A stretch of 42,579 nt of DNA. It comes from Rhizobium sp. Q54. GTDB lineage: Bacteria; Pseudomonadota; Alphaproteobacteria; UBA2966; CAIVPW01. Position 1 is the first letter of the stretch. The number at the start of each line of letters is the position of its first letter. Positions 1 to 42,579 of this stretch are shown here, one piece after another. The stretch is from assembly GCA_945947575.1 (NCBI GenBank), contig CAMEYM010000023.1:1-42579 (forward strand), written 5' to 3'. A program made the translations under genes and the position numbers. The notes under the pieces are model-generated. The model was not told where the DNA came from, searched no databases, and was given only the letters and a program-made list of their open reading frames with translations.

Positions 1-876
1 TTCGAGGCGCACCTTGCCGAGCTGAAGAACGGCCGCTTCAACGTGGTGCCCCTGGCAGAGATCGCCGATGCCCTGCGCACCGGCCGCGCCTTGCCGGACC
101 GCACGATCGCAATCTCCGTCGACGACGGCTACCTGTCGGCATTCACCGAGGCCTGGCCGCGCCTGAAGGCCGCGGGCTTCCCGCTGACCATCTTCATCAA
201 CACCGACAACATCGACACGCGCACGGCGCGCTATCTGAACTGGGACCAGATCCGCCAGATGCAGGCGGAGGGCGTGACCATCGGCGGGCATACCGCGAGT
301 CACGGCCACATGCCCGAGATGACCCAGGAGCAGATGCGCGCCGACATCGAGAGGTCGCATCGCCGCTACCAGGCCGAGCTCGGCAAGGTGCCGACTCTGT
401 TCGCCTACCCGTTCGGCGAGATGAGCCTGCAGGCGCGCGAAGCGGTCAAGGCTGCGGGCTACGTCGCCGCGTTCGGCCAGCACTCCGGCGTCGCCGAGCC
501 AGGCCTCGACCTGTTCTTCCAGCCGCGCTTCTCGCTCAACGAAGACTTCGGTGCGCAGGCGCGCTTTGTGCTGGCCATCAATGCGCAGCCGCTGGGGGCG
601 CGCGACATCACGCCGGCCGACCCGGTGCTGACGCGCGCCAACAATCCGCCGGCGTTCGGGTTCACGATCGCCGAAGGCGTGCGCAACATCGAGCAGATCA
701 ATTGCTTTGCCTCGCAAGAGTCGACGCCGGCGCGCATCGAGCGCCTCGGCCGCCGCGTCGAGGTTCGGGTCGAGACGCCCTTCCCCGCCGGACGCGGTCG
801 CTTCAACTGCACCGTCCGCGGCGACGGCGACCGTTGGCGCTGGTTCGGGATGCAGTACATGGCGCCTGCCCGCTGA
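1..876 (+). CDS. Polysaccharide deacetylase family protein (5' partial)
   Basis: The reading frame is open from base 1, so the N-terminus lies outside the window; 291 residues are visible. The NodB-type deacetylase core is clear: SVDDGY (catalytic and metal Asp pair), GGHTASH (metal-binding His-x-x-x-His) and AYPFGE. A region of about 100 residues follows the core and ends in RWRWFGMQY; I do not recognise it as a named domain. The family removes N- or O-acetyl groups from cell-surface polysaccharides or peptidoglycan. The substrate cannot be told from the sequence, and no signal peptide can be judged because the start is missing. The gene converges on the glucosaminidase gene with a 22-bp gap, and no terminator hairpin is obvious between them. 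Confidence 0.9.
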   Translation, partial: FEAHLAELKNGRFNVVPLAEIADALRTGRALPDRTIAISVDDGYLSAFTEAWPRLKAAGFPLTIFINTDNIDTRTARYLNWDQIRQMQAEGVTIGGHTASHGHMPEMTQEQMRADIERSHRRYQAELGKVPTLFAYPFGEMSLQAREAVKAAGYVAAFGQHSGVAEPGLDLFFQPRFSLNEDFGAQARFVLAINAQPLGARDITPADPVLTRANNPPAFGFTIAEGVRNIEQINCFASQESTPARIERLGRRVEVRVETPFPAGRGRFNCTVRGDGDRWRWFGMQYMAPAR

Positions 877-898
877 CGCGGGCGGCGCTCGGCGCAGC

Positions 899-1900
899 CT
901 AGTGCAGGCCGCGCAATTCCCGGCTGAGCCGGGCGTCGTCGAAGGCGGTGAGATCGTTGATCTCGATGATGTCGCGAATGCGCTTGGTGTAGTCGCGACG
1001 CCCCTCCGAATAATAGATCAGCGTCTGGGCGAGCGACGTCGCATCGAGGGCACCGATGTCGGTGCGCATCGCCTGCCGGCGGTTGCGGAACGCGTTGTAG
1101 GCATCGTGGGTATTGAGATTCAGCATGTAGCCCGCGACTGATCCGAGCAGCCCGTCATAGGTGCGCACGAGATGGTTGCGGCCCTCCTCGCGCGAGTTCG
1201 GCACCAGGCCCTTGTCGGGGTCGTAGGTCCACTGGCCGAACACCGCGTTGCCTGCGATCGCAAAGCGCGACGTGCCCCAGCCGGACTCTTCGGCCGCCTG
1301 GGCGATCGCCAGCGAGGTGGGGATGACGTCGACGCGGCGGGTCAGCTCGGCGAGGTCGAACTGGTCGGTGTTGTAGCGGAATGCCAGCTGGGCGACCCAG
1401 ATGGAGTCCGCGTCGCTCCAGATGCCAGGCCGCGCCGCCAGCATGCGCAGGCGCTCGCGGTCGGCGGCGATCTGCTCGTTGGCGCGCAGGATGAGCGGCA
1501 GCACGGCCTGAATGAACATGGCCTTGCGCACTTCGACGAGCTTGATCTCCGGCATGTCGCCCGGAAGGTTGGCGAGCAACAAGCGCGGCACCTCGCCGGC
1601 GCCGCTGCGCACGTGGTCCAGGTGGTAGCCGAGCTGGAGGAAGCGCCGCGACAGGTCGGCGACATCGGCAATGCCGACGACCAACTCGCGCACCGGGACT
1701 TGCTTGAAGGCGGCGAGGGTGCCGTCGCCCTCGGAGTCGGCGCCCGGCGAGGCGGCGACGGTAGGCGCCACGAGGGCCAGCGCGAGGGTCATGGCGATCG
1801 CCCGCCGAGTCGCACTGCTCCGGCCGCCCGCACCCGGTCCGGTGCAGCCTGTCGAAGCGTAGATTCCTCCTGCGTTGGTTTTTCCTTCGAAAAACCGCAA
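899..1900 (-). CDS. Secreted glucosaminidase-domain (Bax-like) protein
   Basis: Predicted peptidoglycan hydrolase of the glucosaminidase/Bax family, about 333 residues. The catalytic region holds TSLAIAQAAEESGWGTS followed by GNAVFGQWTY, with the Glu-Glu pair expected at the active site. The N-terminus has Arg-Arg followed by a hydrophobic run ending TVAASP, which fits a signal peptide, so it probably acts in the periplasm. I chose the TTG at 1900 because GGGAGG lies 6 nt upstream of it. The frame also stays open to an ATG at 1948 with a poor ribosome site, and an internal ATG at 1792 lies inside the signal peptide. It is the last gene of the minus-strand block and is separated from the AsmA gene by about 220 bp, so it may have its own promoter. 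Confidence 0.85.
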   Translation of the reverse strand: MRFFEGKTNAGGIYASTGCTGPGAGGRSSATRRAIAMTLALALVAPTVAASPGADSEGDGTLAAFKQVPVRELVVGIADVADLSRRFLQLGYHLDHVRSGAGEVPRLLLANLPGDMPEIKLVEVRKAMFIQAVLPLILRANEQIAADRERLRMLAARPGIWSDADSIWVAQLAFRYNTDQFDLAELTRRVDVIPTSLAIAQAAEESGWGTSRFAIAGNAVFGQWTYDPDKGLVPNSREEGRNHLVRTYDGLLGSVAGYMLNLNTHDAYNAFRNRRQAMRTDIGALDATSLAQTLIYYSEGRRDYTKRIRDIIEINDLTAFDDARLSRELRGLH

Positions 1901-2057
1901 ATCGATCCTCCCGTTGCTCCCGATGAGCCCCTGCCCAGGGGGCGCCATCTCATCGGGAGCTAGGCTGTACGCTTAATAGAAATCGCGGGCGGCAGTGTCC
2001 ATCGGCATTAACCTTACCGAGGACCATTTTTGGCCTGAGTGACCGCAGCGACACTGT

Positions 2058-2098
2058 GGACTTCCCGTCCAGGCCGAGCTTCGCCTGGGGATAAGTCC
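2058..2098 (-). terminator. Stem-loop after the AsmA gene
   Basis: GGACTT (2058-2063) pairs with AAGTCC (2093-2098), and inside it CCAGGC (2069-2074) pairs with GCCTGG (2083-2088). It lies 25 bp past the AsmA stop codon. There is no T-run on the minus strand after it, so it may be a transcript-end stabiliser rather than a true intrinsic terminator. Confidence 0.35.
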
Positions 2099-2122
2099 GT
2101 CGCACCGTCTCGAAGATCGGCG

Positions 2123-4174
2123 CTAGCGGCCGAAGAGATTGCGGATGCCTTCGTTGAGATTCTCGAGGGCGCGCTCAACCGCCGGAGGCGGCGTCAGCCC
2201 GCCTGGCGCGGCCGTGGGAGCGGCTGGAGCGTCCGCTCCCGGACGGGCGGCCTGGGTGTCAGCGCGCGCCAGGTCGACGCAGGCGTTCCTCGATGCACCC
2301 AAGGAAACCAGCCCAGCAACCGCCGCGGGCGGGAACACAAAGATGCCGGCAATGCCGATCAGGCGACGCGCCACCCCGGCCGCATCGGCACGGAAGGTCG
2401 GATTGAGCAACGTCCCGGTGATCCGCACGGGTGCAGAGATGTTGAGCGACACGGCCGCCTTCGATTTCGGCGTGATGAGGAGGTCGATTTCCTCGGTACC
2501 GAGGTTGATGGTGCCCTCGCCGCCCACCGTCGCGAAGCGCGAGTCGAAGAGGATCACCTCGCCGGTCGCGAGGCCGTCCTTGATGGCGAAGCGCAGCGCC
2601 GAGCAGTTGACGACGCTCCACTCGTTCGAGGTACCCGAGAACAAGGTGCCGAGGGCGGTGCCGACGCCGCCGATCAGGGTCTCGAGGCCGCGCACGTCGG
2701 CGCGGCCTTCGCCCATGAGGAGCTGCACGTGGCCGTCGAGGGTCGCGGCGATTTCGGCCGGCGAGCGGCCGACGCCGGCCAGCTCGGCATCCACCGAGAC
2801 GAGGCCTTCGATGGCGTTGCCGTACTTGCCGCGGATGAAGAAGCCGATCGGGAAGTCGTTGCCGGCGATCTTGCCCTTCACCGTGGGGCGCGGGCCGGTG
2901 TCATCGACGTGGAGCGTGAAGTTGAACTCGCCGCCTGCGAGCCCGGCCTTGCTGACGGTGAGATCGACGATGCCGTTGGTGAGAGTGGCGGTCGCGGCGG
3001 CGTCCTTGAACTCGAACATCGGCACGCGCAGCGTGGCGGCGACGGCGCGCACCTCGGCATCGGCGAGATGCAGCGCCCTCAGGTCGATCGGCGTGTTGGG
3101 AATGACCCGCGTCGGCGCCGGGCCAGCAGCGGCGGGACGGGCGGGCATCGCGGGAGGCGGAGCGGTGGCGACGCCGAAGTCGGCGAGGTCGAAGCGCGTC
3201 GAGCGGATATCGGCGGTCACCTTGGGCCGCGGGCCGGACCGCACGAGGCGCAGCGTCCCGGAGAGGTCGCTGGTGCCCAGTCGCGCCGCGAGGTTCTCGA
3301 CCGCGATGTCCGTGGCACCGGCGCGGACGTGCGCCGTGGCGGTGGCCGGCCCGTTGGGACCACCGAAACTCGAGCCCAGGCGGGCCTTTAGGGGCGCGAG
3401 GTCGCTGACGGCGACGCTGATGTTGGCGTCGAGGTTGCCGCCTACCACGCGGCCGTCCACGTCCACCGTGCCGCCATAGGCGGTGATGCGGCCCTTGAGC
3501 GGCAGGTTGCGCCAGTCGGCGAGCACCGCGGCGAGGGGGCCGGTCTCGGCGTCGACGCGGATGGTCTGGTCCGTCCACCGCACTTCGGTGCTGAAGCGCA
3601 GCGGATCGCTCGCCTCGCCACCGCGCAGCGTGGCGCGGCGCACCTGCACGGTGTGCTCGGCCGCGTCGTGCCGGCGATAGACGATTTCGCCGTTCTCGAT
3701 AGCAATTTCGCCGATGGCGGCAAGCGGGCTGGCCGCCGGATTGGCGGGATCGGGCGCGGGCGCAGTGCCGGCTGCCGGGCCGAACTGCCAATTGGTGCGT
3801 CCCTGCGCGTCCGTGGTGACGACGATGCGCGGCTGCTGCACGACCAGGCGCGCCAGGCGCACTTCGCCGCGCAGCAGCGGCAAGAACTCGACTTGGGCCT
3901 CGATGCGGGCGGCGCGCGCCAGCTCCGCCTCGCCGTTGCCTTCGGCGTCGGTGAAGCGCACACGCTCGGCGACGACGGTCGGGCGCAGCGACGGAGCAAT
4001 GCGCAGCGCGCCGTCGATGTGGACGACGTGCCCGCCGGTAGCGGCGGCTATGCGGCTGTTGGCGAGGCCCTGGTATCGGGCGAGGTCGACGCGCGACAGC
4101 GCGACATAGACGCCGGCGAGGGCGAGCGCAACGACGATGGCCAGTCCGACCGAGATCTTGATGAGGGTGCGCAC
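2123..4174 (-). CDS. AsmA family protein
   Basis: A 683-residue AsmA-like protein. An N-terminal membrane anchor (about residues 5-27, ISVGLAIVVALALAGVYVAL) is followed by the typical AsmA opening, where a short helix leads to GHVVHIDGALRIAPSLRP. The long beta-rich periplasmic body has a C-terminal AsmA_2-type section with TLDGHVQLLMGEGRADVRG and a late IDLLITPKSK segment. Family members are bridge-like lipid-transfer proteins that span the periplasm and help keep the outer membrane in order; that role is family knowledge. The start is a GTG with AGGAG 5 nt upstream. An Ala/Pro-rich linker near residues 330-350 (PPPAMPARPAAAGPAP) breaks the body in two. The neighbouring genes are DUF2333 upstream and a cell-wall hydrolase downstream. 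Confidence 0.9.
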   Translation of the reverse strand: MRTLIKISVGLAIVVALALAGVYVALSRVDLARYQGLANSRIAAATGGHVVHIDGALRIAPSLRPTVVAERVRFTDAEGNGEAELARAARIEAQVEFLPLLRGEVRLARLVVQQPRIVVTTDAQGRTNWQFGPAAGTAPAPDPANPAASPLAAIGEIAIENGEIVYRRHDAAEHTVQVRRATLRGGEASDPLRFSTEVRWTDQTIRVDAETGPLAAVLADWRNLPLKGRITAYGGTVDVDGRVVGGNLDANISVAVSDLAPLKARLGSSFGGPNGPATATAHVRAGATDIAVENLAARLGTSDLSGTLRLVRSGPRPKVTADIRSTRFDLADFGVATAPPPAMPARPAAAGPAPTRVIPNTPIDLRALHLADAEVRAVAATLRVPMFEFKDAAATATLTNGIVDLTVSKAGLAGGEFNFTLHVDDTGPRPTVKGKIAGNDFPIGFFIRGKYGNAIEGLVSVDAELAGVGRSPAEIAATLDGHVQLLMGEGRADVRGLETLIGGVGTALGTLFSGTSNEWSVVNCSALRFAIKDGLATGEVILFDSRFATVGGEGTINLGTEEIDLLITPKSKAAVSLNISAPVRITGTLLNPTFRADAAGVARRLIGIAGIFVFPPAAVAGLVSLGASRNACVDLARADTQAARPGADAPAAPTAAPGGLTPPPAVERALENLNEGIRNLFGR

Positions 4175-4278
4175 GACGCTCCTGAGGACTCAGCCTAGAC
4201 TTGGGCGACGAACCAACAGAAGCGAGCTTTTCACAGAGACAGGCAGCTTGGGGAGTCGGGCAATCCCCTAGAGCAACC

Positions 4279-5316
4279 TTACTTCTGCAGGATGTTGGTG
4301 ATTTCGCGCAGCTGGGTGCGAGCGCGCAGCACGAAGAAGCCTTCGGCGGCCAAGTGACTCGGCTGGAATTGCGCGTCAGGCTTGCCGTTCACGATGATGA
4401 GCGGGCTCAAGCTGGCGGCGTGCGCCATGCTCTCGAGCAGCTGCAGGTACGCGCCCTGAACCTCTTTCTCCGCCACGACGTTGGCGAAGTCCTTCTGCAG
4501 CTCGCGCAGGATCAGGTAGTACGCGTACATCTGACCCTTGATGCCGTAGAAGATGTCGTCGGCGCGCGTGTCGAGCCAGCCGCGCGGGTTGGCGATCGCC
4601 TGATCGAGGGCGGCGGACGACGAGCCGATGTCGAGGGCGATGCGATCGAGAGTCGCCATCAGGTTGTCGACCCGGCGCTCGAACACCGCTTGGCCTTGGG
4701 ACAGGCGCTGGTTGTAGTCGTTCAGCGCGCGCCAGGCGCGCGTGTACTGGGCCTCGGAGGTCGCGGTCGGCGCCAGCGAGGTCGAGAAATCGAAGATCCA
4801 CTTGGTGCCGGAATACTGCAAAAGGCCGGCGGCCTCCTGCAGGTCGGGATCGGTGCGGCTGGAGCCGCGCACGCGGCCGATCTGGTCGGTGAGTTCGAAG
4901 CCGAAGCGCGCCAGCGCCTGGATGATGCCCTGCTGGAACGCCGGCATGTTGTCGAGGGCCGCGCCCGGCATGAAGAACGGATCGTTGGCGACCCAGGCGC
5001 CATCGACCACCTCGCGCTGGATGAGCGCGGCGGCGACCGCGACGGCGCGGCTGCCGTTGGGCGGCACGACGAGGTCGCGGGTGCCGAAGTCGAGGCTGTC
5101 ATCGACGTGGTGCGTCAGCGCCATGCCGAGCGGGTACCACAGCAACAGGATTGCCGGGACGGTCCAGAACGCGATGCGCAGAAAGCGGCGCCTGCGTGGG
5201 GATACCGCAGCCTGGTCGGCGGCCGAGCCCGACGACGCGCTCGGGCCGCGACGGAAGGGGATGCGCACGCGGTCCCAGAACGGGAGGCGGCGCGGGTTCT
5301 CAGAAGTCTCGGCCAT
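4279..5316 (-). CDS. DUF2333 family membrane-anchored protein
   Basis: 345 residues. A basic, Ser-rich cytoplasmic N-terminus (about 45 residues, ending SPRRRRFLR) leads to one transmembrane helix (IAFWTVPAILLLWYPLGMAL). The remaining 280 residues are probably periplasmic and contain the DUF2333 features VDDSLDF and YGIKGQMYAYYLILRELQ. The function is unknown; the family is common in alpha- and gammaproteobacteria. A strong ribosome site (GGAGGGGG) precedes the ATG. It follows trpS with a 57-bp gap and precedes the AsmA gene by 104 bp, so it is probably read with trpS. The envelope location of this protein and its AsmA neighbour suggests, but does not show, a shared role. Confidence 0.88.
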   Translation of the reverse strand: MAETSENPRRLPFWDRVRIPFRRGPSASSGSAADQAAVSPRRRRFLRIAFWTVPAILLLWYPLGMALTHHVDDSLDFGTRDLVVPPNGSRAVAVAAALIQREVVDGAWVANDPFFMPGAALDNMPAFQQGIIQALARFGFELTDQIGRVRGSSRTDPDLQEAAGLLQYSGTKWIFDFSTSLAPTATSEAQYTRAWRALNDYNQRLSQGQAVFERRVDNLMATLDRIALDIGSSSAALDQAIANPRGWLDTRADDIFYGIKGQMYAYYLILRELQKDFANVVAEKEVQGAYLQLLESMAHAASLSPLIIVNGKPDAQFQPSHLAAEGFFVLRARTQLREITNILQK

Positions 5317-5373
5317 GTCCCCCTCCTTTCTCTGTAGATGGGGACGCGACGGCGGCTATCAAGGCGTCGCGCC

Positions 5374-6384
5374 TCAGGCGCGCAGGAAACCCACGATCTC
5401 CTTCACGTCGCGGACAATCGGGTCGGCCGCGGCGCGCGCCCGTTCCGCCCCATCGCGCAGGACGCTGTCGACATAGCCGGGGTCGGCCAGGAGGCGGCGC
5501 ATCTCGGTCGTGATGGGACCGATCTTGGCCGTGGTGAGTTCGGCCAGGTCTTCCTTGAACTTGGAGAACTGGGCGCCGTCGTAGTCGCGCAGGACCTCGG
5601 CCGGCGTTCGGTCCGACAGCGCGGCGAAGATGCCCACCAGGTTCTTCGCCTCGGCGCGCGACTCGAGCCCCGCCGGCGAACCCGGCAGCGGCTCGGGATC
5701 GGTGCGCGCCTTGCGGATCTTCTGCGCGATCAGGTCGGGCGTGTCGGTGAGGTTGATGCGCGTGTAGTCGGACTCGTCCGACTTCGACATCTTCTTCGTG
5801 CCGTCGCGTAAGCTCATGACGCGCGTCGCCTCGCCGAGGATGAGCGCCTCGGGCAACGGGAAGTACTCGACGCCATACTGCGAGTTGAACGACTGGGCGA
5901 TGTCGCGGGTCAGCTCCAAGTGCTGGCGCTGGTCGTCGCCGACCGGCACATGTGTGGCGAGATAGACAAGAATGTCGGCCGCCATCAGGGTCGGATAGAC
6001 GTAGAGCCCGACCGTCGAGCGCTCCTTGTGCTTGCCGGCCTTCTCCTTGAACTGCGTCATCCGGTCGAGCCAGCCGAGCCGCGCGATGCAGTTGAAGATC
6101 CACCCGAGCTCGGCGTGCGCCGGCACGTTGCTTTGGACGAACACCGCCGACTTCTTCGGATCGACGCCCATGGCGAGCAGCGCCGCGGCGCCGTCGCGCG
6201 TGCTGGCGCGCAAGGCGGCAGGGTCCTGCTGCACCGTGATGGCGTGCAGGTCGACGAGGCAATAGAAGCACTCGTATTCCTGCTGCAGGCGCACCCAATT
6301 GCGCAACGCACCCAGGTAGTTGCCGAGGTGCAGGTTGCCGGTGGGCTGGACGCCCGAAAGGATGCGCTTGGTGGGCTTGGTCAT
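5374..6384 (-). CDS. trpS: Tryptophan--tRNA ligase
   Basis: 336 residues, the usual length for a bacterial TrpRS. Class I signatures are present: [13 protein letters not shown] (HIGH box, residues 15-27) and KKMSKSD (KMSKS loop near residue 197). It charges tRNA-Trp with tryptophan in the cytoplasm. The ATG at 6384 has no convincing ribosome site upstream. The gene lies 45 bp after murJ, so translation may rely on the same transcript. The order glnD-murJ-trpS is widespread in alphaproteobacteria. Confidence 0.97.
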
Positions 6385-6429
6385 GGCGCAGGCTTATCGC
6401 GCGGCGCCTGCCCCAGGGTCAACCGTGGG

Positions 6430-8010
6430 TCAGCCCTTGGGGCGGCGGGCCATCTGGCGCAGGTCGCCCAGGGTCGCGACGCCGAGAAGCTGCAGGGCCA
6501 GGCCGTAGACGCCGAGACCCAGGGCCACGATGACCGCGAGCCCCAGCCACTGGGAGACGCCGTCGCCGTCGAACACGTCGGGCGGCGCGTAGGCGACGGC
6601 GGCCCACACCGCCGCGCCCATGATCGCGACCGCTATGGCGCCGCGCCACGCGGACCGCACCAGGCGGGCATCGAAGGTGAGGTGGCCGCGGCGGCGCAGG
6701 ATCAGCGCAAGGGCGATGGCGTTGACCCAGGCGGACAGGGCGGTCGCGAGCGCCAGGCCGACGTGCAGCAGGGGCCCCATCAGCGCCAAGTTGAGGACGA
6801 CGTTGAGGGCGAGGGCAAACACAGCGACCTGGACCGGCGTGCGCGTGTCCTTGCGCGCGAAGAACGCCGGCGAGAGAGCCTTGATGAGGACGTAGGCGGG
6901 CAGGCCGACGGCGAACGCGACGACGGCGGCGGCGGTGGCGCTGGTCGAGGCGGCGGTGAACTGGTCGCGCTCGAACAGGACCTCGACAATCGGCTGGCCG
7001 GCGATCATCAACGCGACGGTGGCCGGCACGCACAGCAGCAGCACGAGCTCGATGGCGCGGTTGAGGCTGTGCATGGCGCCGCTCTGGTCGCCGGCGCTGA
7101 GCTGGCGCGCCAGCAGCGGCAGCAGCGCCGTGCCGACCGCGACGCCGACGGCGCCGAGGGGCAGCTGCACCAGGCGGTCGGCATAGAAGAGGTACGACAC
7201 CGAGCCGGTCGGCAGCAGCGAAGCAATGATGATGTCGACCGCGATGTTGACCTGGGCCGCGCTCGATCCGATGACGCCGGGGACGAGCAGACGGCCGAGC
7301 TCGCGCACGGGCTGGGTGAGGCGCGGCCAACGCGGCCGCAAGACGAAGCCTGCGCGCCAACAGGCGAACAGCATGCCGCCGAGCTGCAGGACGCCGGCGG
7401 CGAACACGCCCCACGCCAGGGCATGGCCGTTGGCTGCGATGTGATCGCGGAAGATCAGCAGCACGCCGACCAGCGCGACGTTGAGCAGGATGGGGGCCGC
7501 AGCCTGGGCAGCGAAACGCCCAAGGCTGTTGAGCACGCCGCCCATCAGCGACACGAGGCTGACGAACACCAGGTACGGGAAGGTGATGCGCGTGAGCTCG
7601 ACGGCGAGGTCGAATTTGGGCGGATCGGAGACGAAGCCGGGCGCCAGGCCCAGCATCAGCCACGGCATGAAGATCTCGAAGATCGCCAACAGCGCCAGCA
7701 GCACGAGCGCGAGCGCGGCGAGCGCTTCCTCGGCGAAGCGTCGTGCGGCTAGCACGCCTTCGGCGTGACGCGCGGCATCGCGACCATCGCGCCGCAGGAG
7801 CGACGAGAAGATCGGCACGAACGCCGAGCTGAACGCGCCCTCGGCGAATAGGCGGCGGAACAGGCTCGGCAGCCTGAAGGCGACGAAGAACGCGTCGGCC
7901 ACCATGCCGGTGCCGAGGATCGACGCCATCAGCATGTCGCGCGCCAAGCCGGTGAGGCGGCTTAGGAACGTGAATGCGCCGATGGTGGCGCTGGCCTTGA
8001 ACAGGTTCAC
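6430..8010 (-). CDS. murJ: Lipid II flippase MurJ
   Basis: About 526 residues, a polytopic MOP-superfamily protein with roughly 14 hydrophobic segments. The N-terminus LSRLTGLARDMLMA and the nearby AFFVAFRLPSLFRRLFAEGA are hallmark MurJ/MviN sequences, including the conserved Arg residues that contact the lipid II head group. It moves lipid II from the cytoplasmic to the periplasmic face of the inner membrane for peptidoglycan synthesis. I use the GTG at 8010 (VNLFKASATIGAF), because longer versions would run into glnD with an atypical Arg-rich start. It lies 28 bp after glnD, which indicates one transcript. A second cell-wall lipid gene, uppP, is at 18081-18905. Confidence 0.95.
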   Translation of the reverse strand: MNLFKASATIGAFTFLSRLTGLARDMLMASILGTGMVADAFFVAFRLPSLFRRLFAEGAFSSAFVPIFSSLLRRDGRDAARHAEGVLAARRFAEEALAALALVLLALLAIFEIFMPWLMLGLAPGFVSDPPKFDLAVELTRITFPYLVFVSLVSLMGGVLNSLGRFAAQAAAPILLNVALVGVLLIFRDHIAANGHALAWGVFAAGVLQLGGMLFACWRAGFVLRPRWPRLTQPVRELGRLLVPGVIGSSAAQVNIAVDIIIASLLPTGSVSYLFYADRLVQLPLGAVGVAVGTALLPLLARQLSAGDQSGAMHSLNRAIELVLLLCVPATVALMIAGQPIVEVLFERDQFTAASTSATAAAVVAFAVGLPAYVLIKALSPAFFARKDTRTPVQVAVFALALNVVLNLALMGPLLHVGLALATALSAWVNAIALALILRRRGHLTFDARLVRSAWRGAIAVAIMGAAVWAAVAYAPPDVFDGDGVSQWLGLAVIVALGLGVYGLALQLLGVATLGDLRQMARRPKG

Positions 8011-8038
8011 GGCGCCGAGGGCGTGATGGGAGCGATGG

Positions 8039-10816
8039 CTATTCGGCCGCGGGCGCGCGCACCGGCGCCGGCACCGGTTCGTCGGCAAGCGCGGCGAGCA
8101 GCTTCTCGCGCAGGCGCGTGATGCGCGGCTCCGACGTGATCTTGTGGCCGATCAGGTCGCGCACATAGAAGACATCGACGGCGCGCTCGCCGTAGGTGCT
8201 GATGCGCGCGCTGGAGATCGTCACGCCGAAGTCCAGCAGCGCATGGGTGATGGTGAACAGCAGGCCGCGGCGGTCGCGGGCGTTCACCTCGATGATGGTG
8301 AACTTGTCGCTCGCCGCGTTGTCCACCAGCACCCGCGGCTGCACGGTGAAGACGCGCGTGCGGCCTAGGTCGGGGCGCTGGCGCAACACCTTGGCCGGCG
8401 AGACCTTGCCGGTGAGGACTTCCGTGAGTGTCTTCTTCAGCTGCGCGACTTCCTCCGGCCGCGTCATCGGACCGCCGTCCGGGCCCTGCACCCAGAAGCT
8501 TTCGAGCGCCATGCCGTCGTTCAACGTGACGACGCGCGCGTTGACGATGTTGGCGCTGGCCATCGCCATAGCGCCCGCGGCGCCCGCGAACAGGCCGGCG
8601 TAGTCCTGGGCGTACACGGTGACTTCGGATACGCCTTGCTCCGGCAGCGACTCGACGTTGACGACGAGGGAGCCTGCCTCGCGGCCGAGGCCGCGCAAGA
8701 AGCGCGCGTGGCGGAGCTGGATGTCGAGGTCGAAGGAACTCCAGTAGGGGCCGTAGAAGCGCTCCATGTGCGCCTCGCGCTCGGGCGCGGGCCAGTCGGC
8801 GGTGGCGGCGATGAACGCCTGGCGCGCTTCCTCGATGCGCTGCTTGCTGGCGCCGACGATCGACTCGCCCCCCGCCAGGGCGGCTTCGGTCGCGAAGTAG
8901 AGCTCGCGCAACAGCTGCCCCGACCAGCCGTTCCAGCGGCCGGGACCGACGGCGCGGATGTCCGCGACGGTCAGCACCAGCAGCAGGCGCAGGCGCTCGG
9001 GGCTCTGCACCAGGGCGGCGAAGTCGGCGATGGTCTTGGGATCGTGAACGTCGCGGCGGAACGCCGTCTTGCTCATGTCGAGGTGCTTCAGCACGAGCCA
9101 GGCGACCGTCTCCGTCTCCTGCTCCTCCAGCCCCAGCATGGGGCCGACCCGGCCGGCGACGTCAGCGCCGAGCGTCGAATGATCGCCGCCGCGGCCCTTG
9201 GCGATGTCGTGCAGCAGCACGGCGACGAACAGCGCTCGGCGTGAAAGCACCTTGTCGATGATGTCGGTGGCGAGCGGATTCTCCTCGCGCAGCTTGCCGG
9301 ATTCCAACTTAGCCAGCATGCCGATAGCGCGGATGGTGTGCTCATCGACGGTGTACACATGGTACATGTCGTGCTGCATCTGCGCGACGACGCGGCCGAA
9401 GTCCGGCATGAAGCGTCCGAACACGCCGGCTTCGTTGAGCCGCCGCAGCGTCGTCTCGGGATCCTTGCGCGACGTCAGCATCTCGAGGAACAGTTGCGCG
9501 GCACGGCGGTCGGCGCGCAACGCAGCATCGACGTACTTGAGGTTCTGCGTCACAACGCGCAGCGCGTGAGGATGGATGTCGAGGCCGCGCTCTTGCGCTA
9601 GGTGGAACATGCGCAGCATCATCACCGGATCGCGCGCGAATACGCCGGGCTCGCCGACATCGACGCGGCCGCCGGACAGCACGAAGCCGTCCACCATCTC
9701 CGGCTTGTCGCGGCCGACCAGCGGCAGACGGAAGCGCGGACGCCGCTTGTGGCGCTCTTCCAGCACCGCGCAGAAGATGCGCGTGAGGTCGCCGACTTCC
9801 TTGGCGTAGAGATAGTAGTGCTTCATGAAGCGCTCGACCGAGCGCGCGCCGGTGCGCTGCTTGTAGCCGAGCCGCTGGGCGAGTTCGCCTTGGACGTCGA
9901 AGGTGATGCGCTCTTCGGCGCGATTGGTGATGTAGTGCAGCGTGAAGCGCACGCTCCACAGGAAGTCTTCGGCCTTGGTGAAGCGCAGCAACTCGCGCTC
10001 CGTGAACACGCCGCGTGCGACGAGCTCGGCGCGGTCTTCGACCTGGTAGAGGTACTTGCCGATCCAGAACAGCGTGTGCAGATCGCGCAAGCCGCCCTTG
10101 CCGTCCTTGACGTTCGGCTCCACGAGATAGCGCGAGTCGCCGAGCTTCTTGTGGCGCTCGTCGCGCTCGGCGAGCTTCGCCTCGACGAACGCCGGGCCGC
10201 TGTTGGCGATGATTTCGGCGCTGAAGCGCTTGCGCAACTCCTCGAACAGCTGCGCGTCGCCGCTCAGCAGGCGCGCTTCCAGGATCGAGGTGCGGATGGT
10301 GATGTCGATGCGGGAGAGGCGGATGCACTCGTCCACCGAGCGCGACGCGTGGCCGACCTTGAGGCCGAGGTCCCACAGCACGTAGAGCATGTACTCGACG
10401 ACCTGCTCGCCCCACGGCGTCTGCTTGTAGGGAAGCAGGAAGAGCAGATCGACGTCGGACGACGGCGCCATCTCGCCGCGGCCGTAGCCGCCCACGGCGA
10501 TGAACGCGAGCCGCTCGGCCTTGGTCGGGTTGGCGGCCGGGTAGACCGTCTCGGTGGCGTAGGAGAAGAGTGCGCGCGCAACATCGTCGGTCAGGCGGGC
10601 CATGGCGCGCGCGGCGCGCATGCCTCGCTCGCCGGCGTCGAAGCGCGCGCGGATGGCGGCGCGTCCTTCGGCCAAGTGACGCTTGAGTTCGGCGCGCACC
10701 GCTTGGGCCTGGGCCGGGTCGACGCCGCCGGCGGAGACCCCGGCAACGCTACGCAAGTGCTGCACCAGCGTAGGCGGGGCAGTTTGTTTGACCTCGGCAG
10801 GGGCGGGGCGCGGCAT
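8039..10816 (-). CDS. glnD: Bifunctional [protein-PII] uridylyltransferase/uridylyl-removing enzyme
   Basis: About 925 residues. Domains in order: a nucleotidyltransferase with GGYGRGEM and SSDVDLLF (about residues 109-127), a GlnD-specific helical region, an HD phosphohydrolase with LLHDIAKGRGGDHS, and two C-terminal ACT domains (TVYAQDYAGLFAG and EVNARDRRGLLFTIT). It adds UMP to PII proteins when glutamine is low and removes it when glutamine is high, and so sets nitrogen assimilation. The start is uncertain: ATG 10816 has AAAGG at good spacing, while ATG 10834 and TTG 10882 are also in frame. Two short dyads lie just upstream (separate entry). It heads the murJ-trpS transcript. Confidence 0.95.
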   Translation of the reverse strand: MPRPAPAEVKQTAPPTLVQHLRSVAGVSAGGVDPAQAQAVRAELKRHLAEGRAAIRARFDAGERGMRAARAMARLTDDVARALFSYATETVYPAANPTKAERLAFIAVGGYGRGEMAPSSDVDLLFLLPYKQTPWGEQVVEYMLYVLWDLGLKVGHASRSVDECIRLSRIDITIRTSILEARLLSGDAQLFEELRKRFSAEIIANSGPAFVEAKLAERDERHKKLGDSRYLVEPNVKDGKGGLRDLHTLFWIGKYLYQVEDRAELVARGVFTERELLRFTKAEDFLWSVRFTLHYITNRAEERITFDVQGELAQRLGYKQRTGARSVERFMKHYYLYAKEVGDLTRIFCAVLEERHKRRPRFRLPLVGRDKPEMVDGFVLSGGRVDVGEPGVFARDPVMMLRMFHLAQERGLDIHPHALRVVTQNLKYVDAALRADRRAAQLFLEMLTSRKDPETTLRRLNEAGVFGRFMPDFGRVVAQMQHDMYHVYTVDEHTIRAIGMLAKLESGKLREENPLATDIIDKVLSRRALFVAVLLHDIAKGRGGDHSTLGADVAGRVGPMLGLEEQETETVAWLVLKHLDMSKTAFRRDVHDPKTIADFAALVQSPERLRLLLVLTVADIRAVGPGRWNGWSGQLLRELYFATEAALAGGESIVGASKQRIEEARQAFIAATADWPAPEREAHMERFYGPYWSSFDLDIQLRHARFLRGLGREAGSLVVNVESLPEQGVSEVTVYAQDYAGLFAGAAGAMAMASANIVNARVVTLNDGMALESFWVQGPDGGPMTRPEEVAQLKKTLTEVLTGKVSPAKVLRQRPDLGRTRVFTVQPRVLVDNAASDKFTIIEVNARDRRGLLFTITHALLDFGVTISSARISTYGERAVDVFYVRDLIGHKITSEPRITRLREKLLAALADEPVPAPVRAPAAE

Positions 10817-10839
10817 TCCGGGCCTTTTCTGCATCCGTT

Positions 10840-10889
10840 CAAGCACATGCTTGGGCGAAACGCCAGATGCTGGACACGGCAATTGCCGT
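10840..10889. promoter_or_regulatory. Two dyads in the glnD leader
   Basis: ACGGCAATTGCCGT (10876-10889) is a perfect 14-bp palindrome. CAAGCA-CA-TGCTTG (10840-10853) is a second dyad with 6-bp arms. Both lie within about 75 bp upstream of the preferred glnD start; the second sits close to the alternative ATG. They could be operators. They do not match the NtrC consensus TGCACC-N5-GGTGCA. Confidence 0.3.
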
Positions 10890-11066
10890 CTTTCGGAGGG
10901 CGCGCGGCGTGCCGAAACACCCCTTTTGCACAGTGCCGACCGGCGCAGCGTCCGCCCATATCGGAATGGCTGCGCCTAGTGGATCGAATGGGACGCGAAT
11001 CGCCGGGCGCGGCGCCTTCACGTTCGACTCCGGGGACGCGCGCGCGCAACGGCGCGACGCGCGTTC

Positions 11067-13724
11067 CTATTCTTTCTTGCTCAGGGTCTTGAGCCGGTAG
11101 AGCAGCTCTAACGCCTCCTTGGGCGAGAGATCGTCGGGGCGAACGTCTGCGAGCGCAGCCTCGACCGCAGACGGCTGCGACGCCCGCACGGCAGGCCGCG
11201 GCTGGGACGAGAACAGCGGCAGGTCGGCGGCGAGCCGCACCGCGGCGCTCACTGGTTCGTCCTTCTCCAACTGTCCGAGCACTTCGGTCGCGCGCGAGAC
11301 GACGGCAGGCGGCAAGCCGGCGAGCTTGGCGACCTGGATGCCGTAGCTCGCTTCGGCGGCGCCGCGCACGACCTCGTGCAGGAAGACGACGTCGCCCTGC
11401 CACTCCTTCACCCGCACGGTGTAGTTGGCGAGCGCCGGCAGGCGGCCGGCGAGCGAGACGAGCTCGTGGTAGTGCGTGGCGAACAGGGCGCGGCAGCGAT
11501 TGACCTCGTGCAGGTGCTCGATCACCGCCCAGGCGATCGATAGGCCGTCGTAGGTGGCGGTGCCGCGGCCGATCTCGTCGAGGATGACGAGGGCGCGCTC
11601 GCCGGATTGATTCAGGATCGCGGCGGTCTCGACCATCTCGACCATGAAGGTGGAGCGGCCGCGGGCGAGATCGTCGGCGGCGCCGACACGGCTGAACAGG
11701 CGATCGACGATACCGATGTGCGCCGACTCCGTCGGCACGAACGCGCCCATCTGCGCGAGCACCGCGATCAGGGCGTTCTGGCGCAGGAACGTGCTCTTGC
11801 CGGCCATGTTGGGGCCGGTCATCAGCCACAGACGCTGCTGGCCGAGATCGCAGTCGTTGGGCACGAACGCGGACTCGCGTCCCCGCGCAAGCGCCGCCTC
11901 GACCACCGGATGGCGGCCGCGCACGACGTTGAACGCGAGGCTCATGTCGACGAGCGGGCGGCACCAATTCCGCTCCTGCGCAAGCTCGGCGAGCGCGCTG
12001 GCAACATCGACCGCCGCCAATGCGCGCGCCGCGCGTGCGACATCGTCCGCAAGGAGGCGCAGTTCTTGAATAAAGTCCTCGAACAGGTTCAGTTCGAGCT
12101 TGAGCGCCTGGTCGGCGGCCTCGGAGATCTTGCGCTCGAGCCCGGTGAGCTCGACGGTCGAGAACCGCGCCGCGTTCGCCATGGTCTGGCGGTGGTGGAA
12201 GCGACCGCCCGATGCGGTCAGCTTGTCGGCGTTCGCGGTCCCGACCTCGACGAAATAGCCGAGCACATTGTTGTGGGCGATCTTCAGCCGCTGCACGCCT
12301 GTCTCCGCGGCGTAGCGCGCCTGCAGATCCAAGATCAGGCGACGGCTTTCGTCGCGCAGCGCGAGCAATTCATCGAGGCGCGGACTGTAGCCCTTGGCGA
12401 TGAAGCCGCCGTCGCGCGTCAGCGCCGGCAGATCGGGCACCAGCGCGCTTCCCATCTTGTCGATGAACGTCTGGTGGTCGCCGAGGTCGCGGAGGGACTG
12501 CTGGATGCCCGCGGGCGCGTCCGTCGCGGCGGCAATCGTGTCGCGCAGGCGCGCCGCACGCGCGAGGCCCTGGGCGATCGCGGCGAGGTCGCGCGGGCCG
12601 CCGCGGCCGACGAGGCCGCGCATCAAGGAGCGCTCGATATCCGGGGCGCGCGCCAGGTGCTCGCGCACGCCCGCGCGCGCCGACGCTTGGCCCGCGAACC
12701 AAGCGACGTCGTCGAGACGCGCGTTGATGACGGCCGCGTCGGTAAGCGGCGACGACAGGCGGGCCGCCAGCAGGCGGGCACCGGCGCCGGTAAGCGTGCG
12801 ATCAATGGTCTCGAGCAGGCTGCCCTTGCGCTCGTTGGTGAGGGTGCGCACGAGCTCAAGGTTGCGCCGGGTCGCGGCATCGATGGCCATGGCGGCGCCG
12901 GCAGCGATGCGGGTGGGTGGCGCGAGCCGCGGCGCTTGGCCGCGCTGGGTGCGCTCGACGTAGTCCACGAGCGCGCCGGCGGCGGCGAGCTCGGCGCGCG
13001 CGAACGCGCCGAACGCGTCCAAGGTGGCGACGCCGTAGACCCGTTTCAGGGTGCGCTCGCCGACGGCGCTGTCGAACGGCGCGGCCGGGAGCACGGTCAG
13101 TACCGGCTTCCAGTCGGCGAGCGCCTCGAACAACTCCGGCCGTTGAATGAGGGAATCGGCGACCAGGATCTCCCCGGCAGCGAGACGCGCAAGTTCGGCG
13201 GGCAGGCCGGCAAGCTGGATCGGCGCGACACAGAACTCGCCGGTGGAGATGTCGATCCACGCCAGCGCAAGTTCGCCGGCGGCATGGGCGAGCGCCGCCA
13301 GGTAGTTGTGGGCGCGCGCGTCGAGAAGCGTCTCTTCGGTCAGCGTGCCCGGCGTGACGACACGCACGACGGCTCGTGCCACCACCGCCTTCGAGCCACG
13401 CTTCTTGGTTTCTTCGGGGTCTTCGGTCTGCTCGCAGATGGCGACCTTGAAGCCCTTGCGGATCAGGCGTTGCAGGTACGACTCATAAGAGTGCACCGGC
13501 ACGCCGCACATGGGGATGTCGTTGTCCTGATGCTTGCCGCGCTTGGTGAGCACGATGTCGAGCGCCGCCGAGGCGACGACGGCGTCCTCGAAGAACAGCT
13601 CGTAGAAGTCGCCCATCCGGTAGAACAACAAGTGATCCGGATGCTCGGCCTTGATGGCCAGGAATTGCGCGAGCAACGGCGAGGCTTCCGCCGCCTTGGT
13701 GGTGTCGCGCGCCTTCGGCTCCAT
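11067..13724 (-). CDS. mutS: DNA mismatch repair protein MutS
   Basis: 885 residues from the ATG at 13724; a GTG three codons upstream (13733) is also possible. The mismatch-recognition motif [11 protein letters not shown] places Phe40 and Glu42 at the mismatch-reading positions. The C-terminal ABC-type ATPase has Walker [12 protein letters not shown] (about residue 635), Walker [17 protein letters not shown], and a late helix-turn-helix region ([18 protein letters not shown]). It binds mispaired bases and recruits MutL. The length fits the MutS1 family. No mutL is in the window. It lies about 250 bp upstream of glnD, a gap larger than those inside the glnD-murJ-trpS group, so the two may be transcribed separately. 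Confidence 0.97.
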
Positions 13725-13779
13725 GGGGCGCACGGTATCAGCCCGCGCGGAGACGAGCGACGGGTCAAGGCGACCGGAG

Positions 13780-14289
13780 CTACGCGCCCAGCAGCGCGCG
13801 GTAGACTTGCGCGGCTTCCGGTCCGAAGCAGACGAATGTCACTTCGGTCACGCCCGGATGACGCGCGAGCGACTGGCGCACGGAGGCGACCGCGATGGCC
13901 GCGGCGCGCTGCGGCGGGAACCGGTAAGCGCCCGTGCTGATCGCGGGAAACGCCACGCTGCGCAGATGGTTCTCCGCGGCGAGGGCGATGCACCGCCGAT
14001 AGCAGCGCGCGAGCAACTCCTCCTCGCCATGATTGCCGCCGAGCCACACTGGGCCGACGGTGTGGAGGACGTGGCGCGCCGGCAGGTCGTAGCCCTGGGT
14101 GATCTTGGCATCGCCGGTGGCGCAGCCGCCCAGGGTGCGGCACTCATCGAGCAAACGCGGCCCGGCGGCGCGGTGGATCGCGCCATCGACGCCGCTGCCG
14201 CCCGATAGGGTCGAGTTGGCGGCGTTGACGATGGCATCGACGGCAAGCTTGGTGATGTCGCCTTCGATAACGCGCAGCATCGCGCTCAT
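13780..14289 (-). CDS. Macro domain protein, probable O-acetyl-ADP-ribose deacetylase
   Basis: 169 residues, a stand-alone macro domain: [17 protein letters not shown], then [14 protein letters not shown] (the glycine-rich ADP-ribose loop) and [12 protein letters not shown]. This layout is that of the YmdB/MacroD class, which hydrolyses O-acetyl-ADP-ribose and removes ADP-ribose from acidic side chains. Two in-frame ATGs (14289, 14280) are 9 bp apart and neither has a clear ribosome site; I chose the first. It is divergent from the Nudix gene with 45 bp between them. A macro domain beside a Nudix hydrolase would fit ADP-ribose turnover, but the Nudix substrate is not certain. Confidence 0.92.
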
Positions 14290-14334
14290 TCGGCCGAGCT
14301 TGACCGCCCGCCGCGAGCCCCGCAAGGTCCCGCC

Positions 14335-14814
14335 ATGACGTTCGGAAGCGTTCCGGTGCAATGCCGCGCCGTTGGCGTGGTGGTCCTGGCGGGCAGTGGC
14401 GCCGGTACGCGCGTGCTTCTGGTCAAGCGCGGCACGGGGTCTTTCATCGGCGAGTGGGGCCTGATCACCGGCCGCATCGAGGCGGACGAGCCGGCGTGGC
14501 AGGCGGCCGTGCGCGAGGTCCAAGAAGAGGCGGGACTCGCGACGGTGCACCTCTACTCCGCGGGCTACTGCGAGAGCTTCTACGAGCCGGCCGGCAATAC
14601 CCTGGAGATCGTGCCGATGTTCGTGGCCTCGGTCGCCGCGCCTGCCGCTGTCACCCTCAACGACGAGAATACGGACTTCCGTTGGGTGACGGCCCGCGAG
14701 GCGCTCGAGCTGGTGCCGTTCCACGGCCATCGCATCGCGCTGGGTGGTGTCATTCACGACTTCGTCGAGCGGCCGGTGCAGGAGTGGCGGCGCATTCGTC
14801 AGCACCAGCCGTGA
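14335..14814 (+). CDS. Nudix hydrolase
   Basis: 159 residues. The Nudix box is complete and spans [20 protein letters not shown] plus AGL (G-x5-E-x7-R-E-x-x-E-E-x-G). It is followed by a [19 protein letters not shown] strand and [15 protein letters not shown]. The C-terminal pattern resembles dihydroneopterin triphosphate or dATP pyrophosphohydrolases (NudB group), but the substrate is an inference. Enzymes of this fold cleave a nucleoside diphosphate linked to another group, using Mg2+. Its TGA stop overlaps the ATG of the next frame by one base (TGATG), so the two are probably translationally coupled. Confidence 0.92.
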
Positions 14815-15533
14815 TGCCGCCCGCCTGCCAAGTGTGCGGCAACGCCGCGGTCGCGCCGTACCACGCGGACGCGCAAGGCGCGTTGTACCGGTGCGCGGCG
14901 TGCACGTTCGTCTTCCTGCATCCGATCCCGTCCGCCGACGTGCAGGCCGGCCTGTACGAAGCGGAGGGCATCGGCGCGCGCTATTTCCCCAAGGCCGAGC
15001 GCAAGCTGGCGCGGGCGCGCGGACGTATGCGCAAGCTGCAGCGATTCGCGCCGCGCGGTCACTTCCTCGACGCCGGCTGCAACGGCGGCTTCATGGTGGA
15101 GGCTGCGCGGCAGGCCGGCTTCGAGGCGGTGGGAGTCGAGCCCGATCCCGCGTCGGTCTCGTGGGCGATGGAGCACTTCCCCGCCAACCGCTTCGTGGTC
15201 GCCACCATCGAGCAGTTCGCGGACGGCGCGGATGAGGCATTCGACGCGGTGTACTGATCCGAGGTCATCGAGCACGCGCCGGACGCCAACCGGTTTGCCG
15301 CGGCGTTGGCCTCGTTGATGCGGCCAGGAGCGGCGCTGTTTCTGACGACGCCCGACGTCGGGCATTGGCGGCGGCCGCCGCTGGCGCGATGGGACGCCTA
15401 CAAGCCGCCCGAGCACTGCCTGTACTTCACGCCGCGCAGTCTCACGCAGCTATTGCGCAAGCACGGCCTCGAGGTCGCCGAGCGGGCGTTCGCCTGGAAG
15501 CCCGGCATCAAGGTCATCGCGCGCCGCGTCTAG
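14814..15533 (+). pseudogene. Class I SAM methyltransferase, interrupted by an in-frame TGA
   Basis: One frame of 240 codons encodes a full-length methyltransferase except for a TGA at 15255-15257. The first half has a zinc-like knuckle (CQVCGN and YRCAAC), then SAM motif [11 protein letters not shown] and acidic loop VGVEPD. The second half resumes at once in the same frame with SEVIEHAP and continues to KPPEHCLYFTPRSLTQLL and IARRV. The interrupted spot reads FDAVY-stop-SEVIEH, where relatives often have Cys, so a single TGC to TGA change would explain it. No frameshift or other lesion is visible, which points to a very recent loss, a sequencing error, or (least likely) readthrough. It follows the Nudix gene with a one-base overlap. 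Confidence 0.8.
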
Positions 15534-15577
15534 AACCGCATACCTGCGCGCAGGCACCCTGCGGAGTAGAGCAAAGA

Positions 15578-16627
15578 CTAGAGGGGCTGGGCCTCGGTGA
15601 CCGGGACATCGACGGTGTAGGCACGGCCGTCGCGGACCACCGACAAGCGTACCGCCTTCCCGCCGGGCCGGATCAACGAAACGCGGTTGTTGAGCTCGCG
15701 CGCGTTGCGAATCTGGGCACCGTTGACGGCGAGCACGACGTCGTTGACCGAAAGACCGGCGCGTTCGGCGGTCGAACCCGGCTCGACGCCCTTGATGAGG
15801 GCGCCGACCTTGCCGAAGCGCGCGAACTGCGCGGGCGCGAGGTCTGCGGCACTGACGCCGAGACGACCGCGCTTGATGTCGCCGTACGCCACCAGCTGGT
15901 CCATGACGGCGCGGGCGACATCGATGGGAACCGCAAAGCTGATGCCCATCGCCATGGCGCCGTTGGGCGGTCCGTAGATCGCGGCATTGATGCCGACCAG
16001 GCGGCCCTGGGTATCGATGAGCGCGCCGCCGGAGTTGCCGGGATTGATGGACGCATCGGTCTGGATGAACTCTTCGTGGCGCTCGGCATTGAGACCGCCG
16101 CGCCCCAGCGCGCTGACGATGCCGGATGTCACCGACTGGCCGAGCCCGAACGGATTGCCAATGGCAATGACGAAGTCGCCGACGCGCAGGGTGGATGGAT
16201 CGCCGAGCGGAACGGCGGTGAGATCTGCCGGGGAGATGCGGAGCACGGCGATGTCGGTGGCCACGTCGCCGCCGATGACTTTCGCTTCGAGCGCACGGCC
16301 GTCGTGCAGGGTGACGGCGACCGATGTAGCGCCGTTGACGACATGATGGCTGGTCAGGATGTGACCCTTCGCGGCATCGACGATGACGCCGGAGCCTTCG
16401 CTTTGACCGCGCTTGGGCAGGCCGACGACGCGCACCGAGGAGCGCACGACGCCCGATGCCACGACGCTGACGATCGCCGGCGCGGCCGCCTCGAGAACCG
16501 GCGCCAGCGTGAAGACGCCGCGCGTCTCATCGAGCGGAATGCCGGCGCCCCAAGCCGGAGCGACCATACCGACCAAGAACCCAATGATTTGCAGCGCGCT
16601 ACGCGCGATCGCCCCAACTGCGCACAT
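15578..16627 (-). CDS. HtrA/Deg-type serine protease with one PDZ domain (first of two)
   Basis: 349 residues from the ATG at 16627, which has AGGGA about 5 nt upstream. Residues 10-27 form a signal peptide or membrane anchor ending WGAG. The trypsin-like domain has the full triad: His95 (LTSHHV), Asp125 (ATDIAVLRI) and Ser199 (NPGNSGGALI). One C-terminal PDZ domain follows (GVEPGSTAERAGLSVNDVV). It is expected to degrade or refold damaged periplasmic proteins. It closely resembles the next gene upstream, and both mature regions begin GIPLDE or GIPIDE, so the two look like a tandem duplication that has since diverged. A strong terminator (16766-16798) separates them, so this copy probably has its own promoter. 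Confidence 0.93.
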   Translation of the reverse strand: MCAVGAIARSALQIIGFLVGMVAPAWGAGIPLDETRGVFTLAPVLEAAAPAIVSVVASGVVRSSVRVVGLPKRGQSEGSGVIVDAAKGHILTSHHVVNGATSVAVTLHDGRALEAKVIGGDVATDIAVLRISPADLTAVPLGDPSTLRVGDFVIAIGNPFGLGQSVTSGIVSALGRGGLNAERHEEFIQTDASINPGNSGGALIDTQGRLVGINAAIYGPPNGAMAMGISFAVPIDVARAVMDQLVAYGDIKRGRLGVSAADLAPAQFARFGKVGALIKGVEPGSTAERAGLSVNDVVLAVNGAQIRNARELNNRVSLIRPGGKAVRLSVVRDGRAYTVDVPVTEAQPL

Positions 16628-16765
16628 GCATTCCCTACGATCCCCCACCTCCAAACGAGGTACCGCAAAGGATAGGGGCAATCTGCCGCGGGGCAATGTG
16701 CGCGAGGGGATAGATGTGCGCCTTCCAAGCGTCAGCTTGGCCGGGAATGCGCAGACAAAGAGAAA

Positions 16766-16798
16766 GCCGCCGCCGGGGAGGGGAATCCCGGCGGCGGC
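16766..16798 (-). terminator. Intrinsic terminator of the second HtrA gene
   Basis: Perfect 12-bp stem: GCCGCCGCCGGG (16766-16777) with CCCGGCGGCGGC (16787-16798) and a 9-nt loop. On the minus strand it is followed by TTTCTCTTTG. It lies 17 bp after the stop codon of the protease gene at 16815-17891. Confidence 0.85.
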
Positions 16799-16814
16799 GT
16801 TGCGCGCGACGTAA

Positions 16815-17891
16815 CTACAGTGTCGGCGCGGTCTCGGTGATCTTCGCCTCGACGGTCTGGCTCCTGCCGTTGCGCAGAACCGTCAGGTTCACGCTGTTGC
16901 CGACTCGCGTCATGGCGACCTTGTTGCGCAGGTCGTTGGCGCCGCGGATGTTCGCGCCGTTGAAGCCGACGACGATGTCGTTCGCGACAAGGCCGGCTTT
17001 CTCGGCGGCCGAACCGGCACGCACCATCTTGATGAGGGCGCCGGCCGAGCCGATCTTGGCGACCTGATCGACGGCGACGTCTTCGATATCGACGCCGAGC
17101 AAGCCGCGCTTCACGTCACCGTACTTGACGACCTGGTCCATCACCGCGCGGGCGATATCGACCGGCACGGCGAAGCCGATGCCGATGTTGCCGCCTGGCC
17201 CGAGGATGGCCGTGTTGATGCCGATGAGGCGGCCCGTCATATCGATGAGCGCGCCACCCGAGTTGCCGGGATTGATGGATGCATCGGTCTGGATGAAGTT
17301 CTCGTAGTTCTCGATGTTGAGGCCACCGCGGCCGAGCGCGCTGATGATGCCCGACGTCACCGTCTGGCCGATGCCGAACGGATTACCGATGGCGATGACG
17401 AAGTCACCGACCTTCAACTGGTCCGGCTCGCCGAACGGAACCGCCGTGAGACGCTCCGCCGCCACCTTCAGGACCGCAATGTCGGTCGCCTGGTCGCTGC
17501 CGACCAAGATTGCATCGAGAGTACGGCCGTCGCTCAGCGTCACGCGAATGGCGCTGGCGTTGTCGATGACGTGGTGATTGGTCAGCACGTAACCCTTGGC
17601 GGCATCGACGATGACGCCCGAGCCCGCGCCCTGCACCTGGCGCTGCTGCGTGGTGCCGTTGCGGGCACGCAGCTCGGCAGTGCCCGAGACCTGGATCTGC
17701 ACGACGCCCGGCGCACGCTGCTCGAGAATGGGCGCCAAGGTCGGAATGCCACCGCGCGCTTCGTCGATCGGGATGCCGGCGGCACCGGCGACGAGCGGCG
17801 AGGCAAGCACGAACAGGATGCCGAGCGCGCCGGCCAGTCGGCCGCGGCCCAAGCTCCTGCCGGTCGGGATGTCGGTTGAATTGTTGCCCAT
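16815..17891 (-). CDS. HtrA/Deg-type serine protease with one PDZ domain (second of two)
   Basis: 358 residues from the ATG at 17891, preceded by AGAGG at good spacing. A signal peptide spans about residues 15-38 (hydrophobic GALGILFVLASPLVAG). The triad is intact: His107 (LTNHHV), Asp137 (ATDIAVLKV) and Ser211 (NPGNSGGALI). A single PDZ domain follows (VRAGSAAEKAGLVANDIVVG). DegP and DegQ usually carry two PDZ domains, so this is nearer to the DegS or short HtrA layout. The role is periplasmic protein quality control. A paired 16-bp element lies 106 bp upstream (17997-18040) and matches one before the OmpR-type gene, suggesting control by that regulator. It follows uppP on the same strand after 189 bp. 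Confidence 0.94.
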   Translation of the reverse strand: MGNNSTDIPTGRSLGRGRLAGALGILFVLASPLVAGAAGIPIDEARGGIPTLAPILEQRAPGVVQIQVSGTAELRARNGTTQQRQVQGAGSGVIVDAAKGYVLTNHHVIDNASAIRVTLSDGRTLDAILVGSDQATDIAVLKVAAERLTAVPFGEPDQLKVGDFVIAIGNPFGIGQTVTSGIISALGRGGLNIENYENFIQTDASINPGNSGGALIDMTGRLIGINTAILGPGGNIGIGFAVPVDIARAVMDQVVKYGDVKRGLLGVDIEDVAVDQVAKIGSAGALIKMVRAGSAAEKAGLVANDIVVGFNGANIRGANDLRNKVAMTRVGNSVNLTVLRNGRSQTVEAKITETAPTL

Positions 17892-17948
17892 GTGATCCTC
17901 TTTGAACCTCTGGCCCGGTGTGCCGGATATCCGGCTTCCTGAGGGCAA

Positions 17949-17976
17949 CAGATAGGCGGTCGAGGTTGCGGCACAA
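17949..17976 (-). promoter_or_regulatory. Possible promoter of the second HtrA gene
   Basis: On the minus strand TTGTGC (17976-17971) is 16 bp from TATCTG (17954-17949). Both boxes are weak, as expected for a promoter that needs an activator. The paired operator at 17997-18040 lies upstream of it. Confidence 0.3.
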
Positions 17977-17996
17977 TGTCGGCGGGGCGCCGATTT

Positions 17997-18040
17997 GTAA
18001 CGCGATGTTGCGTCCCGGACCCCTCGCAACCTGGCGTTAC
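17997..18040. promoter_or_regulatory. Paired bipartite operator upstream of the HtrA gene
   Basis: Left copy GTAACGCGATGTTGCG (17997-18012) and right copy CGCAACCTGGCGTTAC (18025-18040), whose reverse complement is GTAACGCCAGGTTGCG. The two copies face each other with 12 bp between them. Within each copy, GTAAC and GTTGC are pentamers spaced by 5 bp, the layout of OmpR/CpxR-family tandem half-sites. The same arrangement, including the central CCGGACCC, recurs at 23818-23860. Confidence 0.65.
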
Positions 18041-18080
18041 CAATAGGTTTCTGAGGCGGATCAGTGCCTTGCGGGTGCGG

Positions 18081-18905
18081 TCAGCGGACGGCAAGGATCA
18101 GCAGCATGACGCTGCCGACACCAATGCGGTACCACGCGAACGGGGCGAACCCGCGCTTGGACACGAACGCGATGAGCGTTCGCACCACCAGCATGGCGGT
18201 GACGAAGGCGCTAAAGAAACCGATTGCCAGGATGAGCGCGTCGTCAACGGTGAGCTCGCTCCAGTTCTGCAGGAGGTCGTAGCCGGTCGCCGCAACCATG
18301 GTCGGCACGGCTAGGAAGAACGAAAACTCGGTGGCGGCGGCGCGGCCGACGCCGAGCAGCATGGCGCCCATGATGGTGGCGCCCGAGCGTGACACGCCGG
18401 GGAACATCGCGACGACCTGACACAGGCCGATCTTGAAGGCGACGCCGAGACTGACTTGCTCGGTCGTGGTGATGCGCGGGGGCGGGTGATGGCGCTCGAT
18501 CCACAGAATCGCAAAGCCGCCGACGATGAGTGCGAACGACACCGTCCAGGGCGAGAACAAATGCGCCTTGATGAAGTCGAGCGCGACCGCGCCGATCAGG
18601 ATCGCGGGAATGACGGCGATCAGGATGTTGGCGGCGAAGCGCTGGGACTCGGGATCGCGCGCGAGGCCGAACAGCACGCGCAGGAACTTCTGGCGGTAGA
18701 CCCAACAGATGGCGGCGATGGCGCCGAGCTGGATGAATATCTCGAACACGCGCCCCGGAGGTCCGCGAAACCCGAGCAGGTCCACCAACAGGATGAGGTG
18801 TCCGGTCGATGAGACGGGCAGGAACTCGGTGAGACCCTCGACGGCGCCGAGCAGCACCGCGACCAGCAGCACCGTCGTGCCGACGTCCGGGAGATCGTCC
18901 TGCAT
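18081..18905 (-). CDS. uppP: Undecaprenyl-diphosphatase UppP (BacA)
   Basis: 274 residues with about 8 hydrophobic segments. Both family signatures are present: EGLTEFLPVSSTGHLIL (residues 23-39) and PGVSRSGATI (about residue 173). It removes a phosphate from undecaprenyl diphosphate so that the lipid carrier can be reused in peptidoglycan and polysaccharide export; higher dosage is known to give bacitracin resistance. The ATG at 18905 lies 16 bp after the stop of a short GFA-like relic. The window also carries murJ, which uses the same carrier cycle. Confidence 0.96.
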   Translation of the reverse strand: MQDDLPDVGTTVLLVAVLLGAVEGLTEFLPVSSTGHLILLVDLLGFRGPPGRVFEIFIQLGAIAAICWVYRQKFLRVLFGLARDPESQRFAANILIAVIPAILIGAVALDFIKAHLFSPWTVSFALIVGGFAILWIERHHPPPRITTTEQVSLGVAFKIGLCQVVAMFPGVSRSGATIMGAMLLGVGRAAATEFSFFLAVPTMVAATGYDLLQNWSELTVDDALILAIGFFSAFVTAMLVVRTLIAFVSKRGFAPFAWYRIGVGSVMLLILAVR

Positions 18906-18921
18906 CTAGAGGGACGCGCGC

Positions 18922-19011
18922 TTAGAGATTGCGGATGTCCTTGTGCGCGCTCATTGCGTTGTAACGGACTCGACCGCCATGGCAGCTGCCGCAACAGGTC
19001 TTGGTCGCCAT
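18922..19011 (-). pseudogene. Short relic resembling the N-terminus of a GFA-family protein
   Basis: A 29-codon frame (ATG 19011, TAA 18922-18924) beginning MATKTCCGSCHGGRVRY. The segment GSCHxGxVRY is the characteristic start of GFA (glutathione-dependent formaldehyde-activating/CENP-V) proteins, usually GSCHCGxVRF or a close variant. Here the second zinc Cys is Gly, and the frame leaves the family after NA and stops ten codons later. No further zinc-binding parts are seen downstream, where uppP starts 16 bp on. I read it as a degraded gene end, not a working protein. The match is from memory of the motif and rests on about 12 residues. Confidence 0.35.
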
Positions 19012-19084
19012 GCGCCCATTTATGCACGCGCCGGATGGCGCCGCCAGCCGCTGCATACTTTCAACGGGGACCAAGCCGAACCGA

Positions 19085-19663
19085 ATGATACGTGTTCTGA
19101 ACTCGCGACCGCTGCTGTGGGTGCTGCTCGCGTTGCCCGGCATCTGGTTGTTGTCACGGTGGGCGACGGGTGGCGCGACCTACGGCGAAGTGGTCAGCGA
19201 CAGCGGCGTCTGGGCCACCCAGCTCCTGATCCTGACGCTGGCGATCACACCGGTGCGCCTGATGTTCCGCCGCGGCGCCTGGGTGAGCTGGCTGATGCGG
19301 CGGCGGCGCGACTTCGGCGTCGCGACGTTCGCGTACGCGGTCACCCACACCGGCATCTACCTGTTCCGGAAGTCCGACCTGCAGTTGATCCTCGCAGAGT
19401 CGGCGGAGGCCTGGCTGCTGGTGGGATGGATCGCCCTAGCGGTGTTTCTTCCGCTCGCCCTCACCAGCAACGACGCCTCGATGCGCCTTCTGCGGCACGC
19501 ATGGAAGCGCTTACACCGGCTCGTCTATGTCGCGGCGATCCTGGTGTTCGTCCACTGGGTGCTGAGCGCCTTCGACCCGTTCGTCGCGTACATCCACATC
19601 GGCGTGCTCGCGAGCCTCGAGGCGGTGCGCATCGCCCTGCAGCTGCGTCAGAGGGTGATGTAG
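19085..19663 (+). CDS. MsrQ/YedZ-like ferric reductase-type haem membrane protein
   Basis: 192 residues, about six transmembrane helices. Features of the ferric reductase-like transmembrane family are THTGIYLF (His in helix 3) and HRLVYVAAILVFVHW (two His, probable haem ligands). In MsrPQ the homologous subunit passes electrons from the quinone pool to the periplasmic methionine sulfoxide reductase MsrP. No msrP is next to it, so the partner is unknown or lies elsewhere. I chose the ATG at 19085 (MIRVLNSRPLLWVLL) because it starts just before the first helix; it has no good ribosome site, and longer versions from 19001 are open. The 3' end overlaps the convergent helix-hairpin-helix gene by 16 bp. 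Confidence 0.8.
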   Translation: MIRVLNSRPLLWVLLALPGIWLLSRWATGGATYGEVVSDSGVWATQLLILTLAITPVRLMFRRGAWVSWLMRRRRDFGVATFAYAVTHTGIYLFRKSDLQLILAESAEAWLLVGWIALAVFLPLALTSNDASMRLLRHAWKRLHRLVYVAAILVFVHWVLSAFDPFVAYIHIGVLASLEAVRIALQLRQRVM

Positions 19664-20088
19664 CTCCGCAGGCGGGCGACCTCGGCCTGGTTCACGTACT
19701 TGCCGATCTCCCGGTCGAACGTCGCCAGGTCGCGGTACGGGCGGTATTCGAGGAACTCGCGGATCATGCGCGTCGTCATGCCGGGAATGAGCGCGATCTG
19801 GGCGTTGGTCCCCGTATTGAGATTCACCGGGACGAACAGGGTCTCGTAGACGCCTGTCGCCTGCGCTTCCGACAAGGTCTGCCGCACCAGGGCATTGAAC
19901 TCGACGATGGAGGCGAACGGCCGCTCCCGGACGATGGCGTCGGCGAGCGTCGCGTTGACACCGGGCACGCGGGTCATTTGCTCGGCGGTCGCGGTATTCG
20001 GATTCAGCCGCGCTGCTTCTTGGGCGAGAGCGGGAAACCCGGTCGCGGCGGCGGCCGTGGCAACGAGGATGAACGTTCTCCGACGCAT
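19648..20088 (-). CDS. Secreted helix-hairpin-helix (ComEA-like) protein
   Basis: 146 residues. The start MRRRTFILVATAAAATG followed by FPALAQ is a signal peptide, possibly of the Tat type given the Arg run. The mature protein has two helix-hairpin-helix units: LNPNTATAEQMTRVPGVNA and VNLNTGTNAQIALIPGMTT. This is the fold of ComEA, the periplasmic DNA receptor of natural transformation, although ComEA usually has one such domain. The ATG at 20088 has GGAG 9 nt upstream. It lies 107 bp after comM on the same strand, which supports a DNA-uptake role, but no other competence gene is in the window. A promoter is proposed at 20120-20148. Confidence 0.82.
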   Translation of the reverse strand: MRRRTFILVATAAAATGFPALAQEAARLNPNTATAEQMTRVPGVNATLADAIVRERPFASIVEFNALVRQTLSEAQATGVYETLFVPVNLNTGTNAQIALIPGMTTRMIREFLEYRPYRDLATFDREIGKYVNQAEVARLRSYITL

Positions 20089-20119
20089 TACGTGACTCCA
20101 GGGTGTGCGTGCGACCACA

Positions 20120-20148
20120 GAGCTAATCGTCCGCTGCATCCGCGTCAA
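20120..20148 (-). promoter_or_regulatory. Candidate sigma-70 promoter of the helix-hairpin-helix gene
   Basis: Minus strand: TTGACG (20148-20143), 17-bp spacer, TAGCTC (20125-20120). The -35 box is near perfect and the -10 is weak. It would give a leader of roughly 25 nt. Confidence 0.4.
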
Positions 20149-20195
20149 AGACGCTTTGGTTACGGATTGATTTCGAAATCCGGCGGCCCGGCGCC

Positions 20196-21707
20196 TCAGG
20201 CAGGCAGAACCACCCGGCGATAGCTCAGCGCTTCGGCAATTTGCAGGCGTCGCACCGCCCCGCCGCCATCAAGATCGGCGAGCGTGCGCGCGACGCGCAG
20301 CACGCGGTGATAGCCGCGTGCGGTGAGGTTCATGTGCCTGGCGGCATCCGACAGCAGCTTGGCGCCATCGGCGTCGGGCGCGGCGACCTTGGTCAGCAGC
20401 TCCCCGTCCACTTCGGCGTTGATGCGCGCGGCATCGGTCGTCGCGTAGCGCTCGCTCTGAATCGAACGGGCGCGTGCGACGCGGGCCGCGACCTGGCGCG
20501 AACCCTCGGCCGGTGGCGGCAGGGCGAGGTCGGCGACGTCCACCGCCGGCACGTCGACGTGCAGATCGATGCGATCGAACAGCGGACCGGAGATCTTGGA
20601 CTGGTACTCGCGGCCGCATTTCGGCGCGCGGCCACAGCCTTGGTTGGGGTCGGCGAGGTAGCCGCATTTGCACGGGTTCATCGCGGCCACGAACATAACC
20701 CGCGCCGGGTACGTGACGTGGCTGTTGGCGCGCGCCACCGAGACGCGCCCGGTTTCGAGCGGCTGGCGCAGCGCCTCCAACACCTGACGCGCGAACTCCG
20801 GCAGCTCATCCAGAAATAGAACGCCGCCGTGGGCGAGCGACACCTCGCCGGGCCGCGCGCGCATGCCGCCGCCAACCATCGCCGCCATCGATGCCGAGTG
20901 GTGCGGATCGCGGAACGGCCGCGCCTGCGTCAGCGCGCCGTCCGACAACAGGCCGGCGACCGAGTGGATCATGCTGACCTCTAGGGTCTCGCGCGCGTCC
21001 ATCGGCGGCAGGATGCCCGGTAGACGCGCCGCCAACATCGACTTGCCCGAGCCGGGCGGTCCGATCATCAGGAGGTTGTGGCCGCCGGCCGCGGCGACTT
21101 CGAGCGCGCGCTTCGCCACTTCCTGGCCCTTGATGTCGGCTAGGTCGAGACGGCGCGCCGCCGCTTCGGCGACGCGCGGAGTCGGCGCCGACAATACCTG
21201 TGTGCCCTTGAAGTGATTCACCAGGGTGAGGACGCTGCGCGGCGCCAACACCTCGACGTTGCCGGCCCACGCGGCCTCACCGCCGCTGGCGCTCGGACAG
21301 ATGATGCCCTTGCCGCTCGCCGCGGCGCTCACCGCCGACGGCAGCACGCCGGCCACCGGCGCAAGGGTGCCGTCGAGGCCGAGCTCGCCCAGCACGACGT
21401 AGCCACCGACGTCTTCCGCCGACAGCACGTCCATTGCCACCAGCAACCCGAGCGCGATGGGCAGATCGAAGTGGCTGCCTTCCTTCAGGACGTCGGCCGG
21501 TGAGAGATTGACCGTGATGCGCTTGGAGGGGAGCGCCAGGCCGATGGCGGAGAGGGCGGCGCGCACGCGCTCGCGGCTTTCGCCGACGGCTTTGTCCGGC
21601 AGGCCGACGATGGTGAAGGCCGGCAGGCCGGCGGCGATCTGCACCTGCACATCGACCGGCAGCACGTCGATGCCCTGGAACGCGACTGTGCTGACGCGCG
21701 CGACCAT
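20196..21707 (-). CDS. comM: ComM/YifB family Mg-chelatase-like AAA+ ATPase
   Basis: 503 residues. The N-terminal Lon-like (ChlI) domain has LPAFTIVGLPDKAVGESRER. The central AAA+ module has Walker A GPPGSGKSM (about residue 215) and Walker B GGVLFLDELPEF. A cysteine cluster, NPCKCGY then GCGRAPKCG, lies before the C-terminal Mg-chelatase domain (LTARGYHRVLRVARTLADL). ComM is a hexameric branch-migration helicase that extends heteroduplex during natural transformation, though YifB homologues also occur in species not known to be competent. I chose the ATG at 21707, the usual family start (VARVSTVAFQGID). The downstream neighbour is a ComEA-like protein. Confidence 0.95.
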   Translation of the reverse strand: MVARVSTVAFQGIDVLPVDVQVQIAAGLPAFTIVGLPDKAVGESRERVRAALSAIGLALPSKRITVNLSPADVLKEGSHFDLPIALGLLVAMDVLSAEDVGGYVVLGELGLDGTLAPVAGVLPSAVSAAASGKGIICPSASGGEAAWAGNVEVLAPRSVLTLVNHFKGTQVLSAPTPRVAEAAARRLDLADIKGQEVAKRALEVAAAGGHNLLMIGPPGSGKSMLAARLPGILPPMDARETLEVSMIHSVAGLLSDGALTQARPFRDPHHSASMAAMVGGGMRARPGEVSLAHGGVLFLDELPEFARQVLEALRQPLETGRVSVARANSHVTYPARVMFVAAMNPCKCGYLADPNQGCGRAPKCGREYQSKISGPLFDRIDLHVDVPAVDVADLALPPPAEGSRQVAARVARARSIQSERYATTDAARINAEVDGELLTKVAAPDADGAKLLSDAARHMNLTARGYHRVLRVARTLADLDGGGAVRRLQIAEALSYRRVVLPA

Positions 21708-21801
21708 ATGGAACTCGTGGTGACCCCGCCTGCGGATCGGGCGCGATATTACCGGAACGCGGAACGATTGCGTCAGCCTACGCCCCAAAGGAGCTTCGCC
21801 C

Positions 21802-21834
21802 ATGCACATCGCCATGCTGGAGGCCGAGACGTGA
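21802..21834 (+). CDS. Possible 10-codon leader peptide
   Basis: ATG at 21802 encodes MHIAMLEAET and stops at the TGA at 21832-21834. It has AAAGGAG 8 nt upstream, a better site than many real genes here. Its stop overlaps the GTG start of the DUF4345 gene (GTGA), an arrangement typical of translational coupling. It may exist only to bring ribosomes to that start. Confidence 0.4.
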   Translation: MHIAMLEAET

Positions 21835-22235
21835 GCCATACGGAAACAAGCGCCCTGCAGATCGCCGTGGCGATTGCGAGCATGGTTCCCATCATCGCTG
21901 GAGGGGCGGGCGTGGCCCTCGGCCCCGCGATGCTGGGCGCGGAAAGCGGGGCCGCGGCCGACCTGGACGGCCACTACCGCTACCTGTCCGGCCTGCTCCT
22001 CGGGATCGGCGTGGCCTTTGCCGCGACGGTCCCGCAGATCGCGGCGCATCAGCGACGGTTCGGCCTGCTGACTGTCCTCGTGGTGACAGGTGGGGTGGGA
22101 CGCCTGATCTCGCTTGTGGAAGTCGGCGCGCCCTCGCCCGTCATGATGGCGGCACTGGCCATGGAGCTGGTCGTCGCGCCGGGCTTGGCGGTGTGGCAGC
22201 GCCGGGTTGCGCGCCTCGCCGTGCGGATACCCTGA
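21831..22235 (+). CDS. DUF4345-like small membrane protein
   Basis: 134 residues with about four transmembrane helices. The pattern GHYRYLSGLLLGIGVAF followed by a central helix with GGVGRLISLVEVG is that of the DUF4345 family, of unknown function. I chose the GTG at 21831, which has GGAGG 7 nt upstream; the frame is open further upstream, but there it reads as Arg-rich non-protein-like sequence. A 10-codon leader ORF ends in the start codon. It is divergent from comM, with about 95 bp between comM and the leader ORF. Confidence 0.75.
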   Translation: MSHTETSALQIAVAIASMVPIIAGGAGVALGPAMLGAESGAAADLDGHYRYLSGLLLGIGVAFAATVPQIAAHQRRFGLLTVLVVTGGVGRLISLVEVGAPSPVMMAALAMELVVAPGLAVWQRRVARLAVRIP

Positions 22236-22308
22236 GAATGGACCGCGGCCGATAACGGAAGGTCAGGTCAGGCGGCCGCTCGGCATCGGACCGTGTCGAA
22301 GGAGGGGA

Positions 22309-22344
22309 GAGGTCCGGCCCCCGATGGGAGGGAGACCGGACCTC
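22309..22344 (-). terminator. Stem-loop downstream of the EF-hand gene
   Basis: GAGGTCCGG (22309-22317) pairs perfectly with CCGGACCTC (22336-22344) across an 18-nt loop, 56 bp past the EF-hand stop codon. No T-run follows, so its role as terminator is uncertain. The rest of 22236-22399 shows no gene. Confidence 0.4.
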
Positions 22345-22399
22345 GATCGGTCGAGCGACCGGGCGGGCCGCTCGGGTACGCGTACTAAGGCGCGCCGTA

Positions 22400-23164
22400 C
22401 TAGATGGCGCGCGGATTGCCGGTCGGCGGGCGAGCGCCCGGAACAGCGGTCGGCTGCGCGCCCGGAGCGGCCGCCGGAGGCGTCATCTGCGGACGCGCCA
22501 CGTCGGTCGCATCCACCTTGCCGTCGCCGTTGCGATCGTTGCGGCGCACCATCGTGGCGAAGTCTTCGTTGAATTCCAGGATGGTGATGGCGCCGTCGCC
22601 GTCATCATCGTGACGCTGGAACTGATCGACCATCTGGCGGCGATATGCATCGAGCCACAGCGCGGTGTACTCCTCGATGTTGAGCTTGCCGTCGTTGTTG
22701 CGGTCGAACTGCTTCAGGCGATCTCCGCGCATGGCGTCGATCTCGGCCTGGGTGGTGGCGCCATCCTTGTTGGTGTCGTACTGCTCGAGCGGGTTCACCG
22801 CCGGACGTTGCGGCATCATCTGCATGCGTGGGCCGCCGTCGGCCTGCGGACCGCGACCGTCACGGCCCTGTGGGCCCGGCATGTTCGGACGCGCCTGCAT
22901 ATTGCGGTCACCGCCGCGCGCCTGCGCCTGCGCCTGCATCTGCTCGATCATCTCGCGGACCTGCGGGCCCGGCTGCACGGTCATGCGGCCATCGGGACCG
23001 CGCATCATCTCGAACATGCGCTCCCTCATCTGCGCGTCCGGGCGCGCGATGGTCGGCCCGTTACCGGGCGCAGCTTCCTGAGAAGAGGCGGGCAGCGCCG
23101 ACAGCGCCACCGGCACCGCGAGTGCTGCGGCCGCCGCACCTGCATAGACGTACTTGCGATTCAT
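22400..23164 (-). CDS. Secreted EF-hand calcium-binding protein
   Basis: 254 residues. A signal peptide (AGAAAAALAVPVALSALPAS) is followed by about 100 residues rich in Met, Gln, Arg and Pro. Four EF-hand loops follow: DTNKDGATTQAE, DRNNDGKLNIEE, DDDGDGAITILEF and DRNGDGKVDATD, all with the DxDxDG pattern or close to it. The tail is Pro/Ala-rich. It probably binds Ca2+ in the periplasm as a buffer or sensor; no enzyme domain is seen. The ATG at 23164 has AAGGAG 7 nt upstream. A GTAACG-N4-GTAACC element lies at 23260-23275, so it may belong to the regulon of the nearby OmpR-type system. Confidence 0.88.
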   Translation of the reverse strand: MNRKYVYAGAAAAALAVPVALSALPASSQEAAPGNGPTIARPDAQMRERMFEMMRGPDGRMTVQPGPQVREMIEQMQAQAQARGGDRNMQARPNMPGPQGRDGRGPQADGGPRMQMMPQRPAVNPLEQYDTNKDGATTQAEIDAMRGDRLKQFDRNNDGKLNIEEYTALWLDAYRRQMVDQFQRHDDDGDGAITILEFNEDFATMVRRNDRNGDGKVDATDVARPQMTPPAAAPGAQPTAVPGARPPTGNPRAI

Positions 23165-23222
23165 TGTGGTCTCCTTCGTCCCCGGGGCTGACGCGACACT
23201 CGCCGCGCTCCTGTATGCGCAC

Positions 23223-23250
23223 AGCGTATTGCGCACGTATTTCCCGGCAA
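23223..23250 (-). promoter_or_regulatory. Candidate promoter of the EF-hand gene
   Basis: Minus strand: TTGCCG (23250-23245), 16-bp spacer, TACGCT (23228-23223). The regulator-type element at 23260-23275 ends 9 bp upstream of the -35 box, the right place for an OmpR-family activator. Confidence 0.4.
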
Positions 23251-23259
23251 GGCGCGATT

Positions 23260-23275
23260 GGTTACCGGCCGTTAC
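23260..23275 (-). promoter_or_regulatory. Regulator half-site pair upstream of the EF-hand gene
   Basis: Minus strand: GTAACGGCCGGTAACC, that is GTAAC-GGCCG-GTAAC, two pentamers spaced by 5 bp. The next bases upstream give GTGACGCA. It fits the GTAACG-N4-GTTGCG elements at 17997-18040 and 23818-23860. A GTAAC at 23299-23303 on the plus strand may be part of an opposing copy, but it is degenerate. Confidence 0.5.
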
Positions 23276-23345
23276 TGCGTCACTTCCAGAAATGATCCGT
23301 AACAATTCGCCTTGGGCGGGACCGTTCAACACTTTGAATCGGAAC

Positions 23346-23370
23346 GGGGCGCGCCTGGTGGGCGCGCCCC
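23346..23370 (-). terminator. Hairpin downstream of the DUF1344-like gene
   Basis: Perfect 10-bp stem GGGGCGCGCC (23346-23355) with GGCGCGCCCC (23361-23370), loop TGGTG. It lies 31 bp past the stop codon. The minus-strand tail is only moderately T-rich. Confidence 0.6.
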
Positions 23371-23400
23371 GTCCGAGTAAACAGGAGGAGGGTACGCGTA

Positions 23401-23685
23401 CTACTCGACGATCTCGTCCTCGACCTCGAGCGCCGTCGGCTCGATGGCGACGGTCTTCATGGCGACGAGAGTCAGGGTGACGTCGGCGCCCAGCTCTGCG
23501 TCGTTCAGCAGGGTCGGGGCGACCGCGTAGGCCTGGCCCTCGACGGTGACGGTGTTGCGGTCGGCGTCGATGGCGGTGATAACGCCCGACACGTAGGACG
23601 CGGGGACCACGGTGAACGCCTGGGCCATCGGAGCAACCAGGCCAACCATCGCGGCGGCGGAAAGGATGAGGGACATGCGGTTCAT
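23401..23685 (-). CDS. Small secreted DUF1344-like protein
   Basis: 94 residues. The first 22 form a signal peptide (SLILSAAAMVGLVAPMAQA). The mature part has SGVITAIDADRNTVTVEGQ and looks like a small beta-barrel of the DUF1344 type, a family of short periplasmic proteins of unknown function; the tail is acidic (EVEDEIVE). The ATG at 23685 has GGAG at good spacing. It is divergent from the OmpR-type gene, and the paired operator at 23818-23860 lies between them, so both could be under that regulator. The bases from its stop codon on are the same 14-mer as found just after the EF-hand gene. Confidence 0.72.
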   Translation of the reverse strand: MNRMSLILSAAAMVGLVAPMAQAFTVVPASYVSGVITAIDADRNTVTVEGQAYAVAPTLLNDAELGADVTLTLVAMKTVAIEPTALEVEDEIVE

Positions 23686-23817
23686 TGGGCTTCTCCATCT
23701 GGCCCTGGGAGGGGGCCTTTGTTCGCGGCATTGGCCGCTCACGTTCCGGTTGTACGGGTCGGGTGTTGCTCGCCCATTGCGCGGGTCTTGCGGGACGTTT
23801 CGGGAAAGGCCCTTTTC

Positions 23818-23860
23818 GTAACGGGCGGTTGCGGCCGGACCCGCCGCAACCTTCTGTCAC
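23818..23860. promoter_or_regulatory. Paired bipartite operator between the DUF1344-like and OmpR-type genes
   Basis: Left copy GTAACGGGCGGTTGCG (23818-23833) and right copy CGCAACCTTCTGTCAC (23845-23860; reverse complement GTGACAGAAGGTTGCG), facing each other across 11 bp. It matches the element at 17997-18040 in sequence, orientation and spacing, and shares the central CCGGACCC. It sits upstream of both divergent genes, so autoregulation of the two-component system is likely. Confidence 0.65.
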
Positions 23861-23868
23861 CAAGAGAC

Positions 23869-23897
23869 CGCGAAAGCGGGCCCAAGGCCGCTATATT
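23869..23897 (+). promoter_or_regulatory. ompR: Candidate activator-dependent promoter of the OmpR-type gene
   Basis: TATATT (23892-23897) is a good -10 box; the -35 position (23869-23874, CGCGAA) is poor. The right operator copy ends 8 bp upstream of that -35. The predicted start point is only a few bases before the ATG at 23907, so the leader would be very short. Confidence 0.45.
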
Positions 23898-23906
23898 TCA
23901 GGGGTT

Positions 23907-24620
23907 ATGGAAACGAGCCCGCATATCCTTGTCGTCGACGACGACCGTGAGATTCGTGATCTTCTGTCGCGATTCCTGCGCAAACACGGGTTTCGCGTTG
24001 CCGCCGCGGCCGAGGGCCGCGAGATGCGCAAGATCCTGGAGTCGGGCCGCTTCGACCTGATCGTCCTGGATCTCATGCTGCCGGGCGAAGACGGGCTCGC
24101 GTTGTGCCGCTGGGTGCGCGCCACCAGCCAGGTGCCGGTGATCATGCTGACGGCAGTCGGCGAGGACACCGACCGGATCATCGGCCTCGAGATGGGTGCC
24201 GACGACTACATCGCCAAGCCGTTCAATCCGCGCGAGCTGCTCGCCCGCATCCGCGCCGTGCTGCGCCGCGCCGAGGGCCTGCCCACGGCCGAAGCACGCA
24301 AGGGCGTGCTCGAGTTCGAGGGTTGGAAGCTCGACACCGACCGGCGGGAGCTCTATCGACCGGACGGCGAACTGGTGCCCCTCACCTCCGGTGAGTACGA
24401 CCTGCTGCTGGCGCTGGTGGAACGCGCACAACGCGTGCTGACGCGCGACCAGCTGCTCGATCTCACGCGCGGTCGCGACACCATTCCGTTCGATCGCAGC
24501 ATCGACGTGCAGATCAGCCGCCTGCGCCGCAAGATCGAAGACGATCCGCGCGAGCCGGTGCGCATCAAGACGGTGCGCGGCGGCGGCTACGTCTTCGCCT
24601 CCGAGGTCTCCAAGCCGTGA
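23907..24620 (+). CDS. ompR: OmpR-type response regulator
   Basis: 237 residues. The receiver domain has the acidic pair in VVDDD, the phospho-acceptor Asp55 (LIVLDLMLPGEDG), and the conserved Thr and Lys (MLTAVGED, YIAKPFNPREL). The C-terminal winged-helix DNA-binding domain has LTSGEYDLL and RSIDVQISRLRRKIEDDP. Along its length it is very close to E. coli OmpR as I recall it, including Asp55 and the FNPRELLARIRAVLRR linker. It overlaps the kinase gene by 4 bp (GTGA). Paired operators of OmpR type stand before its own gene and before an HtrA protease gene. The targets are an inference. Confidence 0.93.
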   Translation: METSPHILVVDDDREIRDLLSRFLRKHGFRVAAAAEGREMRKILESGRFDLIVLDLMLPGEDGLALCRWVRATSQVPVIMLTAVGEDTDRIIGLEMGADDYIAKPFNPRELLARIRAVLRRAEGLPTAEARKGVLEFEGWKLDTDRRELYRPDGELVPLTSGEYDLLLALVERAQRVLTRDQLLDLTRGRDTIPFDRSIDVQISRLRRKIEDDPREPVRIKTVRGGGYVFASEVSKP

Positions 24621-26002
24621 GCGGCATCGATCCGAGCCTGGGCGGCGATCTGGTTCCGGCCGACCCCGCACGCGATGCAATGCCGGCGCACGAGCGCAGC
24701 GGCTGGCGCGAATGGATGCAGAGCTTCGCCGGCCGCATGATGCTGATCGTGCTGATCGGCCTCGCCGTCTTCGGCGCCATTCCGCTTGGCACATACATCT
24801 ACGACCGCACCATCGGCGCCATTGCGCTGCAGGCGGAGTCGATCTCGCAACGCGTCATCAGTGTCGTCGAAACCTACGAGGCGCAGCCGCCCCAACGCCG
24901 GCGCGACGTGCCACGTCTGGTCAGCACGCGCTACTTCACGGTCAGCCTGCGGCCGCAGCCGCCGCCATTGGCGCCGCCGCCGCCCGAAGGCCTGATCGCC
25001 GAGTTGACGCCGCGCCTGGCGCCGTTCGGCGAGCGGCCTGTCCGCATGTGGCCGACGCGCGGCCCGGACGGCGACGGCATTCTCGTCGCCGTCGCCGTGA
25101 CCGGCGGCTGGCTCATGTTCGATGCGCGCCCGGAGCCCAACGAGGGCGATCCGTGGGTGCGCGGCTGGGCCTGGGCCGCCCTCGCCTTTGCCGTGCTGTC
25201 CGTCGCGTTCCTTCTGGTGCGGCGTACGGCCGCTCCGGTCGGGCAGTTCGCCCTCGCCGCGGATCGCTTCGGCACCGACGTCAATGCGCCGCCGCTGCCG
25301 GAGACCGGTTCGCCCGAGGTGCGCCGCGCCATCCGTGCCTTCAACCGCATGCAGGAGCGCCTGCGCCGCTACGTGGATGATCGCACCATGATGATGGCGG
25401 CGATCTCTCACGACCTGCGCACGTCGCTGACGCGCCTCAAGCTGCGCGCCGAGTTCATCGACGACAACGAGCAGCGCGCCAAGGCGGTCAACGATCTCGA
25501 CGAGATGCAGCAGATGATCGAGTCGACACTCGCGTTTGCCCGCAACGAGGCGGTGCAGGAGACGCGCTCGCGTGTCGATCTCGCCGCGTTGCTGCAGAGC
25601 CTGTGCGCCGACTATGCCGATTCCGGCCGCAACGTGCGCTACCAGGGACCGGACCGCGCCGTATTCGAAGGCCGCCCGGTGGCGCTGCGCCGCGCCTTCG
25701 CCAACCTGATCGACAACGCCGTCCGCTATGGCGAGGAGGCCCTGGTCACCCTCACCACCGAGAACGGCGCCTGCGTTGTACGCGTCGAGGATCGCGGACC
25801 CGGCATTCCGTTGGCGCTGCGCGAGCAGGTGTTCGCGCCGTTCTATCGCATCGAGAGTTCGCGCAGCCGCGAGACCGGCGGCATGGGCCTTGGCCTCGCC
25901 GTGGTGCGCTCGGTCGTGCGCGGCCACGGCGGCGACATCACCCTCGGCGACCGCGAGGGCGGTGGCCTCGTCGTACGCGTCGTGCTGCCTGGGCCGACCT
26001 GA
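24617..26002 (+). CDS. EnvZ-like sensor histidine kinase
   Basis: 461 residues. There are two transmembrane helices (about 41-61 and 183-202) flanking a 120-residue periplasmic region with a polyproline stretch (PQPPPLAPPPPEG). A HAMP segment, the H-box AISHDLRTSLTRLKLR with His265, and an HATPase domain (NLIDNAVRYGE, DRGPGIP, GGMGLGLAVV) follow. It should phosphorylate the regulator encoded just upstream, with which its GTG start overlaps. Most kinases of this class have Pro after the Thr of the H-box (HDLRTPLTR); here it is Ser, which could alter the kinase/phosphatase balance. The signal sensed is unknown. Confidence 0.93.
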   Translation: MSGIDPSLGGDLVPADPARDAMPAHERSGWREWMQSFAGRMMLIVLIGLAVFGAIPLGTYIYDRTIGAIALQAESISQRVISVVETYEAQPPQRRRDVPRLVSTRYFTVSLRPQPPPLAPPPPEGLIAELTPRLAPFGERPVRMWPTRGPDGDGILVAVAVTGGWLMFDARPEPNEGDPWVRGWAWAALAFAVLSVAFLLVRRTAAPVGQFALAADRFGTDVNAPPLPETGSPEVRRAIRAFNRMQERLRRYVDDRTMMMAAISHDLRTSLTRLKLRAEFIDDNEQRAKAVNDLDEMQQMIESTLAFARNEAVQETRSRVDLAALLQSLCADYADSGRNVRYQGPDRAVFEGRPVALRRAFANLIDNAVRYGEEALVTLTTENGACVVRVEDRGPGIPLALREQVFAPFYRIESSRSRETGGMGLGLAVVRSVVRGHGGDITLGDREGGGLVVRVVLPGPT

Positions 26003-26025
26003 AATCCACAGAAGGAGCGAAGCCA

Positions 26026-26688
26026 ATGAAGATCGCCGTGTTGGGCACCGGCATGGTCGGTGCCGCCATCGCTTCCAGATTGGTGGAATGCGGGCACGAC
26101 GTGACGATGGGCGCGCGCGACGCCGCGAACGAGAAGGCCAAGGCGTGGGTGCACAGCACCAAGAGCAACGCCCGCGCCGGCACCTTCAACGACGCCGCGA
26201 CCGCAGGCGAGATCGTCTTCAACTGCACCCGCGGCACTGGCACCCTCGAGGCGCTGCAGCAGGCGGGCGCGGCGGCGTTGAAGGGCAAGGTGCTGATCGA
26301 CATTTCCAATCCGCTCGATTTCTCGCGCGGCATGCCACCGAGCCTGACGGTCTCCAACACCGACTCCCTGGGCGAGAAGATTCAGCGCGCGTTCCCCGAC
26401 GCGCGCGTGGTGAAGACACTGAACACGCTGACGGCAGCGCTGATGGTCAATCCGCGCCTGCTGCCCGGCGAGCACGTCAACTTCGTGAGCGGCAACGATG
26501 CCGCGGCCAAGGCGACGGCCAAGCAGATCTTGCGGCAGTTCGGCTGGAAGGACAGCGAGTTGGTCGACCTCGGTCCTATTCAGGCGGCGCGCGGCACCGA
26601 GGCGTGGCTGCTGTTGTGGGTGTCGCTGATGGGCGCGCTCGGCACGCCGATGTTCAACCTGAACCTGGTCGCCGCTCCCAAAGCCTGA
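26026..26688 (+). CDS. NADPH-dependent F420 reductase-like oxidoreductase
   Basis: 220 residues. The N-terminus MKIAVLGTGMVGAAIASRL is a Rossmann fold for NADP, followed by DISNPLDFSRG and VVKTLNTLTAALMVNP. This is the family of F420:NADP oxidoreductases, whose bacterial members often act on other substrates. Whether this organism makes F420 cannot be told here, so the substrate is open. AAGGAG lies 9 nt before the ATG. It begins 23 bp after the kinase gene and may be co-transcribed with it, although its job has no obvious link to signalling. A strong hairpin follows at 26709-26739. Confidence 0.82.
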   Translation: MKIAVLGTGMVGAAIASRLVECGHDVTMGARDAANEKAKAWVHSTKSNARAGTFNDAATAGEIVFNCTRGTGTLEALQQAGAAALKGKVLIDISNPLDFSRGMPPSLTVSNTDSLGEKIQRAFPDARVVKTLNTLTAALMVNPRLLPGEHVNFVSGNDAAAKATAKQILRQFGWKDSELVDLGPIQAARGTEAWLLLWVSLMGALGTPMFNLNLVAAPKA

Positions 26689-26708
26689 GGTCGATCTCCA
26701 AACGAGAA

Positions 26709-26739
26709 CCCGCGCCCCGCCGGACGAGCGGGGCGCGGG
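26709..26739. terminator. Two-way terminator between the reductase and pyrE
   Basis: Perfect 12-bp stem CCCGCGCCCCGC (26709-26720) with GCGGGGCGCGGG (26728-26739), 7-nt loop. The minus-strand tail TTCTCGTTT is more T-rich than the plus-strand tail, so it can serve both convergent units. Confidence 0.7.
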
Positions 26740-26978
26740 CTTCAGGCCGCAGAGAGAGTTGCGGCACTGGGGGGTCGAACGAACCGCCAGTCTGGCAGAG
26801 AGGCTGAGTCGGTCCGCGCAGGGTTGCTGCGGCGTTGAACCTACCACCTATGCGGGAGAATGTCAGCGGCCGGGTGCTCGCTTAAGTAGCACGTAAGGGT
26901 TGTGGCCCTGCGCGGCCGGGCGGCCAGAACGTGGCGGATTGCGTGGGTTGCGCGGCTGACGCCGCGCGCAACCGCAGC
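26740..26978. other. Intergenic region with no recognised gene
   Basis: 239 bp between the terminator and the pyrE stop. No good ORF is present. It holds small complementary blocks, such as CGCAG-GGTTG-CTGCG near 26818-26832, and its base composition is less coding-like than its surroundings. I compared it by eye with tRNA, tmRNA, signal-recognition-particle RNA and 6S RNA signatures and found no match. Confidence 0.35.
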
Positions 26979-27590
26979 TTAAGGGGAGCGGCGAGCCGCG
27001 TCGATTTCGGCGAGGCGGGCGAAGGTGACGATGGACCAGAACTTGGTCTTGGTGCGCTCCTGGAACGCCGTCACCACCTGGGGCCCGTCGCTGCGGTCGA
27101 CGCCGACCAGGGTGCCGACCGGGCGAACGTCGGCGTTGGCGGCGAGCAGGTCGATGGTCTCGACCTTGGTGCCGCCGTCGGTCAGCACGTCGTCGATGAT
27201 GAGAAGGCGCGCGCCGTTCTCCAGACGCGCGCCGAGGAAGAGGCTGACCTCGCCGTATTCCTTCTTCTGCTTGCGGTTGAACGCGTAGCCCTTGGCGACG
27301 CCGAACTGGGCGTGGAGCGCGATCGAGGTCGCCACCGCAAGCGGGATCGCCTTGTAGGCCGGACCGAACAGGACGTCGAAACTGTCGACGCCGACGTCGC
27401 GCACGATCTTCTCGGCATAGCAGCGCCCCACCGCAGCCAGGGTCGGCCCGTCGGGGATGCGGCCGAAGTCGACGAAGTACGGCGACATCTTTCCGCTCTT
27501 GAGCTTGAACTCGCCGCGCAGGAGCGCGCCCGATTCTAGCAGCGCCGCAACGAATCGTTCTTCGAGCGAGCCGCTTGCCGCCGTCGCCAT
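26979..27590 (-). CDS. pyrE: Orotate phosphoribosyltransferase
   Basis: 203 residues. It has the family start GEFKLKSGKMSPYFVDF and the PRPP-binding motif LLIIDDVLTDGGTK. It joins orotate to PRPP, the fifth step of pyrimidine synthesis. The ATG at 27590 shares one base with the gshB stop (TGATG), so the two are translationally coupled. No other pyrimidine gene is in the window. The pairing of pyrE with gshB is not a known functional unit. Confidence 0.96.
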   Translation of the reverse strand: MATAASGSLEERFVAALLESGALLRGEFKLKSGKMSPYFVDFGRIPDGPTLAAVGRCYAEKIVRDVGVDSFDVLFGPAYKAIPLAVATSIALHAQFGVAKGYAFNRKQKKEYGEVSLFLGARLENGARLLIIDDVLTDGGTKVETIDLLAANADVRPVGTLVGVDRSDGPQVVTAFQERTKTKFWSIVTFARLAEIDAARRSP

Positions 27591-28546
27591 CACGCCGCCT
27601 CTCGCGCCGCGAGACGCTTGTCGATGGCGTCCCAAATGCGCGCTTCAAGCTTCACGCCGTCGAATCGATTCACTTCTTGCAGCCCTGTCGGTGAGGTCAC
27701 GTTGATCTCGGTGAGGAAGCCGCCGATGACGTCGATGCCGGCAAACACCAATCCCATCTCGCGCAGGCGCGGACCGATGGCGGCGCAGATCTCGCGCTCG
27801 CGATGGTCGAGCGTGGTCGCCTGGGCGGTGCCGCCGACGTGCAGGTTGGAGCGCGCTTCGCCCGCCTTGGGAACGCGGAGAATCGCGCCGGCCGCCTCAC
27901 CCTCGATGAGGATGATGCGCTTGTCGCCGACCCGCACCTTCGGGATGTAGCGCTGCACGACGATCGGCTCGCGGTAGAGGTTGGTGAACATCTCGAGCAG
28001 CGCCGCGAGGTTCTCGTCCTCGGGCGTGACGTGGAACACGCCGGCGCCGCCGTTGCCGTAGAGAGGCTTGACGATGATATCGCGGTGCTCGGCACGGAAG
28101 CTCAGGATCTCCTCGCGGTCGGAGGTGATGAGCGTCGGCGGCATGACGTCGTCGAAGTGCGTCACGAACAGCTTTTCGGGCGCGTTGCGCACGCTGACCG
28201 GGTCGTTCACCACCAGCGTACCCGGCTGGACATGCTCGAGGATGTGGGTCGCGGTGATGTAGGCCATGTCGAACGGCGGGTCCTGGCGCATCAGGACCAC
28301 GTCGACCGTGGTGAGGTCGAGCACTTGCGGCGCGCCGAGCGTGAAGTGATTGCCCTTCTCGCGCCGCACGGTGAGCGGCCGGGCCCGCGCGCGCACGCGC
28401 CCCTGGTGCAGCACCAGGCTACGCGGATGGTAGTGGAACAATACATGCCCGCGCGCCTGCGCCTCGAGCGCGAGCACGAACGTCGAGTCGGCCCCGATAT
28501 CGATGCTCTCGATCGGGTCCATCTGGATGGCGACGCGCAGGGCCAT
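27590..28546 (-). CDS. gshB: Glutathione synthetase
   Basis: 318 residues, the standard length. The N-terminal domain has [17 protein letters not shown] and [16 protein letters not shown]. The ATP-grasp part has [35 protein letters not shown] and the C-terminal [16 protein letters not shown]. It adds glycine to gamma-glutamylcysteine using ATP. It lies 24 bp after dolP and overlaps pyrE by one base, so dolP-gshB-pyrE probably form one transcript. No gshA is present here. Confidence 0.97.
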
Positions 28547-28570
28547 GGTCGTCTCGTCGAGCAGCGCGGC

Positions 28571-29170
28571 CTAGCGACGCGGGTCGTTGCGCAGCACCAC
28601 GTGGCTGATCACCTGGCGCACGCCGTTGATGTTGCGTGCGTAGCCGATGACGCGATCGACCTCGACCTGATTCTGGGCGATGCCCATCAGGTAGACGATG
28701 CCGTTCACCGTATCGATTGAGTAGTTGATGTCGGTGATGGCGCGATCACCCATCAGCTGGAAGCGCAGCGTGGTCGTGATGCGCGCATCTACCAGCGAGT
28801 TGGCGATGCCGCCGCGCTCGCTGACCTGGATCTCGTTCAGCACTTCGCGCACGCCCGGAACGGTCCAGGTGATGCGCACCGCCTCGACGCGATCCTGCGG
28901 CGCCGTCACGCTGCCCGTCAGCAGCACGCGGCCTTCGAGCACTTCGGTGCTGACGCGCAGGAACAGGTTGCCCGACTGCTGCAGCAGCCGGTCCTTGACC
29001 CGCGCCTGGATGACCGTGTCGTCGATCGCATCCCCGATGGTGCGCTCTTGCGCGACCGCGACGCCGGCGGTGGCCGCGCCGCCGATGAGCACGGGCGCAC
29101 AGCCGCCGAGCGCCAGGGTGCCGGCGAGGCCGAGGGAGACCAGAAACAGTGTCGAGCGGGATGGAGTCAT
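28571..29170 (-). CDS. dolP: BON-domain outer-membrane lipoprotein (DolP/YraP-like)
   Basis: 199 residues. A lipoprotein signal with lipobox LALGGC is followed by two BON domains: DDTVIQARVKDRLLQ to VREVLNEIQV, and LVDARITTTLRFQLM to GVRQVISHVVL. Length, lipobox, double BON layout and neighbours (yraN, rsmI, LpoA-like gene) all match E. coli DolP (YraP), which sits in the outer membrane, binds anionic lipid at the division site and supports outer-membrane integrity. The symbol is given by homology and synteny from memory. The start ATG at 29170 follows yraN by 40 bp. Confidence 0.85.
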   Translation of the reverse strand: MTPSRSTLFLVSLGLAGTLALGGCAPVLIGGAATAGVAVAQERTIGDAIDDTVIQARVKDRLLQQSGNLFLRVSTEVLEGRVLLTGSVTAPQDRVEAVRITWTVPGVREVLNEIQVSERGGIANSLVDARITTTLRFQLMGDRAITDINYSIDTVNGIVYLMGIAQNQVEVDRVIGYARNINGVRQVISHVVLRNDPRR

Positions 29171-29210
29171 GCGCAGGAACGCCTCGGGAAAGAGAGGGGT
29201 GGCCGCGAAC

Positions 29211-29576
29211 TTAGCGCAGTATATGCCAGGCGTTCGGAATATGAACGGGTAGGCGCCAGGGCGCGACCAGCATCACATCGAAGCGCTGGTCGTGTGCCGC
29301 CAGGTGCGGTTGGCGCTGCAGGAATGCCGCGGCGGCGCGGGCAATGCGCTGCTGCTGGCGCGCCGCGATCGACTCGGCCGCGGCCGCGACGTCCCGGCGC
29401 GCCTTGACCTCGATGAAGGCGACCACTCCGCGCCGCATCGCGACGATGTCGATCTCGCCCACGGCGTGGCGCGAGCGGCGCGCCAGGATGCGCCAGCCGC
29501 GCAGCATCAGCCACCAGACGCACAGGGTCTCGGCGCTGCGGCCGGCACGCTCGGCGGCCTGCCTCCGCTGGTTCAC
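29211..29576 (-). CDS. yraN: YraN family (UPF0102) protein
   Basis: 121 residues. The family core GEIDIVAMRRGVVAFIEVKARRD gives the acidic residues and Lys of a PD-(D/E)XK nuclease fold (E-x-D ... E-x-K). The cellular role is not established. It starts with GTG at 29576, overlapping the rsmI stop (GTGA), which indicates coupling. The rsmI-yraN-dolP-LpoA neighbourhood is also known in gammaproteobacteria, which supports the call. Confidence 0.92.
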   Translation of the reverse strand: MNQRRQAAERAGRSAETLCVWWLMLRGWRILARRSRHAVGEIDIVAMRRGVVAFIEVKARRDVAAAAESIAARQQQRIARAAAAFLQRQPHLAAHDQRFDVMLVAPWRLPVHIPNAWHILR

Positions 29577-30439
29577 GGCTTGCGGAGCGCCAGCGCTCGC
29601 GCGTAGACCTCGCGGCGCGTCCGCCCGGTACGCTGGGCGACGACTGCCGCCGCCTCGGCCGGACGCAGAGTCGTCAGCGCGTCGCGCAGGAGGGCGTCGG
29701 TGGCGTCGTCGCCCACCACGAGATCGGCCTCGTCCGGCGGGCCGACGACGATGACCACCTCCCCCTTGGGTGGAGCCGCGGCATAGCGCGCCGCAAGTTC
29801 GCCCAAGTCGCCGCGCACAGTCTCCTCGAAATGCTTGGTGAGCTCGCGCGCGATGACCGCCGGCCGCCCGCCCAGAACTGCGGCGAGGTCGGCAAGGCAG
29901 TCGCCGAGGCGTTGCGGCGCCTCGAGCACGACCAGGCTCGCACCCACCGCCCGCACCGCCTCGATGGCGCGGCGCCGCTGGCCGCTCTTGGCGGGCAGGA
30001 AGCCGAGAAAAAGGAATTTGTCGGTGGGCAGCCCCGCCACCGTCAGCGCCGCCAGCACCGAGGAGGCGCCGGGAATCGGGATGACGCGAATTCCCGCCGC
30101 GGTCGCCTCGCGCACCAGCTTGAAGCCGGGGTCGGAGATCAGCGGCGTGCCGGCATCCGACACCAGCGCGACCTTGGCGCCTTCGCGCAGGCGCGCGATC
30201 AGCTTCGGCCGCGCGCGCTCGGCGTTGGCATCATGATAGGGCGTGGTCGGCGCGTGGATGTCATAACGGCCAAGCAACTTGGCGGTGACGCGCGTATCCT
30301 CGCACGCCACCAAGTCAGCACGGCGCAGCACGTTGAGCGCGCGCAAGGTGATGTCCTGCAAGTTGCCGATCGGCGTCGCGACGACATAGAGACCGGCGCC
30401 GAGAGGCTGATCGACCTCGAGATCCGCGGATGAATTCAT
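29573..30439 (-). CDS. rsmI: 16S rRNA (cytidine-2'-O)-methyltransferase RsmI
   Basis: 288 residues from the ATG at 30439 (MNSSADLEVD), close to the E. coli length. It has the tetrapyrrole-methylase fold with LYVVATPIGNLQDITLRAL, ACEDTRVTAKLL, DAGTPLISDPG and the C-terminal TGRTRREVYARAL. It methylates the ribose of C1402 in 16S rRNA. A GTG or ATG further upstream (to 30472) is in frame but would put the start inside the divergent gene. Its start codon and that of the divergent activator gene share the palindrome ATGAATTCAT. Neither has a strong ribosome site. Confidence 0.95.
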   Translation of the reverse strand: MNSSADLEVDQPLGAGLYVVATPIGNLQDITLRALNVLRRADLVACEDTRVTAKLLGRYDIHAPTTPYHDANAERARPKLIARLREGAKVALVSDAGTPLISDPGFKLVREATAAGIRVIPIPGASSVLAALTVAGLPTDKFLFLGFLPAKSGQRRRAIEAVRAVGASLVVLEAPQRLGDCLADLAAVLGGRPAVIARELTKHFEETVRGDLGELAARYAAAPPKGEVVIVVGPPDEADLVVGDDATDALLRDALTTLRPAEAAAVVAQRTGRTRREVYARALALRKP

Positions 30440-31917
30440 TCTGGCCGACGTTTGCGCGGCGCTGGGCCGCACGGGTGGTCGGACCGACGGCCGTCGCGAT
30501 GCTGCTCGCGCTGGGCCTGTCCGGGTGCTCCTCGGGGCCGAGCCTAGGCGAAATGGCCCGCGGCGCGCCAGCGCAGCTATTGGCGCTGATCAACCCGCAG
30601 ACCGGACAGCCGGCCGCAACTGCGCCGGCCACGCCCCTCGCACCGGTGAACCCGGTCGGCCCCGCCGCCCAGGCCGCGGCTGTCGTGCCGCCGCCGGTTG
30701 ACGCGGGGCGCGCGCTGGTGCCGCCGCCGGTGCTGCCGCTGCCCCAGATCATGACGCCGCAGCTGCAGCGCCCCACCAACGGCTCGGTGCGCGTCGCCCT
30801 GCTGCTGCCCCTGTCGGGGCCGGAACAAGCGCTCGGCCAGGCGCTCCTAAACGCGGCCCTGATGGCGCTGCATGAGGTCGGCAACGCGCGCCTGACGCTG
30901 CTGCCGCGCGACACCCAGGGAACCGCCGACGGCGCCCGGGCCGCTGCCACTCTCGCCCTGCAGGAAGGCGCCGAGCTGATCCTGGGACCGGTGTTCAGCG
31001 CCGAGGTTGCCGCGGTCGCGCCGCTGGCGCGTGCGCGCAACATCAACGTCGTGGCGTTCTCGACCGATACGACGGTCGCCGGCAACGGCGTGCACTTGAT
31101 GGGATTCATTCCGCAGCAGCAGGTCGATCGCATCGCGGCGTTCGCCGCGTCGCGCGGCTTGCGCCGCTTCGCCGCTTTGGCGCCGGAGACGCCGTACGGC
31201 ACGGCCGTGGTGCAGGAGTTGCGCTTCGCCGCCGCGCAGCTTGGCGGCGAGCTCACCGACGTCAGCTTCTACCCGGCCAACGCCCAGGACGTGATGGAGC
31301 AGGTGCGGACCCTGGCGCGCTACCAGGTGCGCCGCGATCGCCTGGTGGCGCGCCGCCGCGTGCTGGAAGCGCAGAACGATGCCGACGCGCGCGCCCAGCT
31401 GCAGCAACTCGCCGGCCTCGACACGTTGGGCGGGCCTGGCTACGACGCGATCCTGATCGCCGAAGGTGGTGCGGAACTGCGCCAGATCGCACCGCTGCTG
31501 CCGTTCTTCGATATCGATCCGCGCCAGGTGCGCTTCCTCGGCACCGGCCTGTGGGACGATCCGACCATCGGCCAGGAGCCGTCCTTGGTCGGCGGCTGGT
31601 ACGCCGCACCGCCGCCCGAGGCGACCGCTGCGTTCATGGACCGCTTCCAAGGCCTCTACAATTATCGCCCGGTGCGTATCGCCAGCCTCGCGTACGACGC
31701 CGTGGCGCTGGCGGCTGCGTTGGCGCGCACCGAAGGCGCTGCTGACTACAGCCGGGCGGCGCTCGCCAATCCGAGCGGCTTCGCCGGCACCGACGGCATC
31801 TTCCGCTTCGGCCCCGACGGCGTCGCCGAGCGCGGGCTCGCGGTTCTGGAAGTCACGGCGCGCGGGCCGCGTGTCCTCGAGCCGGCCGCGACGACCTTCG
31901 TGCGTCTCACCAACTAG
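30430..31917 (+). CDS. Penicillin-binding protein activator (LpoA-like lipoprotein)
   Basis: 495 residues. A long N-terminal signal with lipobox LGLSGC is followed by a Pro/Ala-rich linker (to about residue 115). A periplasmic-binding-protein-like domain follows, opening RVALLLPLSGPEQALGQALL and including LILGPVFSAEVAAVAPLAR. This fits the LpoA C-terminal domain, which in E. coli stimulates PBP1A from the outer membrane; the helical N-terminal domain of LpoA is absent, as is usual in alphaproteobacterial members. It is divergent from rsmI, as lpoA is in E. coli. The stop overlaps that of hemW by 4 bp (convergent). Confidence 0.88.
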   Translation: MNSFWPTFARRWAARVVGPTAVAMLLALGLSGCSSGPSLGEMARGAPAQLLALINPQTGQPAATAPATPLAPVNPVGPAAQAAAVVPPPVDAGRALVPPPVLPLPQIMTPQLQRPTNGSVRVALLLPLSGPEQALGQALLNAALMALHEVGNARLTLLPRDTQGTADGARAAATLALQEGAELILGPVFSAEVAAVAPLARARNINVVAFSTDTTVAGNGVHLMGFIPQQQVDRIAAFAASRGLRRFAALAPETPYGTAVVQELRFAAAQLGGELTDVSFYPANAQDVMEQVRTLARYQVRRDRLVARRRVLEAQNDADARAQLQQLAGLDTLGGPGYDAILIAEGGAELRQIAPLLPFFDIDPRQVRFLGTGLWDDPTIGQEPSLVGGWYAAPPPEATAAFMDRFQGLYNYRPVRIASLAYDAVALAAALARTEGAADYSRAALANPSGFAGTDGIFRFGPDGVAERGLAVLEVTARGPRVLEPAATTFVRLTN

Positions 31918-33077
31918 TCGAGCAGCGCCGCCAGCACCCGGTTGAGGACGAGACGTCCGCGCGGAGTCGCGCGCAGGGCACGGCCGTCCCAAACCAGGAA
32001 CCCGTCGGCGATCAGCGGCGGCAGCGCACTGCCGAACGCCTCGTCGATGGCGCGGCCGGTAGTGCGCGCAAACGCTGCCGCGTCGATCCCTTCCGACAAG
32101 CGCAGGCCCATGAGCGTGCGCTCGCGCAAGGCGGCCTCTGCGTCGACGCGCTCGTCGGGCTCGGCGCCCGTGCCAAAACTCTCGACGGCGGCGAGCCATT
32201 GCTCGGGACTGCGGATGGCGCGCGTGGCGACGCGGGCCCGGCCGTCTTGCAGCCGGCCATGCGCCCCCGGCCCCAATCCGATCCATTCGCCGGAGCGCCA
32301 GTAGGCGAGGTTGTGGCGGCACTCGGCGCCGGCGCGGGCGTAGTTGGAAACCTCGTAGGCCTGCAGCCCCGCCGCATCGCACAGTTCGCCGGTCAGGTCG
32401 TAGAGGTCGGCCTGCAGGTCGTCGTCCGGCACGGTCAGGGCACCTTGCAGAGCACGCTCGTGGAAGCGCGTGCCCTCCTCGATGGTCAGCTGATAGAGCG
32501 ACAGATGCTCGGTGCCGAAGGCGAGCGCTTCGGCGAGCTCTCGCCGCCACGCGGCGACGTCCTGGCCGGGACGCGCGTAGATGAGGTCGAAGGAGACACG
32601 CGGAAACACCGCGCGGCCGGTTGCCAACGCAGCGCGCGCCTGTGCGGCGCTGTGCTCGCGGCCGAGGAACTTGAGCGCCGCATCGTCGAGCGCTTGCATG
32701 CCGAGCGACAGGCGATTGACGCCGGCGGCGCGGTAGTCGCGGAAGCGCGCGGCTTCGACGGAGGTCGGATTCGCTTCGAGCGTGATCTCGATGTCCGGCG
32801 CCAAAGTGAACGACGCAGCGATGCCGTCAAGCACCGCCGCGACAGTCGCGCCTTCCATCAGAGACGGCGTGCCGCCCCCGAAGAAGATGCTCGTGACGAC
32901 CGCGCCGGGAACACGCTCCGCGCCGCGCTCGATCTCGCGTGCGTACGCCGAGCGCCAACGATCCTGCTCAATGCGCTCGCGCACATGACTGTTGAAATCG
33001 CAGTACGGACACTTCGCCAGGCAGAACGGCCAGTGCACATAGATCGCAAGCTCGCGCGCTTCAGGCGCCGCGGGCAA
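31914..33077 (-). CDS. hemW: Radical SAM haem chaperone HemW
   Basis: 387 residues from a TTG at 33077. The radical SAM cluster motif is C-x3-C-x2-C ([11 protein letters not shown], Cys19, 23 and 26), followed by [12 protein letters not shown] and [21 protein letters not shown]-terminal HemW domain contains [20 protein letters not shown]. Once called an oxygen-independent coproporphyrinogen oxidase, the family is now viewed as a haem-delivery protein; the Cys typical of true HemN is absent after the triad. A GTG at 33113 is an alternative start. It overlaps rdgB by about 17 bp, so rph-rdgB-hemW read as one transcript. Confidence 0.93.
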
Positions 33078-33693
33078 TACACTTTGCGACGAGTTGGCGG
33101 AATGCGTCTGCACGATGGCTGATGGAGTGCTTGTGAGCCGGGTCGAGTTCGCCGAACGTCTGCGAGTATCCGTCCGGCACGAACATCGGATCGTAGCCGA
33201 ATCCGCGGGTGCCGCGCGGCGGCCACACCAGCATGCCATCGACGCGCCCGACGAAGGTCTCGAGATGGCCGTCGGGCCACCCCAAGGCAAGCGCGGCGAC
33301 GAAATGGGCGCGCCGATCCTGCGCGCCCTTGGCCTGCAGCGCGTCTTCGACCTTACTCATGGCGAGGGCGAAGTCCTTCTTCGGTCCCGCCCAGCGCGCC
33401 GAATAGATACCGGGGTCGCCGCCCAGGGCATCGACGACAAGGCCCGAGTCGTCGGCGAGAGCCGGCTTGCCGCTCGCGGTCGCGGCGGCCAGCGCCTTGA
33501 TGTGCGCGTTCGCCTCAAAGGTCGTGCCCGTCTCGTCCGGCTCAGGCAGGCCGAGCTCGCCGACCGACGTCACCGCCAGCTTGAATGGATCCAGCAGCTC
33601 CTGGATTTCGCGCACCTTGCCGGGATTGTGCGTCGCCAGGACGAGCGTCGTGCCCGTCAGGCGGCGCGCTTCACGCGCCGTTGCCGAGGGCAC
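33061..33693 (-). CDS. rdgB: XTP/dITP diphosphatase (RdgB/HAM1 family)
   Basis: About 210 residues. Signatures: [42 protein letters not shown] and [11 protein letters not shown]. It hydrolyses dITP, XTP and related deaminated nucleotides to monophosphates and so keeps them out of DNA. The start is unclear. No ATG is near [12 protein letters not shown]; the GTG at 33693 overlaps the end of rph by 23 bp and has a poor ribosome site, and a CTG at 33660 would give the most typical N-terminus. Translation probably depends on coupling to rph. Confidence 0.93.
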
Positions 33694-34393
33694 GGTTCTG
33701 CAGCTTGACCAACTCGGCGATGCCGTGGGCGGCAAGGTCGAGCAACTTGTTTAGTTCGTCGCGGCTGAACGGCGCCGCCTCGGCGGTGCCCTGCACCTCG
33801 ACCAGCTTGCCGTCGCCGGTCATGACGAAGTTGGCGTCGGCATGGGCCCTCACGTCCTCGACGTAGTCGAGATCGAGCACCGGACCCTGGTCGGTGATGC
33901 CACACGAAATGGCGGCGACACTGCCGGCGATCGGGTTGGTGGACAGCTTGTGCTGCTTGACCACGCCCGCCATTGCCACCGAGAGCGCGACGAACGCGCC
34001 GGTGATCGCCGCGGTGCGGGTGCCGCCGTCGGCCTGCAGCACGTCGCAATCGATGCGCACCTGGCGCTCGCCGAGCGCGCTGAGGTCGGTGACGGCGCGC
34101 AAGGAGCGGCCGATGAGGCGCTGGATCTCCTGGGTACGCCCGCTCTGCTTGCCCTTCGCGGCCTCACGCTCGGTGCGTTCGGTCGTCGAGCGCGGCAGCA
34201 TGCCGTACTCGGCAGTGATCCAGCCGCGGCCAGTGTTGCGCAAGAACGGCGGCACTTTCTCCTCGACCGTGGCGGTGCACAGGACGTGGGTGTCGCCGAA
34301 GCGCGCCAGGCACGAGCCTTCGGCGTACTTGGAGACGCCGGGCTCGAGGGTGACGGCGCGCATTTGATTGACCTGGCGGCCGGACGGTCGCAT
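33671..34393 (-). CDS. rph: Ribonuclease PH
   Basis: 240 residues, the normal length. It begins [18 protein letters not shown], a hallmark of RNase PH, and continues with [20 protein letters not shown] and [20 protein letters not shown]. It trims the 3' ends of tRNA precursors by phosphorolysis. The ATG at 34393 has AAGGAG 7 nt upstream. It is divergent from hrcA with about 160 bp between them. The order hrcA divergent from rph-rdgB-hemW is widespread in alphaproteobacteria. Confidence 0.97.
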
Positions 34394-34516
34394 GAGGGCT
34401 CCTTGAGCTTGGCCTGAAAGAGGGATGGCGTCCTGAACGGAGGCACTCCATACCACGCGTGGCGGTCGCAGCGTCCATCAGGGCGTGCTATCGGGACAGC
34501 GGCGGCCGAGGTCGCG

Positions 34517-34545
34517 TTGACGTGGACCGCCCACCTACCTACATT
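34517..34545 (+). promoter_or_regulatory. hrcA: Strong sigma-70 promoter just before hrcA
   Basis: TTGACG (34517-34522), 17-bp spacer, TACATT (34540-34545). The expected start point is near 34552, only one or two bases before the hrcA ATG at 34554. No ribosome site is present in between or just upstream, which predicts a leaderless mRNA. Confidence 0.65.
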
Positions 34546-34553
34546 TTTCGACC

Positions 34554-35588
34554 ATGCTCCATGAGCTAAACGAGCGCAGCCGCGAGATTTTCCGCCGCAT
34601 CGTCGAGGCCTACGTGGAAACCGGCGAGCCGATCGGCTCCCACACGCTGGCCAAGCGGCTGAATATTCGCCTCTCCCCCGCCTCCATCCGCAATGTCATG
34701 GCGGAGCTGGAGGGCGCCGGACTGCTGTTTGCGCCCCACACCTCGGCCGGCCGCTTGCCGACCGAGGCGGGCCTGCGCTTCTTCGTCGATGGCCTGCTCG
34801 AGGTCGGATCGCTCAACGGCGACGAGCGCGCCGCCATCGAGGCGCGCTGCAATGCCGACGGCCGCAGCCTGGGCGACGTCCTGCGCGACGCCTCCGAGAT
34901 GCTGTCCGGTCTGTCGCGGTGCGCCGGCGTCGTCGTCGCCCCCAAGAAGGACGCGCGCATCAAGCACATCGAGTTCGTCGCGCTGTCGCCCGGCCGCGCC
35001 CTGGTCGTGCTGGTCACAGAGAACGGCCTGGTCGAGAACCGCATCGCCGAGGTCCCCCTCGGCATGCCACCGTCGAGCCTGATCGAGGCGTCCAACTATC
35101 TCGATTCGCGCCTGGCCGGGCGCACGTTCAGCGAGGCCCGCGAAGTCGTCCGCAAGGAGATCGGCGAGCGCCGCGCTGAGCTCGATGAAGCGACGACGCG
35201 CGTCGTCGAAGCCGGCCTTGCCACGTGGGCGGGCGGCACGGGGCCGCGCGCTCTGATCGTGCGCGGCCAAGCGCACCTGTTGGACGACGTCACCGCCATC
35301 GCCGACCTCGAGCGCATCCGGCGGCTGTTCGACGCGCTGGAATCGCAAGAAGACGTGCTGCGCCTGCTCGATTTGGCCGATGGCGCCGAAGGCGTGCGCA
35401 TCTATATCGGTGCGGAAAACAAGCTGTTCGACATGGCGGGATGTTCGCTCGTGGTTGCGCCCTACGGCGAAGGCGACGATCGTGTGGTCGGCGCCATCGG
35501 CGTCATCGGACCGGCGCGCCTCAACTATGCGCGCATCATTCCGATGGTGGATTACACCGCCAAGATGGTCGGCCGGCTCATCGGCTAA
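34554..35588 (+). CDS. hrcA: Heat-inducible transcription repressor HrcA
   Basis: 344 residues. The winged-helix N-terminus includes RLSPASIRNVMAELEGAGLL and PHTSAGRLPTEAGLRFFVDG. The C-terminal GAF-like part has IRIYIGAENKLF-type sequence (VRIYIGAENKLFDMAG) and the end RLNYARIIPMVDYTAKMV. HrcA represses chaperone genes by binding CIRCE elements and is kept active by GroEL. I found no CIRCE site in the window, so its targets (probably groESL) are elsewhere. It is followed after 14 bp by grpE. Its own promoter abuts the start codon. Confidence 0.97.
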   Translation: MLHELNERSREIFRRIVEAYVETGEPIGSHTLAKRLNIRLSPASIRNVMAELEGAGLLFAPHTSAGRLPTEAGLRFFVDGLLEVGSLNGDERAAIEARCNADGRSLGDVLRDASEMLSGLSRCAGVVVAPKKDARIKHIEFVALSPGRALVVLVTENGLVENRIAEVPLGMPPSSLIEASNYLDSRLAGRTFSEAREVVRKEIGERRAELDEATTRVVEAGLATWAGGTGPRALIVRGQAHLLDDVTAIADLERIRRLFDALESQEDVLRLLDLADGAEGVRIYIGAENKLFDMAGCSLVVAPYGEGDDRVVGAIGVIGPARLNYARIIPMVDYTAKMVGRLIG

Positions 35589-35602
35589 ACGAAAGCAAGT
35601 CC

Positions 35603-36190
35603 ATGATGGAACGCAATCCGCACGACCCCGCGCGCGGCCAACAGGAGCTGCCGCGCGCCGACGACCTGGGCGCGCCCGGGCCCGACGCTGCCGCGCCGGA
35701 GCCGGCTGGCCCGTCGGTGGAGCAGCAGCTAGCCGAGATGCGCGACAAGGTGCTGCGCACGCTCGCGGAAGCAGAGAACGTGCGCAAGCGCGCCGAGCGC
35801 GAGCGCGACGAGGCGTCGAAGTTCGCCGTCACCGATTTCGCGCGCGACGTTGTCGGCGTCGCCGACAACTTGCGCCGCACGTTGGACAGCGCGAAGAACC
35901 CGTCCGAGTCGGACGGCACCAAGCTTGCGGCGCTGCTCGCCGGCGTCGAGCTCACCGAGCGCGCGCTCATCAGTATGCTCGAGAAGTACAACGTGAGGAT
36001 CGTCGAGCCGCTGGGGCAGAAGTTCGACCCCAACCTGCATCAGGCGATGTTCGAGGTGCCGGACACCGGCAAGGATGCCGGCACGGTGGTGCAGGTCATC
36101 CAGGCCGGATTCACGATCTCAGGGCGCCTGTTGCGCCCGGCCATGGTCGGCATAGCCAAGGCGGCGCCGAGAGGCGACCCGCAACCCTAG
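35603..36190 (+). CDS. grpE: Nucleotide exchange factor GrpE
   Basis: 195 residues. A variable charged N-terminus with many Pro and Ala is followed by a coiled-coil stretch (LAEMRDKVLRTLAEAENVRK) and the beta domain with FDPNLHQAMFEVPD and VVQVIQAGFTISGRLLRPAM. It releases ADP from DnaK. Two adjacent ATGs (35603, 35606) can serve; the ribosome site is weak. It follows hrcA by 14 bp, so the two are co-transcribed. dnaK and dnaJ lie about 800 bp downstream, beyond a small gene on the other strand. Confidence 0.96.
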   Translation: MMERNPHDPARGQQELPRADDLGAPGPDAAAPEPAGPSVEQQLAEMRDKVLRTLAEAENVRKRAERERDEASKFAVTDFARDVVGVADNLRRTLDSAKNPSESDGTKLAALLAGVELTERALISMLEKYNVRIVEPLGQKFDPNLHQAMFEVPDTGKDAGTVVQVIQAGFTISGRLLRPAMVGIAKAAPRGDPQP

Positions 36191-36202
36191 GCCGGAAACG
36201 CA

Positions 36203-36230
36203 AACGGCCGGATCCGAAGACCCGGCCGTT
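36203..36230 (-). terminator. Terminator between grpE and the convergent small gene
   Basis: AACGGCCGG (36203-36211) pairs with CCGGCCGTT (36222-36230) across a 10-nt loop. The minus-strand tail TTGCGTTTCC is partly T-rich. It could end transcription from both sides. Confidence 0.55.
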
Positions 36231-36263
36231 GCCGTCCGCGCACAACCGCGCGCAGCTACTTGG

Positions 36264-36647
36264 TTACATGCCCTGGACGATGACGTGCCACGTGCCGGTG
36301 GGCTGGTTGCCCTTGATCTCCATCGGCGCGGTGTCCTGGACGTAGTAGTAGAGCGGCTTGCCCTTGTAGGCCCACACGCGCTCGTTGTCCGGGCGGGTGA
36401 CGATGGTCCAATCGCCGCCCGGCGCATCCGTGGCAGCGGCCTTGAACAGCGGCCAGTTGGTCAGGCAGGTGCCGGTGCAGGTCGAGGCGCCGGGCGTGTC
36501 GCGGTCCCAGGTGTAGAGGACCATGCCCTTGGTGTCGGCCATGACCATGCCGGCCGGGGTGTTCACGAACTGAACGGCCGGCGCGGCAAATGCTGAGCCG
36601 GTCCACAGCAGCAGTGCTCCCACCGCCGCGACAATTGTCTTCTTCAT
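36264..36647 (-). CDS. Secreted protein with lipoprotein-15 (COG4315) repeats
   Basis: 127 residues. A clean signal peptide (MKKTIVAAVGALLLWTGSAFA) is followed by two copies of the short repeat found in COG4315 proteins: KGMVLYTWDRDTPGASTCTG plus TCLTNWP, and WAYKGKPLYYYVQD. The Cys pair in CTGTC and the Trp/Tyr-rich strands are typical. There is no lipobox Cys at the cleavage site, so it is probably soluble in the periplasm. Function is unknown; some relatives are linked to stress or metal response. The ATG at 36647 has AAAGGAA 8 nt upstream. It sits between grpE and dnaK on the opposite strand. Confidence 0.85.
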   Translation of the reverse strand: MKKTIVAAVGALLLWTGSAFAAPAVQFVNTPAGMVMADTKGMVLYTWDRDTPGASTCTGTCLTNWPLFKAAATDAPGGDWTIVTRPDNERVWAYKGKPLYYYVQDTAPMEIKGNQPTGTWHVIVQGM

Positions 36648-36888
36648 CGATCGGATTCCTTTTTTCACGCGCCTGTCCGGCGCAGTTCCTTGTCGTTTCG
36701 CGGGGTCTACGGAGGCCTGCCAGGCCCTGCAAAACTGCGCGAACGGGACCACGCTTCGACACGCGGCGGGTGTAAACCTTTCGTGTGACCTTCGTGAAAC
36801 GCGCGCCTCGCGCGGGCCACCGTGCGCGGCGGGTCCCTACCGGGTAGGGTGGACGCATCCATACGTGTTTTTCCGGGCAGGGACTGAC
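36648..36888. other. Divergent promoter region between the COG4315-type gene and dnaK
   Basis: The full gap is 345 bp. Apart from the dnaK promoter it contains a dyad CCCTACC-G-GGTAGGG (36835-36849) about 40 bp upstream of the dnaK -35 box, and GGCCTG-C-CAGGCC near 36715-36728. No ORF worth calling is present and no CIRCE element is visible. Confidence 0.4.
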
Positions 36889-36920
36889 GTTGCGGCCCGG
36901 CGGAGCGGTTCCTATATAAG
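36889..36920 (+). promoter_or_regulatory. dnaK: RpoH (sigma-32) heat-shock promoter of dnaK
   Basis: GTTG (36889-36892), 18-bp spacer, CCTATATAAG (36911-36920). This fits the alphaproteobacterial heat-shock consensus CTTG-N17/18-CYTATNTNNG in every fixed -10 position, with one mismatch in the -35. The leader to the dnaK ATG is about 65 nt. Confidence 0.65.
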
Positions 36921-36992
36921 GCTGAACCAAACGCATGGGGGCCCCACCGGCGCCAATCGGGCCGCGCGGGTCTGCCAAATAGTGAGGACGGA

Positions 36993-38939
<1,947 letters not shown>

Positions 38940-38956
38940 GCTCGAAACCACAATCA

Positions 38957-38982
38957 CCCCGGCCGGCATTTGCCGGCCGGGG
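38957..38982 (+). terminator. Intrinsic terminator between dnaK and dnaJ
   Basis: CCCCGGCCGGC (38957-38967) pairs with GCCGGCCGGGG (38972-38982), 4-nt loop, followed by CTTTTCTT. It should end or reduce transcription before dnaJ, giving more DnaK than DnaJ. Confidence 0.88.
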
Positions 38983-39061
38983 CTTTTCTTGCCATATCTC
39001 TGCCTTCACACTGCGCCGCGGGGCTCCTGTGACCGCGGCTGCGCACGCGATTTGACGGTCG

Positions 39062-40210
39062 ATGGCGTCTAAGGACTTTTACGAGCTGTTGGGTGTCGAG
39101 CGCGGCGCGTCGGCTGACGACATCAAGAAGGCGTATCGCCGTCTTGCCAAGGAGCTCCACCCCGACCGCAATCACGAGAAGGACGCCGAGCAGCGCTTCA
39201 AGGAGGTCAACGAGGCCTACGACATCCTGTCGGACGAGCAGAAGCGCGCCGCCTACGACCGCTTCGGGCAGGCGGGACTCGACGGCCAGGCGGGCGGCCC
39301 CTTCGGCGGCGGTTTCGGCTTTGCCAACTTCGGCGCGTCGTTCGCCGACGTCTTCGACGATCTGTTCGGCGAGTTTCGTGGCCGCCAGCAGCGCCCCGGC
39401 GGCAGCGCGCGCACGCGCGGCGCCGACATGCGCTACAACCTCGAGATCAGCCTGGAAGACTCCTTCCATGGCCGCACCACGCAGATCCGCGTACCGACCT
39501 CGGCGGCATGCGACACGTGCCAGGGCAGCGGCGCCGCCGAGAACTCGAAGCCATCGACCTGCACAACGTGCAACGGCGTCGGACGCGTGCGCGCCCAGCA
39601 GGGCTTCTTTACCATCGAGCGCACCTGCCCCGGCTGCAACGGCGCCGGACAGGTCATCAAGAACCCGTGCAAGGCGTGCGCGGGGTCGGGACGCGTGCGC
39701 AAGGAGAAGAACCTTTCCGTCGCCATTCCGGCGGGCGTTGAGGACGGCACGCGCATCCGTCTCGCCGGCGAAGGCGAGTCGGGCGTGCGCGGCGGCCCGC
39801 CCGGCGACCTCTACATCTTCCTGAGCGTCTCGGCGCATCGCCTGTTCCAGCGCGACGGCAAGAACTTGTATGTGCGCGCCCACATCCCGATGGTGACCGC
39901 AGCGCTCGGCGGCCACATCGAGGTGCCGGGCGTCGACGGCAGCCGCAGCCGCGTCGCGGTGCCGGCCGGCACGCAGTCGGGCAAGCAGTTCCGCCTCAAG
40001 GGCAAAGGCATGCCCTCGATGCGCAACAACGACGCAGCCGGCGACCTCGTCGTGCAGGCGACCATCGAAACGCCGATGAACCTCAACAAGAAGCAGGAAG
40101 AGCTGCTGCGCCAGTTCGCCGCGGCCGGCGAGACGCGCACGACCAATCCCGAATCCGAAGGCTTCCTGGAGAAGCTCAAGGAATTCTGGGACGACCTGAA
40201 AGGCACCTAG
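39062..40210 (+). CDS. dnaJ: Molecular chaperone DnaJ (Hsp40)
   Basis: 382 residues. J domain with His33-Pro34-Asp35 (KELHPDRN), a Gly/Phe region ([14 protein letters not shown]), then four CxxCxGxG zinc motifs: [24 protein letters not shown] and CKACAGSG. The C-terminal peptide-binding domain ends WDDLKGT. It delivers substrates to DnaK and triggers ATP hydrolysis. The ATG has no good ribosome site. It lies 122 bp past dnaK, beyond the terminator, so it relies on readthrough or its own unseen promoter. It precedes dapB by 2 bp. Confidence 0.98.
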
Positions 40211-40212
40211 CC

Positions 40213-41025
40213 GTGGCGACCTTGCGCATCGGAGTACTGGGCTGCGCCGGCCGCATGGGCCAGGCGTTGGTGCGCGCCGTGGGCGCCGCGCCCGACGCCG
40301 ACATCGGCGGCGGCACCGAGATGGAAGGCAGCCAATGGCTCGGCCGCGACGTCGGCGAGCCTGCCGGGATCGGCACGACGGGTGTCACTATTACCGATGA
40401 CGCAGAGGCGTTGTTCAAGGCGTGCGACGTGGTCCTCGATTTCACGGCACCGGCGGCGCTAGCCGAACACGCTAGGCTCGCCGGCAAGACGGGCACGGCC
40501 TATGTGGTCGGCACCACCGGCACCAGCCTTGCCGAGGACCGCGCCGTGCTGACGGCGGCCAAGCGTGCCGCCATCGTGCGTTCGGCCAACATGAGCGTCG
40601 GCGTCAACCTGCTCATCGCGCTGACGCGACGGGCGGCGGCGGCACTCAGCTTGAATTGGGACGCGGAGGTGCTGGAGATGCACCACCGCCACAAAGTCGA
40701 TGCGCCGTCGGGCACCGCCAAGGCGCTCGGCCACGCCATCGCCGAAGCGCGCGACCAAGTCCACGATAAGGTCGCGGTGACGTCGCGCGAAGGCGTCACC
40801 GGCGAGCGCCGGCGCGGCGAGATCGGCTATGCCACCCTGCGCGGCGGCATGGTGGTCGGCGACCACACCGTCATCTTCGCCTCCGAGCGCGAGCGCATCG
40901 AGCTCACGCACCGGGCAGCGTCGCGCGACATCTTCGCCGAAGGCGCGGTCGCCGCGGCGCGTTGGGTGCGTGGTAAGTCGCCCGGCCTGTATGGCATGGC
41001 CGACGTGCTCGGTCTCAAGGACTAA
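40213..41025 (+). CDS. dapB: 4-hydroxy-tetrahydrodipicolinate reductase
   Basis: 270 residues. The N-terminal NADPH site is GVLGCAGRMGQAL. The catalytic motif EMHHRHKVDAPSGTAKAL gives His157 and Lys161. It makes tetrahydrodipicolinate in the lysine and diaminopimelate pathway, and so feeds peptidoglycan. The GTG start at 40213 lies 2 bp after dnaJ, so the two are on one transcript. The 3' end overlaps the convergent DUF2244 gene by 11 bp. Confidence 0.97.
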   Translation: MATLRIGVLGCAGRMGQALVRAVGAAPDADIGGGTEMEGSQWLGRDVGEPAGIGTTGVTITDDAEALFKACDVVLDFTAPAALAEHARLAGKTGTAYVVGTTGTSLAEDRAVLTAAKRAAIVRSANMSVGVNLLIALTRRAAAALSLNWDAEVLEMHHRHKVDAPSGTAKALGHAIAEARDQVHDKVAVTSREGVTGERRRGEIGYATLRGGMVVGDHTVIFASERERIELTHRAASRDIFAEGAVAAARWVRGKSPGLYGMADVLGLKD

Positions 41026-41491
41026 CCTTCCAGCGCGACAGCGCGGTGCGCAGCGCCAGCGCAACTTCGAGCCGCTCCTCGGGCGTGAGGAACGCGCCGA
41101 TGGTCAGCGAGCGGCCGTGCGACGTGAGCACGAGCTGGCTCTCATGCTCGGGCGGGTTGTCCATCTGCACACGCAGCCAGTTGGGCTGGAAGGTCCATGA
41201 CGCAGCGCGGCCATTGGGATCGACGCGGCGGACGAGCAGCTCTTCGGGGCCGAGCTGCACGATCTCGAACAGGCGACCGTCGCGGTAGTTCATGCGGAAG
41301 GCGACGTAGACCAGCGCCACCTCGAGGCCGAAAAAGCCCATCACCGGCCAGGCGCCCTGCAACAGGAACATCATGCCGGCGAAGAAGCTGACCACCGCCA
41401 GCACCCCCATCAGAATGAGGAAGCCCGACTTGGGCAGCGAGCGATGCGGCCGCAGCACGGCATCGAACGAGAGGTCCTCTTTGGCGGTCAT
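41015..41491 (-). CDS. DUF2244 family membrane protein
   Basis: 158 residues. The N-terminus SFDAVLRPHRSLPKSGFLIL and two close transmembrane helices (ILMGVLAVVSFFAGMMFLL and WPVMGFFGLEVALVYVAF) are typical of DUF2244, followed by a soluble part of about 90 residues with WTFQPNWLRVQM. The function is unknown. In alphaproteobacteria it is often next to nth, as here, where the two are divergent with 65 bp between them; the reason for this association is not known to me. Confidence 0.9.
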   Translation of the reverse strand: MTAKEDLSFDAVLRPHRSLPKSGFLILMGVLAVVSFFAGMMFLLQGAWPVMGFFGLEVALVYVAFRMNYRDGRLFEIVQLGPEELLVRRVDPNGRAASWTFQPNWLRVQMDNPPEHESQLVLTSHGRSLTIGAFLTPEERLEVALALRTALSRWKVSP

Positions 41492-41556
41492 GCGAGAATG
41501 CTAGTCGTCACCGCAGCGGCCTTCAATCGGGGGAGCGCCGGGGGTACAAGTCCGGC

Positions 41557-42312
41557 ATGAATCCCAAGCAGGTGGACGAGTTCTTCGCGCGGCTCGCCGA
41601 GCGCAACCCCGCGCCCAAGACCGAGCTCGCGTTCACCAGCCCGTTCACGCTGCTGGCGGCGGTGGTGCTGTCGGCGCAGGCGACCGATGCCTCGGTCAAC
41701 AAGGCCACCCCCGCGCTGTTCGCCGTGGCCGACACGCCGGCCAAGATGGCGGAGCTCGGGCCGGCGGGTATCCTGCCGTACATCAAGACCATCGGGCTAT
41801 TCCGCACCAAGGCGAAGAACCTGGCGGCCCTCAGCGCGATGCTGGTCGAGAAGCACGGCGGCGAGGTGCCGGCCGATCGCGACGCGCTGCAGGAGCTGCC
41901 GGGCGTCGGGCGCAAGACGGCGAGCGTGGTGCTGAACGCGGTGTTCGATCAGCCGACCATCGCGGTGGACACGCATGTGTACCGCGTCGCCAACCGCACG
42001 GGTCTTGCGCCGGGCAAGGACACCGACGAGGTCGAGGACGCGTTGCTCAAGGTCGTGCCGGAGCAGTGGGCGATGGGCGCGCATCATTGGCTCATCCTGC
42101 ATGGGCGCTACGTGTGCACGGCGCGGCTGCCCAAGTGTCCGATCTGCCCGGTCGCCGACTTGTGCGCCTACGCCGACAAGACGACGGAGATGCCGGCGAC
42201 CGTGACGCCGCGCGCCAAGCCCGCGCCGAAGCCACGGCCGAAGAAGAAGGCGCGGCCTAGCCAGCAGCGGCGCGCCGCAAAAGCCCAGCTAGGCAAGCCG
42301 CGTCGCGGCTGA
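41557..42312 (+). CDS. nth: Endonuclease III with a basic C-terminal tail
   Basis: 251 residues. The helix-hairpin-helix LPGVGRKTASVVL carries Lys120 and the next helix Asp138 (IAVDTHVYRV), the same numbers as in E. coli Nth. The iron-sulfur cluster is Cys187, 194, 197 and 203. It removes oxidised pyrimidines and nicks abasic sites. Compared with the 211-residue E. coli protein, it has a 40-residue tail rich in Lys, Arg, Pro and Ala (PKPRPKKKARPSQQRRAAK), probably extra DNA contact. The tail overlaps the convergent gene by 56 bp. The start ATG has only a weak ribosome site. Confidence 0.97.
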   Translation: MNPKQVDEFFARLAERNPAPKTELAFTSPFTLLAAVVLSAQATDASVNKATPALFAVADTPAKMAELGPAGILPYIKTIGLFRTKAKNLAALSAMLVEKHGGEVPADRDALQELPGVGRKTASVVLNAVFDQPTIAVDTHVYRVANRTGLAPGKDTDEVEDALLKVVPEQWAMGAHHWLILHGRYVCTARLPKCPICPVADLCAYADKTTEMPATVTPRAKPAPKPRPKKKARPSQQRRAAKAQLGKPRRG

Positions 42313-42579
42313 GGTCACGGCCGCGCGGGCCGACCTCGACGTGCTCGACGCGATGGGCGCCGCCGCCTTGCGGCTCGTACAAGAAGACGAACAGCGTGCA
42401 GCTGTCGCCCTGGTAGAGGATCACCTCGGCGCCCGCCTCGGTGCGGGCCTGGTCGGGACCGCCGAGCAACGCGAGGACGTCGGTACGCGGCTTGCCGACG
42501 AGTTCCGCGGGAACCAGCGTTGGCGGCGGCGGCGGCGGCGGTAGCGGCTGCGCCGGCGGCGGCAGCACGACGACCGCGG
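42257..42579 (-). CDS. Proline-rich protein of unknown function (N-terminus outside window)
   Basis: The frame is open to the last base, so the start lies outside. The visible 107 residues have a proline run (QPLPPPPPPPTLVP) followed by a small domain, ELVGKPRTDVLALLGGPDQ then EVILYQGDSCTLFVFLYE and DAACLAGLL. The L-G-x-P-D-x-x-R and Y-x-x-x-x-C-x-L-x-x-F-L-Y pattern recurs, as I recall, in small alphaproteobacterial lipoproteins of unknown role. Whether this one has a signal peptide cannot be seen. Its 3' end overlaps nth on the other strand by 56 bp. Confidence 0.7.
   Translation of the reverse strand, partial: AVVVLPPPAQPLPPPPPPPTLVPAELVGKPRTDVLALLGGPDQARTEAGAEVILYQGDSCTLFVFLYEPQGGGAHRVEHVEVGPRGRDLSRDAACLAGLLRRAAAG

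Follow-up and report, generated by a model that had tools for sequence, protein, structure and literature searches.

Bacterial genes that carry one in-frame stop codon and are otherwise intact have been described as nonsense-mutated genes or young pseudogenes; readthrough of such stops has been argued to be frequent in prokaryotes, and many of the genes concerned not to be pseudogenes (PMC7918605). Bacterial selenoprotein genes, in which a TGA stands opposite cysteine in homologues, provide a second point of reference. In the available text of the Sargasso Sea selenoproteome study (PMC1088965), in-frame TGAs found in a single sequence are treated as candidates only, given possible sequencing errors, and the available portion of a 2006 survey (PMC1794560) states that rare selenoproteins arose from cysteine ancestors only where the Sec-decoding trait pre-existed. 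Methyltransferase selenoproteins, including MduS with its domain PF13649, feature in the accessible part of a 2026 review (PMC13188914).

The window analysed here (the whole 42,579-nt stretch of DNA) contains a methyltransferase gene interrupted by an in-frame TGA, for which an earlier note had offered three options: a fresh pseudogene, a sequence error, or recoding as selenocysteine. Our analysis favours the first two and strongly disfavours the third. We consider it likely that this is a dispensable methyltransferase gene carrying a recent nonsense allele; this and the other probabilities worded below are our judgement and not computed values. The features of the locus are as follows:

14335..14814, + strand: NUDIX hydrolase gene, intact (no internal stop compared to G002, the sister species), directly upstream
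14814..15533, + strand: class I SAM-dependent methyltransferase gene, interrupted (translation; Pfam PF13489, 5e-26; G002 orthologue, 91% identity)
15255..15257, + strand: in-frame TGA, codon 148 (translation; codon read in 28 distinct relatives)
15306..15533, + strand: open frame remaining past the stop, 75 a.a. from the first TTG

Structure of the interrupted gene

On translation, the methyltransferase frame runs for 239 codons and is broken by a single internal stop (FDAVY*SEVIEH) ahead of its terminal one; its ATG is overlapped by the TGA stop of the NUDIX gene (TGATG). The encoded protein has an N-terminal CxxC...CxxC arrangement followed by a Methyltransf_23/11 domain. With the frame read with an X at the stop, the Methyltransf_23 match (PF13489) covers residues 71-222, thereby spanning both sides of the TGA, and at 91.8 bits against a curated cut-off of 27 it places the product among the class I SAM methyltransferases. 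Four further Pfam methyltransferase models also match the interrupted frame, while none of the five NCBIfam families listed for the protein reaches its own cut-off. The G002 orthologue aligns with residues 3-239; the two differ in length only by a pair of codons, which lie in a loop ahead of the stop, and this loop varies among relatives. Translation, Pfam, and this alignment together bear out the earlier claim that the gene is intact apart from the TGA, and no second lesion was seen, there being one stop only and no frameshift in the window gene compared to its relatives.

A single-base nonsense substitution would have created the TGA at codon 148, such that the protein would end after 147 residues. 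The truncated product is predicted to retain the first SAM-binding motifs without the second half of the fold and is most likely inactive. The frame remaining past the stop presumably lies beyond the SAM-binding motifs, judging from our reading of these, and its product is unlikely to be an active enzyme alone. Three further matches to the gene occur in the same genome, at 32% identity, and thus no second copy of the gene was seen; a near-mode search of the plasmid collection returned no match to it.

Codon 148 in relatives

We searched 61 genomes (this genome and 60 others, one per species), 51 of which gave some match at E ≤ 0.001. A codon alignment was built from the gene itself and the best 16 of 50 relatives (E ≤ 1.9e-33); it omits lower-ranking matches as well as a second fragment of the gene in the genus mate G003. 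At codon 148, these 16 best-matching relatives carry cysteine (14), threonine (1), or alanine (1). A second scan of contigs, using peptide patterns that excluded codon 148, recovered 18 loci with cysteine (16) or serine (2); six of these, all with cysteine, lie on contigs that by their length are already in the first set, leaving 28 distinct relatives. Across the 28, the codon reads cysteine in 24, serine in two, threonine in one, and alanine in one, with a stop in none, which agrees with the earlier statement that relatives often have cysteine here. Given that the position accepts serine, threonine, and alanine, an essential redox thiol appears unlikely. Among the relatives read, the stop is confined to this genome, with homologues carrying a sense codon and with no compensating frame change, as expected of a young pseudogene.

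Selenocysteine machinery and the downstream hairpin

Recoding of the TGA as selenocysteine, via SelB and a SECIS element, would be favoured by the position itself, which is one where most relatives carry cysteine. None of the 28 relatives, however, has a TGA opposite that cysteine, and the four with serine, threonine, or alanine argue against a strict redox thiol. The protein does share PF13649 (40.5 bits) with the MduS-type methyltransferase selenoproteins, as these are described in the available part of the review; the CxxU and UxxG motifs given there for methyltransferases are nevertheless absent around the TGA (AVY*SEV), and the protein's NCBIfam matches include no model for an arsenite methyltransferase.

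The earlier note had also proposed a search for the sel genes, the outcome of which speaks against recoding. No match to selA was found in any of the five genus genomes (this one and four mates), with a control search matching in 4 of 14 named genomes, including E. coli, and exceeding the cut-off in one. For selB, this genome gave seven matches, the best at 138.8 bits against a cut-off of 242.25, and we take these to be other translation GTPases (the control matched in all 14 genomes and exceeded the cut-off in two). The best selD match scored 54.6 bits against 125 and is probably another member of the superfamily. Of 363 first-look candidates for tRNA-Sec, 150 were scored, yielding 14 matches of at most 44.8 bits against a cut-off of 47, all 14 of which ARAGORN identified as ordinary sense tRNAs. 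Machinery for selenocysteine (selA, selB, selC, selD) was thus not detected in this genome, which is 95.67% complete, such that a missed sel locus is possible. We did note, in the genus mate G004, one tRNA-Sec match at a contig end (C130:7-92; 48.6 bits against a gathering score of 47), possibly a tRNA-Ser; the same genome gave no selA match.

The third point in favour of recoding is a hairpin past the TGA that satisfies a naive SECIS rule:

15260..15314, + strand: foldable hairpin past the TGA (coding-sequence background, not SECIS)

In the 61-base stretch from the TGA it folds at -27.9 kcal/mol (z -1.87; 6 of 200 shuffles as stable), with stretches of 46 and 91 bases giving z values of 0.34 and 0.07, respectively. 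In the window genes, a fold of at least this stability follows 12.4% of 1500 random codons, and the naive SECIS pattern follows 29%; for cysteine codons the counts are 9 and 23 of 79, respectively. Five relatives that were folded showed different structures and lacked the pattern. With both stability and pattern at the level of random codons, the hairpin is best regarded as background and not as a SECIS. The earlier remark that no convincing SECIS follows the TGA therefore stands, whereas the accompanying statement that only a 3-bp pairing is visible is incomplete, given this longer hairpin. With the machinery undetected, the TGA shared by no relative, and the hairpin at background level, we rejected selenocysteine, and regard it as almost certainly wrong.

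Decoding of TGA in this genome

TGA is a normal terminator here, ending 13 of the 31 predicted window genes (34 window ORFs less four, plus the NUDIX gene). Release factor RF2 is present (501.2 bits against a cut-off of 370), and 27 of the 28 window genes compared have no internal stop, for which reasons genome-wide reassignment of TGA was rejected. The prfB gene encoding RF2 (L071, about position 1512) has an internal CTTTGA after AGGAGG, which we take to be the classical autoregulatory frameshift site. A suppressor tRNA was likewise rejected, as 42 of the 43 tRNA matches in the genome were called by ARAGORN, all with sense anticodons; a UCA anticodon is absent among these 42. The remaining match (31.8 bits, no ARAGORN call) looks like a degenerate Gly-CCC. 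Absent among the 42 called tRNAs are also tRNA-Trp, tRNA-Ile-GAU, and tRNA-Ala-UGC, probably due to gaps in the assembly, in one of which a sel gene could lie.

These results also bear on the possibility that the TGA is read through at a low level or undergoes near-cognate decoding, which would yield some full-length enzyme at reduced expression. Retention of the frame, under constraint on both sides of the TGA, is in keeping with this. However, a recent mutation accounts for the constraint equally well, and in view of the anticodons, RF2, and the ordinary use of TGA described above, we consider readthrough very unlikely.

Constraint and age of the stop

Compared to G002, the methyltransferase gene has a dN/dS of 0.129 over 245 codons, ranking 18th from the lowest among 28 window genes with a median of 0.109; restricting the comparison to the gene proper (236 codons) gives 0.10. 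This ordinary ratio suggests that the stop is recent, the remainder of the frame being constrained like the neighbouring genes, although the same ratio is also expected under a consensus error or ongoing readthrough. When changes were polarised (using just the part of the G003 gene past its own deletion, see below), the window branch received 22 synonymous changes, 12 non-synonymous changes, and the one stop, and the G002 branch 23 and 8, respectively, with 21 changes (16 synonymous, 5 non-synonymous) left unplaced. The non-synonymous share is slightly higher on the window branch, a difference that is not significant (Fisher p 0.43), and the counts give no sign of a lengthy relaxed phase.

The main competing explanation is that the true gene is intact and the TGA an error of the consensus or of base calling; one base would suffice for this, with the rest of the gene under normal constraint. 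The assembly is a draft of 40 contigs and appears to be metagenome-assembled, judging from its relatives; all 18 relatives in the second contig scan are labelled as MAGs, and G003 likewise has a lesion, in a CG-rich stretch. On the other side, the contig does not seem error-ridden. Among the 28 gene pairs compared with G002, the methyltransferase gene is the only one with an internal stop on the window side. This comparison covered 28 of 33 G002 ORFs and omitted three without a counterpart, a shortened protease, and the ORF at 10145-10894 of the joined G002 stretch, which shows a stop in alignment that lies, in our reading, within an over-extended start overlapping the next gene. Moreover, only 1552 of 64386 possible single substitutions (2.4%) across 16 window genes yield a stop, such that one artefactual stop would imply some tens of errors. 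A nonsense allele and a sequence error predict identical sequence, and the tests here do not separate them; we consider an error rather unlikely. Under the favoured reading of a nonsense allele, the base is presumably genuine, and the stop may be a strain-level allele.

Dispensability and neighbouring genes

At E ≤ 1e-30, seven of the eight family genomes (this one included) have a match to the methyltransferase, with none in G006 (79% complete); the copy in G001 is cut by a contig end and is uninformative on decay. Decay elsewhere in the gene, which the earlier note had raised with regard to relatives, was found in one genus mate, G003, where a 2-base deletion occurs near codon 66 (L055, about 5190-5215) in the otherwise readable gene. 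This deletion, which is independent of the window TGA, may be genuine or an error; it would fit either a dispensable gene being lost or a further error of assembly. A switchable or low-expression gene, in which the TGA is usefully read through and on/off mutations recur across the genus (the TGA here, the deletion in G003), is in our view highly improbable.

Adjoining the methyltransferase gene are two genes for trypsin-like/PDZ (HtrA-type) proteases (window 15578-16696 and 16815-18029). The first of these has a counterpart of only 159 a.a. in G002 (L047:8401-8880), which looks like the result of an internal deletion or an assembly collapse. Between the methyltransferase and the protease, G002 also encodes an extra 245-a.a. 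protein with another methyltransferase domain (L047:8904-9641), to which nothing in the window was found to correspond.

The finding cautions against labelling the methyltransferase gene as a selenoprotein and otherwise means little beyond annotation. If the base is real, it adds a minor example of gene erosion, in a region in which the sister species also has a shortened neighbouring gene.

Comparison with known systems

With bacterial Sec/Cys-pair selenoprotein genes, as portrayed in the available text on the Sargasso Sea selenoproteome (PMC1088965), the locus shares a TGA opposite cysteine followed by a foldable hairpin. It differs in that the Sec machinery was not found in this genome, the TGA occurs in a single sequence, the hairpin is at background level, and the TGA lacks a redox motif.

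The UbiG-like class I methyltransferases (PF13489, TIGR01983) have the domain and motifs in common with the protein, and UbiG (4kdr_A) has a cysteine at the position aligned with codon 148. However, the UbiG model itself (TIGR01983) scores 54.4 bits against a cut-off of 102.95, and we have not assigned the gene as UbiG.

The probable programmed +1 frameshift site in prfB of the same genome likewise involves an internal TGA. In prfB the TGA belongs to a CTTTGA preceded by AGGAGG, and a change of frame is expected, whereas the methyltransferase TGA is without such context and the frame is unchanged.

Finally, compared to nonsense-mutated genes or young pseudogenes (PMC7918605), we found no differing feature: as in these, a gene that is constrained and for the rest intact carries a single in-frame stop, and the stop is not shared with the relatives read. 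As sequence the finding is real; as biology it is ordinary.
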